Assembly: GCA_949948735.1 (NCBI GenBank)
Contig: CATLGV010000005.1
Location: forward strand, 1 to 64,000
DNA length: 64,000 nt
Reading direction: 5' to 3'
DNA from: an uncultured Lachnospiraceae bacterium
Lineage (GTDB): Bacteria; Bacillota; Clostridia; Lachnospirales; Lachnospiraceae
Part shown: one piece after another, positions 1 to 64,000 of the stretch
Position numbering within the stretch: the stretch's first letter is position 1
Layout of the letters: every line of letters begins with the position of its first letter
Position numbers and translations under genes: made by a program
The notes under the pieces: model-generated
Databases searched by the model: none
What the model was told of the DNA's origin: nothing
Seen by the model: only the letters and a program-made list of their open reading frames with translations

Positions 1-8
1 GGAATAAG

Positions 9-50
9 GCTGGGACATTTCTTGATAAGGTATGGTGTCCCGGCTTTTTC
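9..50 (+). terminator. Hairpin with T-tract facing the IS256 element
   Basis: GCTGGGACA at 9-17 pairs with TGTCCCGGC at 36-44 (nine pairs, one G-U) and is followed by TTTTTCTTTTT. It would stop plus-strand transcription before it runs antisense into the transposase gene. It may be part of the IS, many of which protect themselves from read-in transcription, or belong to a gene upstream of the window. Confidence 0.6.
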
Positions 51-53
51 TTT

Positions 54-1268
54 TTACAGGTACCGGGTAAGCCTGTCTCCATAAAGGACGATCATCTGGT
101 TGAGTACCTGGTCCCAGTTCCTGTAACGCTGCGTCCATTTTTTGACCACATTTCCGCTGGCAAGATAGAGCATTTTTTCTAAGGAACTGTCACTTGGAAA
201 TACGCTTTTTGTTTTGGTCACTTTCCGGTACTGGCGGTTAAGCCCCTCTATGATATTTGTGGTATACATGATACGTCGGATATCATCGGAAAACTGGAAG
301 AAGGAGCTGACATCCTCCCAGTTGTTTTCCCAGTTACTGACTGCATAGGGATATTTCTTTCCCCATTTGTCTTTGACCTTTTCCAGCTCTGCCAGTGCGG
401 ATGCTTCATTCGGGGCATGATATACCGCCTTGAAATCAGAAGAAAACTTCTTCAGGTCGCTGTAATTGACATATTTAAAGGAATTGCGTAGCATATGAAT
501 GACACACCTCTGGATCTGTGCATCCGGGTAGACCGCAGCGATCGCTTCCTTAAATCCTGCAAGCCCATCCACACAGAAGAACAGTACATCCTGTACACCC
601 CGGTTTTTCAGGTCATTTAACATTCCCAGCCAGAACTTGCTGGTTTCATTGGCACCAACTGTGATGCTCAGGATATCTTTATAGCCGTCTGCGGTGATGC
701 CAAGCACAATGTAGGCGGCGCGGCTTAAGATGCGTCCGTCCTCCCTGACTTTATAATGGATACAGTCCATGAATACAAAGGGATAGACTGGATTTAATGG
801 ACGTGCCTGCCACTCTTTGACCTCCGGAAGTATCCTGTCAGTGATCTTACTGACCATTTCAGCGGACAGTTCCATCCCGTAAAGCTCCTGTATCTGGTCA
901 TGGATATCCCTTGTGCTCATGCCTCTCGCATAAAGGGATATCACCTTTTCTTCAATGCCAGATACATCTCTCTGATATTTTGGAATGAGTTTTGGCTCAA
1001 ATTCTCCTTCCCGATCTCTCGGGACATCGATCTGGAATTCCCCATACTGGCTCTTTAGGTTTTTGGGGGAATGCCCGTTACGTTTATTGGATGTGGAAGC
1101 ATCGCCTTTCTGGTTCTTTTCATAACAAAGGGAAGCATCCAGTTCTGCCTCCATAAGCTCCTGAAGGATATCTTTGAAGCTGTCCCTTAGAAGGCCGTAG
1201 ACATCAGCCACGCTGTTTAAGTTGTTATCTGCAATAATCTGTCGTATTTGTTGTTTTGTTGCTGGCAT
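54..1268 (-). CDS. IS256-family (mutator-type) transposase
   Basis: This 404-residue protein is full length for the family and catalyses cut-and-paste or copy-out transposition of its own element. The DDE catalytic residues are visible in context: Asp in FMDCIHYK, Asp in FFCVDGLAGFKEAI, and Glu in MYTTNIIEGLNRQYRK, the family's C-terminal signature. An N-terminal helical DNA-binding region with a Cys/His-poor linker precedes the catalytic domain. The start is supported by GGAGG seven bases upstream of the ATG. Nothing suggests inactivation, so the element may be mobile. Confidence 0.95.
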   Translation of the reverse strand: MPATKQQIRQIIADNNLNSVADVYGLLRDSFKDILQELMEAELDASLCYEKNQKGDASTSNKRNGHSPKNLKSQYGEFQIDVPRDREGEFEPKLIPKYQRDVSGIEEKVISLYARGMSTRDIHDQIQELYGMELSAEMVSKITDRILPEVKEWQARPLNPVYPFVFMDCIHYKVREDGRILSRAAYIVLGITADGYKDILSITVGANETSKFWLGMLNDLKNRGVQDVLFFCVDGLAGFKEAIAAVYPDAQIQRCVIHMLRNSFKYVNYSDLKKFSSDFKAVYHAPNEASALAELEKVKDKWGKKYPYAVSNWENNWEDVSSFFQFSDDIRRIMYTTNIIEGLNRQYRKVTKTKSVFPSDSSLEKMLYLASGNVVKKWTQRYRNWDQVLNQMIVLYGDRLTRYL

Positions 1269-1356
1269 AAAAATCCTCCTTTTCGATAAGAACTGTCATA
1301 TCTAGATTCTTACCAAAAAAGAGGTATTTTTTCCCAAAGACACAAACTATTTTACA

Positions 1357-2046
1357 CTACCGACGAACCACAACAATATCACTAAAAGAATTTATCAAAC
1401 TATGTGCCATCATGCATAAAAATGTACTTCTTCCCTTTATGTATAAACCGCCAAGAAAAAATGCAATGGCTAATGTTGACAATGTATGTGCCAAAAGATT
1501 TGTCCGCAACTGCTGATACGTTCCAAGCATTGCAAATAGCGGCAAATGCCACAGCTGCCATACCATTCCTATCTTTAGAACTACCCAAATTCTGTTCTTA
1601 TTATTTATCTGCAATTCCCGTTCCAACCAGAATCCTCTCCATCCAATTTCTTCCATTCCACCAATGATTAAAAACATAGGAACTAGAAAAATTAAATTGG
1701 CAAAGGAACTCAAAATTTCTCCGCCCCAAACAAAGTATGGTAATAGCTGTAGTACACACACGACCACTAACCCAATTATCCAATCTCTTTTATGAACAGG
1801 CAACCTGAAAATCCCTTTGATAACTTCCTTATATTTCTTTTTTTCGTATATTTTCTCAATAAATACCGCAGAAATTGCCGGAGATATTACACCTATCAAA
1901 TATAACACCAACATCCATGTGTGTTCATTAAAGTTTACATTTTTTATTCTGGAATAAAGCGCAATGCTTCCCCATGACAAATATGTAATGCTAAAACATA
2001 TTATTAAGTATCTTTTTATTGCACCTTTTATTGTGTTCTTTTCCAC
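1357..2046 (-). CDS. CPBP-family intramembrane metalloprotease, C-terminus clipped by IS
   Basis: A 229-residue multi-pass membrane protein of the CPBP (Abi/CAAX-protease-like) family, which in Firmicutes acts in bacteriocin self-immunity or membrane protein processing. The motif GGMEEIGWRGFW supplies the paired Glu and Arg, WQLWHLPL the first His, and MAHSLIN the last conserved His-containing helix. Its stop codon (1357-1359) falls inside the IS256 terminal repeat, so the last residues are probably IS-encoded or lost. The start appears to be GTG with a weak ribosome site. Because the catalytic motifs remain, activity may be retained. Confidence 0.8.
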   Translation of the reverse strand: MEKNTIKGAIKRYLIICFSITYLSWGSIALYSRIKNVNFNEHTWMLVLYLIGVISPAISAVFIEKIYEKKKYKEVIKGIFRLPVHKRDWIIGLVVVCVLQLLPYFVWGGEILSSFANLIFLVPMFLIIGGMEEIGWRGFWLERELQINNKNRIWVVLKIGMVWQLWHLPLFAMLGTYQQLRTNLLAHTLSTLAIAFFLGGLYIKGRSTFLCMMAHSLINSFSDIVVVRR

Positions 2047-2051
2047 TATAA

Positions 2052-2486
2052 TTATACCGCCATTATATTTTTGTATGAAACGATGACCTTCTTCTTCCGA
2101 AAGCTCCGATTTATCGGTTTGTACCGGGGAAAATTATACCATACCCAATTACGAAAAACAATCCCTGCTCTACGCCCGTTCCGACTATCCGGGCCGTTGC
2201 CATTTTCGATTTTGTCCTTATGCTCAATCAAGCGGCGGGCAACCGGGCTATCCTTGCGAAGCAGGGCTTTGTTTGGGGCTGGGAAGCCGGAAAAAAGCCA
2301 TGGTTTCCTGCGTTGCCCGATTTGACACAATAACATGGTATCTATTCGGTTATAAGTCCCAATATCCATAACGACCAAATCCCCTTCGCCATTCTTGGTA
2401 AGGAAAACCGGCTCGGCGGTCTTTCGGCACTGTTCGGCAATCTCATTGTAATTCTGCCTGATTGCCGCTGACGGGCGAATATTCAT
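2052..2486 (-). CDS. Phd/YefM-type antitoxin N-terminus with unrelated tail
   Basis: The first ~48 residues (MNIRPSAAIRQNYNEIAE... to ...VVMDIGTYNR) match the conserved DNA-binding half of Phd/YefM antitoxins. The remaining ~95 residues do not resemble the usual toxin-binding helix and look like out-of-frame or foreign sequence. GGAGG lies seven bases upstream of the ATG, so translation is plausible. No RelE/ParE/Doc toxin gene follows. A truncated antitoxin read into a rearranged region is the best interpretation. A partial transposon end (2516-2548) sits just upstream. Confidence 0.5.
   Translation of the reverse strand: MNIRPSAAIRQNYNEIAEQCRKTAEPVFLTKNGEGDLVVMDIGTYNRIDTMLLCQIGQRRKPWLFSGFPAPNKALLRKDSPVARRLIEHKDKIENGNGPDSRNGRRAGIVFRNWVWYNFPRYKPINRSFRKKKVIVSYKNIMAV
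2089..2331 (+). pseudogene. Possible C-terminal gene remnant, unidentified
   Basis: A plus-strand frame without a start codon runs from just after a TGA to a TAA near 2331 and ends in the protein-like string AILAKQGFVWGWEAGKKPWF. It overlaps the antitoxin tail on the other strand. I do not recognise it. The composition is more protein-like than the opposing frame, so a broken gene fused next to a broken antitoxin is possible. Confidence 0.25.
2133..2161 (-). promoter_or_regulatory. Sigma-A-type promoter candidate for the CPBP gene
   Basis: Read on the minus strand, TTGTTT and TATAAT are separated by 17 bases, giving a start point about 80 bases before the CPBP gene. It lies inside the tail of the antitoxin reading frame, which supports the view that this tail is not a real protein. 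Confidence 0.4.
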
Positions 2487-2515
2487 AGTGATACCTCCTG
2501 GAATTGATAATAGTA

Positions 2516-2548
2516 TTATTCTGACCATGCCCTTGTCAATTGAGGGTA
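2516..2548 (-). repeat. Truncated end of the TA-flanked Y-shaped element
   Basis: On the minus strand this reads TA, CCCTCAATTGACAAGGGCAT and then GGTCAGAATAA. The same words start the 273-bp elements at 5236 and 44137, with about six bases missing between them. The rest of the element is absent, so this is a solo end or a deleted copy. It lies directly upstream of the damaged antitoxin gene. Confidence 0.75.
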
Positions 2549-2757
2549 TTCTATCTATTTCATGGCAATGGAGCCAACGTAATATTTTTACAAGCCCATC
2601 ATTTCCCTTAACATAAAGGGTTCCTGCAAACGAGGACGATCTCCGGACTTGCCTCTTCAATTACAGTGTACTTTTCTATGCTTTGAATCATTGTCAAAAC
2701 CTCCGCTTTGTTGATATAATACGAGCATATAATATAGCGTAAATTCTATGTCAGGAG

Positions 2758-2981
2758 ATGTCAGACAAAGGCTTCGCAGGAGCCTGCTTTATCAAACGTC
2801 TGAAAGACACGGGTGTGCCGGTGAAAGAAATGCAGCACTATGCCAGGCTGCGGGCGAAGGGTGTCTTACCCCGAATGAAATATTGGAAAGACCGGCCGGG
2901 TGTTGAGAAGCTTTTGGTGAGCAGATAACGGTATTGCAGGAATATATGACAAAACTGAACGGCATAATTGCCTCAAAATAA
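2758..2981 (+). pseudogene. MerR-family regulator, C-terminal fragment with frameshift
   Basis: The first frame encodes ACFIKRLKDTGVPVKEMQHYARLRAKG, typical of the second helix-turn-helix region of MerR proteins, then loses the expected sequence. The expected ending resumes in another frame as QITVLQEYMTKLNGIIASK and stops at 2979-2981. The N-terminal DNA-binding wing is missing. The gene is therefore both truncated and frameshifted. Confidence 0.7.
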
Positions 2982-3059
2982 ACATTAGGAGTGCCAAAAC
3001 CGGAGAAGGCACAGGAATATCAGATGCGAGAGCGGGGAAAGGATGCGTGGAGCAATACA

Positions 3060-4151
3060 ATGACCAGAGAGTATTTTATTACGGAAGTATATAATCAAAT
3101 GGAAAAATCAGCCTGTGCAAGAGCGGTTCTGGAGAGCCTGCCGGATTGGTTTGGCAATCAGGCGTCGTTGGAGGAATATGTGGAGGGTGTCTGCGGCCTT
3201 CCGTTCTGGGCGGCTCTGGACGGGGAGGGGAAATGTCTGGGATTTTTCTCTGTGAGAATACATTACGGGCATACCGGAGATATCTATGTGTGCGGCGTGC
3301 GCCCGGAGTGCCACCGCATGGGCGTGGGCAGGGCCCTGTATGGTAAGGCCGAGCAGTTTTTTCTGGAAAAGGGATGCAAGTATGCCATGGTAGAGACGTT
3401 GAGTGAGAAGGCAGATTATGAGCCTTATGAGAAAACCAGGCTGTTTTATGAGAGCGTGGGCTTTGAGCCGCTGATCACGCTGACCGAGATGTGGGATGAA
3501 AACAATCCCTGCCTGATTATGGTAAAGCAATTGGCGCTGCAATCTCTGGCAGCAGGGATGAACAGGTATTTCCCTGATATTTCAGAGAGGTGCGTTTCAA
3601 TGGCAGCAGATACAAGCAGGAGGACTCAGATTGCGGAAACAAATCCGGATATAAGTACCAATATCAGAAGAGCTGATAAGCAGGACATCCCCAGAATAGC
3701 CGAGATAATTATTTTCGGAAAAAGAGTCGCTTACAGGTCTATATTTCAAGATGATTATGTGTCATTTAACGAAATGCAGGTGGTTCCTTTATATGAAGCA
3801 TATAAAAATGATCCGGATGCTTTAGCGGGGATGTATTTATACGATGACGGAATTGTTAAAGGGGTGATAAACAGCTGCCGCAACGATGAAAAAACAATTG
3901 AGATTACAGATTTTTACGTGGAGCCCTTTTTTGTCGGTCAGGGGATAGGGACGCTTCTGATAAAGCATACAATTCGACAGGCATCCCTAAAAGGGATTCA
4001 AAAAATAATTCTATGGGTCATAAAGGATAATGTGAAGGCCAGAAAATTCTATGAGGCGAATGGGTTTGTTGACAGTGGGGAAACGCGTATGATAGAGGGA
4101 ACCATGAAAACGGATTGCCGTTATGAATATGAGGAGAACGCGTTCAGATGA
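3060..4151 (+). CDS. Tandem two-domain GNAT acetyltransferase
   Basis: The 363-residue protein contains two complete GNAT folds. The first (about residues 10-165) has the acetyl-CoA loop RPECHRMGVGRALY; the second (about 200-363) has FFVGQGIGTLLI. Each would transfer acetyl from acetyl-CoA to an unknown amine. Start choice: the ATG at 3060 follows GGAG and begins at a natural domain boundary; an upstream GTG at 2991 is in frame but would add a low-complexity leader. The stop overlaps the next gene's start by four bases (ATGA), so the pair is probably translationally coupled. Internal ATGs at the domain junction leave open a split origin. Confidence 0.85.
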   Translation: MTREYFITEVYNQMEKSACARAVLESLPDWFGNQASLEEYVEGVCGLPFWAALDGEGKCLGFFSVRIHYGHTGDIYVCGVRPECHRMGVGRALYGKAEQFFLEKGCKYAMVETLSEKADYEPYEKTRLFYESVGFEPLITLTEMWDENNPCLIMVKQLALQSLAAGMNRYFPDISERCVSMAADTSRRTQIAETNPDISTNIRRADKQDIPRIAEIIIFGKRVAYRSIFQDDYVSFNEMQVVPLYEAYKNDPDALAGMYLYDDGIVKGVINSCRNDEKTIEITDFYVEPFFVGQGIGTLLIKHTIRQASLKGIQKIILWVIKDNVKARKFYEANGFVDSGETRMIEGTMKTDCRYEYEENAFR

Positions 4152-4435
4152 AGGTAGATTTTACAACCATCACAGCCTGCGGCGAATGCTGCGTGAGCTG
4201 CAGGAAAAAGGAAGACGGAATATGCAAGGGCTGTATTGAATCGGACGGACATTGCGAGGAGTGGACACAGTCACAGGGGTGTCCGATATATAAATGCGCA
4301 AAGGAACATAATGTGCAATTCTGTGGATTGTGTAAGGATTTCCCATGTGAATGGCTGATTCAAAAAGTGACCTGGCGGCCCAGGGTAGTCGATGAATTGA
4401 CAGAATTAGCAGGCTTATACCGCAGGCAGAAATAA
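4148..4435 (+). CDS. DUF3795-type cysteine-rich protein
   Basis: A 95-residue protein with nine or more cysteines in DUF3795-like order: ACGECCVSCRKKEDGICKGC, then CPIYKCA, then FCGLCKDFPCEWL. The pattern suggests a metal or iron-sulfur site, but the family has no established function. It is coupled to the upstream GNAT through an ATGA overlap. These small proteins often sit beside acetyltransferase and methyltransferase genes in Clostridia, as here. Confidence 0.8.
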   Translation: MKVDFTTITACGECCVSCRKKEDGICKGCIESDGHCEEWTQSQGCPIYKCAKEHNVQFCGLCKDFPCEWLIQKVTWRPRVVDELTELAGLYRRQK

Positions 4436-4451
4436 GCCCGGAGGAATTAAG

Positions 4452-4934
4452 ATGAAAAAAATTATATGCTTTCACAATCCGGATGAGGCAAACGGATATT
4501 TAAGTAACTGGTACTTATCGGATTTTTCTGTGGGCAGGATTCAATATTCCTCCATGGAACAGTATATGATGTATCAAAAGGCATTGCTTTTTGACGATGT
4601 GGAGATTGCGGAACAAATATTGAATACATCTGATGTAGGAAAAATTAAGGCATTGGGAAGAGCTGTCAGAAATTATGAGGATATTTTATGGAACGGTATG
4701 CGGCAGCTTATTGTCTATCAGGGATTGATTGAAAAATTTCGGCAAAATAATGCGTTAAAAGAGAAGCTTTTGACTACGCAGAATCATATATTAGCCGAAT
4801 GCGCAGTCCAGGATAAAATATGGGGAATCGGCCTTTCCATGAAGGATGAAAGGCGATTGGAGCCGGACAAGTGGCAGGGGCAGAACTTATTGGGCTTCTC
4901 GTTAATGCAGGTGCGTACCGTGCTGGGGCATTAG
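4452..4934 (+). CDS. NADAR-family (YbiA-like) protein
   Basis: The 160-residue protein spans a NADAR domain: F-x-N-P at the start, LSNWYLSDF, SSMEQYMMYQKALLF with the conserved Glu, and WGIGLS near the C-terminus. Characterised relatives are N-glycosidases acting on riboflavin intermediates (RibX/YbiA type) or on ADP-ribose-linked substrates (NADAR in antiphage or DNA ADP-ribosylation systems). There is no DarT-like gene nearby, so a metabolic damage-control role is more likely. GGAGG precedes the ATG. Confidence 0.85.
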   Translation: MKKIICFHNPDEANGYLSNWYLSDFSVGRIQYSSMEQYMMYQKALLFDDVEIAEQILNTSDVGKIKALGRAVRNYEDILWNGMRQLIVYQGLIEKFRQNNALKEKLLTTQNHILAECAVQDKIWGIGLSMKDERRLEPDKWQGQNLLGFSLMQVRTVLGH

Positions 4935-4996
4935 CCGTTGATTTAAATCTCTCAAACACGCAGTGAAAATACTTTGAGCTTCAGGAGGAACCGCAT

Positions 4997-5748
4997 ATGA
5001 CATACGAACCGGCATCACCGGAAAATCTGCAGGATATATACAATGTAGTGCAGCAGACCATCAAAACCGTCTATCCCGGATATTATCCTGCGGCGGTGGT
5101 GGATTTTTTCTGCGGGCTGCACAATGCAGACGCCATACGAAAGGATATTGAGAGCGGCTTTGTGGGTGTTTTGCGGGCGGACGGCCAAATCGTGGCGACC
5201 GGCTGCTTTCGGGGCAATCACATTACAAGAGTATACCCTCAATTGACAAGGGCATACACGGTCAGGTCAGAATAAATTTTGCGTCCTGCGTCGTTACCCT
5301 CGCTTCGCGTACGCCCTGTACGCGGCGCTCAAGTGCCTCGCAGGGCACAAAATTTATCTCTGCCTGACTCTTCGACCTCAAGCGGAGAGAATTTCGATAT
5401 TTTCAAGGCAGACGATAGAGGCGTACTGGACGTACGCCGATTGAGGATAACGAAGAAAATATCGAAATTCTCCTGCTTTGAGGCGTGTATGCTCTTGTCA
5501 ATTGAGGGTATGTACTGCCCGATTATCAAAAGCGGGGCCTTGGGACATTGATTATCAAAAATATTGAAGAACAAATCGGCAGGGCGTATGATACAATATA
5601 TCTGGATGCTTCGCTGCCGGCGGCGGCGCTCTATGAGAAGCTGGGGTTTCGCACGGTTAGGCATGAGCGGTATCCGGTGGAAAACGGGGCGGTTCTTGTG
5701 TATGAGGTTATGGAGAAAAAGATACGCAGGATTTCCATAGAGAAATGA
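4997..5748 (+). pseudogene. GNAT acetyltransferase interrupted by a 273-bp mobile element
   Basis: The N-terminal part (4997-5235) ends in ATGCFRGNHITRVY, and the C-terminal part (5509-5748) continues with YVLPDYQKRGLGTLIIKN and SLPAAALYEKLGFRTV. Deleting the element plus one of the two flanking TA dinucleotides joins the halves in frame and gives a 158-codon GNAT with an intact acetyl-CoA loop (QKRGLGTL). As present the gene is split, and translation of the first half runs into the element and stops at 5273-5275. This is a recent and possibly reversible inactivation. Confidence 0.92.
5236..5508. mobile_element. 273-bp TA-flanked MITE-like element, copy 1
   Basis: Ends are near-perfect inverted repeats of about 25 bp beginning CCCTCAATTGACAAGG, flanked on both sides by TA (5234-5235, 5509-5510). 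Inside are two long hairpins, 5261-5368 and 5376-5483, each capped by a GCGTAC / GTACGC stem with a five-base loop. Together with the terminal stem this forms a Y. There is no credible coding sequence. TA duplications and short inverted repeats are typical of non-autonomous relatives of IS630/Tc1-mariner elements; that affiliation is inferred, since no transposase is in the window. Confidence 0.9.
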
Positions 5749-5769
5749 GTGATGAAAGGGAGGGTTCAA

Positions 5770-6132
5770 ATGCTGTTTTTACAATATCCAAAATGTACAA
5801 CCTGTCAAAAGGCCGGAAAATGGCTGGATGCGCATCAGCTTGCGTATACGGAGCGTCATATTGCGCAGGACAGGCCGACCTATGACGAGCTGAAGGCGTG
5901 GCATGAGAAGAGCGGCCTGCCGCTGAAACGCTTCTTTAATACCAGCGGCCTTCTGTATAAAGAGCTGCAGCTAAAGGACAAGCTTCCCACGATGAGTGCG
6001 GAGGAGCAGCTAAGGCTGCTTGCAGGCGACGGGATGCTCGTGAAGCGGCCGATAATCGTTACAGACGATACGGTGCTCGTGGGCTTTCGGGAAGCGGAGT
6101 GGGAAGAGAAGCTATCGGAGGAAACCAAATGA
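5770..6132 (+). CDS. ArsC/Spx-family thioredoxin-fold protein
   Basis: A 120-residue thioredoxin-fold protein starting MLFLQYPKCTTCQKAGKWL; the CTTC motif supplies the N-terminal redox cysteine of ArsC-type arsenate reductases and Spx-like proteins. The C-terminal LVKRPIIVTDDTVLVGF matches the ArsC/YffB ending. Start at 5770 is supported by AGGGAGG; an earlier in-frame ATG at 5749 lacks a good site. No ars genes are nearby, so arsenate reduction is not implied. The stop overlaps the next gene's start (ATGA). Confidence 0.85.
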   Translation: MLFLQYPKCTTCQKAGKWLDAHQLAYTERHIAQDRPTYDELKAWHEKSGLPLKRFFNTSGLLYKELQLKDKLPTMSAEEQLRLLAGDGMLVKRPIIVTDDTVLVGFREAEWEEKLSEETK

Positions 6133-7235
6133 TCGGAATATGTACAAAATGCGGGAATCACGCATGGGATAAGACCGTGGAGGGCGATACGGTTATCTGC
6201 CCAAGATGCGGGAACCGGTGGGGCTTCAGAAAGCTTCCGCTGCTGATTCTTACCGGCTGCAGCGGCGTGGGAAAGACGACAACGGCGGCAGAAATGATAC
6301 GCCGGAATGTGGACTTTGCCGTTTTGGACGCGGATATGTTTTACAATATCATGCCGCACGAGACCGAGAAGGATTATTACCGTCAGGTCGAGCAGATGGA
6401 GAGCCTTTCCAGAAATATGGCGCAGACAGGCAAGCCGGTGCTGTGGACGATGGCGGGGAATCTGGACAAGCTGCACAAGGCGTATAACAGCCGGTTTCTC
6501 AGCGCGATACACTGCCTTGCTCTGGTGTGCGGGGAGGAGGAGCTGCGCAGGCGGATGCGGGAGGGCAGAGGAATCACGGACGAAACGTGGATTCAGAGCT
6601 CGGTGGAATACAATGAATATTTTCAGTCGCACAGCCGGATAGAGGAGACGTCGTTTGAAACCTGCGACATCAGCGGGAAAACGCCGGCAGAGGCGGCGGA
6701 TGCCGTGATTGCGTGGGTGGCAGCAAAAAGAGAGCCGGATATTGTGTTCAGAAAGGGCACCCGAGAGGATACGGCCGCTATTATGGCGCTGGTCAAAACG
6801 GCGGTGGCGCATATGGAGGCACAGGGTATTTTTCAATGGGATGATTTGTATCCGACGGCAGAGGACTTTGAGGCGGACATAGACGAGGGTGCGCTGTATG
6901 TTGGAGTGACAGGGAATCAGATCGCCGTTGCCGCCACGTGGAATCGGTCGTGCGACGACGAATACGGCAACGGGGCATGGCGTTTTCCCCAAAAGCCGTT
7001 TGCGGTGGTTCATCGGCTGTGTGTTCACGCCGCCTTTCAAAACAAGGGCATTGCCCGTAAGATGATGGCGTACATAGAGGCTGTGGCAAAAACGCAGGGC
7101 ATGGAGGCGGTGCGGCTGGACGTATATCGTGAAAATCCGCATGCGCGGAGATTGTATGAAAAGCGAGGGTATGTACAGACAGGGGAGGCGCACTGGCGTA
7201 AGGGGACCTTTCTGCTGATGGAGAAGTATCTGTAA
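6129..7235 (+). CDS. Zinc ribbon / P-loop kinase / GNAT fusion protein
   Basis: A 368-residue three-part fusion. Residues 5-27 hold two CxxC pairs (CTKCGN, CPRCGN) typical of a zinc ribbon. A P-loop follows (GCSGVGKTT, about residue 43) with DADMFY downstream, as in small nucleotide or shikimate-like kinases. From about residue 205 a GNAT domain follows with HAAFQNKGIARKMM. The kinase substrate and acetyl acceptor are unknown. ATGA overlap couples it to the ArsC-like gene. No frameshift is needed to obtain the fusion. Confidence 0.85.
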   Translation: MIGICTKCGNHAWDKTVEGDTVICPRCGNRWGFRKLPLLILTGCSGVGKTTTAAEMIRRNVDFAVLDADMFYNIMPHETEKDYYRQVEQMESLSRNMAQTGKPVLWTMAGNLDKLHKAYNSRFLSAIHCLALVCGEEELRRRMREGRGITDETWIQSSVEYNEYFQSHSRIEETSFETCDISGKTPAEAADAVIAWVAAKREPDIVFRKGTREDTAAIMALVKTAVAHMEAQGIFQWDDLYPTAEDFEADIDEGALYVGVTGNQIAVAATWNRSCDDEYGNGAWRFPQKPFAVVHRLCVHAAFQNKGIARKMMAYIEAVAKTQGMEAVRLDVYRENPHARRLYEKRGYVQTGEAHWRKGTFLLMEKYL

Positions 7236-7292
7236 TATCTAAAAGGAAAGAAGACCGGACGTATACGGAGCAGAAGAGGGGAGAGAAAACGG

Positions 7293-7943
7293 ATGAATGT
7301 GATTTTTGATATGGACGGCCTGATGTTTGACACGGAGCGCGTATTTGTGCAGGCATGGGATTACGCGGGAGAGCAGATGGGCATCGGTAAGGCCGGCTAT
7401 ATGACGCTCAAAACCCTTGGCATGAACATTTCCATGTCTAAGGAGGTGTGGCGGGAGGAGTTTGGCGACCGGTATGACGAGCAGGAGCTCAGACGGCATA
7501 CAAAGCAGTTTCTGACGGAGTATTACGCCTCAAATAAGGTGCCGGTAAAGAAGGGCTTATACACGCTTTTGGAATATTTGAAGAACCGCGGCGCTAAAAT
7601 GGCGGTGGCGACCTCCTCTCCCCGCTGGGAGGTGGAGAACCATTTAAAGGACGCGGGCGTCTACGAATATTTTCAGGAAATTGTCTGCGGGGATATGATC
7701 GCGCACTCCAAGCCGGATCCGGAGATTTATCTCAAGGTATGCGCATTGCTTGGCATCGCGCCGGAAGAGGCGTATGCGCTGGAGGATTCCAGAAACGGGC
7801 TGCTGTCGGCGCACCGCGCCGGCTGTAAGGCGGTTATGGTGCCGGATTTGTGGCAGCCGGACGAGGAAATCCTGCAGATTATCACAGGGAAATATGAAGA
7901 TCTGGAGCAGGTGAAGGCTGCCTTCGAAAAGGGCAGGCTGTAA
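7293..7943 (+). CDS. HAD-family hydrolase, beta-phosphoglucomutase-like
   Basis: This 216-residue protein starts NVIFDMDGLMFDTE, the HAD nucleophile motif with the two aspartates, followed by a helical cap, VATSSP (motif II), Lys in HSKPDPEIY, and LEDSRNG (motif IV). The order and length fit the beta-phosphoglucomutase/phosphatase subfamily. Substrate is not predictable. It is preceded by GGGGAGAG and stands in a run of same-strand genes. Confidence 0.9.
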   Translation: MNVIFDMDGLMFDTERVFVQAWDYAGEQMGIGKAGYMTLKTLGMNISMSKEVWREEFGDRYDEQELRRHTKQFLTEYYASNKVPVKKGLYTLLEYLKNRGAKMAVATSSPRWEVENHLKDAGVYEYFQEIVCGDMIAHSKPDPEIYLKVCALLGIAPEEAYALEDSRNGLLSAHRAGCKAVMVPDLWQPDEEILQIITGKYEDLEQVKAAFEKGRL

Positions 7944-7970
7944 CGGAGACAGAAAACAGGAGGATGCCAT

Positions 7971-8306
7971 ATGAGAACACGGGAGGCGGTATTGAAGTAT
8001 TGTCTGACATTTCCGGAGACTTATCAGGATGCGCCGTTCCATGACGACAACTGGCAGCTTGTGCGGTACCGGAGGAACAGGAAGGCCTTTGCGTGGACTT
8101 ACGAGCGGGAGGGCAATATATGGGTCAATGTCAAGGTTACGCCGGAATGGCGGGATTTCTGGCGGCAGGCGTATGACGCCGTTCTCCCGGGATACCACCA
8201 GAACAAGGAGCATTGGAACACGATCATTCTGGACGGCACGGTGCCGGAGAAGGAGATTAAGCGAATGATAGCGGAGAGCTATGACCTGATTACAGGAAAA
8301 GGCTGA
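7971..8306 (+). CDS. MmcQ/YjbR family protein
   Basis: A 111-residue protein with the YjbR pattern: an N-terminal LTFPETYQDAPF, a central AWTYEREGNIWVNVK strand region, GYHQNKEHWNTIILDG, and a C-terminal helix IKRMIAESYDLI. The fold resembles double-wing DNA-binding proteins, but function is unproven. GGAGG precedes the ATG. It lies 27 bases after the HAD gene and is probably co-transcribed. Confidence 0.9.
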   Translation: MRTREAVLKYCLTFPETYQDAPFHDDNWQLVRYRRNRKAFAWTYEREGNIWVNVKVTPEWRDFWRQAYDAVLPGYHQNKEHWNTIILDGTVPEKEIKRMIAESYDLITGKG

Positions 8307-8379
8307 CGTTTTACCCGCTTAGCGTCGGAGCAGGGGATACTGGCGCGGGAGAAGCGGGAGGACAGGAAGGAGGAGGAGA

Positions 8380-9303
8380 ATGACGACGGATGGCGGGAAG
8401 AGGAAAATACTGGTGACAGGTGGGACAGTGTTTGTCAGTAAATTCATTGCGGCATATTATGTAAAGCAGGGTGACGAGGTATACGTGCTGAACCGAAACC
8501 ATCACCCGCAGCCTGCGGGGACTACCCTGATTGAGGCGGATCGCCACAATCCGGGAGACCTGCTGAAGGACTATGCGTTTGACGCGGTGCTGGATGTGAC
8601 GGCATATACCGGGGAGGACGTGACGGCGCTTCTGGATGCGCTGGGGGCGTTTGAAGATTATATATTGATTAGTTCGAGCGCGGTATATCCGGAGTATCTG
8701 CCGCAGCCCTTCCGGGAGGAACTGCCGACAGGGGAAAACAAATACTGGGGCGCCTACGGCACGGGGAAGATTGCGGCGGAGAAGGCGCTTCTGGAGCGGG
8801 TTCCCGGCGCGTATATATTCCGGCCGCCCTATCTGTACGGCCCGATGAACAATGTGTATCGGGAGGCGTTTGTCTTTGAATGTGCCCGGAAGGGGCGGAA
8901 ATTTTACCTGCCTGGGGACGGCGCGATGCAGCTGCAGTTTTTTCATGTGGAGGACTTATGCCGCTGCATAGACAGTGTGCTTTGCGGGCATCCGGCACAG
9001 CATATTTTTAATGTCGGGAACGATTCTGTGATATCTGTTCGCGAATGGGCGGCGCGGTGTTATGCCGCGGCCGGAAAGACGCCGGTATTTGAGGAGGTTT
9101 ATTCGGAGGAAAACCAGCGGAAGTATTTTTGCTTTTCCGATTACGAGTACAGGCTGGATGTGACCGGACAGCGTGCGCTGATACAGATGACGGTTGAGCT
9201 GGATGAGGGACTGCGCGAGGCGTACGCGTGGTACTGCGGGCATGCGCAGGACGTGAGGCGGCGGGACTATCTGGAATACATTGAGGCAAATCTGGAGAGC
9301 TGA
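8380..9303 (+). CDS. NAD-dependent epimerase/dehydratase family protein
   Basis: The 307-residue SDR-type protein opens KILVTGGTVFVSKF, a Rossmann loop in which the second and third glycines of GxxGxxG are replaced (V and S). SSSAVY and the later YG-T-GKIAAEKALL provide the Ser/Tyr-Lys-type active-site region. FRPPYLYGPMNN is the typical epimerase substrate loop. Substrate is unknown. The altered glycine motif may be a subfamily feature rather than damage, since the rest is intact. Confidence 0.85.
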   Translation: MTTDGGKRKILVTGGTVFVSKFIAAYYVKQGDEVYVLNRNHHPQPAGTTLIEADRHNPGDLLKDYAFDAVLDVTAYTGEDVTALLDALGAFEDYILISSSAVYPEYLPQPFREELPTGENKYWGAYGTGKIAAEKALLERVPGAYIFRPPYLYGPMNNVYREAFVFECARKGRKFYLPGDGAMQLQFFHVEDLCRCIDSVLCGHPAQHIFNVGNDSVISVREWAARCYAAAGKTPVFEEVYSEENQRKYFCFSDYEYRLDVTGQRALIQMTVELDEGLREAYAWYCGHAQDVRRRDYLEYIEANLES

Positions 9304-9324
9304 AGCATAAGGAGGAACGAGGTG

Positions 9325-9939
9325 ATGTTGTATCACAGGATGTTGACGAAGGTATTTTTTGTAAGGCACGCACAGCCGGAGCACAATCACGAAGACGACA
9401 GGACAAGGCCTCTCACGGCAGAGGGAAAGGCGGATTCTAAAATCGTGCTGGAGACGCTCAAAGACAAACAAATCGATGCTTTTTACTGCAGTCCGTATAA
9501 AAGAAGCCTGGACACTATTCAGGAGACGGCGGATTACTACGGGATGACCATCCGGACGGACGAACGGCTTCGGGAACGGGAGAAGGGCGATGAAGGAAAT
9601 ACGCACGGAATGTTCCGGAAACGCTGGGCGGATCACGACTACCACGAGGACGGCGGCGAGTCGATTAACATGGTGCAGAAGCGTAATGTGGAGGCGCTCA
9701 AAGAAATCCTTGGGCAGAACGAGGGCAAAAATATTGTCATAGGAACGCACGGAACCGCGTTGAGCGCTATAATGAATCATTACAGGCCGGCGTTTGGATG
9801 CGACGATTTTCTGCGCATCATTGACTGGATGCCGTACATTGTCGAGCTGGACTTTGACGGACAGGCGCTTACGGCGGTTTGTGAGCATGCGCACATAGAG
9901 AAGGAATTTAAAGGAAACACCCGCGCGGATAAACCGTGA
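9325..9939 (+). CDS. Histidine phosphatase family protein
   Basis: About 204 residues, with FFVRHAQPEHN (the phosphoglycerate-mutase-like RHG motif in the variant RHA), RPLTAEG, YCSPYKRSLDT, and THGTALSAI with the second catalytic His. It should hydrolyse a phosphomonoester. GTG at 9322 and ATG at 9325 are both possible starts; GGAGG at 9311-9315 fits either. It follows the epimerase by about 20 bases. Confidence 0.9.
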   Translation: MLYHRMLTKVFFVRHAQPEHNHEDDRTRPLTAEGKADSKIVLETLKDKQIDAFYCSPYKRSLDTIQETADYYGMTIRTDERLREREKGDEGNTHGMFRKRWADHDYHEDGGESINMVQKRNVEALKEILGQNEGKNIVIGTHGTALSAIMNHYRPAFGCDDFLRIIDWMPYIVELDFDGQALTAVCEHAHIEKEFKGNTRADKP

Positions 9940-9999
9940 GTATGCGGTTTGGACAGGCTTATGCCAAAGCGCATCCATTTATCAGAAAAAAGCATGAGG

Positions 10000-10029
10000 T
10001 TGTAACGGCCCGCCGTCCTGCGGTAGAAT
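10000..10029 (+). promoter_or_regulatory. Promoter candidate upstream of DUF1062 gene
   Basis: TTGTAA and TAGAAT with 18-base spacing. It precedes a strong ribosome site (AGGAGG at 10061-10066) that serves only an 11-codon frame starting at 10076, and then the DUF1062 gene at 10193. Confidence 0.4.
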
Positions 10030-10075
10030 AGCGTTGCAGGCAGAGGAAAACCGAGAATGAAGGAGGATGGGCCGT

Positions 10076-10111
10076 ATGACAACACCGTATATCGCTGCAT
10101 ATTTCCACTGA
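10076..10111 (+). pseudogene. 11-codon frame behind a strong ribosome site
   Basis: ATG at 10076 lies nine bases after AGGAGG and encodes MTTPYIAAYFH before TGA. It may be the surviving 5' end of a deleted gene or a leader peptide. There is no further support. Confidence 0.25.
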
Positions 10112-10192
10112 AAAGTTTATGTACTGACATATTCATAGTTGGCCGGATTACCGGGCTGAGAATGAACCTGTCAGTATATCAGGAGATATGAC

Positions 10193-10729
10193 ATGCGCTA
10201 TGAGAAAGTGATAGAGTGCCGGATTGTTCCGACCGGCGCTTTTAAGATTGTAAGGGGCTGCCCGGGCTGCGGCTGTAAGCGGGTTTATTCGTGCAGGGGG
10301 CGCTTTCGGGTCAACGCGAACGGGAATTGTCTGGATGTGTGGCTGATTTACGGCTGCGAGGGATGCGGGCACACGTACAATCTGCCCATTTATGAACGGA
10401 TTGCGCCGGATAAAATCCCGCAAGCCGCATATCAGGCATTTTTGTCAAACGATGCGTCGGCAGTATTCCGCTATGGTACGGACAAAAGCATATTTCAAAA
10501 AAACCGCGCCGAGCTTTTCCGGGATACCGCTGCCTGTGAGATAGAGACGACAGTAGCGTGCGGGCCGGATACAGGAAACGGGAAAACGCTGGTAAATCTG
10601 GAAAATCCCTATGGGCTTCCAGTTCGAATCGACAAAATCGTGGCCGGAATTTTGCATATAAGCAGAAGTAAAGTGAAGGAGCTCTTGAAAAACGGGCAGT
10701 TGGTTGTTAATATAAGAAACGGGCAATAA
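10193..10729 (+). CDS. DUF1062 domain protein
   Basis: A 178-residue protein with CPGCGCKRVYSCRGRFRVNANG and YGCEGCGHTYNLPIYER near the N-terminus, the two CxxC pairs of DUF1062, probably binding zinc. The C-terminal half ends ISRSKVKELLKNGQL, an S4-like RNA-binding hint. Function is unknown. AGGAG precedes the ATG. Confidence 0.85.
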   Translation: MRYEKVIECRIVPTGAFKIVRGCPGCGCKRVYSCRGRFRVNANGNCLDVWLIYGCEGCGHTYNLPIYERIAPDKIPQAAYQAFLSNDASAVFRYGTDKSIFQKNRAELFRDTAACEIETTVACGPDTGNGKTLVNLENPYGLPVRIDKIVAGILHISRSKVKELLKNGQLVVNIRNGQ

Positions 10730-10809
10730 ATCAGGCCGCAGAACAGAGGTAAATGAAATCACAGCTCTGTCCCTGCGGCCAAAGTCCGCGGTGCGGATGG
10801 GAGGTTACG

Positions 10810-11265
10810 ATGGAGCTGAAGCTTTTAAAAATCAGGGAGCATGAAGCGCTGGCCGGACGCGCGGCACAGTGGTTTTATGAGAAATGGGGCGTTCCGATGG
10901 AGGCCTATCTGGACAGCATGCGGGAATGCATCGAAAAGAAACAAAGCGTTCCCCAGTGGTATCTGGCGATGGCGGGAGATGTCATTGCCGGCGGACTGGG
11001 CGTGATTGGAAATGATTTTCACGACCGCAAGGATCTGGCGCCCAATGTCTGCGCAGTATATGTGGAGGAGGCATACCGCTGCAGGGGCATCGCCGGGCGT
11101 CTGCTGGAGCTGGTCTGCACGGATATGGCGCAGCTGGGCGTAAGAACGCTGTATCTCATTACCGACCATACGTCCTTTTACGAGCGGTACGGCTGGGAAT
11201 TTCTGTGCATGGTCCAGGGCGACGGGGAGCCGTGGCAGACAAGAATGTATGTGCACAGGCAGTAA
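10810..11265 (+). CDS. GNAT acetyltransferase
   Basis: A 151-residue GNAT. CAVYVEEAYRCRGIAGRLLEL gives the acetyl-CoA loop, and TDHTSFYERYGWEFL the C-terminal signature. The region ENKW-like FYEKWGVP near the start is common in a subfamily of N-acetyltransferases of unknown substrate. ATG at 10810 has GGGAGG upstream; an earlier in-frame ATG at 10753 lacks one. It precedes the response regulator of module 1 by about 70 bases. Confidence 0.88.
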   Translation: MELKLLKIREHEALAGRAAQWFYEKWGVPMEAYLDSMRECIEKKQSVPQWYLAMAGDVIAGGLGVIGNDFHDRKDLAPNVCAVYVEEAYRCRGIAGRLLELVCTDMAQLGVRTLYLITDHTSFYERYGWEFLCMVQGDGEPWQTRMYVHRQ

Positions 11266-11333
11266 AACAGGTGATAAATCGATGCCTTTGGCGGGCAAAG
11301 GTATGTTGTTTGGAACGGAGGAATGCGGGCTGT

Positions 11334-12038
11334 ATGCGGGAGAGAATACTGATAATTGACGATGATTCGGATATGTGCAGACTGCTTGGGGATATTCTGA
11401 AGCAGGAGGGGTATGATACTGCTGTCTGCCGCGACGGCGCGGCGGGCCTGCAAAAAGCGCGGGAAGAGGAATGGCAGCTGGTTGTTCTGGATATTATGCT
11501 TCCGCACAAAAGCGGCTACGAGGTGTTATCGGGAATTCGGGAGAAGAGCGTTGTGCCGGTTTTGATGCTGACGGCCAAGGACAGCGAGGGGGACAAGGTA
11601 GCGGGCCTCCGGATGGGGGCGGACGACTATCTGACAAAGCCCTTTGGAAACAGCGAGTTTCTTGCGCGCGTTTCCTCGCTTTTGCGCAGATATACGGTCT
11701 TTAACGCCGCCGGCGCAAAAAGGCAGGTGACGGCCGGGAAGCTATTGCTTGACGCGGCGCGGCGTGAGGTTTTCAGGGACGGGCAGTATATTGCGCTTAC
11801 GGCCAGGGAGTTTGATTTGCTGTGGTTTCTTGCGGAGCATCCGGGGCAGGTATTTACCAAGAAGCAGATTTACCGCGCCGTGTGGCAGGATGAATACGCC
11901 TACGATGATAACAACATTATGGTTCATATACGGCGGCTGCGCAAAAAGCTCGAGGAGAATCCCGAATCCCCGGCGTATATTCTGACAGTATGGGGTGTGG
12001 GATACAAGTTTTGCGCCGATTTTCCCGGCGTACAATAA
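11334..12038 (+). CDS. OmpR-family response regulator, module 1
   Basis: A 234-residue regulator with a receiver domain (acidic DDD at 9-11, phospho-acceptor Asp53 in VLDIMLP, Lys in LTKPF) and a winged-helix output domain (FTKKQIYRAVWQ, VHIRRLRKKLE, VWGVGYKF). It probably receives phosphate from the histidine kinase that follows 53 bases later and controls the ABC exporter after that. The ATG at 11334 is preceded by GGAGG with an 11-base spacer. Ligand is unknown. Confidence 0.93.
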   Translation: MRERILIIDDDSDMCRLLGDILKQEGYDTAVCRDGAAGLQKAREEEWQLVVLDIMLPHKSGYEVLSGIREKSVVPVLMLTAKDSEGDKVAGLRMGADDYLTKPFGNSEFLARVSSLLRRYTVFNAAGAKRQVTAGKLLLDAARREVFRDGQYIALTAREFDLLWFLAEHPGQVFTKKQIYRAVWQDEYAYDDNNIMVHIRRLRKKLEENPESPAYILTVWGVGYKFCADFPGVQ

Positions 12039-12091
12039 AAGCAGGGGCCGCCCGGGCGTCTGGCGCCGCGGCGGTATGGAGTGGATGAGAG

Positions 12092-12991
12092 ATGACAGGA
12101 TTAAATATCATTTTGGCAGCGGTATGTATCGGCGCATTTGCGTATATTATACGCATAAGAGGGCAGCTTGCTCAGTGGCGCGCCTATCTGCAGGCGGTGC
12201 GCGAGGCGCCGGAACGAAAGCAGTTCGTGAAGGGAGAGGGCCTTCTTGCGGAAATCAATTTTGAGCTCAATGATCTGCTTGCGCAAAACCGCAGACAGCT
12301 GGTGCGGCTGCAGCGCGAGGAGGCGGCGAATCGCCGGCTGCTGACGGACCTGTCCCATGACGTGCGGACGCCGCTTGCGTCCCTGACGGGATATCTGGAA
12401 GCGCTGAGCGCACAGGGCGCCGCGCCGCGGGAGGAATACATTCAGACGGCATATCGAAAGGCGCTGGATTTACAGGCGCTGATTGATATGCTTTTTCAGT
12501 GGTGCAAATTGACGTCGCAGGAGCAGCTGTATGAGCCGGGCTTGTATGATATCAACGAGATGACAAGGGAGCTTCTGATCGGGCATCTGCCGCAGTGGGA
12601 GAGCGGGGGGATTTCCCTTGTCGCGCATATACCCGACGAAGAGTGGACGGTGCGTATGGACAGGGCGGCATATACACGGATTGTGGATAATATCCTGAAT
12701 AACGCTGTAGTACACGGAAAATGCACGGTGATTGAGCTGACGATACAGCGGAATGAAGAGCACATCCTGATTTCCATAGCAAACGACGGCGCCGCTATTT
12801 CGCCGGAGAAGCTGCCGTATCTTTTTGACCGGCTGTATAAATGCGATGCTTCCCGTACCGGGAGCGGAACCGGGCTTGGACTTGCGATTGCCAGGGAGCT
12901 TACACAGGCGATGGGCGGGGAGATCAGCGTTTGGAGCGCTCCGGGGCAGCAGACGGTGTTTCGTCTGATGTTTCCGGATGCGTGCGGCTGA
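12092..12991 (+). CDS. Sensor histidine kinase, module 1
   Basis: A 299-residue membrane kinase with a single N-terminal transmembrane helix (about residues 4-20) and essentially no extracellular domain. The H-box is LSHDVRTPLASL (His89), followed by an N-box (NILNNAVVHG) and a G-box (GTGLGLAIAREL). Kinases of this compact type often sense through an associated ABC transporter rather than directly; that is known for BceS-like kinases and only inferred here. It lies between its regulator and an ABC pair. Confidence 0.92.
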   Translation: MTGLNIILAAVCIGAFAYIIRIRGQLAQWRAYLQAVREAPERKQFVKGEGLLAEINFELNDLLAQNRRQLVRLQREEAANRRLLTDLSHDVRTPLASLTGYLEALSAQGAAPREEYIQTAYRKALDLQALIDMLFQWCKLTSQEQLYEPGLYDINEMTRELLIGHLPQWESGGISLVAHIPDEEWTVRMDRAAYTRIVDNILNNAVVHGKCTVIELTIQRNEEHILISIANDGAAISPEKLPYLFDRLYKCDASRTGSGTGLGLAIARELTQAMGGEISVWSAPGQQTVFRLMFPDACG

Positions 12992-13012
12992 CCGGCGCAT
13001 TGCCCGTAGAAA

Positions 13013-13066
13013 TTAAGGAAAAAGTAAGAAAACGGAAAGTCCGTGGTCAGAATTTGCTGATAGAAT
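13013..13066 (+). promoter_or_regulatory. Candidate response-regulator site and promoter for ABC pair 1
   Basis: TTAAGGAAAAAGTAAGAAAAC at 13013-13033 (21 bases, shown as a short A-rich repeat: TTAAGGAAAAAGTAAG) precedes a TAGAAT -10 box at 13061 without a good -35. Its reverse complement resembles TTTCTTTATACTTTTCC upstream of ABC pair 2. This suggests activator-dependent transcription; the assignment is inference. Confidence 0.35.
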
Positions 13067-13123
13067 AAAAGTATCTTCAACGGATGCTTATAATACGCGA
13101 AGCTGCAAAGGGGGGCTTGTAAA

Positions 13124-14059
13124 ATGTGCGCATACAGTATTGAGACCGACGGCCTGACCAAAAAATACGGGGACTGCGCCGCCGTCAACAATGTAAGTCT
13201 TCATGTGCCAGGGGGACAGATATACGGTCTTTTGGGGCGAAACGGCGCAGGGAAGACGACGACAATGAAGCTGCTGCTGAATCTGATACGCCCTACGGAC
13301 GGAAAAATCGTCCTTTTGGGAGAGGGCTGTCACAACAGGAAAAATTATTACCGTATCGGCTCTATGATTGAAACGCCGGCATTCTACGAGAATCTGACGG
13401 CAAGGGAAAATCTGGAGATTCTGGCGCGGCTGCGCGGACGGCACCGCAGGGATACGATTGCGCATGCGCTGCGGGCCGTGGGGCTGGAACAGGAGGAGAG
13501 GAAGCTGTTTCGCGCCTATTCGGTGGGGATGAAGCAGCGGCTTGGCCTTGCGGCGGCGATTATGCACGAGCCGGAGCTGCTGATTTTGGACGAGCCGATG
13601 AACGGGCTGGATCCAATCGGAATCCATGCGTTCAGAAGCTATCTGCTGCGGCTGTGCCGTGAAAAGGGGACGACGGTTCTGATATCGAGTCATATTTTGG
13701 GCGAAATCGAACAGCTTGCCGATTGGATCGGTTATATGCATAAGGGCAGGCTGCTGGAGGAAATAAGCTTTCAGGAGCTGTGCCGGAAAAACCGCAGATA
13801 CGCGGCATTTGAGGTATCCGATGTGAAGCGGGCGGCGCTCATTTTGGAGAAGCAGTACCATATTTTGGATTATGCGGTCTTTGGGAAGAACAGCCTGCGG
13901 GTGTACGAGCAGCTTGACCAACGCGCCCAAATCAACAGCGGCTTTATCCGGGCGGGGCTTGCCGTATCCGGTATAGAGCTGCGCGCAGGCAGTCTGGAGG
14001 ATTATTTTATACAGAAAGAAAACGAGCAGGCGCAGTGCCTGTCCGAAGAGAAGATGTGA
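13124..14059 (+). CDS. ABC transporter ATPase, BcrA-like, module 1
   Basis: A 311-residue ATPase: Walker A GRNGAGKTT (about 38-46), signature SVGMKQRLGLA, Walker B LLILDEPMNGLDP, and switch His in ISSHILGE. The C-terminal ~90 residues are the extension typical of bacitracin/lantibiotic-type exporters. It pairs with the permease that follows ten bases later, and would energise export or removal of a membrane-active compound. Ribosome site AAAGGGGGG. Confidence 0.93.
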   Translation: MCAYSIETDGLTKKYGDCAAVNNVSLHVPGGQIYGLLGRNGAGKTTTMKLLLNLIRPTDGKIVLLGEGCHNRKNYYRIGSMIETPAFYENLTARENLEILARLRGRHRRDTIAHALRAVGLEQEERKLFRAYSVGMKQRLGLAAAIMHEPELLILDEPMNGLDPIGIHAFRSYLLRLCREKGTTVLISSHILGEIEQLADWIGYMHKGRLLEEISFQELCRKNRRYAAFEVSDVKRAALILEKQYHILDYAVFGKNSLRVYEQLDQRAQINSGFIRAGLAVSGIELRAGSLEDYFIQKENEQAQCLSEEKM

Positions 14060-14069
14060 GGTGATAAGC

Positions 14070-14819
14070 ATGGCGGATATAATCTATTGCGAATGGTTAA
14101 AGCTAAGGCGGTCTAAGATATTGCTGATCGGGGTGCTTGGCTCCCTGATGGTGCCGTTTCTTGCCGTCGTGAGCGAAGTGCGGGCCTGCCGTGTAAATCC
14201 GGAAGCGTCGCTGAGCTTATGGGGAATGTACGATACGTCTATTATGTTTATTATGCTGCTGTTCGGGCCGCTTGTTCTGGCAGTGGTCGCGACGTGGCTG
14301 GTCAACAGGGAATACACGGAACGGACATTGAAAACCGTCTTTACGGTTCCGGTGGAGCGCGGCCGTTTTCTGGCCGGGAAGTTTATCATACTGTTTTTGC
14401 TGATCTGTCTGTTTATGCTGCTGTCGTGGGCGGATATTCTGGCGATATCGGTGGCGTTTCGCCTGTTTTTTGGCGGAGATGCGGTATCGCCGGCGCAGGC
14501 TGTTATTATATTGATACAGATGCTCATGGGCGGCGTCCTGATGTTTGCGACGCTGACGCCGTTTGTCTACCTTTCCCTGTGCACCAGAGGGACGATTGCG
14601 CCCTTTATTGTGATTGCGGCGGTCAGCCTGCTGAATGTTGTATTGTCGGCGTCTCCCGTCGCGGCCTTCTATCCGTGGACAGCGGCATATCTGCTGCAAA
14701 GGGGCCGGTACGGGCAGACGGGGTGCCCTGCCGTTGTGGGTACGGTATTGCTTCTTGGCGTATGCATAGCCGGCATATTTGCCGCAAACCGGCGCTTCCG
14801 GAAGGAGGATATTGTATGA
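14070..14819 (+). CDS. ABC-2 type permease, module 1
   Basis: About 249 residues with six predicted membrane helices, including ILLIGVLGSLMVPFLAVV, MFIMLLFGPLVLAVVATWL and a C-terminal VVGTVLLLGVCIAGIFAANRRF. The first segment contains EWLKLRRSK, the usual N-terminal cytoplasmic motif of this permease class. ATG at 14070 has GTGAGGTGA upstream; the in-frame GTG at 14061 is less likely. It is partner to the preceding ATPase. Confidence 0.9.
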   Translation: MADIIYCEWLKLRRSKILLIGVLGSLMVPFLAVVSEVRACRVNPEASLSLWGMYDTSIMFIMLLFGPLVLAVVATWLVNREYTERTLKTVFTVPVERGRFLAGKFIILFLLICLFMLLSWADILAISVAFRLFFGGDAVSPAQAVIILIQMLMGGVLMFATLTPFVYLSLCTRGTIAPFIVIAAVSLLNVVLSASPVAAFYPWTAAYLLQRGRYGQTGCPAVVGTVLLLGVCIAGIFAANRRFRKEDIV

Positions 14820-14883
14820 TCACGGATTGAAAAGTGCCGGGAAAAGCGTTACAATATCAATGGAATTGCCGTAAAATATATGC

Positions 14884-14914
14884 TTGACCTTGCCGTAGCG
14901 TTAAGGTGTATGCT
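14884..14914 (+). promoter_or_regulatory. MerR-type promoter/operator with 19-bp spacer
   Basis: TTGACC (14884-14889) and TATGCT (14909-14914) are separated by 19 bases. Between them ACCTT (14887) and AAGGT (14903) form the arms of a dyad with partly symmetric interior. Overlong spacers with a dyad are the hallmark of MerR-family control by DNA untwisting, so the regulator encoded 23 bases downstream probably controls itself here. Confidence 0.75.
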
Positions 14915-14936
14915 GGAGAAAAAGGAGGCATATACA

Positions 14937-16121
14937 ATGAAATATACAGCGGGAGAGCTTGCCAAAAAGCTGGGCGTGTCGGCCAGGACCGTCCGGTGGT
15001 ATGATGAGAAGAATCTGCTTGCGCCATGCGCGTACTCAGGAGCGGGATACCGCCTCTATGACGAGTCGAGCGCCGAGCGGCTGCAAAAGATTATGATGCT
15101 GCGGTACATGGACTTTTCGCTGGAGCAGATCTGCGAGATGATGCAGGGAGAAGACTTTGACGTGCGGGAATCGCTTGGCGAGCAGGAGCGTCTGCTGCAG
15201 GAGAAGAAGGAGCATATTGAGCGGGTGCTTGAGGCGGTGCGCAGGACGCGCAGCGCGCCGGATTCGGAGCTGTGGGAAAACATGCTTAAGATTATCGACA
15301 TCACGAAGGAACGCGAGTATGTGGCTGCGCAGTACCGGCGGGACGACAACCTGAACAAGCGTATTTCCATCCATGATTACAGCACCGCGAAGGAGCCGTT
15401 CTACACATGGATGCGCCGGAAGCTGTGCCTGGAGCCGGGAATGAAAATACTGGATATCGGGTGCGGGAACGCAGCCTTCTGGCAAAGCGCTGCCCCAGCG
15501 CTTCCCGAAGGACTGGAAATCCATCTGGTCGATTATTCGGCCGGGATGCTGGAAAGCGCGAGGAATACCATGGAATCGATTCTGGATGCCTATCCGGGTA
15601 AAAAGCTCCGCTTCGTGCTGGACAGGCGGGACGCGGCGAAGTTTTCCTATCCGGTTAAGGGCTTTGACCGGATCATGGCCAATCATATGCTGTACCATAT
15701 CAACCGGGAAAGCCGTTTGGACCTGTATCGGCGAATCGACGATTTGTTGTCTGCATCGGGCATATTCTCCTGCAGTCTGATTGGCAGGCGGCACATGGAA
15801 GAGCTGCATACGCTGGTCAGAGAATATTATCCCGATATCAGGATTCCCTCCGACTCCTTTGACATTTGGCTGGAAACGGTGCGCGAGGAGCTGTCGGGCT
15901 TTTTTGACGTGCTGGAGGTGGAGGAGCATGAAAATGACCTGCTGGTACCGCAGGCCCGGCTGGTGCTGGATTATGCGGCCTCTTATTCCGCGCAGGCAAA
16001 GGAGATTGTGACGGCGGACAGGGAGCGTTTCCTTAAGCGGGCAGAGGAACGCATGACAACGGATGGCTGCATGTATATCCACAAATCGACAGGGCTTGCA
16101 ATCTGCAGAAAATACGCATAG
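14937..16121 (+). CDS. MerR regulator fused to SAM methyltransferase
   Basis: The 394-residue protein has an N-terminal MerR helix-turn-helix (YTAGELAKKLGVSARTVRWYDEK) and dimerisation coiled coil to about residue 110. A class I methyltransferase domain follows from about 150, with MKILDIGCGNAAFW as the SAM-binding motif I and MANHMLYH downstream. Fusion of a one-component regulator to a methyltransferase suggests that SAM or the methylated compound is tied to sensing, as seen in some drug-responsive MerR proteins; the ligand is unknown. Start is set by AAGGAGG. Confidence 0.9.
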   Translation: MKYTAGELAKKLGVSARTVRWYDEKNLLAPCAYSGAGYRLYDESSAERLQKIMMLRYMDFSLEQICEMMQGEDFDVRESLGEQERLLQEKKEHIERVLEAVRRTRSAPDSELWENMLKIIDITKEREYVAAQYRRDDNLNKRISIHDYSTAKEPFYTWMRRKLCLEPGMKILDIGCGNAAFWQSAAPALPEGLEIHLVDYSAGMLESARNTMESILDAYPGKKLRFVLDRRDAAKFSYPVKGFDRIMANHMLYHINRESRLDLYRRIDDLLSASGIFSCSLIGRRHMEELHTLVREYYPDIRIPSDSFDIWLETVREELSGFFDVLEVEEHENDLLVPQARLVLDYAASYSAQAKEIVTADRERFLKRAEERMTTDGCMYIHKSTGLAICRKYA

Positions 16122-16219
16122 TCCCGGCAGAGCCCGGCCATTAAGGCAGAGCGGAGCCGGAGAAGGACTGCGCTTTGAGTCCCAATCTGCAGGCTATGGA
16201 AAGGAGCATGGTTATAAAA

Positions 16220-16759
16220 ATGATAGAGACAAACAGGCTGATTCTCGATAAGGCAGTGTTTTCCGACTGGAAGGAGATGTATGAAAATGTCTGGTCGCAC
16301 CCGGAAAGCGCGCGGTATATGCGCTGGCGCGTGACGACAAACGAGGAAGACGCCAGGACGAGGATTAAGAAAACGATTGAATTTCAGAAGGAGCATGATA
16401 CCTATCTGGTTTATGAGAAGGAGGGCCGCAGAGCGATTGGCTTTGCCGGCGTAGAGGAAACCGCGCCCGGCGTATATTCGGAGGCGGGCATCTGCCTGGG
16501 CCCGCGTTATGTGAGGAAGGGCTACGGCAGGGAGATTGTGCTGGGCCTTATGCGGTATTGCAGGCAGGAGCTTGGCGCGCGGGAATTTATTTATTCATCA
16601 TGGGAAGAAAATGAGGCCTCCAATGCGCTGGCGGCTTCCCTGGGCTTTCAGCGGTTTTCCTCAGAGGCTGGAATTGACGACAGGGACGGACATGCCTATA
16701 CGATAGTAAAGTACCGTTTAAAGCTGCAGGAAAAAGGGGAGGATACGGATGCACGGTAG
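16220..16759 (+). CDS. GNAT acetyltransferase, RimJ/RimL-like
   Basis: A ~179-residue protein that begins IETNRLILDKAVFSDW, typical of the RimJ/RimL group, with GPRYVRKGYGREIVLGL as the acetyl-CoA loop. An in-frame ATG 12 bases earlier (16208) sits almost on the AAAGGAG ribosome site, so the inner start is preferred. The gene end overlaps the next start by 11 bases. Substrate unknown. Confidence 0.85.
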   Translation: MIETNRLILDKAVFSDWKEMYENVWSHPESARYMRWRVTTNEEDARTRIKKTIEFQKEHDTYLVYEKEGRRAIGFAGVEETAPGVYSEAGICLGPRYVRKGYGREIVLGLMRYCRQELGAREFIYSSWEENEASNALAASLGFQRFSSEAGIDDRDGHAYTIVKYRLKLQEKGEDTDAR

Positions 16760-17456
16760 AAAAGTGTTCGGTTCGATTTCGATAATTGGCGGAGCAGACG
16801 GGCCAACGGCAATATTCCTGGCAGGCGGGGAGGGCTTCAAAACCGCCGTTATCGTCTTTGTACTGCTGGTGCTGCTGCTGGCGGCAGTTCTGATATTGTG
16901 GAAGCCGGGCGTTCGGACAAAGTACCGTTTTATCCGGCTGTCCGCGGGAAATCTGTTGATACACCTGATGGACGGGCTGGTTACGCTGGTCAATACCCCG
17001 GATTTGTCCAGAGAAGGGAATCCGCTGGTGAGCAGACTGGGGCTTGGATGGGGAGCGTTGTTTACCGCCAATCTGATCGGGTTTGTGCTAATTGTCCTGA
17101 TGACGTGGTGCTTTAACCGGTACGAGCATGTCCGGATACCGTCAAAGGGCGTCTTCGACTACTATATGAAGCTGTTTTACGGAGAAGGGTACCGTCCCGT
17201 GTGGTACTGGTGTAAGCTCCCCAAAAACCGGAAGCCGCTGGCGCCCATGGTCAGCTACAGCCTGTATTGGGGGCTGACCGCGGCCGCGCCGGTTTTTGTG
17301 CTTGGCTGGATTTGGGATATGCTGGGCATCCGCATCGGGTGGTGGCATGATAAATGGCTTGCGCTGATTATCGGGATTTTGGTGGCGTACGTATGCATGT
17401 ATAAATGGACGCGGGACGGGTACCGTCTTGGCGCGGCGGATTCGCAGGAGCAGTAG
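16749..17456 (+). CDS. Membrane protein with decarboxylase-beta-like GGADGPT motif
   Basis: A 235-residue integral membrane protein of unknown function. The N-terminus reads SISIIGGADGPTAIFLAG, a near-exact copy of the conserved helix of sodium-pumping decarboxylase beta subunits (OadB/GcdB/MmdB). The rest, with about five membrane helices and a cytoplasmic loop KLPKNRKPL, does not resemble that family. The motif alone is not evidence for a sodium pump. GGGGAGG precedes the ATG. It lies between a GNAT and the second response regulator. Confidence 0.75.
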   Translation: MHGRKVFGSISIIGGADGPTAIFLAGGEGFKTAVIVFVLLVLLLAAVLILWKPGVRTKYRFIRLSAGNLLIHLMDGLVTLVNTPDLSREGNPLVSRLGLGWGALFTANLIGFVLIVLMTWCFNRYEHVRIPSKGVFDYYMKLFYGEGYRPVWYWCKLPKNRKPLAPMVSYSLYWGLTAAAPVFVLGWIWDMLGIRIGWWHDKWLALIIGILVAYVCMYKWTRDGYRLGAADSQEQ

Positions 17457-17503
17457 AAGCGTGTTTTCGCTTATTTTGACAGCGGTGTGGAAGCGAGGGA
17501 GAA

Positions 17504-18196
17504 ATGGAGCACTATATATTGATTGTGGAGGACGACAACGACATCAGCCAGATGCTGCGGGAGCTGCTGGAACAGAACGGTTACAGGGCAGAGCAGGCGT
17601 TTTCGGGTACGGAGGCGGTATTGTATATGGACAGGGAATGTCCGCAGGCCGTGATATTGGATTTGATGCTGCCGGGAATGGACGGGGAAGCGCTGCTTGA
17701 AAAAATCAAAAGGGAGCATCCCGAGACGGCCGTCATCATTTCGTCCGCCAGGGAAGGCGCCAGGACGCGCATCGATTTGCTGCGCGCCGGCGCGGATGAT
17801 TATATTACGAAGCCCTTTGACACGGAAGAGCTGCTGGCGCGCCTGGAAGCGGTGCTGCGGCGCAGCGCTGCCGCAGGAGGCGGTACCCCGTTCCCAGGGG
17901 GGCAGCTGCGGTACAGGGACATCGTGATGGAACCGGACGACTTTCGCGTTACGGTTCTGGGAGAAGAAATCCGGCTGACAAGGCGGGAGTTTTTGATTCT
18001 GGAGCTTTTGATGCGCAATCCCGGAAAGGTATTTACCAAAAGCAATATTTACGAATCGGTGTGGAACGAGGAATTTCTCGGCGAGGATAACGCGGTCAAC
18101 GTTCATATCAGCAACATCCGTCAGAAAATAGCGAAAGCGGGCTGCGCGGAGCCCTGTATCGAGACCGTCTGGGGCATCGGATTTAAGATGAAATAA
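17504..18196 (+). CDS. OmpR-family response regulator, module 2
   Basis: A 230-residue regulator: acidic pocket EDDND, Asp53 in ILDLMLPGMD, Lys in ITKPFD, and winged-helix motifs FTKSNIYESVW, VNVHISNIRQKI and WGIGFKM. Module 2 orders its genes regulator, ATPase, permease, kinase, unlike module 1. It probably acts at the A/T-rich repeat that starts four bases after its stop codon. Confidence 0.93.
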   Translation: MEHYILIVEDDNDISQMLRELLEQNGYRAEQAFSGTEAVLYMDRECPQAVILDLMLPGMDGEALLEKIKREHPETAVIISSAREGARTRIDLLRAGADDYITKPFDTEELLARLEAVLRRSAAAGGGTPFPGGQLRYRDIVMEPDDFRVTVLGEEIRLTRREFLILELLMRNPGKVFTKSNIYESVWNEEFLGEDNAVNVHISNIRQKIAKAGCAEPCIETVWGIGFKMK

Positions 18197-18199
18197 AAC

Positions 18200-18253
18200 T
18201 TTAAGATTTCTTTATACTTTTCCTAAAGTTTCTAAAATGCCGGCTGTTATGAT
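18200..18253 (+). promoter_or_regulatory. Promoter region with A/T repeats for ABC pair 2
   Basis: CTTTAAG, CTTTATA and CCTAAAG occur about every 11-14 bases between 18200 and 18228, followed by TATGAT at 18248. Phased half-sites on one face of the helix upstream of a poor -35 suit an OmpR-type activator. The central TTTCTTTATACTTTTCC matches, in reverse orientation, the site before ABC pair 1. Confidence 0.45.
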
Positions 18254-18314
18254 GAATACATACTCTCAACGGAGGGCAGCGAGGCTGACGTCATAGCGGA
18301 AATGGAGGATAAGG

Positions 18315-19241
18315 ATGGAGTATGTATTAAGAACGGAAAACGTCTCAAAGGTATACGGAAGTCACAAAGCAGTAAACCGTGTCTGCATGCATGTGGAAAA
18401 GGGCGCGATCTATGGGTTTATCGGCCAAAACGGCGCCGGAAAGACAACGTTTATGCGGATGGCGGCGGGACTTGCGGCGCCGTCGGAGGGCAGTATCTGG
18501 CTGTTTGAATCCGAGGATCTGGAGAAGCAGCGCGTTCGAATCGGAGGACTGATCGAAAGTCCCGGCGCATTTGCGTCCATGACGGCGGCGGAGAATCTGG
18601 AGCTGCTGCGGCGGCAGTACGGCATTACCGATAAAAATATCGTAAAGGAGCTGCTGGCGCTGGCAGGACTCTCTGAGACCGGCAAAAAGAAAATAAAGAA
18701 CTTTTCCATGGGGATGAAACAGCGGCTGGGCATAGCGGCGGCACTGCTGCGAAGTCCTGATTTCCTGATACTGGACGAACCGATTAACGGCCTGGATCCG
18801 CAGGGAATCATTGAGATACGGGAATTGATTTTAAAACTGAACAAAGAAAACGACATTACCATTTTGATTTCAAGCCATATTTTAGGGGAGCTGTCCAAAA
18901 TTGCCACGCATTACGGAATCATACGGGACGGGGCATTGATTGAGGAGTTTGGCGCACAGGAGCTGAACGAGCGGTGCCGCCGGTGCCAGAAGCTTGTGGT
19001 GGACAATGTAGAGCTTGCGGCGAATATTCTGGAAGAGACGCTTCAAATCAGCACATTCGACGTGCCCGGGCAGCACGTGATACGGGTATTTGAGCATCTT
19101 GAGGAGCCGGCAGGAATCAACGCGGCGCTGTTTGCAGGCGGCGTAAGCATAGCGGAGAGCTATCTTGCGGGACAGGATTTGGAAAGCTATTTTATGGAGC
19201 GGCTGGGGGATGTCCCGGCAAAAGGAGGTCAAAATGATTAA
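18315..19241 (+). CDS. ABC transporter ATPase, BcrA-like, module 2
   Basis: A 308-residue ATPase paralogous to the one at 13124: Walker A GQNGAGKTT, signature FSMGMKQRLGIA, Walker B FLILDEPINGLDP, switch ISSHILGE. The C-terminal extension again fits peptide-antibiotic immunity exporters. Its last eight bases overlap the permease gene, implying coupled translation and a fixed subunit ratio. Confidence 0.93.
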   Translation: MEYVLRTENVSKVYGSHKAVNRVCMHVEKGAIYGFIGQNGAGKTTFMRMAAGLAAPSEGSIWLFESEDLEKQRVRIGGLIESPGAFASMTAAENLELLRRQYGITDKNIVKELLALAGLSETGKKKIKNFSMGMKQRLGIAAALLRSPDFLILDEPINGLDPQGIIEIRELILKLNKENDITILISSHILGELSKIATHYGIIRDGALIEEFGAQELNERCRRCQKLVVDNVELAANILEETLQISTFDVPGQHVIRVFEHLEEPAGINAALFAGGVSIAESYLAGQDLESYFMERLGDVPAKGGQND

Positions 19242-20097
19242 TCTGCTCAGAGGGGAACTCTATAAATTACGAAAAAGCAAAGCATTTTTTATATGCTGCA
19301 CAGCGGCCGTCCTTTTGGTGGGACTGGTGTACTGGATGTTGTTTTTGGCGGATGCCGTGCAGAGGGGAGAGGTTGCAAACGGTACCGGCGGCGTGTATGT
19401 AGGCGTAGCGGAGGCCGGCGGCCAGATGCAGGAGGTTTCGGGGCGGTTGCTCGAGGAGATTGGCATCATGGAGGTGCTCCAGCAGATGATTTCGAACAGC
19501 GCTGCCATTATTATGGCTGTCTTTGCGGCGATTTTTGTCATCGGGGAGTATGGCACCGGCGCGGTGAAGAATATTGTTGGAAAAGGCTATGCGCGTGAAA
19601 AGATATTTCTTGCAAAATATATTGCTACGGTGGCGGCGTGCCTGGTAATATTGGCGTTGACGGTTGTATTTACCGTGCTTGCCGGCGGCGTTATCATGTG
19701 GAGTGCGGGGATTAAGCAGGATTGGAGCGGCGCGTTTTTTGCAGATTTGCTGGGGTATTGCGCTATACAGGCGCTGCTGGGGGCGGCGGTTGTCGGCGTG
19801 GTGGCCGCAATCAGCGAGGCCTGCAGAAATATGGCGGCGGGCATTGCAATCGGCATCGGACTTCTATCGGGACTTTCCGCAATCGTTATCAACGGTCTGG
19901 ACTTTCTGATTCGGTGGCTGTTTCCGCAGTCAACGCTTCGAATGGCGGATTACTGGATGCTGAATCTGATGACAGAGTGCCCTTTGCAGGACATTGGCGC
20001 TTCGTTCGCGTTTCGTGCGGCGCTTGTAAGCATAGTCTGGATCGCATTTATGGCAGGAGCAGGCATCCTGCATTTTAAGAAGGCGGATATAAAATAA
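19234..20097 (+). CDS. ABC-2 type permease, module 2
   Basis: The 287-residue permease begins INLLRGELYKLRKSKAFF, the usual pre-helix motif, and has about six membrane helices with a large first extracellular loop. Start at 19234 is set by AAAGGAGG and overlaps the ATPase stop. It should form an exporter with the preceding ATPase, controlled by the module 2 regulator and kinase. Confidence 0.9.
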   Translation: MINLLRGELYKLRKSKAFFICCTAAVLLVGLVYWMLFLADAVQRGEVANGTGGVYVGVAEAGGQMQEVSGRLLEEIGIMEVLQQMISNSAAIIMAVFAAIFVIGEYGTGAVKNIVGKGYAREKIFLAKYIATVAACLVILALTVVFTVLAGGVIMWSAGIKQDWSGAFFADLLGYCAIQALLGAAVVGVVAAISEACRNMAAGIAIGIGLLSGLSAIVINGLDFLIRWLFPQSTLRMADYWMLNLMTECPLQDIGASFAFRAALVSIVWIAFMAGAGILHFKKADIK

Positions 20098-20119
20098 CCG
20101 GCCGGAAACGGAGGCGTCA

Positions 20120-21034
20120 GTGCAGACAGTATATTTCAGTATCAGTGTTATCGGTATTATCGCGGCGGGCATCTTGTCCGCCCGTTTGTGGTGTTACCGC
20201 AGGGAGCTTCGCCATATGCGCAGGGAGCTTGCCCTGATGGCGTCGTGCGGGGATACGAATCACCGCATGACCTCCAGCATCGGCGTGGGAGAGACGGAAG
20301 CGCTGATTGACGCCATCAATGCGCTGACAGCGCAGGGCAGAGGGGAAGTAATGCGCGTGAAAAAGGAAAATGCGGCCTACAGGGAAAGCATCACCAGTAT
20401 TTCACATGACATCCGGACGCCGCTGACATCGGCGAAGGGCTATTTGCAGCTGCTGCAAAATCCGGATATACCAAAGGAGAAGCGCCAGGCATATCTGGCA
20501 GTTGTGGAGCGGCGGCTCGACGACGTAACCGATATGCTCAATCAGCTGTTTGAGTATGCGCGGATTGAGGCGGGCGAGCTGGAGCTGGAATTCGAGGAGT
20601 TTAACGCCGTGAATCTGTTTGCCGAGACGATCTCCATGTTTTACGGGGATTTTTGCGAGCGGTCGTGCGAGCCGGAGATTTTGCTTGCAGAGGAGCCGTG
20701 CAGGATTCGGGCGGACCGGCATGCGTTTGTCCGAATCACGGAGAACCTGATTCGCAACGCGCTGGTGCACGGGACGGGCGGATACCGGCTGTCAGCGCAG
20801 AAGGATGACGGACGGATGTTGATTGGCGTTTCCAACCTGACAGATAGTATCGAGCAGCAGGATATGGACAGAATCTTTGACCGCTTTTACACGACGGACC
20901 GCTCGAGGAGCCGGAAGACGACAGGCCTGGGGCTTGCCATCGTGCAGCGACTGGCCCGGCGGATGGGCGGGGACGCGTCGGCGTTTTTGGACGGGCGGCG
21001 GTTTACGATAGAGGTTCGCTTCCCACTGGCGTGA
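20120..21034 (+). CDS. Sensor histidine kinase, module 2
   Basis: A 304-residue kinase starting at GTG after GGAGG. One N-terminal membrane helix (about 5-24) leads directly into a coiled linker. H-box SISHDIRTPLTSAKGYL (His96), N-box ENLIRNALVHG, G-box TTGLGLAIVQRL. Like the module 1 kinase it has almost no external part, so sensing via the transporter or membrane is likely but unproven. Confidence 0.92.
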   Translation: MQTVYFSISVIGIIAAGILSARLWCYRRELRHMRRELALMASCGDTNHRMTSSIGVGETEALIDAINALTAQGRGEVMRVKKENAAYRESITSISHDIRTPLTSAKGYLQLLQNPDIPKEKRQAYLAVVERRLDDVTDMLNQLFEYARIEAGELELEFEEFNAVNLFAETISMFYGDFCERSCEPEILLAEEPCRIRADRHAFVRITENLIRNALVHGTGGYRLSAQKDDGRMLIGVSNLTDSIEQQDMDRIFDRFYTTDRSRSRKTTGLGLAIVQRLARRMGGDASAFLDGRRFTIEVRFPLA

Positions 21035-21056
21035 GTCTGCCGACAGGAAATAAGGA

Positions 21057-21085
21057 TTGCGCTTTTTGTCGGGATATGCTAGAAT
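21057..21085 (+). promoter_or_regulatory. Sigma-A-type promoter for 21125 gene
   Basis: TTGCGC and TAGAAT with 17-base spacing, 40 bases before the next start codon; it separates this unit from the histidine kinase upstream. Confidence 0.5.
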
Positions 21086-21124
21086 CGGACGAGAAAGTGA
21101 AAACACAGTAGGAGGAGATATGAG

Positions 21125-21754
21125 ATGAAGACTGTTTTTGAGAGCTTTTCCAAAGGGGTTCTGACGGTGCTGGTAATCGGGGCTGTCCTTGCATTCCTTG
21201 CGGCGGGATACGGAATACCGTCCATGAAGCCGGCAAAGGATTTTGATTATCTGCTGGACAATGATCCGAAGGAAGGTATGCACATCAAGGGTAAGGTACT
21301 CTATACCTATGACTGCTTTGCCAGTGAGGAAACCTATACCAAGCGCAGCGACGGTACGCAGAGCATGGCCAAGACCTCGCATTATTACTACGTAATCCCG
21401 ACATACAGCGGCGTAATGGCGCTGGAGGTTCCGGCGGATGCTTACAAGAGCATGGAGAAACTGCTGGATGAGACGATTGATTACATGATGGGCGGCGCGG
21501 AGCCGTCAACCGCGATTCAGGTAGACGGCTGCGTAAAGAAGATGTCCACGGAGATGAAGGATCTGCTGGAGGAATATCTGGAGGAAGCAGGCTACACGCA
21601 GGCGGAGATTGCGGATATGGGGCCGCTGTTGGTTATTAAGCAGCCGGTGTCCATGTCTACGATGCGTACGCTGTTCCTGATCGGTATCGGGCTGATTCTG
21701 ATTGCTGTGATCTGGTTTGTGATAAACTGCGTTCGTCACGGCAAGGAAGTGTAA
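21125..21754 (+). CDS. Membrane protein of unknown function, two terminal helices
   Basis: A 209-residue protein with a membrane helix near each end (VLTVLVIGAVLAFLAAGYG and TLFLIGIGLILIAVIWFVI) and a soluble region of ~135 residues between, predicted extracellular. The central part contains an HYYYVIPTYSGVMALEVP strand and an acidic helix. I do not recognise the family. It is followed by a second membrane-anchored protein and an FlhA-like small protein on the same strand. Confidence 0.65.
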   Translation: MKTVFESFSKGVLTVLVIGAVLAFLAAGYGIPSMKPAKDFDYLLDNDPKEGMHIKGKVLYTYDCFASEETYTKRSDGTQSMAKTSHYYYVIPTYSGVMALEVPADAYKSMEKLLDETIDYMMGGAEPSTAIQVDGCVKKMSTEMKDLLEEYLEEAGYTQAEIADMGPLLVIKQPVSMSTMRTLFLIGIGLILIAVIWFVINCVRHGKEV

Positions 21755-21805
21755 TACGGCGCAGACTGAGGGCGGCATGGATTTACAGTTGAGAGAGGCA
21801 GATAA

Positions 21806-22417
21806 ATGGGGACATTATTGCTGGATATGAAAATCAATCCCGTAGGAGTTGCGGCGGTTGTCGGTGCGATTGCGCTTATCGTGCTGTATGTGCTAGTGAA
21901 GGACCATTTGGACAAGAAAAAGGGCTTTGACAGTGAGGAAAAGAAGATGGTCGGAGAGATTATCCAAAGGCTTGCGCCGGAGGGGGAGACGCTTACCGCC
22001 GTCTATGCGAACTGGGAGGAGTCGGTTTATCAGGTGGGCTCCACGACGACGAAATACTGGTATTATGCAATCGGATTCAATGAGAATGTCCTGTGTGTAG
22101 TACCGCTTATCTTTCACAATGACGATATGAGCTACAAGGATTACTGGTATATTCATAAAGAAGATATCGGATTGTTTAACAGCTCTGCGAAGGCGAACTG
22201 GATCGAGCTTTACGACAGGGAACAGAAGCCGATTTTGAGTCTGATGGTGGAGGAGAGCAATACAAAGCTGGATTCCTACAATCCCGTAAATATCCAGCAG
22301 CCGGAGGAGACAAAGGCGTTTCTTGCATGGCGCGACAGGTGGATGGCCGAGGTTAATGCGGTAAACGGCGTGACGGCGAGCGGTAAGCCTGGCAAGCTGG
22401 CCGGCAGAAAGAGCTAA
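21806..22417 (+). CDS. Membrane-anchored protein of unknown function
   Basis: A 203-residue protein with one N-terminal helix (VAAVVGAIALIVLYVLV) and a cytoplasmic or external soluble domain containing TTTKYWYYAIGFNENVLCVVP. The family is not recognised. It lies 51 bases after the previous membrane protein and probably belongs to the same transcript. A purine-rich site precedes the ATG. Confidence 0.65.
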   Translation: MGTLLLDMKINPVGVAAVVGAIALIVLYVLVKDHLDKKKGFDSEEKKMVGEIIQRLAPEGETLTAVYANWEESVYQVGSTTTKYWYYAIGFNENVLCVVPLIFHNDDMSYKDYWYIHKEDIGLFNSSAKANWIELYDREQKPILSLMVEESNTKLDSYNPVNIQQPEETKAFLAWRDRWMAEVNAVNGVTASGKPGKLAGRKS

Positions 22418-22497
22418 GGCTTGTCCTGCCGACAGAATATGAATGCGTCAGCAGGCTGAGGCTTCCGTCTGAAATAAAGAAAAGAAAGGGCATGAAT

Positions 22498-22800
22498 ATG
22501 GTCGAAAGTATCGAATTGCTGTTCGGAACAGAGCTGGTACCCGTATTTGCCGGAAATGATGTGTACTGCAGGATTATCGCGGACATACGGGAGGGCTATC
22601 GAAAGCAGGGGGCGGTTCTGCCCATCGTTCATCTCAGAGACGAGAGGAGCCTGTCTGCCCGGCAGTATCAGGTGGTAATAAACGGGGAGATTGCCGCGGA
22701 TGAAACCATTCATCAGATTACGGAAGGGACAATGATCGAAATGCTCACCAGACTGAGCGACGCGTTTTGCGATTACTATAATCGGGAAATGTCTGATTAA
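22498..22800 (+). CDS. Small FlhA-C-like (FHIPEP-related) protein
   Basis: A 100-residue protein whose whole length resembles part of the FlhA cytoplasmic domain: an IELLFGTELVPVF strand, a helix, then VLPIVHLRDERSLSARQYQVVINGE, matching the FlhA pattern P-x-I/V-R/H-I-R-D-N-x-x-L-x-x-x-x-Y. Membrane helices of FlhA are absent and there are no flagellar genes here. It probably works as a stand-alone soluble protein; function unknown. The inner ATG at 22498 has a better spaced ribosome site than 22492. Confidence 0.65.
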   Translation: MVESIELLFGTELVPVFAGNDVYCRIIADIREGYRKQGAVLPIVHLRDERSLSARQYQVVINGEIAADETIHQITEGTMIEMLTRLSDAFCDYYNREMSD

Positions 22801-22816
22801 GATAAGCATTGAAGCG

Positions 22817-22849
22817 AGTGCAGCATATTCGTATGCTGCACTTGTTTAT
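22817..22849 (+). terminator. Intrinsic terminator with TTCG loop
   Basis: AGTGCAGCATA pairs perfectly with TATGCTGCACT around a TTCG tetraloop, followed by TGTTTATG. It ends the 21125-22800 unit. Confidence 0.7.
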
Positions 22850-23026
22850 GCTATAGGAAAGTGCGGCAGCGTAAACCATTTCAGGAAGAATGCTCCGCAT
22901 TCTTCCTGAGTGTGACTCATCGAAAATAAAATCATATAAATTTTCTCCAAAACAGGGCAAATGATGCAACTTTGATGCATTAACCCTGTACAATGGAATA
23001 AAAAGAGGGAAGGGAGAAAATTGAAG

Positions 23027-24031
23027 ATGGAAACACAAGAGGAAATCCTGTATAAGGCGGATACGGGAATACAGGCAGTGTCTGATCAGGGCGGCGCCAA
23101 CGGGGAAGACCGGGCAAAACGGGGAAAGAAACGGGCACTTCTGGCGGGAATCGTCCTTTTGACAGCGCTGGCGGCTGTCATCCTTGTCCTTGTACGGACC
23201 TTGTCCAAGCCGCGCGCGCCAAAGGGCGTGGAGACCTATACAGTACAGAATGAACAGTATTATGTGGAGTATTCGGAGCAGTATGACTACTGGGATGTGA
23301 TCACGGTGGAGTATCCCCGGATAGAGGGGATTGACGCGGCGGTACAGGAGCAGATCAATCCGCTTTTGTATGATACGGCGATGGACAGGGTCAACTACTG
23401 GCATCTGGAGCCCTCCGATGAGGTTGCGGATTTTCAGAAGGAGTATTTCAGCATCTTCAGCAGCGACGTATCCTGTGCGGTGACTTATCACAGCCAGTAT
23501 CTGCTGAGCGTGGCTTACGACGAGTGCTATGCGCCGGGTAATCCCATCTGGTACGTCAACAAGACGCAGCGGGCATTGACGGTGGATTTACTGACAGGAG
23601 AGGCCTATGCGCTGACGGATATTTTTGAGGTTGACAAGGATTTTGTCACGATGTGGGATCGGGCGGTGTCCGATACGCTGGGACTGGCATATGCGGACGA
23701 AGAGATGCTGGATGTACTGCTGGACTGCTTCTGGCAGCGCAATGAGGAAATCAACCGGGAATTCCTGTGCCGTCCCTTTTTCTATCTGACAGAGGATAAG
23801 GCTTTTGTGGTCGGGCTTTCGCTGGATCCGGTTCTGGCGGGCGTTTACACATACGAGCCGGTTGACAGGACCTCTTACGCGGTGCTGCGTCCGGAGGAGT
23901 TGGAGGCATTTAAGAAGGAGAGCGGCTTTTGGGAGAAATATGAGCTGTCAAATCCGGCGGGAGAGGCGCTGCCCTGTGCGGATAAGCAGGAAAATCTCTG
24001 GCTGGGTGAGAGCGGGGGTGTATGGCAGTGA
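23027..24031 (+). CDS. RsiV-like DUF3298-type membrane-anchored protein
   Basis: A 334-residue protein with a short cytoplasmic part, one membrane helix (LLAGIVLLTALAAVILVLV), and a large external region. The external part has the DUF3298/RsiV feel: YPRIEGIDAAVQEQIN, a HSQYLLSVAYD strand, and LTDIFEVDKDF. RsiV homologues bind lysozyme, but there is no ECF sigma gene here, so only the fold is suggested. It overlaps the next gene by ten bases. Start at 23027 follows AGGGAG. Confidence 0.6.
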   Translation: METQEEILYKADTGIQAVSDQGGANGEDRAKRGKKRALLAGIVLLTALAAVILVLVRTLSKPRAPKGVETYTVQNEQYYVEYSEQYDYWDVITVEYPRIEGIDAAVQEQINPLLYDTAMDRVNYWHLEPSDEVADFQKEYFSIFSSDVSCAVTYHSQYLLSVAYDECYAPGNPIWYVNKTQRALTVDLLTGEAYALTDIFEVDKDFVTMWDRAVSDTLGLAYADEEMLDVLLDCFWQRNEEINREFLCRPFFYLTEDKAFVVGLSLDPVLAGVYTYEPVDRTSYAVLRPEELEAFKKESGFWEKYELSNPAGEALPCADKQENLWLGESGGVWQ

Positions 24032-25080
24032 GACAAAGAGAGCGCAGACGGGTAAGGCCAGGGCGCATGTGGGCGGCGCTTGTCCTGACAGGGATTTTTT
24101 TGCTGCTTTCTTCGCGCAGCGTTTTTGCGGCGGATGAAGCGTATCCGATGCTTTACGACAGGAAGCCGGAGGGTGAGGATCCTGTTCTGGCGTTGACGGA
24201 GCCAGTAGAGACGTATGTGGTGGAGACCGGGGACAGCCTTTGGCGGATTGCGCAGAGACTGTGGGGAGACGGGGAGCGGTATCCGGAGCTTGCGGCGGCT
24301 AACCAGGATGTGCTTTCCGACCCGAACCTGATTTATCCGGGAATGCGTCTGACATTTTCGCGCACGGGATATATTGTGCGCAGCGAGGCAAAATACGGGG
24401 GCTTTCGGACCGGGGAGTATTCCCTGGACAGCCCTTACGGATGGACGCTGGGGATGATGGAGTCAGGAGAGTCGGGAGCAAACTGCCTGTTGTCAGGAGA
24501 CGACGGGGCGGTTGCGTGCCTGATACAGGACCGGCTTAAGGAAACCGCCGAGGCTGTCGCGGACTGGCAGCAGTGCACGGAGCAGATTGCCGCGTACGCG
24601 GAAGAACAGTATCCCGGACAGGTATCGGAGCTGCGCTTCGAGCGGTATCATATGGAAGGGCAGCAGGATGCGTCGGGAGAGGTTTATCTGTATTCTTATA
24701 CCTGGCATGTCAGTCCCCAATATCCCGGCCTTACCTGTAAGATCTGCGTGGGCCTGAAGCTGACGGAGCATATACAGGCAGAGTTTGTCGGCTATGCCAT
24801 GGATTACGATATTCATGGCTGCGTGCGGTATATGACGGCAAGCTTTGAGGAGCACTTTGATGAAGGGGATGCGGACAGCTTTACCGTGAATGGCTATAAT
24901 ATGGGGATTTGGCCGGAGGCGGAATGGGAACAGAAGGGGATGTATGACTCCTTTTCCTTTATCGACGCGTATTTTGCGGATCTTTTGGAGGAGCTGGAGC
25001 CGGAAGAGACAAAAAGCGGGCAGACGCCCGCGAGGCGGACGATAGAACGGGCGACCCGCCCGGCGCGGGGCAGGTCTTAG
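24022..25080 (+). CDS. Secreted LysM-domain protein
   Basis: A 352-residue protein with an Arg-rich N-terminus, a signal peptide (ALVLTGIFLLLSSRSVFAA), and a LysM domain at about 66-112 (ETGDSLWRIAQRLWGDGERY to LIYPGMRL), which binds peptidoglycan. The remaining 230 residues are of unknown fold and include a WHVSPQYPGLTCKI strand. Overlap with the RsiV-like gene suggests a shared cell-wall role. The gene is convergent with a small XRE regulator. Confidence 0.85.
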   Translation: MAVRQRERRRVRPGRMWAALVLTGIFLLLSSRSVFAADEAYPMLYDRKPEGEDPVLALTEPVETYVVETGDSLWRIAQRLWGDGERYPELAAANQDVLSDPNLIYPGMRLTFSRTGYIVRSEAKYGGFRTGEYSLDSPYGWTLGMMESGESGANCLLSGDDGAVACLIQDRLKETAEAVADWQQCTEQIAAYAEEQYPGQVSELRFERYHMEGQQDASGEVYLYSYTWHVSPQYPGLTCKICVGLKLTEHIQAEFVGYAMDYDIHGCVRYMTASFEEHFDEGDADSFTVNGYNMGIWPEAEWEQKGMYDSFSFIDAYFADLLEELEPEETKSGQTPARRTIERATRPARGRS

Positions 25081-25084
25081 CAGC

Positions 25085-25297
25085 CTATTCCCTGTCGGGG
25101 ATAAATTCGGCAATATCGTCGAGTGTAAAGCCCTCCCCCAGAATATTCAGCATCATGTTAAGCGTATGCGTCGTGACGGACTGATTGTCCTTGAGCCGTT
25201 GTATTTGAGACCGGCTGACGCCGTAATGGTTATAAAGACTGTACTGGCTGATATTGTTCTCCTTTAAGACCTTAAAAAGCTTATCATATTTAATCAT
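25085..25297 (-). CDS. Small XRE-family regulator, copy A
   Basis: A 70-residue helix-turn-helix protein: ISQYSLYNHYGVSRSQIQRLK is the DNA-binding core, and NILGEGFTLDDIAEFIPD ends it. It is nearly identical to the gene at 25844 on the other strand, so one arose by inverted duplication. Such minimal regulators usually control their own small operon. Confidence 0.85.
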   Translation of the reverse strand: MIKYDKLFKVLKENNISQYSLYNHYGVSRSQIQRLKDNQSVTTHTLNMMLNILGEGFTLDDIAEFIPDRE

Positions 25298-25361
25298 GGT
25301 AACAGCATCTTCCCTCTATCAAGCATGTTTTGTTTTATTATGCTCTCATAAGGGGGAAGAT

Positions 25362-25690
25362 GCGTAGTTTCCAGAATCGGAGATTATTGGTTTCTGTGCT
25401 GTCCAGCAGTCTCCGTCAGTCCATCTTATCTATTATTTTTCGCAGCTCGGCCCTGTCCCTTGCCTTAATACGTTCGATTTCTTCTTTGGTGTGGGTGTAA
25501 TAAAAGGAGGGGGGATAGCTGGTGCCCCATCCCCACCTCCAGATCCAGCGCCATTCGGCATCCATTTCAAAAAGCTTTATTCTAAACGCGATTTTGCGCA
25601 GCAGCTTTTTTGCTGCGCCGGCAAATCTTCTAATTATCATAGGCATTATTCCTCCCAACAATCTCCGATTCTGGAAACTACAATCATCTC
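25362..25690. repeat. Inverted repeats flanking a small gene
   Basis: TAGTTTCCAGAATCGGAGAT at about 25363-25382 recurs in inverted orientation near 25662-25681. These arms lie between the two inverted XRE copies and enclose the short gene at 25416, so the whole block 25085-26068 is an imperfect inverted duplication with an insert. Confidence 0.75.
25416..25646 (-). CDS. Small basic, Trp-rich protein of unknown function
   Basis: A 76-residue protein with a very basic N-terminus (IIRRFAGAAKKLLRKIAFRIK), a tryptophan cluster (EWRWIWRWGWGTSYPP) and a charged C-terminal helix. GGGAGG precedes the ATG at 25646, so the upstream in-frame extension is not needed. The combination of amphipathic basic helix and aromatic patch suggests membrane contact. 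Family not recognised. Confidence 0.5.
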   Translation of the reverse strand: MPMIIRRFAGAAKKLLRKIAFRIKLFEMDAEWRWIWRWGWGTSYPPSFYYTHTKEEIERIKARDRAELRKIIDKMD

Positions 25691-25843
25691 CATTATAAGA
25701 GTATAATAAAAAATAATCAAGCTCCATAAAAAGGAAATTTTGGTTGTCTGCATATCTGCTTCCGATTCGGGAAACGATAAGCCATCCCCCATACCTTTGT
25801 ATAAAACGGGACCACAAGTATTAAAGGGAAAATGCCGTACGCT

Positions 25844-26068
25844 ATGATTAAATATGATAAGCTTTTTAAGGTCTTAAAGGAGAATAACATCAGCCAGTAC
25901 AGCCTTTATAACCATTACGGCGTCAGCAGGGCGCAGATTCAGAGATTAAAGGAGAACCGTTCGGTCACAACGCATACGCTCAATATGATATTGAACATTC
26001 TGGGAGAGAACTTTACCCTTGATGACATTGCGGAATTTATCCCTGATAAAGTAGACAAACACAGGTGA
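25844..26068 (+). CDS. Small XRE-family regulator, copy B
   Basis: A 74-residue paralogue of the regulator at 25085, with the same core ISQYSLYNHYGVSRAQIQRLK and a slightly longer C-terminus (PDKVDKHR). Start chosen at 25844 to match the paralogue, though an ATG at 25832 is closer to AAAGGG. The two genes diverge from a region holding a small basic protein gene. Confidence 0.85.
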   Translation: MIKYDKLFKVLKENNISQYSLYNHYGVSRAQIQRLKENRSVTTHTLNMILNILGENFTLDDIAEFIPDKVDKHR

Positions 26069-26080
26069 AACTGCTACACT
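26052..26080 (+). promoter_or_regulatory. Promoter candidate for the aldo/keto reductase
   Basis: TAGACA and TACACT with 17-base spacing, overlapping the last codons of the XRE gene and lying 55 bases before the reductase start. Confidence 0.45.
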
Positions 26081-26134
26081 ATAGAGAAGACGGTATTCTG
26101 CGGGGACAGGCTGAAAGGGTATGGTTATGAGCGC

Positions 26135-27313
26135 ATGAATTACAGAAAAGACAAATACGGCAATGACATTTCAGTTCTGGGCTACGGATGTATGCGGTTT
26201 TCCAGGACGGCGGGCAGAATCGATCTGCAAAAGGCTGAGAAAGAGATTATGGAGGCGTTTCGCGGCGGCGTCAATTACTATGACACGGCATATGTGTATG
26301 CGGGAAGCGAGGCGGCTCTGGGAGAGATTCTGGCACGGAACCATATCCGGGAGCAGGTGCGTATTGCGACAAAGCTGCCGCATTATCTGATAAAGAGCAC
26401 GGAGAGCATGGAAAAGTGCTTCGAGGAGCAGAAGCGGCGGCTGCAGACAGACTACATAGATTATTATCTGATGCATATGCTTACGGACGTGAAGACATGG
26501 GAGCGGCTCAAGGCGCTTGGCATTCTCACGTGGCTTGAGGAGAAAAAGAAAAGCGGCGCCATCCGGCAGATTGGCTTTTCTTACCATGGCAATTCCGATA
26601 TGTTCTGCCGGCTGGTGGATGCTTATGACTGGGATTTTTGCCAGATACAGTACAATTATATGGACGAGAATTCACAGGCAGGACGCAAGGGGCTTCTCTA
26701 TGCCAATGAGCGGGGGCTGCCGGTTTTCATTATGGAGCCGCTGCGCGGCGGCAAGCTGGTGAATCTTCTGCCTGAGGAGGCGAAGCAAATCTTCGCGGGC
26801 TATCCGATTCAATATACGCCGGCGCAATGGGCTTTCCGCTGGCTGTGGAATCAGCCGGAGGTGACATGCGTGCTGTCCGGCATGAATTCTGTGGAAATGG
26901 TCAGGGAGAATGTGGAGACTGCCGCGTCCTCTTCCGTGGGTGTGATGGGTCTCAAGGAGGAGGCGATGCTGCAGGAGGTTGTACAGGCGATCAACGCAAA
27001 GATGAAGGTTGGCTGTACCGGCTGCGGCTACTGCATGCCGTGTCCGCATCATGTCGATATTCCGGGAACCTTTGCCGCTTATAACCGGCGGTATTCGGAG
27101 GGGAAACGTGCCGCGTTTATGGAGTATTTCATGTGTACGGCAATGCGCAAAACCTCTGCCGCAGCCTCCAACTGTAAAGCGTGCGGGCTTTGCGAGCAGC
27201 ACTGCCCCCAGCATATAGAGATACGCAGGGAGCTCAAGAACGCGTCCAGACAGCTGGAGGGGCCGGCTTACAAGCTTGGCAGAAAGGCTGTGGAGCTGTT
27301 TAAGGCATATTGA
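26135..27313 (+). CDS. Aldo/keto reductase with C-terminal 4Fe-4S cysteines
   Basis: A 392-residue protein: an NADPH-type aldo/keto reductase barrel (LGYGCMRFS, YYDTAYVYAGSEAALGEIL with catalytic Asp and Tyr) followed by two cysteine clusters, CTGCGYCMPCP (about residue 291) and CKACGLCEQHCPQ near the C-terminus, which should hold iron-sulfur clusters. This two-part family is common in anaerobes; substrate is unknown. A five-codon frame (MVMSA) overlaps the start as ATGA. Confidence 0.92.
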   Translation: MNYRKDKYGNDISVLGYGCMRFSRTAGRIDLQKAEKEIMEAFRGGVNYYDTAYVYAGSEAALGEILARNHIREQVRIATKLPHYLIKSTESMEKCFEEQKRRLQTDYIDYYLMHMLTDVKTWERLKALGILTWLEEKKKSGAIRQIGFSYHGNSDMFCRLVDAYDWDFCQIQYNYMDENSQAGRKGLLYANERGLPVFIMEPLRGGKLVNLLPEEAKQIFAGYPIQYTPAQWAFRWLWNQPEVTCVLSGMNSVEMVRENVETAASSSVGVMGLKEEAMLQEVVQAINAKMKVGCTGCGYCMPCPHHVDIPGTFAAYNRRYSEGKRAAFMEYFMCTAMRKTSAAASNCKACGLCEQHCPQHIEIRRELKNASRQLEGPAYKLGRKAVELFKAY

Positions 27314-27354
27314 GGAAGGGCTGATTTCATCAGCGCTTGCAGATAGGAGAATCC

Positions 27355-28074
27355 ATGAAGATACTGGTGGTAAACGACGACGGAATAAATGCGGAGGGAA
27401 TCGTGCGCCTGGCGGGAGCCGCAAAAGCGCTCGGCGAGGTCTGGGTAGTGGCGCCCAGCAAACAGTGCAGCGCGATGTCGCAGCGCGTTACGGTGCGGGG
27501 AGCGTTGACGGCATGGCCCGTGGACTTTCCGGTGGACGGCGTGACGGCGTACAGCGTCAGTGGAACACCTGCCGATTGCGTGAAGGTGGCGCTTACGGTG
27601 TTGCTGCCGGAGCGGCCCGATATTGTATTTTCGGGAATCAACGAGGGCTATAACGCAGGATACGATATCCTGTATTCGGGGACGATCGGGGCGGCCACAG
27701 AGGCGCTTTCAAACGGGATTGCGGCGGTTGCTTTTTCCACGGAGGCAAACGGCGTGTTTGATGTCGTGGACGCCTGGCTGCCTTCAATTGCGGCAGCGCT
27801 CGTGGAAAAGAAGCTGCCGGCCGATTCAATGTGGAACGTCAATTTCCCGGGCTGCAGCCTGGCGGAATACAAGGGGATACTGTGGGACAGAGTGCCGGCA
27901 GACCATGCGCTGTTTGCGGACCGCTATGATAAAAGAGAGAATGCGGACGGGAGTCTTACGCTGGCAGTGAACGGGCTTCTCAGAAAGGAAGCGGCGGAAG
28001 GGACGGATATCCGGGCGGTTCTCGACCGTTATATTTCGATTGGAACAGTGAGCAACGCAGTGTTAAAGGGCTGA
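27355..28074 (+). CDS. surE: 5'/3'-nucleotidase SurE
   Basis: A 239-residue SurE phosphatase: the N-terminal LVVNDDGINAEGI carries the metal-binding Asp pair, SGTPADCVK and SGINEGYNAG the other family motifs. It dephosphorylates nucleoside monophosphates and assists survival in stationary phase in characterised species. GGAG precedes the ATG. Its stop lies in a hairpin shared with the convergent thrH gene. Confidence 0.93.
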   Translation: MKILVVNDDGINAEGIVRLAGAAKALGEVWVVAPSKQCSAMSQRVTVRGALTAWPVDFPVDGVTAYSVSGTPADCVKVALTVLLPERPDIVFSGINEGYNAGYDILYSGTIGAATEALSNGIAAVAFSTEANGVFDVVDAWLPSIAAALVEKKLPADSMWNVNFPGCSLAEYKGILWDRVPADHALFADRYDKRENADGSLTLAVNGLLRKEAAEGTDIRAVLDRYISIGTVSNAVLKG

Positions 28075-28097
28075 TGGCGTTAAGCCATAGCCCTTTT
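28065..28097. terminator. Shared hairpin between surE and thrH
   Basis: AAAGGGCT and AGCCCTTT pair around a second stem (ATGGC/GCCAT) with a GTTAA loop. The hairpin contains both stop codons and is followed by T's on the plus strand. It can end surE; whether it works for thrH is less sure. Confidence 0.7.
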
Positions 28098-28682
28098 AAT
28101 TGCTGTCATCAGCTCCGCATAGGTCTCATAAGCGGGAAGCTCGGGATTGTCAGCCTTAATCTTGTCCGTGCTCTTAAACAGGAAGCCGGCCTTGCTCGCC
28201 TTGATCATGGCGAGATCGTTGTAGCTGTCGCCGCTTGCGATTGTGTCGTAACCGATGGACTGCAGCGCTCTTACGGTAGTCAGCTTGGAATTCTCGATAC
28301 GCATCTTAAATCCGGTGATTTCACCGTCCGGCGCGACCTCCAGCGAATTACAGAAAATAGTCGGCCAGCCCAGCTTCTGCATCAGAGGGCTTGCAAACTG
28401 CGTAAAGGTATCACTGATGATGATGACCTGGGAGAACGAGCGCAGCTCGTCCAGAAATTCTCTTGCGCCGGGAATCGGGTCGATTTTGGCGATGGTATCC
28501 TGAATTTCCTTCAGGCCTAAATGATGCTCCTTCAATATGCCAAGACGCCACCGCATCAGCTTGTCATAATCCGGCTCGTCGCGTGTTGTGCGCTTCAGCT
28601 CGGGGATGCCGCTTGCCTGGGCAAACGCGATCCAGATCTCGGGTACCAGTACGCCTTCTAAGTCCAAACATGTTATATACAT
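28080..28682 (-). CDS. thrH: ThrH: phosphoserine phosphatase / homoserine phosphotransferase
   Basis: A 200-residue HAD protein starting YITCLDLEGVLVPEIW, in which the usual DxD nucleophile motif is DLE, characteristic of ThrH. IIISDTF supplies motif II and SGDSYNDLAMI motif IV. ThrH can make homoserine phosphate from phosphoserine and homoserine. The start at 28682 has GGGAGG; the further upstream in-frame ATG does not. It lies next to the PTS genes but is separated by a transposon end. Confidence 0.9.
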   Translation of the reverse strand: MYITCLDLEGVLVPEIWIAFAQASGIPELKRTTRDEPDYDKLMRWRLGILKEHHLGLKEIQDTIAKIDPIPGAREFLDELRSFSQVIIISDTFTQFASPLMQKLGWPTIFCNSLEVAPDGEITGFKMRIENSKLTTVRALQSIGYDTIASGDSYNDLAMIKASKAGFLFKSTDKIKADNPELPAYETYAELMTAIKRAMA

Positions 28683-28711
28683 AAAATAATCCTCCCGGGA
28701 TGTGTTATAGG

Positions 28712-28730
28712 TTTTTGTCAATTAAGGGTA
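28712..28730 (-). repeat. Solo end of the TA-flanked element
   Basis: On the minus strand the sequence reads TACCCTTAATTGACAAAAA, matching the first 13 or so bases of the 273-bp elements with one change. It sits between the Enzyme I stop codon and the thrH start. Confidence 0.55.
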
Positions 28731-30404
28731 TCATATCACAGGATACCCCTGGTTGACAAGATATTCTTCGGTCCGGTATCGGCGGGTATCGGTTTCCCGT
28801 ATGCTTTTGCGCAGCGGCAGGATATTGCCCGGCGATACGGACAATTCGTCTACGCCCATGGCAAGAAAGGTGCCTGCAAGCGTCGAATCGGCGGCCAGCT
28901 CTCCGCAGATGCCGGCCCGGATGCCGGCCCTGTGCGCGTTGTCAACGACCATGGAGATCATGCGCAGCACCGCGGGGTGATGTGCATCGTAATACGCGTC
29001 CAGGTCTGCGCTTTGGCGGTCGACGGCCAGGGTATACTGCGTCAGGTCATTGGTTCCGATGCTGAAGAAGTCGACTTCGCGGGCAAGGAGATCACTGATA
29101 AGCGCCGCCGCGGGCGTCTCAATCATAATGCCCTGCTCAGGATTGCCGTAGGCAATTCCCTGCACGTCCAGCGCTGCCTGAACCTCCGAAACCATCCTGC
29201 GGATTTGCCGCAGCTCTGCGAGGCCGGAGATCATGGGATACAGGATTGCGACGGGGCCCAGGGCGCTTGCGCGCAGGAGCGCGCGAAGCTGCGTCTTAAA
29301 GAGCCCGGGACGCGCCAGGCAGAGACGGATTGCACGGCAGCCGAGCGCCGGATTGGCCTCTGGCGGCATTTTGAGGAAGCTGCACTGTTTATCCGCGCCG
29401 ATATCAAGTGTCCGGATAACGACCCGTTTTCCGGCCATGGCTTCGACGGCCTGTCTGTAAATGCGGAATTGTTCTTCCTCGGTGGGCGGCTGTGTCCGCT
29501 CCAGATAGATAAACTCGCTTCGAAAGAGGCCAATCCCGTCGGCGTCGTTTTGCAGGACGGCGGGCAGCTCCCGGATATTTCCGATATTAGCATACAGCAG
29601 GATTTTTCGGCCGTCGCGCGTAATATTTTCCTGTCCTCTGAGTGCGAGAAGCTGCCGCCGCTGCTGCTGTTCGTCCCGCAGGCGCGCTTTCATCCGGGCC
29701 AGGGTCGCTTCGTCCGGATCAACGCAGAGCGTTCCGGCGGCGCCGTCCACAATGGCCGTCATGCCGTCCAAAGCGCCGTCAAGCGGCGCCGGCGTCTGCA
29801 CCAACGCGGGAATCCCCAGCATCCCGGACAGTATTGCCGTGTGGGAGGCGGGGGAGCCGCAGACAGTCACAAAGGACAGAATATGTGCAGGATCCAGCTG
29901 TGCGGTTTCCGATGGGGAGAGATCCTCTGCCAGAAGAATGACGGGCTCCCCGGGGAGAAGGGCGGCGGGGCCGCTTCCCGATAAAAGGGCAATGAGCCGT
30001 TCAGATATGTCCTGCATATCTGCGGCCCGTGCTTTCATATAGTCGTCGTCCATCGCTTCAAACATCCGGAGAAAGTGATTTTGGGCGGCAGAGACGGCAT
30101 ACTCCGCGTTTGCGCTTTCACTGCGGATAATTGTCTCTACCGCTTCGTTGTAATCCGGATCCGCCAGCAGGAGCTGATAGGCCTCCAGTATTGCCGCGCC
30201 TTCTTCTCCGGTATCCGCAAGGGCCTTTTGACGCAGCGCTTCAAGCTGCCCGGCCGCGGCCTGCCGGGCGTTTTGATACCGCAAGAGCTCTGCGTCGGTA
30301 TCCGTAACGTGAACGCGGCAGATTTGCGGGCGGCTTTTTTTGTATACTTGAATCCTTCCGATGGCGATGCCGCCGCATACGCCCTTGCCCTGATAAAGCT
30401 CCAT
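28731..30404 (-). CDS. ptsI: PTS Enzyme I (phosphoenolpyruvate-protein phosphotransferase)
   Basis: A 557-residue Enzyme I that passes phosphate from PEP to HPr. It has an N-terminal domain, a phospho-His domain (VCGSPASHTAIL, His188), and the PEP-binding barrel (GIGLFRSEF, GAD-KQCSFLKMP, GICGELAAD). No GAF domain is present, so it is not PtsP of the nitrogen PTS. GGGAGG precedes the ATG. HPr and sugar permeases are not in the window. It follows the sugar-phosphate kinase on the same transcript. Confidence 0.93.
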   Translation of the reverse strand: MELYQGKGVCGGIAIGRIQVYKKSRPQICRVHVTDTDAELLRYQNARQAAAGQLEALRQKALADTGEEGAAILEAYQLLLADPDYNEAVETIIRSESANAEYAVSAAQNHFLRMFEAMDDDYMKARAADMQDISERLIALLSGSGPAALLPGEPVILLAEDLSPSETAQLDPAHILSFVTVCGSPASHTAILSGMLGIPALVQTPAPLDGALDGMTAIVDGAAGTLCVDPDEATLARMKARLRDEQQQRRQLLALRGQENITRDGRKILLYANIGNIRELPAVLQNDADGIGLFRSEFIYLERTQPPTEEEQFRIYRQAVEAMAGKRVVIRTLDIGADKQCSFLKMPPEANPALGCRAIRLCLARPGLFKTQLRALLRASALGPVAILYPMISGLAELRQIRRMVSEVQAALDVQGIAYGNPEQGIMIETPAAALISDLLAREVDFFSIGTNDLTQYTLAVDRQSADLDAYYDAHHPAVLRMISMVVDNAHRAGIRAGICGELAADSTLAGTFLAMGVDELSVSPGNILPLRKSIRETDTRRYRTEEYLVNQGYPVI

Positions 30405-30424
30405 AGACGTCCTCCCTTCGGTGA

Positions 30425-31381
30425 TTAAAGCGTTTCCCGTGCTGCGGCGGCAGGAAGCGGCAGTCCTTGCGGACAGCCGGTTATCTGCCGGTATACGGCT
30501 TCGATTTGCTGCCTGTCGGCAAGCGTCTCGGAAAATGCGCTGGCGCTCCCCGCGGCAAGTCCCATATGAAACGCGTCCGCGTAATCCTGACGTGCCATAA
30601 AGCCTGCCATGAAGCCTGCGACCATGGAATCACCGGCTCCGACGCCGTTTATAAGGACGCCCTTTGGCGCCGGCGCTTCGTAGACGCTGCCGTCGCCGGC
30701 AATCAGTACGGCGCCCTCGCCGGCCATGGAGACCAGGACATTCTGTGCGCCCAGCTCCTGTAATCTGCGCCCGTAGGGAACGACGGCGGTGCGTGTGTCA
30801 AGCCGCACATTGAAAAGCGCTCCCAGCTCATGGTGGTTTGGCTTGACCAGAAACGGATGACAGTCAAGCACGTTTGTCAGGAGCGGGCCGGCCGCATCCA
30901 CGACAATCCGGACGCCTTTTTTGTCGAGCGCCGTCATAATCCGCCGGTAGGCGTCGTCCGGCATGGATGCGGGGATGCTGCCGGACAGGAACAGAATGTC
31001 ACCCTGCGCAAGGCGGCCAAGCTGCGCCATTAATGCCTGCACCTTTTGGCCGCCGACGGCGGGGCCCTGTCCGTTGATTTCCGTTCCGTCAATGGATTTG
31101 AGCTTCAGATTAATACGGGAGAAGCCTTCCTCCAGACGGATAAAACTGTTTTTTATGCCCAGCGCGTCGAGCCGCCGGACAATTTCGCTGCCGGTGAATC
31201 CGGCGATAAACCCCAGCGCAGTGCTTGCGATGCCGAGATTCATCAGTACAATAGATACGTTGATTCCCTTCCCGCCTGGGAGAAGAAGCTCCGAGGCGGT
31301 GCGGTTGGTAAGGCCGATCCGGAAATCGGGAACATCCACAATATAATCGAGCGACGGATTGAAAGTGACAGTATAAATCAT
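30425..31381 (-). CDS. fruK: 1-phosphofructokinase-family sugar kinase
   Basis: A 318-residue PfkB-fold kinase: TFNPSLDYIVDV at the N-terminus, LPGGKGINVSIVLMNLG, and the C-terminal signature GVGAGDSMVAGFMAG with catalytic Asp. Together with Enzyme I 20 bases downstream it suggests use of PTS-imported fructose; a tagatose-6-phosphate kinase role is the alternative. The PTS fructose permease is absent here. Confidence 0.83.
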   Translation of the reverse strand: MIYTVTFNPSLDYIVDVPDFRIGLTNRTASELLLPGGKGINVSIVLMNLGIASTALGFIAGFTGSEIVRRLDALGIKNSFIRLEEGFSRINLKLKSIDGTEINGQGPAVGGQKVQALMAQLGRLAQGDILFLSGSIPASMPDDAYRRIMTALDKKGVRIVVDAAGPLLTNVLDCHPFLVKPNHHELGALFNVRLDTRTAVVPYGRRLQELGAQNVLVSMAGEGAVLIAGDGSVYEAPAPKGVLINGVGAGDSMVAGFMAGFMARQDYADAFHMGLAAGSASAFSETLADRQQIEAVYRQITGCPQGLPLPAAAARETL

Positions 31382-31426
31382 GCCGGGCCACCATGCCTTT
31401 CTTTTTGTAAGCTTACTATACTACCT

Positions 31427-33187
31427 TCAGGGCGCGGAGACAATCGTAATTTGCGCGTTGTGCGTCAGGGCATTGCGATTTTCATAATCAAACAGCACAC
31501 AGGCCGGTGCGTCGAGTGGAATGCAGCGCAGGGCAGCGTCCGTTTCCCATACCGGATAGGAGAACTGCTCGGCGTGCGCCGTCCCTGGCAGGCCCTCCTG
31601 CTCCAGAAGCTGCCTGAGCTGCCTTCGTCCGATGACGTTTTCGGGGGCGAAGGCAGGCCGGCTTTTACTGTTTTCCCGCAGATACAGGTCAAAGGTGAGA
31701 AGCTCCGACAAAAGCCGCTGTCTGCCGGGAAGGACGGTGCAGGCAAAATCCAGAAGGAGCTGATAGCGGCTGCTTCTGGACGGCGTGCGGGTCGTGCAGC
31801 CGTTTTGCCGGCAGTAGTCCGCCAGCGCCTCAAACATGCGAAAAGGCGAAGCATATGCGGTGAGGAGAACCGGCAGCGTATATACGAACTGACTGCTGTT
31901 ATAATAGACGGAGACCATCTCCTCAATGTCCTTGAGCAGGAGCAGCTCGTCATAGCCAAGCCAGCGGGTGTACAGGACTTCATAGGGCGGGCCTTCGGTA
32001 CAGACAATGCCGTATTCGTCTGCCCGGGCTTCGATTGGCGAGCCCTTCAGAACCTTGAGAAATCCGAGCTGGAGCTGGTTGGGCGACATGGAATATACGT
32101 CGTCAAAGGAACGGGCAAACGAGTCATAATCCTCAAAGGGGAGTCCTGCGATGAGGTCAAGGTGCTGATGGATATTGCCAAAGCCGTTGATGCGGGCGAC
32201 GGCCTCCCTCAGCCGGGAAAGGTCCGTGCGGCGGTTGACGGCGCGAAGCGCCGCCTCGTTTGTGGACTGCACGCCGATTTCGAGCTGAATCAGCCCCGGA
32301 CGCATGTCCTTCATCACGCCCAGCTGCTCTTCCGTCAGCAGATCCGCTGCGATTTCAAAGTGAAAATTTGTGACATTATTGTCATTTTCTTTCAGGAACC
32401 GCCATATTGCAAGGGCGTGCGCCGCATTGCAGTTAAACGTCCTGTCAATGAACTTTACCTGCAAAACGCGGCTGTCCAGAAAAGCGCGAAGCTCCTGATA
32501 AACGGTTTCAAGGCTGCGCAGCCGTACGCTTTTGTCGACGGCGGAAAGACAGTAGGCGCACGCAAAGGGGCATCCGCGCTGGGATTCGTAATAGAGGATG
32601 CGGCTGCCGAAGCTGCCGGGCGCAGGGTAGGGAAACGGAATGCGGTTCAGATCTGTGAGCGCGCGTTCTCCGGTAAAGCCCTCCTTTAAGACAATGCCGG
32701 CGATTTCGGAAAGCGCCGGGCTTGCGTCCCAGTAATGCCTTAAAAGCGCAAGAAAGGTCTCTTCCCCCTCCCCGACCATAATGCCTGTAAGCTGCGGATG
32801 GGCGTCGATAATCGTCTGGGCGCGGAAAGAAACCTCCGGGCCGCCAAGCCAGAGCGCCGTACCGGGCAGGAGCTTTGGCAGCTCCGCAAGGAGGGTGCGG
32901 ACGACCGTCCAGTTCCAGATATAGCAGGAGATGGCCAGAACATCGGGCCGGCGCCGGTACAGATCCGCAAGGATAGCTTCGACGGGCTGATTGACGGTGT
33001 ACTCCGCGATCGAGAGGCTGCAGCCTTTGGGGTACGCAAACGCATCGCCTTCGGGATGCACAAACGCATCGCCTTCGGGGTGCGTTGGATAGTAGGCGTC
33101 GGCGTAGGCCTTGAGGCTGTAGACGGCCGGATTGGAATGGATATATTTGGCGTTGATTCCGATTAAAAGAATATGCGGATGTGTCAT
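31427..33187 (-). CDS. B12-binding-domain radical SAM protein (DUF4080-type)
   Basis: A 586-residue protein. N-terminal half: cobalamin-binding-like Rossmann fold (LLIGINAKYIHSNPAVYSLK, LWLGGPEVS). Central radical SAM domain: CPFACAYCLSAVDK holds the CxxxCxxC cluster site. C-terminal DUF4080-like region about 170 residues. Reaction is unknown. It begins an apparent three-gene minus-strand unit with fruK and ptsI. An insertion of near-identical repeats (HPEGDAF, HPEGDAF, YPKGCS) lies at about residues 37-57. Confidence 0.85.
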   Translation of the reverse strand: MTHPHILLIGINAKYIHSNPAVYSLKAYADAYYPTHPEGDAFVHPEGDAFAYPKGCSLSIAEYTVNQPVEAILADLYRRRPDVLAISCYIWNWTVVRTLLAELPKLLPGTALWLGGPEVSFRAQTIIDAHPQLTGIMVGEGEETFLALLRHYWDASPALSEIAGIVLKEGFTGERALTDLNRIPFPYPAPGSFGSRILYYESQRGCPFACAYCLSAVDKSVRLRSLETVYQELRAFLDSRVLQVKFIDRTFNCNAAHALAIWRFLKENDNNVTNFHFEIAADLLTEEQLGVMKDMRPGLIQLEIGVQSTNEAALRAVNRRTDLSRLREAVARINGFGNIHQHLDLIAGLPFEDYDSFARSFDDVYSMSPNQLQLGFLKVLKGSPIEARADEYGIVCTEGPPYEVLYTRWLGYDELLLLKDIEEMVSVYYNSSQFVYTLPVLLTAYASPFRMFEALADYCRQNGCTTRTPSRSSRYQLLLDFACTVLPGRQRLLSELLTFDLYLRENSKSRPAFAPENVIGRRQLRQLLEQEGLPGTAHAEQFSYPVWETDAALRCIPLDAPACVLFDYENRNALTHNAQITIVSAP

Positions 33188-33347
33188 CGGTTCGCCTCCT
33201 GTAAAATTTAAAAGCGACGGCGGAAAACCACAGCCTCAAAAAGGAAATATAATGGTTGAGATTTTAAGCCGCTTAGCGTATACTTTTTCTATATGTAAGC
33301 ATGATAACAGACAAAGGCATGATAATCAATATTATGTGCGGGAATAA

Positions 33348-33384
33348 TACCTTCAATTGAGGGTACCCTTTTCGGTTGAGGGTA
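33348..33384. repeat. Two small TA-flanked palindromes related to element ends
   Basis: TACCTTCAATTGAGGGTA is followed without gap by CCCTTTTCGGTTGAGGG and TA. Each looks like two element ends joined directly. The second overlaps the promoter region (TATAAT at 33389) of the gene at 33412, so an operator role is also possible. Confidence 0.6.
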
Positions 33385-33411
33385 GCAGTATAATCTGAAA
33401 GGAATAAGCGT

Positions 33412-34713
33412 ATGCGGCTGCAGTTTACGGGATATGAATTTCTGTTTTTATTCTTCATATATTCTTTTGGGGGGTGGGTGCTTGAGACGACGGCAACGGC
33501 GATCAAGCACAGGCATTTTGCGAACAGGGGCCTCATTAACGGGCCGTTCTGTGTGATATATGGCTTTGCGGCCGTTTTGATTACGGTAAATCTTTCCGAG
33601 CTTTCGGGGATATGGCTGTTTGTGGGAAGTGTGATTCTCGCCGCGCTGATTGAATGGACGGCGGGGCATTTGATTGAAAAGCTGTACCATGAGCGGTGGT
33701 GGGACTATTCCGGGATGCGCTGGAATCTGGACGGTTATATCAGCCTGTCGGTTTCCCTTTTCTGGGGGGCGCTCGGCTTTGCCAGCGTCCGGTGGGGGAA
33801 CGGGCTGCTGGTTGCGCTGTTTCGTCTGCTGCCTGCCTTTATTGGCAGGCTGGCGTTGTGGATTCTCTTTGGCATATTGCTGCTGGACGTCGTGGCGACG
33901 TTGATTATTATGTCCGGAAGGAGTCGGCGCATGGCGGCCTGGAAGGCGGCTGATGAATGGCTTACGGGAATCAGCACGCGTCTTGGCAAGTGGATTTACG
34001 GCAAGGTAGACCGCCGAATCCGGCGGGCGTATCCGCAGGCGGCAAAGTGCGAGGCGGTGTCCACAAGCGGCACGGTGTTTGCCGAGGGCTGCGGCTTTTA
34101 CAAGATCTTTATGCTGTTTATTATCGGCGCGTTTCTGGGCGATATTATTGAGACGATTTTCTGCCGGGTGACTGCCGGCGTATGGATGAGCAGAAGCAGC
34201 GTGGTGTGGGGCCCGTTCAGCATCGTATGGGGGCTTGGCGTTGCCGGCGTGACGATGCTGCTCTATAAATACAGGGACCGTTCGGACAGCTTCCTGTTCT
34301 GTGCGGGAACGGTGCTTGGCGGCGTATACGAGTATGTGTGCAGCGTCTTTACGGAGCTCGTGTTTGGCACGGTCTTCTGGGATTACAGCCATATGCCGTT
34401 TAACCTTGGCGGCAGGATTAATCTGTTGTTCTGCTTTTTCTGGGGGATTGCGGCCGTCGTGTGGTTCAAGCTGCTGTATCCGCCGATTTCGGGGTGGATC
34501 GAGCGGCTTCCCATGCGCTTTGGCAAAATCGCGACATGGGCGCTGGTTGTGTTTATGGCAGGCAATATGCTCGTATCGTCGATGGCGCTTGCACGCTATG
34601 ACGAGCGCAGCCGGGGGATTGCGGCAGAGCAGGGCTGGCAGATCACCATGGATGAACGGTTCGGGGACGCGCGGATGGAGCGAATCTATCCGAACGCGTT
34701 AAAGGTAGAGTAG
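33412..34713 (+). CDS. Duplicated CmpB-type membrane protein
   Basis: A 433-residue membrane protein consisting of two copies of the putative ABC-transporter type IV (CmpB) domain. Copy one has GWVLETTATAIKHRHFANRG and RWWDYSGMRWNLDGYISL; copy two has GDIIETIFCRVTAG and VFWDYSHMPFNLGGRINL. About 9-10 membrane helices are present. Single-domain forms are usual, so this is a fusion. Function is not established. Element-end palindromes flank the gene on both sides. Confidence 0.8.
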   Translation: MRLQFTGYEFLFLFFIYSFGGWVLETTATAIKHRHFANRGLINGPFCVIYGFAAVLITVNLSELSGIWLFVGSVILAALIEWTAGHLIEKLYHERWWDYSGMRWNLDGYISLSVSLFWGALGFASVRWGNGLLVALFRLLPAFIGRLALWILFGILLLDVVATLIIMSGRSRRMAAWKAADEWLTGISTRLGKWIYGKVDRRIRRAYPQAAKCEAVSTSGTVFAEGCGFYKIFMLFIIGAFLGDIIETIFCRVTAGVWMSRSSVVWGPFSIVWGLGVAGVTMLLYKYRDRSDSFLFCAGTVLGGVYEYVCSVFTELVFGTVFWDYSHMPFNLGGRINLLFCFFWGIAAVVWFKLLYPPISGWIERLPMRFGKIATWALVVFMAGNMLVSSMALARYDERSRGIAAEQGWQITMDERFGDARMERIYPNALKVE

Positions 34714-34714
34714 G

Positions 34715-34732
34715 TACCCTCAATTGAGGATA
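34715..34732. repeat. TA-flanked palindrome related to element ends
   Basis: TACCCTCAATTGAGGATA, a near-perfect palindrome equal to two element tips fused at CAATTG. It starts two bases after the stop codon of the CmpB-type gene. Confidence 0.65.
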
Positions 34733-34764
34733 TTGTGATTTGAAAGAGAGGAAAGGAGAAGGGT

Positions 34765-36798
34765 ATGGGTATGAATCAGGACAGCTTCAGTGTCCCGCTG
34801 TCGCTTAGGGACATGCGGATTACGGACCATTTCTGGAAAAATGAGATGGAGCTTGTGCGCAGGGAGGTGATTCCGTATCAATGGGCGGCGTTGAATGACA
34901 AGGTGGAAGGCGCGGCGCCGAGCTTTTGCATGCGCAATTTTAAAATTGCGGGGAAGATGAATCAGGAAAAATCTGAGAAGGGAGCGGCCTATGAGGCGCC
35001 GAAATACACTTTCCGCGGCTTTGAGGCGCTGCCGGAGGATCCGGAGCATCTGGAGGACAAATTTTACGGCTTTGTCTTCCAGGACAGCGATTTCTCCAAA
35101 TGGATAGAGGCGGTAGGGTATTCGCTGACGCAGCATCCGGACCCGGAGCTGGAGCGGATTGCGGACGGCGCGATCGACATTGTGTGCGCGGCGCAGCAGG
35201 ACGACGGCTATCTGGATACCTACTATATCATCAACGGCAGGGACAAGACCTTTACCAACCTGCGCGACCACCATGAGCTGTACTGCTTCGGGCATTTGAC
35301 GGAGGGCGCGGTCGCGTATTACGAGGCGACCGGCAAGGATAAGCTGTTAAAGGCGGCGGAGCGGTTCGCGGATTACATATATGATTACTTCGGCGCGGCG
35401 GAGGGCAAATGCAAGGGCTATCCGGGGCATGAGATTGCGGAGATGGCGCTGGTACGCCTGTACGAGGCGACCGGTAAACAGAAATATCTGGAGCTCGGCA
35501 GCTTCTTTATCGATCAGCGCGGGACGAGGCCTTATTATTTCGACACCGAGAATCATCCCGACGAAAAGACCCGCGACGGGCTGCGTTATGCCTATCATCA
35601 GGCGCATCTGCCGGTGCGCGAGCAGCAGGAGGCGGTCGGACACGCGGTGCGTGCGGTCTATCTGTACAGCGGCATGGCGGACGTTGCGCGTCAGAAAAAG
35701 GATGAGGGGCTGTTTTACGCCTGCGAGCGTCTCTGGGACGATATTGTGGGCAAAAAGATGTATATCACGGGCGGAATCGGCGCGACGCATATGGGCGAGG
35801 CCTTCTCCTTTGCCTATGACCTGCCAAATGATACGGCTTACGCGGAGACCTGCGCGTCCATCGGTCTGGTGTTCTTTGCGCGCAGGATGCTGGAGCTGAA
35901 GCCGGATTCGAAATATGCCGATGTGATGGAGCGGGCGCTGTACAACGGCGTACTCAGCGGTATGGCGCTGGACGGCAAGAGCTTCTTTTATGTGAATCCG
36001 CTGGAGGTAAATCCGACGGCATGTCATAAGGACGAGCGGAAATTCCATGTGAAGCCGGTGCGTCAGAAATGGTTTGGCTGCGCATGCTGCCCGCCCAATC
36101 TGGCAAGGCTGCTCAGCTCCATCGGGACATATGCTTATACGGAGTCGGCGGATACGCTGTTTGTGCATCTCTATATCGGCGGCACGCTGACCAAGAAGGT
36201 CGGCGCAGCCTCGGCGGATGTGGACATCCGCTCGCAGTTCCCGTGGGACGGAGATGTGGAAATCCATGTGCGTGCAAACGGCAGCGGGTTGAGGCTGGCG
36301 CTTCGCATTCCGGACTGGTGCGGCGCATACAGGCTTGAGGATGCACAGCAGTATACATGCACCGAGCAGGATGGGTATCTCTATCTCACAAAAGCGTGGG
36401 GTGAGGAGAATACGGTGCGAATATCCTTCCCGATGGAGGCGCGCCTAATGGAGGCGGCTGCGGCGGTGCGGGAAAATGCAGGCAAGGCGGTGCTGATGCG
36501 CGGGCCTGTCGTGTACTGTCTGGAGGAGGTTGACAACGGGGCGGACCTGCATCTGCTTTCGGTCAATCCGCAGAGCGCCTTTGCGATAAAAAAGGATACG
36601 ATTGGCGGGATGCCGGTCAACAAGATAGAAGCGGAGGGCTTCCGGCGGGCGGCTGCGGCGCAGGAGGACGGCCTGTACCATCCGCTGCGTCCTGTGGACG
36701 GAGAGAAGGCCACGCTCACCTATGTGCCGTATTTTACATGGGCAAACCGCGGCGAGAACGAGATGCAGGTGTGGACGCTGACGGAGCAGCACAGATAG
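34765..36798 (+). CDS. GH127 beta-L-arabinofuranosidase family protein
   Basis: A 677-residue cytoplasmic-type glycoside hydrolase of family 127 (DUF1680). No signal peptide. The metal and catalytic Cys sites are visible: AYAETCASIG (Glu and Cys) and FGCACCPPNLARLL, whose cysteines include the nucleophile in the characterised Bifidobacterium enzyme. It would release L-arabinose from plant glycans imported as oligosaccharides. AAGGAG precedes the ATG. No arabinose genes are adjacent; an ABC sugar importer is 20 kb away. Confidence 0.92.
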   Translation: MGMNQDSFSVPLSLRDMRITDHFWKNEMELVRREVIPYQWAALNDKVEGAAPSFCMRNFKIAGKMNQEKSEKGAAYEAPKYTFRGFEALPEDPEHLEDKFYGFVFQDSDFSKWIEAVGYSLTQHPDPELERIADGAIDIVCAAQQDDGYLDTYYIINGRDKTFTNLRDHHELYCFGHLTEGAVAYYEATGKDKLLKAAERFADYIYDYFGAAEGKCKGYPGHEIAEMALVRLYEATGKQKYLELGSFFIDQRGTRPYYFDTENHPDEKTRDGLRYAYHQAHLPVREQQEAVGHAVRAVYLYSGMADVARQKKDEGLFYACERLWDDIVGKKMYITGGIGATHMGEAFSFAYDLPNDTAYAETCASIGLVFFARRMLELKPDSKYADVMERALYNGVLSGMALDGKSFFYVNPLEVNPTACHKDERKFHVKPVRQKWFGCACCPPNLARLLSSIGTYAYTESADTLFVHLYIGGTLTKKVGAASADVDIRSQFPWDGDVEIHVRANGSGLRLALRIPDWCGAYRLEDAQQYTCTEQDGYLYLTKAWGEENTVRISFPMEARLMEAAAAVRENAGKAVLMRGPVVYCLEEVDNGADLHLLSVNPQSAFAIKKDTIGGMPVNKIEAEGFRRAAAAQEDGLYHPLRPVDGEKATLTYVPYFTWANRGENEMQVWTLTEQHR

Positions 36799-36816
36799 AG
36801 AAAACAGCAATTTAGC

Positions 36817-36850
36817 GGGGAGGAGGCGTTGAAGCCGCCTCCCCCTTGTT
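36817..36850 (+). terminator. Terminator after GH127 gene
   Basis: GGGGAGG and GGC pair with GCC and CCTCCCC around GTTGAA, with one mismatch, then CTTGTT. It separates GH127 from the convergent M56 gene. Confidence 0.65.
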
Positions 36851-36875
36851 ATGTGAAGGAGAAAAGCTTTCCTGC

Positions 36876-39071
36876 TTAGTTTATTTCGATGTTTCCGGAA
36901 GCGGTTTTCAGTGCAATGCTGACCTCCGGGCTGCTTCCGACAACCTTCGAAAACGCTTTTTGGTTTTCGGGCGGGATGTCAAAATAATCGCTCCTGATTC
37001 TGCCGGAGGCGGTTTCCGCCCTCAGGCTGTAGCTGGCAGAAGCCGGAAGACAGGCTTCTATTTTCCCGCTGTGCGAACAGACAGTCAGATTGCCCGGCAT
37101 ATCGGCGGGAAACAGTTCGATGCGGCCGGAAACGGTGTCGATGCTGCCTGTTATGGCGGAATCGCAAATCGTTACCTCGCCCGATACGCTGTTGATGCTG
37201 CTCGCTATAGCGGAATCGCAGATATTGACAGGGCCGCTCGTTGTAGACAGCGCGAGTACGCCGGAATAATTGTCCGCTGTAATTGCCCCGCTGACGGTTT
37301 CGACCTGGACATATGCGGGCGCATTGTCGGGAACGTAGAGTTCAATACAGGATTTGTAAGAATTTGCAGGCCTTTTGCCGCAGCAAATCGTGAGCACACC
37401 GTTTTGAACTTGTGTGCCGGCATAGTAATCGGGTTGATTCTCGGTCATATACTCTTTCAAAATAACCTTGTCTGTCGGACTTGGCAGAATGGAAATATGA
37501 TCCGTTTTATAACGGACTTCAATTGCTGAAAGCGTTGAACAGTCCCATTCCTGCGTATGGATTAAGGGAAGGTCGTCTCCAAACATCAGCGCGTTTACCT
37601 CCTCGGGCGTCATATAGGCAACCCCTGTGATTTCATTTGCCGCGCTGCGGATAATTTGGATACTGACCGTTCCTTCTGCGTTTACACTCATCCGGTAAAA
37701 AGAACTGTCGGGACGGTGATCGAGAAAAAGGTATACAAGCTCGCCGCGGTAATAAAAGGAGCTGCCGTCAAACGTAACGCCGTAGGCCGCATATGCGTCC
37801 AGAAGGGCCTGCTCCCATGGTCCTTTGTCTTCCTTGTCTTCCCAGCCTTCATCAAAGTCCCAGTTAAAATCCCAGTCAGCGCCTTCCGGATAGCGGACAG
37901 AATCCGTATTTTTTGAAGCGTTATCCGGATATTGGTCAAAACGGAAATTGTTTAAGCTGTTTCCCGGACGTCGGAAGGAATCCGGCGCCTCGTTCATAAA
38001 TACAGGAGCCGCCTTCGCAGCGTCTGAAGCGGAAACGGAATAAACCGGGATAAGGGCAGCCGTCAGAAGAATGCACAATGTCGATGCTCCTGTCAGAACC
38101 CGGACAGATTTTGTTTTTTTCCTGAAATTCATAATCGCACCCAGCCTTTCTTTTATTTGTGCCGCGCCCTCGGTCAAAGTAATAGATGCCGGAGCGCTTT
38201 TACAGAGAGAATTGGACTTCAAAAACGAAATCAGCGTATCGCCGTATTTACGCCTTGCGGTATCGTCCAGCATGGCGACGACCGCTTCGTCGCAGGAGAG
38301 CTCGCACGCCCTGTTGGCCTCTTTTTCAAGCCAATAGACGAAGGGGTTGAACCAATGAATACAAATCGCAAGCTGTACCAGCCATTTGTAAAACATATCC
38401 CGCCGTTTGTAATGGAACAGCTCATGCATCAAAATGCAGGATAAGGTTTGATCGTCCAACACGCCGACAGGCAGAATAATGCCCGGGCGGAAGAAACCGG
38501 TCATCATGGGCGACGTAACGGATGCGTTGCGGTAGAGCTCTACGTTCGTTCTGATGCGCAGCCGTTCCTCGCAGTCCGACAACAGATTCAGCATATGAAT
38601 ATCGGATACCTCCGTGTTACCGGCCCGGATATAGCGGCTAAATCCCTGATAAATCGTTATCTTGCGAACAAAAAGGACGAGCGCCGGGACAGACCACGCA
38701 AAGAACAGGCAGAGGAACAGAGCGGGCTGAGGCCTTTTGGCAGTATCGGCAGGCGTCGTTTCGGGACTCCCTGCTGTTTGCGGTATCTGCTGCTGTCCGG
38801 TATCGGCGGCCGTGGCGGCAACAGGCATGTTCGTCTGTGCAGCAGCTTCGTCCACAGCAGCTACTGTATGGATTTGCGCGGACAGGCTTCGGAGATTTAC
38901 CGGACTCCATGTAAAGGGAATCAGGAGCCGCAGCACAACGATAAGCCAGATATAATACTGCCAACGCCTGCTGAAGCTGTTCTGACAGAGGCGTTTCAAC
39001 ACCAGAATAATCAGAAACAGCAGTGTGCCGGAAATGGAAAGTGACAATAACAGCGTCATAAACTCATTCAT
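36876..39071 (-). CDS. BlaR1/MecR1-type M56 metallopeptidase with DUF4097-like tail
   Basis: About 731 residues. Four membrane helices and the zinc-protease motif HELFHYKRRD (near residue 218) define the M56 domain. Instead of a beta-lactam-binding sensor, the C-terminal ~380 residues end in a repeat-rich beta domain with recurring SGxI / SVSGEVTICDSAI units resembling DUF4097. It probably cleaves or triggers loss of the BlaI-type repressor encoded upstream, in response to an unknown cell-surface signal. Eight bases overlap with that gene. Confidence 0.85.
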   Translation of the reverse strand: MNEFMTLLLSLSISGTLLFLIILVLKRLCQNSFSRRWQYYIWLIVVLRLLIPFTWSPVNLRSLSAQIHTVAAVDEAAAQTNMPVAATAADTGQQQIPQTAGSPETTPADTAKRPQPALFLCLFFAWSVPALVLFVRKITIYQGFSRYIRAGNTEVSDIHMLNLLSDCEERLRIRTNVELYRNASVTSPMMTGFFRPGIILPVGVLDDQTLSCILMHELFHYKRRDMFYKWLVQLAICIHWFNPFVYWLEKEANRACELSCDEAVVAMLDDTARRKYGDTLISFLKSNSLCKSAPASITLTEGAAQIKERLGAIMNFRKKTKSVRVLTGASTLCILLTAALIPVYSVSASDAAKAAPVFMNEAPDSFRRPGNSLNNFRFDQYPDNASKNTDSVRYPEGADWDFNWDFDEGWEDKEDKGPWEQALLDAYAAYGVTFDGSSFYYRGELVYLFLDHRPDSSFYRMSVNAEGTVSIQIIRSAANEITGVAYMTPEEVNALMFGDDLPLIHTQEWDCSTLSAIEVRYKTDHISILPSPTDKVILKEYMTENQPDYYAGTQVQNGVLTICCGKRPANSYKSCIELYVPDNAPAYVQVETVSGAITADNYSGVLALSTTSGPVNICDSAIASSINSVSGEVTICDSAITGSIDTVSGRIELFPADMPGNLTVCSHSGKIEACLPASASYSLRAETASGRIRSDYFDIPPENQKAFSKVVGSSPEVSIALKTASGNIEIN

Positions 39072-39438
39072 TTTCTTTTCTCCAAAAAGCTTCAATCTCT
39101 TTTAATTCGTCCGCCGAAAGAATATCCTGTCGCAGCAGTGTGGATACCAGATTTTTCACATTTCCGCCGTAAACCTTGTCAAGAAAGCTGTGCGTCTGCA
39201 GGGCCTGATAGTCTCCCTGCGTTACAGTGGCCACGTATTCATTGCGCCTGCCGATTTTTTTGACCTTCAGGAACTTTTTTTCTACCAGACGGGAGAGCAG
39301 GGTAAGTACGGTATTGTTTTTCCACTCGTTCCCGTCCTTTTCCAGCGCTTCCATGATGTGGGCGTATAAGGCCGTTCCGCCGTTCTGCCAGATAATTTTC
39401 ATCAGTACCAATTCCGCTTCGGATATTTGCTGTGCCAT
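39064..39438 (-). CDS. BlaI/MecI/CopY-family repressor
   Basis: A 124-residue penicillinase-repressor-type winged helix: ISEAELVLMKIIWQNGG, WKNNTVLTLLSRLVEKKFLKVKKIGR and the dimerisation tail LKEIEAFWRKENE. Start at 39438 is supported by AAAGGAG. It represses its own operon until the M56 partner acts. Two direct repeats 30-75 bases upstream are probable operators. Confidence 0.9.
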   Translation of the reverse strand: MAQQISEAELVLMKIIWQNGGTALYAHIMEALEKDGNEWKNNTVLTLLSRLVEKKFLKVKKIGRRNEYVATVTQGDYQALQTHSFLDKVYGGNVKNLVSTLLRQDILSADELKEIEAFWRKENE

Positions 39439-39469
39439 GGGTATTCTCCTTTTTTGCGTAATTATTATA

Positions 39470-39511
39470 TTAACATAGCGTAGGTGTAAATTTATATTAA
39501 CACAGTGTAGG
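39470..39511 (-). promoter_or_regulatory. Twin operator repeats for the BlaI-type repressor
   Basis: On the minus strand CCTACACTGTGTTAATATAA and CCTACGCTATGTTAATATAA lie 27 bases apart. Each includes a small dyad (ACAC-T-GTGT in the first) of the kind bound by BlaI/CopY proteins. Confidence 0.6.
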
Positions 39512-39551
39512 TAATAATGCAACCCCTTTATGAATTTATTTCGCATCACGG

Positions 39552-39580
39552 TTGCGGACCGGCGGATAAACCGCTATAAT
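39552..39580 (+). promoter_or_regulatory. Promoter of folD
   Basis: TTGCGG and TATAAT with 17-base spacing, 37 bases before the folD start. Confidence 0.65.
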
Positions 39581-39616
39581 GAGTCATAGAATCCGGCGAA
39601 AGGAGAAATGCGGGAA

Positions 39617-40453
39617 ATGTATCAGATTATTGACGGAAAGAAGATTTCACAGGAGATTAAGGATGAATTAAAGGAGAAGGTATCCGCGCTTGCGGCGGCG
39701 GGAGGGCGGATCTGCCTTGCGGTGATACAGGTGGGCAGCGACCCTGCCTCGAGCGTATATGTGGGAAACAAGAAGAAGGCGTGCGCGTATATCGGAATCG
39801 AGTCGCAGGCGTACGAGCTGCCCCAGGAGACGACGCAGGAGGAGCTTCTGGCGCTGGTGCGCCGTCTGAATGAAGATGATCAGGTAAACGGTATCCTTGT
39901 GCAGCTGCCGCTGCCGGCGCAGATTGACGAGGAGCAGGTTATTCAGACGATTGCGCCCGAGAAGGATGTGGACGGCTTCCATGAAAAGAACGTCGGCGCG
40001 CTGTGCGTCGGCAGCAGAGGCTATGTATCCTGTACGCCGCTCGGCATTATCCAGCTTTTGAAGCGCTCGGGCATTGAGATTGCGGGAAAGCGGTGCGTGG
40101 TTCTTGGGCGCAGCAATATCGTCGGTAAGCCGATGGCGCTGCTGCTGCTGCGGGAGAACGGCACGGTCACGGTATGTCATTCGCACACGGTAGATGTGAA
40201 GGAGATTACCCGGCAGGCGGACATTCTTGTTGTGGCAATCGGAAAGCCAAAGCTTGTCGATGAGACCTATGTGAAAGAAGGGGCAGTCGTTATCGACGTG
40301 GGCATCCACCGCGACGAGAACAACAAGCTTTGCGGGGATGTGGATTTTGAGCGGGTAGCGCCGCATACCAGCGCGATTACGCCGGTTCCGGGCGGCGTAG
40401 GCCCGATGACGATTGCGATGCTGATGCATAACTGCGTCAGCTCGGCAGAGTGA
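39617..40453 (+). CDS. folD: FolD: methylene-THF dehydrogenase/cyclohydrolase
   Basis: A 278-residue bifunctional enzyme of one-carbon metabolism, interconverting 5,10-methylene-THF and 10-formyl-THF with NADP. Family motifs: YVGNKKKACAYIGIES with catalytic Lys, VQLPLPAQID, and PVPGGVGPMTIAML. ATG at 39608 is two bases from AGGAG, so 39617 is preferred. It is a single-gene unit with its own promoter. Confidence 0.93.
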   Translation: MYQIIDGKKISQEIKDELKEKVSALAAAGGRICLAVIQVGSDPASSVYVGNKKKACAYIGIESQAYELPQETTQEELLALVRRLNEDDQVNGILVQLPLPAQIDEEQVIQTIAPEKDVDGFHEKNVGALCVGSRGYVSCTPLGIIQLLKRSGIEIAGKRCVVLGRSNIVGKPMALLLLRENGTVTVCHSHTVDVKEITRQADILVVAIGKPKLVDETYVKEGAVVIDVGIHRDENNKLCGDVDFERVAPHTSAITPVPGGVGPMTIAMLMHNCVSSAE

Positions 40454-40542
40454 AAAGTTCATGCAGTACACCATTTTCAATTAGAAAAAATCAGAATATT
40501 CAGACAAAATTATACAAAATAGCTGACAAAATATGGGAAAAC

Positions 40543-40602
40543 TGACAGTTTTTGCAAAAGTTATAAAAACCTATTGCAAAAACTGTCATAAGATGCTATT
40601 AT
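40543..40602 (+). promoter_or_regulatory. Promoter with perfect 15-bp inverted repeat
   Basis: TGACAGTTTTTGCAA (40543-40557) is repeated inverted as TTGCAAAAACTGTCA (40574-40588). The -35 TTGCAA at 40574 lies in the right arm and TATTAT follows at 40597 with 17-base spacing, so the repeat is well placed to act as an operator. Confidence 0.65.
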
Positions 40603-40608
40603 CTAGAC

Positions 40609-40988
40609 ATACCAAAGAAAAATAAAAAAAGCACAAAAGATAAAATAAATGTTATCCGGTAACAGCAGACAATTATCGATAAAGTGCAAAAAAGTAAGGA
40701 GGCGAGTCCATTGGCACAGGAAAAGACCTAGATCTGACGAACCGAAACCCCTTAAAAATATGTGAATGAGAGAACTGCAGATGCCATGGAAGCATAGCAG
40801 AAAAGAATTAAGGCGTGTCTTTCAGGATAATCGTTGGAGAATAGGAAAAGAAAAGTTACAAGGACTGTTACTCAGAAACAAAAAGTCGGCGCAAAGGTAG
40901 AAAGCCGAGAAAGAGGAAAAAATTGGATAATGAAGTTCAGTAAGGCGGCCGTTATATCTCAGAGAAGAATATAGCGGCCGTCTTTTTA
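40609..40988 (+). ncRNA. Candidate non-coding transcript or long leader, unidentified
   Basis: The roughly 570-base space between folD and the WYL regulator has a promoter at its start and an intrinsic terminator at its end but no good gene. It is purine-rich. The only start with a good ribosome site (GGAGG near 40700) opens a six-codon frame, MAQEKT. I could not match it to tmRNA, 6S, RNase P or a known riboswitch by eye. Confidence 0.35.
40945..40988 (+). terminator. Intrinsic terminator before the WYL gene
   Basis: CGGCCGTTATAT (40946-40957) pairs with ATATAGCGGCCG (40969-40980), one G-U, with an 11-base loop and TCTTTTTA tail. Confidence 0.8.
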
Positions 40989-41020
40989 TGCGCAGGGGCG
41001 CACAGAGGGAGGAAACACGG

Positions 41021-41959
41021 ATGCAGGAGGGGCGGCTGTTTAAGATTATGTATTATCTGCTGGACAAGGGTGCGGCGACGGCTGCGGAGCTGGCGGAGCG
41101 CTTTGAGGTATCGGTAAGGACGATTTACAGGGATATTGACGCGCTGAGCGGCGCGGGCATCCCCGTCTATACGGAGACGGGAAGATCCGGTGGGATTCGC
41201 CTTCTGGGGGATTTTGTGCTGAATAAGACTGTGCTGTCGGAACAGGAGAGGCAGGAGGTTCTCGGCGCGCTGCAGGGGCTTTCGGTCGTGACCGGCGGAT
41301 ACCGCAGGGATACGCTGGAAAAGCTGTCCGCGCTGTTTCGCGTCCCCTCGTCGGACTGGCTGGAGGTGGATTTTTCCAGATGGGGGGATAAGCCCCGGGA
41401 CAATGAGCGGTTTGAGCTGTTGCGGGATGCGGCGATTCAGAACCGGTGCGTCAGGATCTTTTATGCGGCCGCGTACGGCGGGGGGAGCGAGCGGGTGATT
41501 TGTCCCTTGAAGCTCTTCTATAAGGCGAAGGCATGGTATTTAAAGGCGTATTGCCGCAAAAAGAAGGATTTCCGGCTTTTCAAGCTGAACCGCATTCTGA
41601 GCTGGACACTTTTGGAGGAGCGCTTTTCCCCGATGGAATATCCGCGTATCGAAGATGAGTGCAATGAAGGCGCGTGTATTCAGGACACATGCGTCCGGGA
41701 GACGGCGGAGGCGCGCGGCGGGGTAACGCTGCGTTTTCCGCAGGAGCTGGCATACCGGGTGTATGACGAGTTTGATACGGGCCAGATTCGGACGGAGGCG
41801 GACGGGAGCCTGACCGTAACGGCCCCTATGCCGGAGGACGAATGGCTGATCGGGTATCTGCTTTCGTTTGGCGCGCAGGTGGATATTATAGCGCCGGTAC
41901 GGCTGAAGGAGATTGTCGCGGCAAGAGCCAAAGATATTTACTTAAAAAATAAACTCTGA
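41021..41959 (+). CDS. YafY-type HTH and WYL-domain regulator
   Basis: A 312-residue regulator with an N-terminal DeoR-like helix-turn-helix (AAELAERFEVSVRTIYRDIDAL) and a WYL-type ligand domain from about 130 (CPLKLFYKAKAWYLKAYC replaces the WYL core). It may control the adjacent ClbS-like gene. GGGAGGAAACACGG sets the start. Ligand unknown. Confidence 0.9.
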   Translation: MQEGRLFKIMYYLLDKGAATAAELAERFEVSVRTIYRDIDALSGAGIPVYTETGRSGGIRLLGDFVLNKTVLSEQERQEVLGALQGLSVVTGGYRRDTLEKLSALFRVPSSDWLEVDFSRWGDKPRDNERFELLRDAAIQNRCVRIFYAAAYGGGSERVICPLKLFYKAKAWYLKAYCRKKKDFRLFKLNRILSWTLLEERFSPMEYPRIEDECNEGACIQDTCVRETAEARGGVTLRFPQELAYRVYDEFDTGQIRTEADGSLTVTAPMPEDEWLIGYLLSFGAQVDIIAPVRLKEIVAARAKDIYLKNKL

Positions 41960-42065
41960 CATAAGATGTCATGTTTTTTCTGTTATGCTGTTTATGAAGC
42001 TGAGGAAGCGCTGATGAAATCATCGTTTTCCTGAAAACCAAAGCAAACATACAAGGAGAGAGATT

Positions 42066-42605
42066 ATGGGAAGACCAGCGACAAAAACAGATCTGATAGA
42101 GGCGGCAAAGGAGACCTACGCACAGATGAACGCGGTGATTGACAGCTTCGGAGAGCGGGAGCTGTCCACGCCCTTTGCGTTTGACGACAAAAAGAAGGAG
42201 GCGCACTGGAAGCGCGACAAAAATCTTCGCGACGTGCTGATTCATCTCTACGAATGGCATCAGCTGCTGCTGCATTGGGCTGCGGCCAACCGGGAGGGGG
42301 GGAACGAGCCGTTCCTGCCCAGGCCGTATAATTGGAAGACTTACGGAGAGCTGAATATGTTTTTCTGGAAGAAGCACCAGAACACAACGCTGGAGGAGGC
42401 CAAAGCGCTGCTGGCGCAGTCTCACAGCGATGTGATGCGCCTGGCGGAAACCTTTACCAATGAAGAGCTGTTCTCAAAGGATGTATATCCGTGGGTGGGG
42501 AACAGCGCGCTGGGCTCTTATTTTGTCTCAAACATGTCGAGCCACTATAATTGGGCCATTAAGAAGCTCAAGGCGCATCAGAAAAATGTCAGGGCGGGTA
42601 AATAG
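42066..42605 (+). CDS. ClbS/DfsB-family protein (DUF1706)
   Basis: A 179-residue four-helix-bundle protein: WKRDKNLRDVLIHLYEWHQLLL, FLPRPYNWKTYGELN, and SNMSSHYNWAIKKLK are hallmarks. The family includes ClbS, the colibactin self-resistance hydrolase, and DfsB. No colibactin genes are near, so the role here is open. AAGGAGAG precedes the ATG. Confidence 0.9.
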   Translation: MGRPATKTDLIEAAKETYAQMNAVIDSFGERELSTPFAFDDKKKEAHWKRDKNLRDVLIHLYEWHQLLLHWAAANREGGNEPFLPRPYNWKTYGELNMFFWKKHQNTTLEEAKALLAQSHSDVMRLAETFTNEELFSKDVYPWVGNSALGSYFVSNMSSHYNWAIKKLKAHQKNVRAGK

Positions 42606-42622
42606 AACTTCTCTTCACCCTA

Positions 42623-42651
42623 TTGTCAACCCCCGAGCCTTATGTTATACT
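42623..42651 (+). promoter_or_regulatory. Promoter of the nucleoside phosphorylase-ECF unit
   Basis: TTGTCA and TATACT with 17-base spacing, 115 bases before the first start codon. Confidence 0.65.
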
Positions 42652-42669
42652 GCAAACAGCAGTGTCGGC

Positions 42670-42729
42670 GTCCGGAAGGCTTATTGCCCGGGTATATTGC
42701 TCAGGCAACAGGCCTTCCGGACATTTGTT
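42670..42729 (+). terminator. Leader hairpin, possible attenuator
   Basis: GTCCGGAAGGC pairs perfectly with GCCTTCCGGAC; inside it TTGCC pairs with GGCAA. The tail is ATTTGTTT. It begins about 12 bases after the predicted transcription start of the operon, so it could attenuate the operon or be a terminator for the ClbS gene. Confidence 0.55.
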
Positions 42730-42765
42730 TGAAAAAGGGTAAAGAGAAGAACAGGAGAACCGGCG

Positions 42766-43503
42766 ATGGCTTTCATGGCGCATATTAAATTAGAAGACAC
42801 GAACACGGTGAAAAATGCCCTGCTGCCGGGGGATCCCGCACGGCTGGACAGAATCGCCGGGTATCTGGAGCAGGTCAGGGAGCTGGCCTATAATCGTGAA
42901 TTCCGCAGCATAAAAGGGCTTTATAAGGGCAGCGAGGTGCTTGCGGTTTCGACGGGCATCGGCGGGGCAGGCACGGCCATTGTGGTGGAGGAGCTTGCCG
43001 CAATCGGCGTGAGGAATATGATACGCATCGGAAGCTGCGGCGCACTGCAGAAGGGGATGCACGTCGGCGACCTGGTGCTGGTGCACGGCGCGGTGCGGGA
43101 TGAGGGGACGTCCAAGGCGTATGTGGACGCCGCATATCCTGCGGTTGCGGATTTTGGGCTGCTTGGCGCGTGCCGGGAGGCTGCGGAGGCGGAGCAGTAT
43201 CCGTATCACATCGGTATTGCGCGCAGCCATGACAGCTTTTATATTGACGAAAAGGACGAGATTTACGCCTACTGGCAAAGGAAGGGTATCATTGCCTCCG
43301 ATATGGAGACGGCGGGGCTTTACGTCGCCGGGAGACTGCGGGGCGTGCGCTGCGCGTCCATACTGAATGTGGTGGTGGGCTGCGGGGAGGATTTGCAGGA
43401 GCAGATTAACCAATACACCGACGGGGAAGATCTGGCGGCGCGCGGGGAACGCAGGGAGATACTTACCGCATTAAATGCGTTAAGATATATTGATAATCCT
43501 TAG
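42766..43503 (+). CDS. Nucleoside phosphorylase (PNP/UDP family)
   Basis: A 245-residue phosphorylase of the hexameric NP-I type: NALLPGDPARLDRI, STGIGGAGTAIVVEEL, IRIGSCGAL and a DMETAGLYVAG with the ribose-binding Glu. It cleaves nucleosides with phosphate to a base and ribose-1-phosphate; the base preference (uridine or purine) is not certain. It heads a unit with an ECF transporter, suggesting nucleoside salvage. AGGAG before ATG. Confidence 0.88.
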   Translation: MAFMAHIKLEDTNTVKNALLPGDPARLDRIAGYLEQVRELAYNREFRSIKGLYKGSEVLAVSTGIGGAGTAIVVEELAAIGVRNMIRIGSCGALQKGMHVGDLVLVHGAVRDEGTSKAYVDAAYPAVADFGLLGACREAAEAEQYPYHIGIARSHDSFYIDEKDEIYAYWQRKGIIASDMETAGLYVAGRLRGVRCASILNVVVGCGEDLQEQINQYTDGEDLAARGERREILTALNALRYIDNP

Positions 43504-43524
43504 GGAGAAAGAGGGGTACTTCAA

Positions 43525-44127
43525 ATGAAAAAAGTATTTGCGACAAAACTCAATGCGGCAACGATCGTCCTGATACCGGTGTGCATCGGCATCAATTATC
43601 TCGGAAAACTGATTGCTTCGTTATTAAAGCTGCCGCTGTGGCTGGATTCTATCGGGACCTGCATCGGCGCGGTGCTGGGTGGTCCTGTTATCGGCGGCCT
43701 TTGCGGTGCGGCAAACAATCTGATTTACGGCTTTACGACAGGGGACAGCATTACGCTGGTCTATGCGCTTACCAGCCTGGGTATCGGCGTTGCGGTCGGC
43801 ATTATGGCAAGATGCGACTTTATGAAGAGCTTTGTGAAAGCCATTCTCTCGGCATGCGTGGCAGGCTTGACGGCAGTTGTTATATCAACGCCGTTAAATA
43901 TTATTTTCTGGGGCGGAACGACCGGGAATGTATGGGGAGACGCGGTTTTTGCGGCAACGCAGGCGGCGAAGCTGCCGGTTGCGCTGGGATCGTTTTTGGA
44001 TGAGGTTGTAGTGGACGTACCGGATAAGCTGCTCACGCTGATTATCGTATTCCTGATTATCAAGGCGCTTCCGAAGAAGCTGACTTCCCTGTATGAGGCT
44101 GGGACAGAGGTTGAGAAGCTCGATTAA
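43525..44127 (+). CDS. ECF transporter S component
   Basis: A 200-residue membrane protein with about six helices: WLDSIGTCIGAVLGGPVIGGLCGAANNLIYGF is typical of ECF substrate-binding subunits. The ligand is unknown; neighbours point to a nucleoside or nucleobase-like compound. It is 21 bases after the phosphorylase. A 273-bp transposon lies between it and the T component. Confidence 0.88.
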   Translation: MKKVFATKLNAATIVLIPVCIGINYLGKLIASLLKLPLWLDSIGTCIGAVLGGPVIGGLCGAANNLIYGFTTGDSITLVYALTSLGIGVAVGIMARCDFMKSFVKAILSACVAGLTAVVISTPLNIIFWGGTTGNVWGDAVFAATQAAKLPVALGSFLDEVVVDVPDKLLTLIIVFLIIKALPKKLTSLYEAGTEVEKLD

Positions 44128-44136
44128 GGGATTGTA

Positions 44137-44409
44137 CCTTTGATTGACAAAGGCGTGCACGGTCAGGTCAGAATAAATTTTGCATCCTGCATCGTTACTC
44201 TCGCTTCGCGTACGCCCTGTACGCGGCACTCAAGTGCCTTGCAGGATACAAAATTTTTTTCTGCCTGACTCTGTGACCTCAAGCGGAGAAAATTTTGGTA
44301 TTTTCAAGGCGGACGATTGAGGCGTACTGGGCGTACGCCGATTGAGGACAACGAAGAAAATACCGAAATTATTCCGCTTTGAGGCGTGTATGCCCTTGTC
44401 AATCGAAGG
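44137..44409. mobile_element. 273-bp TA-flanked MITE-like element, copy 2
   Basis: Same length and plan as copy 1, flanked by TA at 44135-44136 and 44410-44411. Ungapped hand comparison gives 31 differences in 273. Ends read CCTTTGATTGACAAAGG and, inverted, CCTTCGATTGACAAGG. Both internal hairpins are kept, partly by paired changes (for example 44184/44247 and 44298/44363). It lies inside the ECF operon without breaking a gene. Confidence 0.9.
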
Positions 44410-44440
44410 TAAAGATTATGAAGAGAGCATGGTTATAAGA

Positions 44441-45220
44441 ATGAAAAGTATTTCCTTATATGTTGACAACGGTACATATTTGACAAGAATGCATCCCTTC
44501 ACCAAGCTGTTCTATATTCTGACAGCCGTTTTAACGGCTGTCATCAGCGGGAATTTGTGGGTGTATGCGATATTTGTAGGGATTAGCAGCCTCGCACTGG
44601 TCAGTGCGGGGCTGTTTAAGAAGGCGGTTCCGCTGGTGGTCTTTTCTTTTACGGTGCTGATTGTCATCTTTTTGATTCAGGGGCTTTTTTATTACAGGAA
44701 TGAGACGCCCCTGCTTGAGCTGGGGGCGGTGGTCTTCTACCGGGAGGGCGTGCTCTATGCGGTGCGTATCGGTCTGAATATACTCAATATGCTGTTTTCC
44801 TTTGCGATTTTTGTGCTCTCCACGAAGCCGCAGGATCTTGTGGAGGCGCTGGAGCGGAAGGGATTTTCGCCCCGCTTTGGCTATGTTATCACGTCCGTAT
44901 TTCAGATTATTCCCCAGATGATGGGGACGATGAGTACGATTACCGACGCGCAGAGAAGCCGCGGCATGGAGACGGAGGGCGGCCTGCTTGTGCGGGCGAG
45001 GGCTTTTATTCCGCTGATTTCGCCGGTTGTTATGAATTCCCTGACCAATACGCGGGAGCGGGCAATCGCGCTCGAGGTGCGCGGCTTTGATTCGAAGGAG
45101 CGCAAGACTTATTTGTCCGAGTGGAAAAAGCAAAAATCAGACACATTGCTGAATATTGTGTTTCTGATAATCATTGTGGGGGCGATCATATGGAAAATAG
45201 CGGACGTATGGATTCTGTAG
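44441..45220 (+). CDS. ECF transporter T component (EcfT)
   Basis: A 259-residue membrane protein with five or six helices; SRGMETEGGL near residue 165 and ERAIALEVRGFD near 210 are the two Ala-Arg-Gly-type coupling motifs (here SRG and VRG) that contact the ATPases. Start at 44441 chosen over an in-frame ATG 12 bases earlier. The upstream in-frame sequence comes from the transposon and should not be part of the protein. It overlaps the ATPase gene by 31 bases. Confidence 0.9.
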   Translation: MKSISLYVDNGTYLTRMHPFTKLFYILTAVLTAVISGNLWVYAIFVGISSLALVSAGLFKKAVPLVVFSFTVLIVIFLIQGLFYYRNETPLLELGAVVFYREGVLYAVRIGLNILNMLFSFAIFVLSTKPQDLVEALERKGFSPRFGYVITSVFQIIPQMMGTMSTITDAQRSRGMETEGGLLVRARAFIPLISPVVMNSLTNTRERAIALEVRGFDSKERKTYLSEWKKQKSDTLLNIVFLIIIVGAIIWKIADVWIL

Positions 45221-46920
45221 CGGCTGGGAATGCTTTGATAGAGGTCGAAAATCTGAAATACCGGTATCCGCACACGCAGTCGCTTGCGCTTAAGGGTGTG
45301 AGCTTTTGCGTCAATCAGGGCGAGTTTATCGGTATCGCGGGGGCGAATAAGGCGGGAAAGAGTACGCTGACACAGGCGCTTGCGGGGCTGGTGCCGCAGT
45401 TTTACAAGGGTGCGTACGGCGGGCGCGTTGTCGTGGACGGCAGGGAGGCGGACAAGACACCGATTTGCGAGATCTGCAAAAGCGTCGGACTGGTATTTCA
45501 AAATCCGTTTAACCAGCTTTCGGGCGCGAAGGACAGTGTTTACGAGGAGATTGCCTTTGGCCTGCAGAATATGGGCATCGCGCCGGAGGAGATGCGGCGG
45601 CGGATTGACGAGGCGATGGCGCTTCTGGATATCTCGCAGTACCGCGGTAAGAATCCCTTTGATTTGTCCGGCGGACAGATGCAGCGCGTGGCGATTGCAA
45701 GCATTCTGGTGATGGAGCCCAAAATACTGGTGCTCGACGAGCCTACCTCCCAGCTGGATCCTGCGGGGACGGAGGAGGTCTTTAAGGCGGTGCTGCGCCT
45801 TGCAAAGGCCGGCAAGACCATCCTTATGGTGGAGCAGAAGATAGAGAAGCTTGCGGAATACTGCAACCGTATCCTGCTTATGGCGGACGGGGCGGTGGTG
45901 GACTTTGATACGCCGGAACGGATTTTTTCCAGGGCGGATTTGGAGAAAACAGGCGTCCAGCCTCCCGTGTATACGCGCCTTGCAAAGGCGCAGGGGTGGC
46001 ATATCGACGGCAAACCGGAGCTTTATCCGGTACGCCTTGCGCAGATGCAGCCGTTTCGGGAGCCGCTGGCGGCGCTGGTAAGACAGCTGGCGGACGCGGC
46101 TGCCGTGGAAGGGGCGGATACGCCGGAAACGGAGCGTCAAACAGTCTTTGAGATAAAGGCCCTGACCTTTTCCTATGATGAGGGCGCGGACGCGCGCAGG
46201 GTGATAGACGGCCTGAATCTGTGTCTGGACGGCAGGGCGACGGCCATTATAGGGCAGAACGGTGCGGGGAAGACGACGCTGGTAAAGCTGTTAAAGGGGC
46301 TGCTCAAGCCGGCCGGCGGAAGCATTTATTACAACGGAACAGATATTTCGGGCAGGACGGTGGCGTCGCTTGCCGGAGAGGTCGGATATGTTTTCCAGAG
46401 TCCGGACGACCAGATTTTTAAGAGCAGGGTGCTTGACGAGGTGATGTTTGGCCCGCTCAACATCGGGATGGACAAGGCTGCGGCGAAGGAAAGGTCTCTG
46501 GCGGCGCTGCGCATGGTGGGGCTGGAGGACGCCGCGGAGAAGAATCCGTACGACCTCGAGCTTGCGGAGCGCAAGATGGTGGCGGTTGCCTCTGTCCTGT
46601 CGATGGACACCAGGGTCATTATTTTTGACGAGCCCACGATTGCGCAGGATTATGCGGGCAGGGAGACGATGAAGCGCATTATCCGGGAGCTTTCCGGACA
46701 GGGCAGGCTTGTTATCGCTATTCTGCACGATATGGATTTTGTCGCGGAGTGCTTTACGCGCGTGATTGTCATGGCGCACGGAAGCGTTCTTGCGGACGGC
46801 ACGCCCAAGGAGGTATTTGACAGGGAGCAGATACTGGAGGAGGCGCGGATAGAGCGTCCCTATGCGGCGGCGATGTGCAATGCGCTGGGAATCGAGGGAT
46901 ATGTGCGCCTTGATATTTAA
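45190..46920 (+). CDS. ECF transporter fused ATPases (EcfA1-A2)
   Basis: A ~576-residue double ATPase. First half: Walker A GANKAGKST (Lys in place of the usual Gly), signature LSGGQMQRVAIAS, Walker B ILVLDEPTSQLDP. Second half: Walker A GQNGAGKTT, but signature is LELAERKMVAVAS rather than LSGGQ, and Walker B VIIFDEPTIAQD. Each half is thus degenerate in a different motif, which would leave one strong composite ATP site. It energises the preceding S and T subunits. Confidence 0.9.
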   Translation: MENSGRMDSVAAGNALIEVENLKYRYPHTQSLALKGVSFCVNQGEFIGIAGANKAGKSTLTQALAGLVPQFYKGAYGGRVVVDGREADKTPICEICKSVGLVFQNPFNQLSGAKDSVYEEIAFGLQNMGIAPEEMRRRIDEAMALLDISQYRGKNPFDLSGGQMQRVAIASILVMEPKILVLDEPTSQLDPAGTEEVFKAVLRLAKAGKTILMVEQKIEKLAEYCNRILLMADGAVVDFDTPERIFSRADLEKTGVQPPVYTRLAKAQGWHIDGKPELYPVRLAQMQPFREPLAALVRQLADAAAVEGADTPETERQTVFEIKALTFSYDEGADARRVIDGLNLCLDGRATAIIGQNGAGKTTLVKLLKGLLKPAGGSIYYNGTDISGRTVASLAGEVGYVFQSPDDQIFKSRVLDEVMFGPLNIGMDKAAAKERSLAALRMVGLEDAAEKNPYDLELAERKMVAVASVLSMDTRVIIFDEPTIAQDYAGRETMKRIIRELSGQGRLVIAILHDMDFVAECFTRVIVMAHGSVLADGTPKEVFDREQILEEARIERPYAAAMCNALGIEGYVRLDI

Positions 46921-46939
46921 GAGAAGAGAGGATTGCGCG

Positions 46940-47542
46940 ATGACGGAAATTTCTGATATGCATGTTTGTGCGGACGGGACGCTGGGAGATCTTCTGATGG
47001 TAATCGACATGCAGAACGTATATCTGGAGGGCCAGCCATGGGGCTGTGTGCGGACAGGCGAGGTCATGGAGCGTATAAAGACGCTGATAGACAGCCATGC
47101 GCCGGATAACGTGATTTTTACCAGATATATGCCGCCCAGGCATCCTGTCGGGACCTGGGAGCAGTACAATATCGAGAACAGGGAGATTAACGAGAACGCA
47201 TGGATGAGCGCGATGATTGACGGCTGCGGGCCGTATCTGGAGAAGTATCCGCTTTTCACCAAAAGCTGTTATTCTTCTTACGGCAGCAGGGAGGTAAAGG
47301 CCCTTGCCTCGCGGGCGCGCCGCGTGCTTCTGTGCGGCGTGGTGGCGGAGTGCTGCGTGCTTTTTACGCTGCTGAGCGGCATCGACGCGGGAGATAAGAT
47401 GGTTTATCTCAAGGATGCGTGCAGCGGCGTGAGCAGGGAGCATGAGGCGATGGTGGAAAATATCGCGGCGTATTATGCGCCGATGCACACGGAGGTTATG
47501 TCCTGCAGCGAATATATAGAATCAAAAAAGCCGGGTAAGTAG
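46940..47542 (+). CDS. Isochorismatase-family cysteine hydrolase
   Basis: A 200-residue hydrolase: LLMVIDMQNVYLE with catalytic Asp, and LLCGVVAECCVLFTLL with the nucleophile Cys after the cis-peptide region. Family members include nicotinamidase, biuret and ureidoacrylate hydrolases. Its place at the end of the nucleoside/ECF unit suggests action on a breakdown product of an imported base; this is inference. The stop codon lies in a terminator. Confidence 0.88.
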   Translation: MTEISDMHVCADGTLGDLLMVIDMQNVYLEGQPWGCVRTGEVMERIKTLIDSHAPDNVIFTRYMPPRHPVGTWEQYNIENREINENAWMSAMIDGCGPYLEKYPLFTKSCYSSYGSREVKALASRARRVLLCGVVAECCVLFTLLSGIDAGDKMVYLKDACSGVSREHEAMVENIAAYYAPMHTEVMSCSEYIESKKPGK

Positions 47543-47567
47543 CGTTATGCTGCTTCTCCGGCTTTTT
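47525..47567. terminator. Bidirectional terminator
   Basis: AAAAAGCCGG pairs with CCGGCTTTTT, with an inner AGTAGC/GCTGCT stem. A's on one side and T's on the other let it serve both the ECF operon and the convergent gene at 47594. Confidence 0.85.
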
Positions 47568-47593
47568 AGAGCGGAAGCTGTGGCGTCTGCGTC

Positions 47594-48064
47594 CTATTTG
47601 AGCGGCTTGGCGCCTGCTTTGTCCTGCATTCTTTCAACCCACGCCCTGAATTTGCCCTTTTTCTTAGCGGGCGCATTGTTCAGGCTTCCGCGGATACCGC
47701 GCACATCCGTTATGTAGATGCCGCTGACGGTTGCCTTCACTTCTTTTTTCACAGGGATGCTGTCAAAAATAGCCGCGTCGCAAATCAGCGACATAATCTG
47801 CGGGCCGATCTTGGCCTTTACGACGGGAAGCTTTGCGCGCCGCATATATTTGGGCGTCTGCTCCAGTACGGCGGCCGGCAGTCCCGCGTCTTTTAGCTTT
47901 AGCTTCTTTTTATCAATGATAAGCATGGAAACCGTCTGCTTTGCCGCTTCTATCTGCGCCTGCTGCTGCGCTTGCTTTGCCTGCATTTTTTTGCCGACGA
48001 AGTACAGCACGACGACTAAAATGATGAGAACAATTAAAATTGTTATGAGAACCTTTGCTACCAT
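47594..48064 (-). CDS. Membrane-anchored basic protein of unknown function
   Basis: A 156-residue protein with one N-terminal helix (VLITILIVLIILVVVLYFVG) then a Gln/Ala/Lys coiled region and a basic domain containing RRAKLPVVKAKIGPQIMSLICD. The C-terminus is Lys-rich. Not a recognised family. AGGTAAGGATTGAC precedes the ATG. It diverges from the PPIase lipoprotein gene. Confidence 0.65.
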   Translation of the reverse strand: MVAKVLITILIVLIILVVVLYFVGKKMQAKQAQQQAQIEAAKQTVSMLIIDKKKLKLKDAGLPAAVLEQTPKYMRRAKLPVVKAKIGPQIMSLICDAAIFDSIPVKKEVKATVSGIYITDVRGIRGSLNNAPAKKKGKFRAWVERMQDKAGAKPLK

Positions 48065-48122
48065 GTCAATCCTTACCTCTCTATGGAAATGTCATCATAT
48101 GGATTGTACCATTAAATGGCGC

Positions 48123-48144
48123 AAAGCGCAAGGCGCTTTTTGTT
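48123..48144 (+). terminator. Short GC hairpin in divergent spacer
   Basis: AAAGCGC and GCGCTTT around AAG followed by TTGTTT, just before the promoter at 48153. It may stop read-through into the lipoprotein gene. Confidence 0.4.
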
Positions 48145-48152
48145 TGGGGCGG

Positions 48153-48181
48153 TTGTCAAAACAACGAAAATCAATTATAAT
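48153..48181 (+). promoter_or_regulatory. Promoter of the PPIase lipoprotein gene
   Basis: TTGTCA and TATAAT with 17-base spacing, 59 bases before the start. Confidence 0.7.
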
Positions 48182-48239
48182 AAATCTGGATTGTAATGTT
48201 TGTACGTCTTGCCGCAAAGCGGAAGCATGGGAGATTAGA

Positions 48240-49400
48240 ATGAAAAAGAAATTGATTGTGATGGCGCTGATAGGAGCAATGGCGTCCGGCGTAAGCGCCT
48301 GTGGAAGTAAAGGCGGTAATGCGCCTGTGCCGGAAAAGAGTACGCAGGAGGAAACCGCCGGTACGGAGGAGGAGCGCACGCAGGCTGGGGCCACGGGGGC
48401 GGAGGATGCCGGCGGGCAGGCGGCAGAGGACTATGTGCCGATAGAGGATCTGGATATAGACCAATATGTGACGCTTCCGGATTACAAGAACATGACGGTG
48501 CATGTTGCCAGGCCGGAGGTAACGGATGATGTTATCGAGAGCTATATCAACCGCCGGTATATGTTTGCGACGAAAAGGGCGGTTGAACTGGGCGATACCG
48601 TTAATATTGATTATATGGGCAAAAAGGACGGCGTGGCCTTCCCCGGAGGCACGGCCTCCGGGCAATCGCTTGAAATCGGCTCCGGCGGCTTTATAGAGGG
48701 CTTTGAGGAAGGCCTGATCGGTGTGATGCCGGGGGAGACGGTGGATTTGGAGCTTACGTTTCCGGAGGGGTATCGGGAGCCCTCGCTTGCGGGCGCGCCC
48801 GTGGTGTTTACCGTGACGGTCAACGGCATTGCGCTTTCGGAGCAGTATGCGGAGGTGACGGATGAGGAGCTTGCGCAGCTTGGCGTGGCGATGACCAGGG
48901 AGGAGCTGTGGGAGGCCGGAAAGGCGGACGCGGAGTCAGACGCGGAGAAAGCCTTTCAGGCAAATACGGAAAGCGCGATTGTCGAAGAGCTTGCCCGCAC
49001 CAGCACGATTCCTGTCGTCCCCGAGTATCTGATCGAGGAGGAACGGCGCAGCTACAACCAGTATATGGAGTCTATGTGCCAGAGCTACTATAATGTGGAT
49101 TTGGAAACCTTTGTGAGCGTGTATTACGGGATAACAAAGGAGGAATACGACAGCCAGCTCACGCTGATGTGCAGTGATACCGTCCGGGAGTATCTGGCGC
49201 TGGAGGCGGTCCTGCGCGCGGAGGGCCTTTCGGTGACGCAGGAGGAAATGGCGGCTAAGGCGGACGGGGAGGCGGCGTCGCAGGGCTATGCCTCCGGCAC
49301 CGAGCTGATTGAGGAGGTAGGCAGCATGACATATCGCATGTATCTGGTGCGGGCGCTGGTATTGGAGCGGCTGTCCGAAATGGTGACGGTTGAGGAATAA
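48240..49400 (+). CDS. Trigger-factor-like FKBP peptidyl-prolyl isomerase lipoprotein
   Basis: A 386-residue lipoprotein: signal peptide ending GVSAC with Cys21 as lipid anchor, an acidic linker, then FKBP-type features (GDTVNIDYMGKKDGVAFPGG, GFEEGLIGVMPGE, LTFPEGY) at about 105-195, then a C-terminal helical region like the trigger factor chaperone arms. It probably helps fold exported proteins outside the membrane. The NlpC/P60 gene follows 15 bases later. Confidence 0.88.
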   Translation: MKKKLIVMALIGAMASGVSACGSKGGNAPVPEKSTQEETAGTEEERTQAGATGAEDAGGQAAEDYVPIEDLDIDQYVTLPDYKNMTVHVARPEVTDDVIESYINRRYMFATKRAVELGDTVNIDYMGKKDGVAFPGGTASGQSLEIGSGGFIEGFEEGLIGVMPGETVDLELTFPEGYREPSLAGAPVVFTVTVNGIALSEQYAEVTDEELAQLGVAMTREELWEAGKADAESDAEKAFQANTESAIVEELARTSTIPVVPEYLIEEERRSYNQYMESMCQSYYNVDLETFVSVYYGITKEEYDSQLTLMCSDTVREYLALEAVLRAEGLSVTQEEMAAKADGEAASQGYASGTELIEEVGSMTYRMYLVRALVLERLSEMVTVEE

Positions 49401-49415
49401 AAGGGGAAGATGCCT

Positions 49416-50642
49416 ATGAGAAAAGCGTTAAAGCGTCTGGCGGCGGTGCTTTTATGCGCCGCGGTCCTGTTTGCCATTCTGACAGACGGGGCGGCCGGCG
49501 TGCCGGGCAGCGTGCAGGCGACCAAAAAGGACGATTTGAAGAATCAAAACGAGCAGGATCAGGAAAGGCTGGACGAGCTGGGCGAGCAGGTGGACGAGCT
49601 GGAGGGCGAGCAGCAGGGAATTGAAGCTGAAATCGCGGCGCTGAGCGACCAGATTGCGGAGCTGATGGCCAGCATCAGTATCCTGGAGGATGATATTGCA
49701 AAGAAGAAGGAGCAGATTGTACAGGCGCAGGCGGACCTGGAGGAGGCGCAGCGCGTGGAGGACGAGCAGTATGAGGCGATGAAGCTCAGGATTAAGGCGA
49801 TGTACGAAAACGGCGACGTTACCTATCTGGATTCGCTGCTCAGCTCATCATCCATGGAGGAGCTGCTCAACAAGGCGGATTACATTGAGAAGGTGCACGC
49901 GTACGACCAGAAGCTGTTTCAGGATTATCAGGCGGCAAGACAGCGGGTCGCGGATATGAAGGAAGCGCTTGAGATAGAGGAGTCCGAGCTTGAGGCCGCG
50001 CAGGGAGAGCTCGAGGAGGAGGCCGCCGGCGTGGAGCAGGCGCGCGCCGAGCTGGAGCAAATCAGCGAGGATTACGCGGTTCAGATTAACAAGGCAAGAC
50101 AGCAGGCTCAGGTCTATAAGGCGCAGATTAAGCAGCGCAACGCGGAGATCAAGAAGATTGAGGAGGAGGAGCGCAAAGCCGCCGAGGAGGCACGGCGCAA
50201 GGCGGAGGAGGAAGCGCGCAAGAACGGCACGACGCCTGCCGCAAAGCCGTCCGGTACGGCCACGGTAAACAAAGAAGAAATCCTTGCGGCCAACGGCAGT
50301 CCCAAGGGCAAGGAGATTGCCATTTATGCCTGCGGCTTTGTGGGGAATCCCTATGTGCCAGGCGGGACAAGCCTGACCAACGGAGCGGACTGTTCCGGCT
50401 TTACCCAGTCCGTGTTTAAGCAGTACGGCTACAATCTGCCCAGAACCTCTTATTCCCAGCGGAGCGCGGGGACGGAGGTCAGCTATGCGGACGCGCAGCC
50501 GGGCGATTTGATTTGTTATCCGGGGCATGTGGCGATTTATATCGGCAATGGCAAGATTGTCCATGCCAGCTCCGTAAAAACCGGAATCAAAATCAGCAAT
50601 GCCCTGTACAGGGAGATTGTATGCGTAAGGCGAATAGTATAG
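49416..50642 (+). CDS. Secreted NlpC/P60 peptidoglycan hydrolase with coiled coil
   Basis: A 408-residue secreted hydrolase: signal peptide (LAAVLLCAAVLFAIL), long coiled coil (about 35-250) like PcsB/CwlO regulators, Lys/Ala-rich linker, and C-terminal NlpC/P60 domain with Cys in GADCSGFTQS and His in PGHVAIYIGNG. It should cut peptide cross-links during cell separation. The coiled coil may dock to FtsEX, not present here. ATG at 49416 preferred to 49410 for spacing. Confidence 0.92.
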   Translation: MRKALKRLAAVLLCAAVLFAILTDGAAGVPGSVQATKKDDLKNQNEQDQERLDELGEQVDELEGEQQGIEAEIAALSDQIAELMASISILEDDIAKKKEQIVQAQADLEEAQRVEDEQYEAMKLRIKAMYENGDVTYLDSLLSSSSMEELLNKADYIEKVHAYDQKLFQDYQAARQRVADMKEALEIEESELEAAQGELEEEAAGVEQARAELEQISEDYAVQINKARQQAQVYKAQIKQRNAEIKKIEEEERKAAEEARRKAEEEARKNGTTPAAKPSGTATVNKEEILAANGSPKGKEIAIYACGFVGNPYVPGGTSLTNGADCSGFTQSVFKQYGYNLPRTSYSQRSAGTEVSYADAQPGDLICYPGHVAIYIGNGKIVHASSVKTGIKISNALYREIVCVRRIV

Positions 50643-50664
50643 AGCGGAAACGTATTTTAGAAAG

Positions 50665-50713
50665 GGCTGCCGGCGGGCGGGCAAAAACCGAGTGCGCCGG
50701 CAGCCGAATTTTT
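50665..50713 (+). terminator. Strong terminator after NlpC/P60 gene
   Basis: GGCTGCCGGCG pairs perfectly with CGCCGGCAGCC; tail GAATTTTT. It ends five bases before the next promoter. Confidence 0.85.
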
Positions 50714-50717
50714 GCCC

Positions 50718-50776
50718 TTGACATATATAGATTATCGATATATAATGAGCAATAAGATATATCGATAATCTATATA
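50718..50776 (+). promoter_or_regulatory. PadR promoter covered by 20-bp perfect inverted repeat
   Basis: TTGACA (50718) and TATAAT (50741) with 17-base spacing form a near-consensus promoter. The spacer starts a repeat, TATATAGATTATCGATATAT (50724-50743), whose exact inverse lies at 50757-50776, 13 bases on. The arms span the -10 and the start point, the ideal place for a PadR repressor to block its own operon. Confidence 0.85.
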
Positions 50777-50833
50777 ATGATTGACGAGGGTATACACATC
50801 TCAATCAAAGTATAAAGGATGAAGGGAGAATGG

Positions 50834-51166
50834 ATGATGGCAATTGACAAGTCACTGATTTCAGGAAGCACCGCAATGCTGCTGCTGCGCCTGCTCGAGG
50901 AAAAGGATATGTATGGATATGAGATGATAGAAAATCTGGAGAAACGCTCCAAAAACGTATTTACGCTGAAGGCGGGGACGCTTTATCCGCTGCTGCATTC
51001 ACTGGAGGAGAAGGGGTGCCTGACCTCATACGAGCGTGCGGCGAACGGGAAGATGCGCAAATACTACAGCATCACAAAGGAGGGAAAGAAATATCTGAAG
51101 CTGAAAAAGGAAGAGTGGAAGGAATACCAGGCTGCGGTTTCCGACGTGCTCTGTACGGTATGTTAG
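50834..51166 (+). CDS. PadR-family repressor
   Basis: A 110-residue winged-helix protein: LLEEKDMYGYEMIENLE, TLYPLLHSLEEKGCLTSYE, and RKYYSITKEGKKYLK are PadR signatures. It probably binds the large inverted repeat upstream. Members next to HAAS-domain membrane proteins respond to unknown envelope signals. The gene is 12 bases from the HAAS-FtsW gene. Start set by GGGAG. Confidence 0.9.
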   Translation: MMAIDKSLISGSTAMLLLRLLEEKDMYGYEMIENLEKRSKNVFTLKAGTLYPLLHSLEEKGCLTSYERAANGKMRKYYSITKEGKKYLKLKKEEWKEYQAAVSDVLCTVC

Positions 51167-51178
51167 GGGGGAGCAGGC

Positions 51179-52483
51179 ATGGAAGAGTTTATCAGAACAA
51201 TTACGGAACAGATACGATATGTGAAGGCGCGGGAGGGCGTGGCGCGGGAGCTTTCCGACCACATCTCGGATCAGGCGCAGGCTTATGAGGCGGATGGAGA
51301 AGCCCCTGAGAAGGCTTTGGAACGGGCAGTCCGGGAGATGGGCGATCCGGTGGAGATTGGCGTCGCGCTTGACCGTGTCCATCGGCCGCAGGCCGAGTGG
51401 AGGCTGCTGCTGATGACCTTTGTGTTCAGCATTTTGGGGGTGGCTATTCTTTGGGCGACAGGGTACCTTTCGGGGAACACGGTCGGCAGGCAATGCTTTT
51501 ATACGCTGATGGGCCTTTGCGTGATGACGGGTATTTATTTTACGGATTACAGCATTATCGGAAAGTACGGGCTTATGATCTATCTTCTGTGGACGGCTGT
51601 CTTTGTCCTTTACAGCATAGCGGGACCGGAGGTAAACGGAAGGGTGCAGGGACTGTCGATTACGGCATATCTCTATGCGCCGGTCTATGCGGGCGTTTTG
51701 TACCGTCTCCGGGGAAAGGGCTGGACGGCGCTTATAAAGGGGATTGCAATGCTGTTGGTGACGGCGATGATTGTTACGGTATTTTCGTCCAGCATTCCTG
51801 CAGCGATAAATCTTTACTTTACAGGCACTGTCATGCTGGGAATTGCGGTTTGGAGCGGATGGTTTCAGGTCGGCAGGAAACGGGCGATTGCGCTTTTGAC
51901 AGCGGTGCTCGTCACAGGTCCGGCACTCGTGGTTTGCTATTATTTGTATTTCGGGGCGTCCTATCAGGCTATGCGGCTGCGGGCGTTCTTAAACCCTGCG
52001 GCTTACGCGACGCAGGCAGGTTACCTGTACGGGGTTATCCGGGAGGGGCTTGCAAACGCAAGGCTGATCGGGGGGATGTCCGTTGACGGGGCGTTTGCCG
52101 GCAGCTGGAGCGCGCTTTCCGAAGATACGGCGTTTCTTCCCCTGCAGCTTATCGGCAGCTACGGGCTTCTTGCGGGATATGCGCTGATAGCGGCCGCGGT
52201 CCTCTTTCTGGCGCGCTCCGTTCGTATCACCTGCCGTCAGAGGAACCAGCTGGGACGGATGGTGGCAGCGGCATGTGTGCTTGTGTTTCTGGTAAACTGC
52301 TGTGAAGGGCTGCTGCTCAATGCGGGCGCGTATCCGCTTACTTCGGTGGCGATTCCGTTTTTGTCGCGCGGCTGGGCCGCAGCGTGGACCTATGCGGTTC
52401 TGGCGGGGCTTCTTTTAAGCGTATCCAGACATGAGCGGGTCGTTTCGGACGGCATGGCACGTCGAGAGAGCGGCGGCGCCTGA
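51179..52483 (+). CDS. HAAS-domain and FtsW/RodA-like membrane protein fusion
   Basis: A 434-residue protein. Residues 1-70 (IRYVKAREGVARELSDHISDQ, REMGDPVEIGVALDRVH) form a HAAS/permease-prefix domain, the usual partner of PadR regulators. About ten membrane helices follow and end with an FtsW/RodA/SpoVE-like tail (LTSVAIPFLSRG). SEDS proteins polymerise glycan strands; whether this one does is unknown. The catalytic-loop Asp of SEDS enzymes should be sought near residue 300. Likely regulated by the PadR gene upstream. Confidence 0.82.
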   Translation: MEEFIRTITEQIRYVKAREGVARELSDHISDQAQAYEADGEAPEKALERAVREMGDPVEIGVALDRVHRPQAEWRLLLMTFVFSILGVAILWATGYLSGNTVGRQCFYTLMGLCVMTGIYFTDYSIIGKYGLMIYLLWTAVFVLYSIAGPEVNGRVQGLSITAYLYAPVYAGVLYRLRGKGWTALIKGIAMLLVTAMIVTVFSSSIPAAINLYFTGTVMLGIAVWSGWFQVGRKRAIALLTAVLVTGPALVVCYYLYFGASYQAMRLRAFLNPAAYATQAGYLYGVIREGLANARLIGGMSVDGAFAGSWSALSEDTAFLPLQLIGSYGLLAGYALIAAAVLFLARSVRITCRQRNQLGRMVAAACVLVFLVNCCEGLLLNAGAYPLTSVAIPFLSRGWAAAWTYAVLAGLLLSVSRHERVVSDGMARRESGGA

Positions 52484-52634
52484 TTGGTAAAACAGGAGCA
52501 GGCAAATGTGTAACCTTATCGGATCCGTATCGCAAAATTTTCAGATTTTTATTCCATTTTGTGCAGAAGTGGTGTACAATTATTGTGAATGGTATTCGGC
52601 GGTACAGGATAAAATAACGATAAGGATAAGTAAA

Positions 52635-54431
52635 ATGGATAAGGTAAATATTACGGAGTACAAGCCTCAGGCAGGCGCTTATATTGCTTATTACGGGAAG
52701 GCCTCCTTAAAGAGGGATTACTTTTTTGTCGACGGGGACGAGAGCTTTTATCACTTTGTCGGGAATAATTCCTGCTATTCCATGCTGGAGCTGCTGCATC
52801 CGGAGGATGTCGACGCGTTTGTACAGACGGTTGAGAAGCTTTCCGAGGGGCGCCAGTATGCCATTGTGCGGATGAAGAATTCAGAGAACCGGTATTGGCT
52901 GCTTTACATGGAGCTCTGGCTCAACGGCAAGGTGATTGACGGTTACCCGTCCTTCAGCTTTGAATTCTGCAATTTTATGGAAATCAAGAACCGCTACATT
53001 ACCTACGTGGGGCTTGTCAAAAAATACAGGGAGTTTATGAGCCTTGCGTCTTCGATGTTTTTTGAGTATACGCCGGCGACGGATGAGATGAATGTTTACA
53101 GATATGTCAACATTAAGAGCGAGCCGCTGCTGCGGGAGCCGTTGGAGGCGATACGGGTGCGGGTGAACGGCTCTGGACAGTATCCGCCGGGGATACAAAG
53201 CGCGTTTGAGGTTTTATATGACTTTTTGAAAAAGGGCGCGGATCACTTTCACACGGCGGTCGATATCAGCGTATTTTTCCCGGAAAAGCAGGGGCGCTGC
53301 GAGCTCAAGGGGAGCGCGTTCTACAACGACAACGCGCTGGCAATGATTGTGGGCATTATGGATGTCGTAGGGGTGCAGGCGCAGGAGAAGAAATATTATC
53401 TGACGGACAGCGCGATTGATCCTGGGACGGGCGTTTTTAACAAGCGGGCTATCCACGAGTATGCGATTGAAAAGATGCAGGAGGGCAAGCCGCTGTATCT
53501 GGGCATGGTGGATGTGGACGACTTTAAGAAGATAAACGACGGCTATGGGCATATGTTTGGAGACGAGGTGCTTGCAAAGGTTTCGGAAATCATTCGAAGC
53601 GCGGTGGATTCAAGAGGGATGGTCGGAAGATTCGGCGGAGATGAGTTTATGGTCGTGGCGGACGGCGTTTCCGGCGAGGAGGAGCTGCGACGGATTTTCA
53701 AGATTATTTCCAAGCATGTCGGCTGGACGTTTCAGGACATCAGGGACGCGCTTGCCGTTACTCTTTCCTGCGGCATAGCGAAGTACCCCGATGACGCCGC
53801 GGATTTTGAGGAGCTGTTCAGGAAAGCGGATAAGGCGCTTTATATCGCGAAGGAAAAGGGTAAAAACAGATATATTATTTATGACGAGAAAAAACACGGA
53901 AATGTTGTGGACGAGGCGGCAGATGAGCGCAGCATCGGTATCAGGGCAATCGTGAGCGATGAGAAAAAGGCGGTTGAGATGTCGGAGATTGTCGTGGCGC
54001 TGCACCGGACGGGAACGGAGGCGCTCACAGCGGCCATGGAGAAGCTGCGCAGCTACTTTGACATTGACGGGGTCGCCATATACAGCGGCGGGACGCTTTG
54101 CAGAGTGCAGGCCTCCGGTAAGTATATCAATCCGATTGAGACGCTTTCCTGTGCGCAGGATGCCGCTTATCTGAAGCTGTTTGACGCCAACGGCGTCTAT
54201 ATGGAGGGCAGCATAAAGCGGTTGAGCAATATGTGTCCCGAGCTTTACCGGCAGTATGAGCTTCAGGAAACCAAAAAATTTATACAGTGCGCGGCGTTTC
54301 GGGAGGGGAAGCCGGCAGCGCTGGTATCCTTTGATTTTTTCAACAGAACGCCGAAAACAGGCGCCATCGATTTAGGCTTTATCACCATTGTAGGGAGGCT
54401 GATGGCAGAGGTAGCATGCGGGCTTGGTTAA
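52635..54431 (+). CDS. Diguanylate cyclase with N-terminal sensor and C-terminal GAF-like domain
   Basis: A 598-residue cytosolic protein. The first ~250 residues are PAS-like sensory sequence, the middle is a GGDEF domain (MVDVDDFKKINDGYGHMFGD, GRFGGDEFMVV) with all catalytic residues, and the last ~160 residues resemble a GAF or similar sensor. It makes cyclic di-GMP. No EAL domain. Start at 52635 is set by AAGGA; longer in-frame starts extend into AT-rich non-coding sequence. Confidence 0.88.
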   Translation: MDKVNITEYKPQAGAYIAYYGKASLKRDYFFVDGDESFYHFVGNNSCYSMLELLHPEDVDAFVQTVEKLSEGRQYAIVRMKNSENRYWLLYMELWLNGKVIDGYPSFSFEFCNFMEIKNRYITYVGLVKKYREFMSLASSMFFEYTPATDEMNVYRYVNIKSEPLLREPLEAIRVRVNGSGQYPPGIQSAFEVLYDFLKKGADHFHTAVDISVFFPEKQGRCELKGSAFYNDNALAMIVGIMDVVGVQAQEKKYYLTDSAIDPGTGVFNKRAIHEYAIEKMQEGKPLYLGMVDVDDFKKINDGYGHMFGDEVLAKVSEIIRSAVDSRGMVGRFGGDEFMVVADGVSGEEELRRIFKIISKHVGWTFQDIRDALAVTLSCGIAKYPDDAADFEELFRKADKALYIAKEKGKNRYIIYDEKKHGNVVDEAADERSIGIRAIVSDEKKAVEMSEIVVALHRTGTEALTAAMEKLRSYFDIDGVAIYSGGTLCRVQASGKYINPIETLSCAQDAAYLKLFDANGVYMEGSIKRLSNMCPELYRQYELQETKKFIQCAAFREGKPAALVSFDFFNRTPKTGAIDLGFITIVGRLMAEVACGLG

Positions 54432-54450
54432 TGCACGAGCCCGCATTTTC
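54416..54450 (+). terminator. Terminator overlapping the diguanylate cyclase stop
   Basis: ATGCGGGCT pairs with AGCCCGCAT around a 13-base loop holding the stop codon, then TTTTC. It also separates the gene from the convergent spoIIID. Confidence 0.75.
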
Positions 54451-54472
54451 TGCGCTGTGGCCGTCGGCGCGT

Positions 54473-54727
54473 TTACTCCTTGGCATGCAGGTATTTTTCA
54501 CGGGTAGCAAGTCCCCCTCTGATGTGGCGTTCAGATTTATTGACATCTAATACAGCTCTTGCCTGCTTTGCAAGGGTGGGGTTTACCTGCATCAGCCGTG
54601 AGGTGACGTCCTTATGTACGGTTGATTTGCTGATGCCGAAAGCCTTGGCAGTCTGTCTCACAGTGGCGTTGTTATCGATAATATAAATAGCGATAGAGAC
54701 TGCTCTTTCCTCGATATAATCCTTCAT
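54473..54727 (-). CDS. spoIIID: Stage III sporulation regulator SpoIIID
   Basis: An 84-residue DNA-binding protein with the family-wide sequence IEERAVSIAIYIIDNNATVRQ, FGISKSTVHKDV helix-turn-helix, and the C-terminal basic SERHIRGGLATREKY. In Bacillus and Clostridia SpoIIID works in the mother cell to switch from sigma-E to sigma-K genes. It implies an endospore former. AAAGGAGAA precedes the ATG. Confidence 0.96.
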   Translation of the reverse strand: MKDYIEERAVSIAIYIIDNNATVRQTAKAFGISKSTVHKDVTSRLMQVNPTLAKQARAVLDVNKSERHIRGGLATREKYLHAKE

Positions 54728-54784
54728 AATCTTAAAAAGGGTTCTCCTTTTGCAATCATTTGTACATTCTATGAACCGAGGAAA

Positions 54785-56137
54785 TCAATTATGATGGTAT
54801 TTCGGATAAAGATGGCGTCGAAGGCGAATATAGTACAGAATGCCCACAGAATCGGCCAGGGCCCAGCCGATGGGAATGGACCACCAGATACCGGCCGCGC
54901 CCACGGCGGGGATGCCTGCAAGCGTATAGGACAGGGCCACGCGCGTGCCAAGTGAAATAACCGTGAGTACGACGGACACGGCGGGCTTTCCGAGCGCGCG
55001 GTACAGGCCGTAGAACAGAAAGAGGCAGCCGATGCCGCAGTAAAAGGGACCGATGGTATGCAGGCAGCGCACGCCCTCGGCGACAATAGCCGATTCCTCG
55101 GCGCTGATAAAGACAAGCATGAGCGGTCTGGCCAGAAACCAGAGCAGCAGCGAGGCAAGCGTGCAATAGGAGAGGACGGTCGTCACCGCATAGCGGATTC
55201 CGCTGCGAATCCGCTCCTTTTGGCCTGCGCCGGCATTTTGGGCGATAAAGGTGGAGAAGGCGTTCGCGTATTCCTGCGCCGGCATATAGGTGAAGGCGTC
55301 GATTTTCATGGCCGCGGCAAAAGCAGCCATCACGGCGGTGCCAAAGCTGTTCACAAGCCCCTGCACAATCAGAATCCCGAGATTCATCACGGACTGCTGC
55401 AGGCAGGTCAGGACGGAATAATTTGCGATTTCCCGCAGGGTGGATTTTTTCAGACTGAAATGAGAGAATGCTCTGCGGACTGTCCGGCTTGTCAGGAGGA
55501 CGTAAAGCCCGATTCCAAGGCCCGAGAGATACTGCGCAATCAGCGTCGCGGCTGCGGCGCCGGCCGTGCCCCGGCGGAGGACGGCGACAAACAGGATGTC
55601 CAGGACAATATTGGTAACGGTGGCAATTCCCAAAAACAGGAGCGGGACAACGGAGTTGCCGACGGCCTTCAGGTACGCGCCGAAGAAGTTATACAGTGCG
55701 ACGGCTGGTATACCCCAGAAGATCAGGAACAGATAGTCCCGGGTAATCGCGGTGATTTCAGGCGGGATATTCATCCAGGCAATAATTGCGTCGATGCCGC
55801 AAAGCGACAGCGCACAGAGCAGGACGGCGATGGCCGAGGACAGGACAAAGGCGGCGCAGATACCGTCTTGCAGCGCAGCCTCGTCGTGTCTGCCAAAGCA
55901 CAGAGAGAAGACAATCCCGCTGCCCATGCACAGGCCAAGCAGGACGGAGGTGAGAAAGGTCATCAACGCAAAAGCAGACCCCACGGCCGCTAAGGCGCTG
56001 GAGCCCGCATAATGGCCGACAACCCATGTGTCCGCCACATTATAGCCCTGCTGCAGGATATTTCCCAGAATCATGGGCAGGGCGAAAAAAAACATCGTGT
56101 GAAATACCGAGCCCTGTGTTAAATCCTTCTGTGACAT
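54785..56137 (-). CDS. MATE-family efflux transporter
   Basis: A 450-residue membrane protein with twelve helices of the MATE/NorM type; starts KDLTQGSVFHTMFFFALPMILGN and has the conserved LQQGYNVADTWVVG. It exports drugs or metabolites using a sodium or proton gradient. GGGAGG precedes the ATG. It lies 58 bases downstream of no operon partner; spoIIID follows on the same strand after a short gap. Confidence 0.92.
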   Translation of the reverse strand: MSQKDLTQGSVFHTMFFFALPMILGNILQQGYNVADTWVVGHYAGSSALAAVGSAFALMTFLTSVLLGLCMGSGIVFSLCFGRHDEAALQDGICAAFVLSSAIAVLLCALSLCGIDAIIAWMNIPPEITAITRDYLFLIFWGIPAVALYNFFGAYLKAVGNSVVPLLFLGIATVTNIVLDILFVAVLRRGTAGAAAATLIAQYLSGLGIGLYVLLTSRTVRRAFSHFSLKKSTLREIANYSVLTCLQQSVMNLGILIVQGLVNSFGTAVMAAFAAAMKIDAFTYMPAQEYANAFSTFIAQNAGAGQKERIRSGIRYAVTTVLSYCTLASLLLWFLARPLMLVFISAEESAIVAEGVRCLHTIGPFYCGIGCLFLFYGLYRALGKPAVSVVLTVISLGTRVALSYTLAGIPAVGAAGIWWSIPIGWALADSVGILYYIRLRRHLYPKYHHN

Positions 56138-56216
56138 GACTGCCTCCCCGTATGCCTCCTGTGTATTCTGTGATTCATTGTATCACGGGATGCGCGGGGA
56201 GTAAAGCCCTGGGCAG

Positions 56217-56720
56217 TCAGTCAGGACAGCGTTTGAGCCGCTCGGCTCTTTGAAGGTATTCGTCCCGCAGCAGGCGCAGCAGGATAAAGTCATAGTACCG
56301 TCCGTCGTGATAACAGCCCTGCTCCTGCACGCCCTCCAGCTTATACCCGGCCTTTTTGAAAAGCCGGATTGCGGGCTTGTTAAAGTCGATGATTCTCACC
56401 GCAATCCGCTGATAGGCAAGCGTATGGAATATGTAGCGCTCTACGAGCTCCAGCGCCTCGAGAGCATAGCCCTCCCTGCGGTATTTTTCGTCTGCAATGA
56501 CAAGCTGCAGACCGGTGTTGTACCACTGCGGATGGCACCGGACCATGCCGATAGAGCCGATGGGCGCATTGTCATTTTTTTCGATGATGGTATACCACCG
56601 GCCTTCGCCGTCTTCAGCGGGCTCCTGTATGGGAAGCGGATGGAGCACAATTCTTTCCGATTCCAATAAAAAGCATCCGATCACATTTTCCATTAAAACA
56701 CTTTTATTTACGCCTGTCAT
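56217..56720 (-). CDS. GNAT acetyltransferase
   Basis: About 167 residues. EKYRREGYALEALELVERYIF is the acetyl-CoA loop and NKPAIRLFKKAGYKLEG the C-terminal signature of the RimJ/RimL-like group. The annotated inner start lies 13 bases from AAAGG; an ATG 12 bases earlier is possible (MVIKM). Substrate unknown. It sits between an ABC sugar permease and MATE genes. Confidence 0.82.
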   Translation of the reverse strand: MTGVNKSVLMENVIGCFLLESERIVLHPLPIQEPAEDGEGRWYTIIEKNDNAPIGSIGMVRCHPQWYNTGLQLVIADEKYRREGYALEALELVERYIFHTLAYQRIAVRIIDFNKPAIRLFKKAGYKLEGVQEQGCYHDGRYYDFILLRLLRDEYLQRAERLKRCPD

Positions 56721-56757
56721 TTTAATAACCATGCCTTTCTTTACAGCCCGGGGGCGT

Positions 56758-57600
56758 TTACTCCTTAACCGCGCCGACGTTGACGCCTGTCACAAAATAC
56801 TTCTGCAGGAACGGATACAATACCATGAACGGCAGGATTGCCGAGATGATGCCGGCATTAAAGAGTGTGGTCTGCGATACGTTGTAGCTTGTCAGGGGCG
56901 TATCGCCGTCCATAATCATGTTCCGCAGCTTATACTGGAAGTTCACCTGATTCGGGTCGGCAATATAAATTTTAACGGTGGAATAGTCGTTCCATACCGC
57001 GACGGCAAACATCAGGCCGATAGAGGCCAGCGCCGCCTTGGAAAGCGGAAGGACGATTCTGAAGAAAATGCCCATCGGCGTACAGCCGTCGATTTTGGCG
57101 GCTTCATAAAGGCTTCCGGGGATGCCCTCAAAGAAGTTTTTCATCAGGACAAAATTATAAACGCTTACGCCGTGGCGGAAGACCAGAATCCACATATTGT
57201 TGACCAGATGCAGCTTCTTCATTACCAGATATTCCGGAATCATGCCGCCGGAAAATATCATGGTAAACAGCAGGATATAGGCGAAAAAGCCGCGCGCCGG
57301 TATTGTCTGCTGTGCGAGAACATAGCCTGCCAGCGTGGAGAGCACCAGGCCCAGAAGCGTTCCCGCCAGCGTTGTTATAATCGAATTTATGAAGGGCTGA
57401 TACAGCAGCTTGGTATGCAGTATGGTTCTGTAGCCGTCCAGTGTAAAGCGGTTAGGCCAGAGCTGGAACTGATATACGCCTACCGCGTTGAAGGAGTCGA
57501 CCAGAACCTTCCAGATTGGCACCAGGACAATCAGCCCGATCAGAATAAATACGATATAATTCACCAAATCAAATACTTTTATCTTCTTTTTTGACTTCAT
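56758..57600 (-). CDS. Carbohydrate ABC permease, YtcP/LplC-type
   Basis: A ~280-residue inner-membrane permease with six helices and the EAA-type loop YEAAKIDGCTPMGIFFRIVLPLSKAAL that docks to the ATPase. The motif MIPEYLVMKKLHL is typical of LplC/YtcP. It pairs with the permease upstream and the binding lipoprotein. No ATPase gene is in the cluster, so a shared ATPase such as MsmX may serve it. Start at 57600 follows GGGAGG. Confidence 0.92.
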   Translation of the reverse strand: MKSKKKIKVFDLVNYIVFILIGLIVLVPIWKVLVDSFNAVGVYQFQLWPNRFTLDGYRTILHTKLLYQPFINSIITTLAGTLLGLVLSTLAGYVLAQQTIPARGFFAYILLFTMIFSGGMIPEYLVMKKLHLVNNMWILVFRHGVSVYNFVLMKNFFEGIPGSLYEAAKIDGCTPMGIFFRIVLPLSKAALASIGLMFAVAVWNDYSTVKIYIADPNQVNFQYKLRNMIMDGDTPLTSYNVSQTTLFNAGIISAILPFMVLYPFLQKYFVTGVNVGAVKE

Positions 57601-57646
57601 TTTTTTCCTCCCGTGATCGAAAATATCAATTTTCAATCCTATCCTC

Positions 57647-58612
57647 CTATATGATGCCGCGGCCGCGGACCTTCTTGCTTGCCTGATTACATATCAGCAC
57701 CAGCGCGCCGCCTACCAGCGAACGGAACAGGCCGACGGCTGTGGAGTACCCGTAATTGGGCAGTGCGATTGCAAAGGTCTGGCGGTATACGTAGGTGGAA
57801 ATAACGTCGGATACGTCGTACACGGCGTTGTTATAGAGAACGAATACCGGTTCGAACATATTCATTACCTTTGCCAGGTTCAGAATCAACACCGTAAGGA
57901 TGGTATTGGCAAGAGCAGGGAGCGTGACATATCGGATTTTCTGCATCCGCGTCGCGCCGTCGATATCCGCGGCCTCATACAGCTCCGGATTGATGCCGGA
58001 AAGGGTGGCGAGAAAGATGATGGTTCCCCAGCCGGTCTCCTTCCAGATATTGATGGTGTAGAAGATCGGCCGCCACCATCTGCTGTCTGCCAGAAAGTAG
58101 ATTCCCGCCTGATCCCGCGAGATAAGGCCAAGATCCTTGAGCCAGCCGTTTACCATACCGGTGCTGGAGGGGGAAAGCAGCAGGCTGAAAATGGAGGCGA
58201 CCACCGCCCATGACATGAAGTGCGGCAGATAAATCACAGTCTGCAGCGTTTTCTTAGCAAAAAGGTTCTTCATTTCGTTTAGGAAAACCGATATGATTAC
58301 CGAGGCAAAGGTCGTGATCAGCAGCCGCATAATGCTCAGCTGCAGCGTGTTTTTAAACGCCGCCCAGAAGGCGGGAGTGACAAACATTTTCTGGAAATGC
58401 GCCAGTCCCACAAAGGTCGGACGGCCGACCGGCTTATAATCGTAAAACGAATAGCGGATACCCAGCATGGGCCAGTAATTCATAACCAGAACAAAGAGCA
58501 GAACCGGCAGGAACATGATATAATATCCCCGGTTATTCCAGATTCTCAGACCCAGCGGCTTTTCGCGCACCGCGGAGCCGGAGGAGGTCATTATATGCTT
58601 ATTTTTCTTCAT
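57647..58612 (-). CDS. Carbohydrate ABC permease, LplB-type
   Basis: A ~321-residue permease: YYIMFLPVLLFVLVMNYWPM first helix, IRYSFYDYKP loop, EAA loop YEAADIDGATRMQKIRYVTLPALANTI. It forms the transmembrane pore with the gene at 56758. Start at 58612 chosen for AAAGGAAATC; an earlier in-frame ATG at 58660 would run through a stem-loop. A perfect hairpin separates it from the binding protein gene. Confidence 0.92.
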   Translation of the reverse strand: MKKNKHIMTSSGSAVREKPLGLRIWNNRGYYIMFLPVLLFVLVMNYWPMLGIRYSFYDYKPVGRPTFVGLAHFQKMFVTPAFWAAFKNTLQLSIMRLLITTFASVIISVFLNEMKNLFAKKTLQTVIYLPHFMSWAVVASIFSLLLSPSSTGMVNGWLKDLGLISRDQAGIYFLADSRWWRPIFYTINIWKETGWGTIIFLATLSGINPELYEAADIDGATRMQKIRYVTLPALANTILTVLILNLAKVMNMFEPVFVLYNNAVYDVSDVISTYVYRQTFAIALPNYGYSTAVGLFRSLVGGALVLICNQASKKVRGRGII

Positions 58613-58636
58613 AGAGGCGATTTCCTTTCTAATGAT

Positions 58637-58661
58637 GATGCGGGCCCTTAAGGCCCGCATC
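58637..58661 (-). promoter_or_regulatory. Intercistronic stem-loop between binding protein and permease genes
   Basis: GATGCGGGCC pairs perfectly with GGCCCGCATC around a five-base loop, with no T-tract. Hairpins in this position usually stabilise the mRNA of the abundant binding protein relative to the permeases. Confidence 0.75.
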
Positions 58662-58667
58662 CTGATG

Positions 58668-60320
58668 TTATCCGTTCAGCTCGCTTAAGCACTGGTCGAC
58701 AATGCTGCCCACGGTCTGTACATAGGTTTCCATTGCGGCGTCGACATCGCCGCCGTTGATAACCACTTCCGTAATAACAGCCAGCTTTGCGTCGTAAATC
58801 GTGCCCGATTCGTTGGTGTAGGTCTCGCTGACCGGCGACATGGGCGCGTCCTTGCTGTGCTCAGAGAAGAATTTGCTGCCGTTGAGCAGCAGCTCGCTGG
58901 GGGCGCCGTAGCCGTTTGACAGCTCGCAGACTACCAGATTCGGGTCAAAGAGGTTTTTGGCCCACATTGCATTCGGGTTCGTGATAGTAGGCCTCAAATG
59001 GAATTCGCCCTCCTCGTAGCTGTATTCCTTCCGCTTTTCGGGATCGTCCGGATTGGTTACGAATTCCTCCGCGTGGATGGACCAGTGAACGTCCTCTGCG
59101 CCGTATGTCCAGAGCGTCTGAACAACGTCGCCGTCCATCATGGTCTCGAAGAAGGCGTCAAAGATTGCCTGTTCGCGGGCGTTGTCGCCGTCCCCGTCGT
59201 CGAGAATAACCCAGACGGGCGCTTCCCGGTTAATGTAAGCGCCGACCTCCTGAATAGGCGGAAGCTGTATCAGCTCGGGATCCAGATCATTTTTTATAAA
59301 ATAGTCGGTCAGCGTCTGATACCAGCGGCCTGCCCAGTAGGTAAACACGCCGGAGGAGCCGGCCTGGTCATTGGAAAACCATTTTTCGCGGGCAATCTTG
59401 GTGGTAGCCGTCAGGGTTTCCGGGTCGATGACGCCGTCCTTATAGGCCTGCTGCAGTCTCAGCAGCGCCGCCTTGCAGGCGTCCGCCTGAAAGCCGTCGT
59501 ACCATACGCCGTCGTCTCCCTGGATAAACGCGGGATAAGCGTCCTGCCAGAATTCCGGCAGATAGTTGATGAAGGGCGCTTCGTTTCCGATAAAGCCGGA
59601 AGCCACAACGCCGTATGTATCGCCGTTTATGCCGTTTCCGTCCGGATCCTCATCGTGGAACCGTTTTAACATCGCATAATAGTCGTCATAGGTCTTAATG
59701 TCGTCGATATTGATTCCAAGAGCGTCCACCCACGCCTTCTTCACATAGGTGACGCAGCCGTTGCCGTAGGTCGGTGAAAAGCCGTAAAGCCTGCCGTTTC
59801 CCTTGGTGCGCAGCTGTTCATTGATGCCGGGCAGAAGCATTCTGGACTGGAAGTCGGCATTGTCATACGCCTCGGTCATGTCCCAGAGCAGCCCAGTCGG
59901 CAGATACTGTGTGAACATATCGGCGGACATAATCATAACGTCCGGGTAATCGCCGCTGGCAAAGAGCCGGCCTACCGCGTCCGAATAGCCGGAATGATCC
60001 AGCTGCTGAATCTCAAGATCTACGCCGACGGCCTCCTCCCACTGCTTCTCAAAATCGGCCTGACCGTTGTCAAGGGTGGCGGACAGATTGCCGTCTACCA
60101 CCATGACCAGCCTGTCAAGCTGATAAGCGCTTTGGGCGGGATCGGAATCATTTGCGGCCGTCGCATTGTCTGCGGGCGCCGGTGTCGCTTGGGCAGAGGG
60201 CGACGCAGAGTCGCTGCCGTTGTCCGATGCGGGAGCGGAATCCCCCTCGCCGCCGCATGCCGTCAGAGCTGTTGTCAGCATCGCCGCCGCCAGAAGCATG
60301 GATACAAATTTCTTTTTCAT
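58668..60320 (-). CDS. Extracellular sugar-binding lipoprotein, LplA-type
   Basis: A 550-residue solute-binding lipoprotein: signal peptide with lipobox LTAC, Ser/Asp/Ala-rich linker (25-65), then a cluster of family features including FEKQWEEAVG, SGDYPDVMIMSADMF and GRLYGFSPTYGNG. It captures an oligosaccharide for the two permeases. The sugar is unknown; GH127 elsewhere hints at arabino-oligosaccharides but is not linked. AGAGAGG precedes the ATG. Confidence 0.92.
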   Translation of the reverse strand: MKKKFVSMLLAAAMLTTALTACGGEGDSAPASDNGSDSASPSAQATPAPADNATAANDSDPAQSAYQLDRLVMVVDGNLSATLDNGQADFEKQWEEAVGVDLEIQQLDHSGYSDAVGRLFASGDYPDVMIMSADMFTQYLPTGLLWDMTEAYDNADFQSRMLLPGINEQLRTKGNGRLYGFSPTYGNGCVTYVKKAWVDALGINIDDIKTYDDYYAMLKRFHDEDPDGNGINGDTYGVVASGFIGNEAPFINYLPEFWQDAYPAFIQGDDGVWYDGFQADACKAALLRLQQAYKDGVIDPETLTATTKIAREKWFSNDQAGSSGVFTYWAGRWYQTLTDYFIKNDLDPELIQLPPIQEVGAYINREAPVWVILDDGDGDNAREQAIFDAFFETMMDGDVVQTLWTYGAEDVHWSIHAEEFVTNPDDPEKRKEYSYEEGEFHLRPTITNPNAMWAKNLFDPNLVVCELSNGYGAPSELLLNGSKFFSEHSKDAPMSPVSETYTNESGTIYDAKLAVITEVVINGGDVDAAMETYVQTVGSIVDQCLSELNG

Positions 60321-60616
60321 AAAAACCTCTCTTTCTTAAGTCTGCGAATTTGGGCGTAAGCACAAATTCGCCGTGTGAAAAAATAATTTTTCACGTCAAC
60401 CTGCTGAATTTAAATCTGGAAACTTATTAAATGGGTTAATATTAGGATAGCATCTATCAAAAAGGGATTTCTTCTTTTTAGAACTCCATTTCTTTTCTTT
60501 TTTTAGATTTCAGACATTTACCCTGCATTTTGCTTGTGGTATATTTTTAGACAATTAATGACAAAATATGCTTATCGCTTGCATTTTGCACCCAAATCGT
60601 GCAGAAGGGAGGAAAA
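60321..60616. promoter_or_regulatory. Divergent regulatory region with two inverted repeats
   Basis: The spacer between the sugar-binding lipoprotein gene and the AraC pair. GCGAATTTG (60344) pairs with CAAATTCGC (60363), and GTGAAAAA (60375) with TTTTTCAC (60387). Both lie in the 5' leader of the lipoprotein gene; either AraC binding or leader hairpins would suit. The remainder is A/T-rich with no further clear signal. Confidence 0.5.
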
Positions 60617-61456
60617 ATGCCGCTTCCGTTAAAGCCCGGATACAATTTCAACTATGCCCACATATACCGCCCGTCGTGCTTTGAGATGGCTTCGGCGGAG
60701 GCATATATGGATTTTTACGGGCTCTCTTATATGATCAGCGGTGAGATTCTTGTTCATCGCTATGATTCGACCTTTGTTATCTGGCCGGGCGACGTTACCT
60801 TTACGGCGAAAAACGTTTATGAGCGCTCCGGCTATGTATCGGATGCGCCGCGGGAAAACATTCTGTTGAAATTTACGGACTGTATGGTCGAGGATTTGAT
60901 GAAAACGCTTGGGTTTAACAGCTTCGACGATTTTTGCGACTGGTCTCCCTCCGTGCATCTGGGAAAGGAGACGCAGCGTAAGGTTCTTTTTATTCTGCAT
61001 GAAATCGAGCAGGAGTGGAATTCCTATAATGAATACTCGGAGGTGCTGTTGAAGGGCCTGCTGCATAAGCTGATTATTTTGTGCCTGCGCGAAGGGACTG
61101 TCAACGAACGTCCGCATTCTGTCCAGGAGACAAAGCAGTGTTATCTGACCGGCGCTATCCAATACGTGAAGGCCCATCTGCGGGAAAACCCTTCGTTGGA
61201 GGAAACGGCACGGTATGTCAATATTTCCGTTTCCTATCTGTCGAAAATATTCCTGCACTATCTGCATACGCCGTTCTCGACCTTTGTACTCAACGAAAGA
61301 ATTATATATGCGCAGCGGCTGCTGGTGGAAAGCGATTTAACCGTGGGTCAGATTGCCGCGGAGGCAGGCTTTTCGAGCGGCGCATACTTCAGCGACCGCT
61401 TTAAGCACTTTACGGGACTGTCCCCGCTTCAATTCCGCAAGGAAAACTTTCACTGA
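60617..61456 (+). CDS. AraC-family regulator, copy 1 of tandem pair
   Basis: A 279-residue regulator: N-terminal cupin-like ligand domain (FEMASAEAYMDFYGLSYMISGEILV) and C-terminal double helix-turn-helix (SLEETARYVNISVSYLSKIF, VGQIAAEAGFSSGAYFSDRFK). AGGGAGG sets the start at 60617. It diverges from the sugar transporter and probably controls it. It is followed 30 bases later by a paralogue. Confidence 0.92.
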   Translation: MPLPLKPGYNFNYAHIYRPSCFEMASAEAYMDFYGLSYMISGEILVHRYDSTFVIWPGDVTFTAKNVYERSGYVSDAPRENILLKFTDCMVEDLMKTLGFNSFDDFCDWSPSVHLGKETQRKVLFILHEIEQEWNSYNEYSEVLLKGLLHKLIILCLREGTVNERPHSVQETKQCYLTGAIQYVKAHLRENPSLEETARYVNISVSYLSKIFLHYLHTPFSTFVLNERIIYAQRLLVESDLTVGQIAAEAGFSSGAYFSDRFKHFTGLSPLQFRKENFH

Positions 61457-61486
61457 TGTAAATGCGTTGTAACAGGAGGGAAAATC

Positions 61487-62329
61487 ATGCCGCTTCCACT
61501 GAAACCCGGATATAATTTCAATTATGACCGCACCGTGCGCTCGGCATATTATGAGATGTCCGCCGCCGAGGCTTACACCGATTTTTATGGTATTTTTTAT
61601 ATGATCAGCGGCGAACGGATGATTTATTCCCCGGACGCCGCCACAATTGTCAAGGCCGGGGAGATGGTATTTATCCCCAGGAACATATACCGCAGGACGA
61701 CTTATATATCGGATGCGCCGTATGAGCGTATTCTTATAAAATTTACGGATTCCATGGTAGAGGATCTTTTTCATACAATCGGCGTTGAAAAGTACAACGA
61801 GCTGTGCGACGAGCATGTGCTTCGTTTTGAGAAGCACACGCAGGATAAGATTCGCGCGATTTTTAATGAAATGGAGCGGGAATGGAATGCCTACAACGAG
61901 TGCTCGGAGCTTCTTTTGAAGGGGCTGCTGGGCAAGCTGATCATCATCTGTCTGCGGGAGCGCGTAATCGGCGGCGTTAATGTCCTGAATCTGGAAAGAA
62001 AGCACGACTGTCTCGCCGACGCCATCAAATATGTTAAGGCGCATCTGCGCGAAAGTCCGTCCTTAAAAGAGACGGCGCGTGAGATCAATGTCTCAGCCTC
62101 ATATTTATCAAAAATATTTGTCACATACCTGCATACCCCCTTCTCTTCATTCCTGTTAAACGAAAAAATTGCCTGTGCAAAGCGGCTGCTGTCCGGCTCG
62201 AAGCTGAATATGACCGAAGTCGCGGCGGAAGCGGGCTTTTCGAGCAGCACGTATTTCAGCGACTGCTTTAAGCGCATTACGGGAATGTCTCCGATGCAGT
62301 TCCGCAGGGAGAATAATACCCTCAATTGA
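61487..62329 (+). CDS. AraC-family regulator, copy 2 of tandem pair
   Basis: A 280-residue paralogue with the same start MPLPLKPGYNFNY and the same two domains; the DNA-recognition helices differ slightly (SLKETAREINVSASYLSKIF, EVAAEAGFSSSTYFSDCFK). The last codons and stop (ACC CTC AAT TGA) come from a transposon end, so its original C-terminus may be altered. The ligand domains differ more than the DNA domains, suggesting two signals. Confidence 0.92.
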   Translation: MPLPLKPGYNFNYDRTVRSAYYEMSAAEAYTDFYGIFYMISGERMIYSPDAATIVKAGEMVFIPRNIYRRTTYISDAPYERILIKFTDSMVEDLFHTIGVEKYNELCDEHVLRFEKHTQDKIRAIFNEMEREWNAYNECSELLLKGLLGKLIIICLRERVIGGVNVLNLERKHDCLADAIKYVKAHLRESPSLKETAREINVSASYLSKIFVTYLHTPFSSFLLNEKIACAKRLLSGSKLNMTEVAAEAGFSSSTYFSDCFKRITGMSPMQFRRENNTLN

Positions 62330-62344
62330 CAAAGGCACACGGGG
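62317..62344 (+). repeat. Solo end of the TA-flanked element at AraC gene end
   Basis: TA followed by CCCTCAATTGACAAAGGCACACGG matches the left end of the 273-bp elements. It provides the stop codon of the second AraC gene. The rest of the element is absent. Confidence 0.75.
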
Positions 62345-62381
62345 TAACCCCCGGGACAATAAAACTTTCAGAAGCTTTTCA

Positions 62382-62410
62382 ATGACAAGCCCGGTGTTTT
62401 GTAGTAAAAT
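62382..62410 (+). promoter_or_regulatory. Promoter of the moxR unit
   Basis: ATGACA and TAAAAT with 17-base spacing, 55 bases before the moxR start. Confidence 0.5.
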
Positions 62411-62464
62411 TGATATGGAAAACGATGAGGGGAATGTAAGATAGAATATTATTTGGAGGTAAAA

Positions 62465-63418
62465 ATGCAGGGCGTACATATTTTATCGGAAATCGAAGAA
62501 AACGTATCAAGAGTTATCATCGGGAAGCGGGAGGTAACGCGTCTGCTGCTGGCTGCCGTGGCGGCGGGCGGACATGTTCTGCTGGAGGATGTGCCGGGCA
62601 CCGGGAAGACAGTGCTGGCAAAGACAATCGCAAAGTCTATGGGCTGCAGCTTTGACCGCGTGCAGTTCACGCCGGATTTGCTGCCAAGTGATGTGACAGG
62701 ATTGTCATATTTCAATCAGGAGAAGGGTGCGTTCACCTTTAAGGAGGGGCCGGTATTCACCAATATTCTGCTGGCGGATGAGATTAACCGCGCTACGCCC
62801 CGAACGCAGTCAAGCCTTCTGGAGTGTATGGCGGAGGGGCAGGTGACGGTGGACGGGGTGACCCGCAGCCTGGGCGCGCCCTTCTTTGTTCTTGCGACGC
62901 AGAATCCGGTGGAGACAATCGGATGCTTTCCGCTGCCGGAGGCGCAGCTTGACCGCTTTATCATGCGAATTGGCATGGGAAGCCTGACACAGGAGGAGGA
63001 GCGGGAGATGCTCGAGCGGTATATCCATGAGGAGCCGCTTGCAAGGATTGAGGCCGTGTGCTCCGACGAGGACGTCCGCCGGCTCCAGCAAGCCTGCCGG
63101 GAGGTATTTATCCATGACGACCTGAAGCATTACATCGTTTCCCTTGTGCAGGAGACCAGAAAGCATAAGGGCGGCATACAGGGAAGCGCAGTGCAGGGCG
63201 TAAGCCCCAGAGGAACGCTTGCCTTCGCGCGCGCCGCGCAGGGCTTTGCGCTTGTAAACGGCAGGGATTATGTCGTGCCGGAGGACATCAAGACGGTGGC
63301 GCTGCCCGTGCTGAGCCACAGGCTGATCGGAGAGCTCGAGGAGGCGCAGAAGAACGCGCTCATACAGAGACTTCTGGACAGCGTCGCACTGCCTACAGAG
63401 GATTGGTCAAAGAGATGA
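62465..63418 (+). CDS. MoxR-family AAA+ ATPase
   Basis: A 317-residue AAA+ ATPase: Walker A EDVPGTGKTVLAKTIA, Walker B LLADEINRATPRTQSSLLECM, sensor 1 ATQNPVETIG. MoxR ATPases act as chaperones for assembly of proteins or metal centres, usually with VWA or DUF58 partners. The next gene is DUF58 with a four-base overlap. TTGGAGG sets the start. Confidence 0.94.
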   Translation: MQGVHILSEIEENVSRVIIGKREVTRLLLAAVAAGGHVLLEDVPGTGKTVLAKTIAKSMGCSFDRVQFTPDLLPSDVTGLSYFNQEKGAFTFKEGPVFTNILLADEINRATPRTQSSLLECMAEGQVTVDGVTRSLGAPFFVLATQNPVETIGCFPLPEAQLDRFIMRIGMGSLTQEEEREMLERYIHEEPLARIEAVCSDEDVRRLQQACREVFIHDDLKHYIVSLVQETRKHKGGIQGSAVQGVSPRGTLAFARAAQGFALVNGRDYVVPEDIKTVALPVLSHRLIGELEEAQKNALIQRLLDSVALPTEDWSKR

Positions 63419-64000
63419 TACTTTACTTTATATTTGCGGTGGGATTGGTTACTGCCATATGGAACTATTATTACAGGCGTCACTGGCACAGGAATGTCAC
63501 GGTGCGGCTGCGCTTTGAGACGGACGCCCTTTATGCAGGGGATGAAACAAAGCTTTATGAGATCATCGAGAACCGCAAGGCGGCGCCGGTTCCCGTGCTT
63601 GAGGTCGGCTTTCACACGGAAAAGGCGCTTGATTTTGCGCAGGAGGATAACGCCAACGTGAGCGATTATATCTATAAGCGGGATATTTTCGCGGTGCTCG
63701 GCAGACAGAAGATCACGCGGGAAATCCCTCTAAGGTGTACGAAGCGCGGATATTACGCGGTAAAGGAGGCGGAGCTTACCACGTATTCCCTTCAGTATCG
63801 GAAGCGCTTCAGTAAGGCGCTGGAGAGCGACGCGGCGATATATGTCTATCCCAAAATGACAAATGTGTCGGATATTATGCCGCTGTGCGAGCGGATGCTT
63901 GGGACGCTCCAGTGCGCCAAGCGGCTGTATGAAGACCCGTTTGCGTTTCGCACTATCCGGGAGTATACCATTGCCGACCCCATGAAAACAATTAACTGGA
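63415..64000 (+). CDS. DUF58-domain protein, truncated by window end
   Basis: The first ~195 residues of a MoxR-associated protein: two N-terminal membrane-associated segments (ILYFIFAVGLVTAIWNYYYR), an Ig-like region, and RTIREYTIADPMKTINW at the edge, the beginning of the conserved DUF58 motif around D-P-x-K/R-x-I-x-W. A transglutaminase-like gene usually follows. The end lies outside the window. Confidence 0.88.
   Translation, partial: MILYFIFAVGLVTAIWNYYYRRHWHRNVTVRLRFETDALYAGDETKLYEIIENRKAAPVPVLEVGFHTEKALDFAQEDNANVSDYIYKRDIFAVLGRQKITREIPLRCTKRGYYAVKEAELTTYSLQYRKRFSKALESDAAIYVYPKMTNVSDIMPLCERMLGTLQCAKRLYEDPFAFRTIREYTIADPMKTINW

Follow-up and report, generated by a model that had tools for sequence, protein, structure and literature searches.

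A Y-shaped repeat of Lachnospiraceae, probably a mobile element of MITE type, with covarying stems and a tandem-G.A hairpin tip

Two copies of a 273-base sequence lie within a 64,000-nucleotide stretch of DNA from an uncultured Lachnospiraceae bacterium (hereafter the window, meaning the whole stretch that was analysed), and both can be drawn as a Y, which raises the question of what the element is and of whether its pairing is kept in DNA or in a transcript. A first-pass annotation had aligned the copies at 5236-5508 and 44137-44409 without gaps and with 31 differences, and a recount reproduced the lengths, the gap-free alignment, and the number of differences. The terminal stem with two hairpins that it had drawn was recovered by folding for both window copies, and the five pairs that it had listed as compensated on both sides all hold (CG/TA, AT/GC, GC/AT, GC/AT, and AT/GC). 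Paired positions, which make up 198 of the 273 in the fold, carry 23 of the 31 differences. Random placement of the same substitutions yields 1.12 double Watson-Crick changes on average, against the five observed, and at least five arose in 0.2% of 20,000 such trials. Counting against compensation, a one-sided change starts from or leads to a standard or wobble pair in nine cases, leaves the bases unpaired in one, and in one further case both sides change and pairing is lost. Folded as DNA, copy 1 reaches −87.8 kcal/mol, with shuffles at −35.6 (sd 3.6), and the RNA fold of copy 2 has a z score of −12.95. The features of the two loci are as follows, in window coordinates.

5236..5508, + strand: Y-shaped element, copy 1, hairpin A first (DNA search, fold, and alignment)
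5236..5260, + strand: left arm of the terminal stem, starting CCCTCAATTGACAA (helix 1 of alignment A1; coordinates from alignment columns)
5484..5508, + strand: right arm of the terminal stem, ending TTGTCAATTGAGGG (helix 1 of alignment A1)
5293..5338, + strand: tip of hairpin A, TC strand on + (pattern match; covariance-model match at 5283-5348)
5406..5451, − strand: tip of hairpin B, TC strand on −, 113 bases from tip A (pattern and covariance-model matches)
5234..5235, no strand: TA target duplication, left of copy 1 (restored frame; uninterrupted relatives)
5509..5510, no strand: TA target duplication, right of copy 1 (restored frame; uninterrupted relatives)
4997..5748, + strand: GNAT-type acetyltransferase gene split by copy 1, left part 4997-5233 (joined frame; end read by eye)
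44137..44409, + strand: Y-shaped element, copy 2 (DNA search and alignment)
44135..44136, no strand: TA left of copy 2 (sequence)
44410..44411, no strand: TA right of copy 2 (sequence)
44194..44239, + strand: tip of hairpin A, copy 2 (pattern match)
44307..44352, − strand: tip of hairpin B, copy 2 (pattern match)

Removing copy 1 together with one TA restores an open acetyltransferase frame that reads HITRVYVLPDYQKRG. This motif is uninterrupted at the site of copy 1, with at most two substitutions, in all 14 of the relatives that were fetched, the search for acetyltransferase relatives having given a match in 21 of 60 genomes, the source genome included. Because the frame is restored and the relatives are uninterrupted, we conclude that the insertion of copy 1 duplicated TA. 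The intact relative L246 matches Pfam GNAT families, and the left part of the split gene alone (79 aa) has no Pfam match.

The Y-shaped element accordingly has dispersed copies, complementary ends, and a TA duplication with disruption of a gene, and the properties by which MITEs are recognised are found in it. It is short (273 bases) and non-coding, the ORFs of at least 80 aa that overlap copy 1 (4997-5275 +, 5279-5551 +, and 5329-5769 −) all running across an element end; its terminal inverted repeats form helix 1, which has 26 pairs including TA and 96.0% of cells paired across 53 copies; its target site duplication is TA; and a DNA search of the source genome recovered, besides many fragments, seven near-full copies (at least 267 of 273 bases, 85–100% identical) on five contigs. 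The reading that we favour, to which we assign a probability of about 0.6, is that of a MITE-type mobile DNA element, non-autonomous and non-coding, that is moved in trans by a transposase.

Within the source genome, the near-full copies L001, L002, and L005 on the one hand and L003, L004, L006, and L007 on the other have two types of hairpin A tip and one type of hairpin B tip, combinations that look as if hairpins were swapped between copies. Palindromes of joined ends, some 45–70 bases long, occur in the source genome (C4:97530, C14:159, C27:33551, C29:6456, and others), G297, G714, and G336 (L303 and L304), and have the appearance of elements that lost the hairpin interior by deletion, or of movers without a tip. 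At L081 338-383 an element is interrupted by a sequence read by eye as IS3-type orfA-like. The window element had no match in the plasmid and phage collections; the elements of L206, L029, L262, L217, and L230 had none among the plasmids, nor that of L262 among the phages, and viral contigs searched with two exact patterns gave no match. The L228 query matched one Paenibacillus plasmid, with 77.9% identity over 58% of the query.

Whether the pairing has been kept over a longer history was examined in many copies. A scan for the tip pattern in one genome per species gave at least 117 stretches, and the hosts among the matches listed were Lachnospiraceae or loosely placed entries (Clostridia, Eubacteriales, Firmicutes, or plain bacterium). 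The two tips stand at near-fixed spacing: across the matches listed and other loci, duplicates included, it was 113 bases in 83 of 96 tip pairs, 112 in 10, 114 in 2, and 115 in 1. Alignment A1 comprised the 53 elements with both ends among 63 distinct two-tip elements, the 10 in which both ends were not recognised being omitted. The stems stay complementary while their sequences turn over: compensated double changes occurred at 68 of the 96 predicted pairs, 95.2% of cells pair, and the covariation score was 0.472, against 0.160 in shuffles that ignore relatedness and at most 0.096 with slid partners, which retain it. The first-pass annotation had proposed that pairing is under selection, at the DNA or the RNA stage, and had named random substitution in the arms of many copies as what would speak against it; the 68 compensated pairs support the proposal. 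Since the element sequences are related, none of these counts is independent.

Arm-to-arm copying could produce part of the stem covariation without selection, and this is the core of a rival account in which the element is an ordinary MITE, its terminal inverted repeats alone matter, and its arms match through copying during replication (quasi-palindrome correction). The account gains from the little strand preference seen among stem mismatches and from the many transversions among double changes; the transition/transversion ratio itself is hard to read owing to mosaics between subfamilies, and we do not lean on it. Thirty-three comparisons between copies at least 95% alike gave 91 single stem changes, no compensated double, and one other double; at 65–70% identity compensated doubles made up 76% of single plus double stem changes. 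The absence of compensated doubles in close copies counts against arm copying, although slow copying would also give few. Selection on source copies followed by decay after insertion would give such a pattern, and slow arm copying may do so too.

The hairpin tips bear on this rival more directly. Hairpins A and B both end in a related 46-base tip, the two being inverted to each other, and the GA strand of the tip forms a helix with two tandem G.A/A.G motifs at 7/37, 8/36 and 11/33, 12/32. At pairs 4/40 and 5/39, which the search pattern left free, 127 distinct tips have tandem G.A in 62 cases, Watson-Crick pairs in 56, and something else in 9, and pairs 3/41 and 13/31 covary. Alignment A2 and covariance model R1 used 43 of 51 representative tips; double changes occurred at 18 of the 21 pairs in these 43, and the score was 0.512, as compared with 0.153 after shuffling and no more than 0.129 with slid partners. 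The mismatches 7/37, 8/36, 11/33, and 12/32 were all retained in 40 of 54 aligned matches to the model, which was itself built from tips found by a pattern fixing the mismatch letters. Most tips were recovered with a pattern in which both constant motifs are fixed, so that the constancy of these motifs is partly built in, and the mean pairwise identity of tips (0.85–0.86, against 0.55–0.61 for hairpin stems, in 47 of the 53 elements) is inflated in the same way. Copies from the plain DNA search of the source genome show a narrower gap, with 0.087 differences per site in the tip versus 0.129 in the hairpin stem. Copying between arms should erase the tip mismatches; because the mismatches are kept and 4/40 and 5/39 switch together between tandem G.A and Watson-Crick pairs, arm copying does not explain the tips, and we regard the ordinary MITE as an unlikely description of the whole element.

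As a separate observation, three 209-base copies in G336 (L299, L300, and L301) carry about 51 extra bases inside the tip; the insert is hairpin-like by eye, and the copies differ in it by what look like paired changes.

Pairing kept in RNA should leave more G.U wobbles than A.C mismatches. Stem mismatches in the 53 elements comprised 180 G.T and 168 A.C (terminal stem 43/46, hairpin A 90/55, hairpin B 47/67), and consensus sequences of the seven clusters with at least three members, smaller clusters being omitted, had 18 G.T and 16 A.C. As a yardstick, the acceptor stems of 30 tRNAs from the same loci, in the best-pairing register, had 6 G.T and 0 A.C in 210 cells. Because G.T roughly equals A.C in the stems, we take the pairing to be kept in DNA rather than in one RNA strand. 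Between the DNA and RNA stages, both of which had been put forward earlier, the stem data thus lean to DNA, with the qualification that some symmetric mismatches come from decayed copies and that the lean of hairpin A is opposite to that of hairpin B, an asymmetry by hairpin that also counts somewhat against the MITE-type reading. Tip mismatches, read on the GA strand, comprised 29 G.T and 11 A.C; this excess would suit one folded strand, whether RNA or DNA, is the sole result that points to one, and counts against the reading that we favour.

A structured RNA, in which selection acts on a transcript, as a regulator or through mRNA stability or termination, and the DNA copies serve as genes for it, would draw on that excess, on the strength of the fold, and on the position of copy 2 between two probably co-transcribed transporter genes, an ECF transporter S component (43525-44127) on one side and a CbiQ-type component on the other (Pfam). 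Against it stand the stems without a clear wobble preference and the tips on opposite strands in Y elements, which mean that no transcript holds both in the same form. The orientation of the 24 G336 copies to neighbouring genes (18 versus 22, with ORFs called simply) also looks random. Nor did Rfam offer a match: it returned none above gathering in the 64-kb window, a best E of 0.22, far below gathering, in the element region searched with E up to 5, and nothing but a tRNA elsewhere in L151 among five further loci. We hold a structured RNA to be distinctly improbable.

The inverted hairpin pair also resembles the layout of a REP dimer as portrayed in part of one account (PMC3733652), and it is shared with REP/BIME and CGTC-tagged REPs, so that an element of REP/REPIN kind, recognised as a single-stranded hairpin by a tyrosine transposase, has to be weighed. 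The same account gives REPs as units of 20–40 bases with GTAG or CGTC tags (PMC3733652), in contrast to the long arms, terminal repeats, and target duplications seen here. In the 43 tips of alignment A2, GTAG was absent from the hairpin foot. Insertion of the IS200/IS605 type is not known to yield long terminal repeats and a TA duplication, and this last rival appears very improbable indeed.

The tip covariance model was run on 348 genomes of the family, of which 54 gave a match, and on 398 of the phylum, of which 29 did (E ≤ 1e-4, the source genome being counted in both), and at an E of 1e-10 or better the phylum search gave 14 genomes in eight families other than Lachnospiraceae. The weakest matches, among them L223-L227, L230, L232, and L233, may be distant or due to chance. 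At five loci (L223, L225, L226, L227, and L230) the hairpins are shorter, share an outer part, and end in a tip that resembles no more than the apex; they are perhaps a separate repeat family.

In this wider family the tip sits in the middle of the hairpin in one-hairpin elements with unrelated ends (CTAGTACTCTG, TAGTGTAGTGGCACG, GGAACTGTC, CTAGTATGGCTCACG, CTAGTACACCG, and others) and differing target duplications. Alignment A3, fitted to the model and made of 44 chosen loci including phylum-wide ones, had a tip score of 0.654 versus 0.174 shuffled, with double changes at 17 pairs against 14.5 shuffled, 17 being attained by 7 of 500 shuffles. Y-shaped folds outside Lachnospiraceae were found at L218 and L221, the former sharing the junction letters ACTCTTCGACC. 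Copies of the GGATCTGTC type have a direct TTA/TTA or TAA/TAA duplication in 10 of 13 cases. Among full copies in G336, the left flank is CTA in all 23 read and the right flank is TAG in 23 of 24; the remaining copy has CTAT on both sides and suggests, as a single case, a 4-base duplication. These loci (L279-L298 and L305-L308) include 23 copies of one length, at most four differences from the commonest and nearly all at CTAG, a sign of a recent burst, and their near identity implies that the mover was active recently.

The distance from tip to end is more constant than the end sequences. An inverted-end scan of 45 loci recognised ends in 36, with TA at both ends in 21 of these. Among the 21 one-tip matches with TA at both ends, the tip lies 56–57 bases from the left end in 15 and from the right end in 14, and the six that depart on the left count against the MITE-type reading. 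Across all 36 loci with ends, the corresponding figures were 23 and 22, nine of the 36 being GGATCTGTC-type copies whose arms, minus the 3-base duplication, are one base shorter. Departures (left/right) include L219 (51/54), L264 (51/65), L270 (45/47), L272 (41/43), and L038 (71/56), and at L210, L270, and L273 an inner TA may have been misread as the ends. In the 53 Y elements the left end lies 56–58 bases from tip A, and the right end 57–59 bases from tip B. The element at L261 carries a second, weaker tip; L262, considered as an element tipped at both ends, proved to be two separate one-hairpin copies. That arm length is mostly conserved across unrelated ends is a further point against an ordinary MITE, and its conservation where sequence changes can mean either that a distance is measured or that indels in the hairpin are simply not tolerated. 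A bolder form of the first meaning, which we put forward as rather doubtful, is that the class is defined by its tip: an enzyme or host factor would recognise the folded tip, with its tandem G.A pairs on one strand, the ends would be set by distance, 56–57 bases along the helix, end sequences would be free as long as the arms are complementary, and the Y would be two units fused head to head, each end being measured from the nearest tip.

Movement in trans calls for a partner. No autonomous, transposase-bearing partner with these ends was seen among the matches listed in the source genome, G297, G714, and G336, and the source genome (84% complete) gave 0 matches to the IS630 transposase (DDE_3), both of which weigh against the MITE-type reading. 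Since the four assemblies are in contigs, an autonomous partner could be missing from them. Inverted end pairs more than 300 bases apart were limited, among the matches listed in the source genome, to C27 (605 bases) and C18 (1.4 kb), and end pairs in the fetched loci are 25–74, 150–224, or 250–299 bases apart, except for three of 1.5 (L198), 2.2, and 3.3 kb. The C18 locus (L198 1376-2854) has, by eye, an N-acetylmuramoyl-L-alanine amidase-like ORF between two end remnants.

For a MITE-type element moved in trans, we propose that a transposase would provide the movement and that folded DNA, as a cruciform or a single-stranded hairpin, would be the acting form, as the near equality of G.T and A.C in the stems suggests. 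The tip with tandem G.A pairs is a putative protein site that may be needed for mobility or copying, and different transposon families, perhaps IS5-like ones, may have supplied the differing ends, with tip and arm length retained. Duplications of 2, 3, and 4 bases at the target would presumably suit different groups of the IS5 family.

Several known repeats resemble the element in part. RUP, Correia/NEMIS, and ERIC are, in the sections of PMC2229807 that treat them, likewise short, non-coding, dispersed stem-loop elements with terminal inverted repeats, and RUP targets TA and is linked to IS630-Spn1; they differ from the present element in its tandem-G.A tip common to unrelated ends, its three-way-junction form, and its largely fixed tip-to-end distance, and RUP also in that no partner IS was found here among the matches listed in four genomes. 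The bcr1-type repeats of the Bacillus cereus group, set beside it by description only, are about 150 bases long, MITE-like, of conserved secondary structure, and from Firmicutes according to the relevant passages (PMC2267715, PMC3446304, PMC6542083), but their mobility is tied there to TTTAT repeats (PMC6542083). The Caulobacter CIR has a two-armed fold exposing a conserved motif, although in the passage that describes it (PMC2229807) a linker joins the arms, an end-to-end stem is not mentioned, and the host is an alpha-proteobacterium. Pneumococcal BOX and RUP, compared by description, fold tightly with terminal repeats paired together in the parts of PMC3049150 concerned, a text in which the words "compensatory" and "covar" are absent; a review of prokaryotic MITEs (PMC10969869) likewise lacked the terms looked for. 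A literature search, with most subscription papers outside its scope, gave no description of a tip common to MITEs with unrelated ends. By description, the closest known elements are TA-targeting MITEs and the bcr repeats of B. cereus.

The usual classification of MITEs goes by their ends and by the transposon of origin. Here it is the interior that is conserved, in eight families besides Lachnospiraceae, and not the ends. Two questions thereby become testable, namely what binds the tandem-G.A hairpin and whether a fold sets the ends of a mobile element, and the covariance model gives annotators a means of finding repeats that are absent from Rfam.
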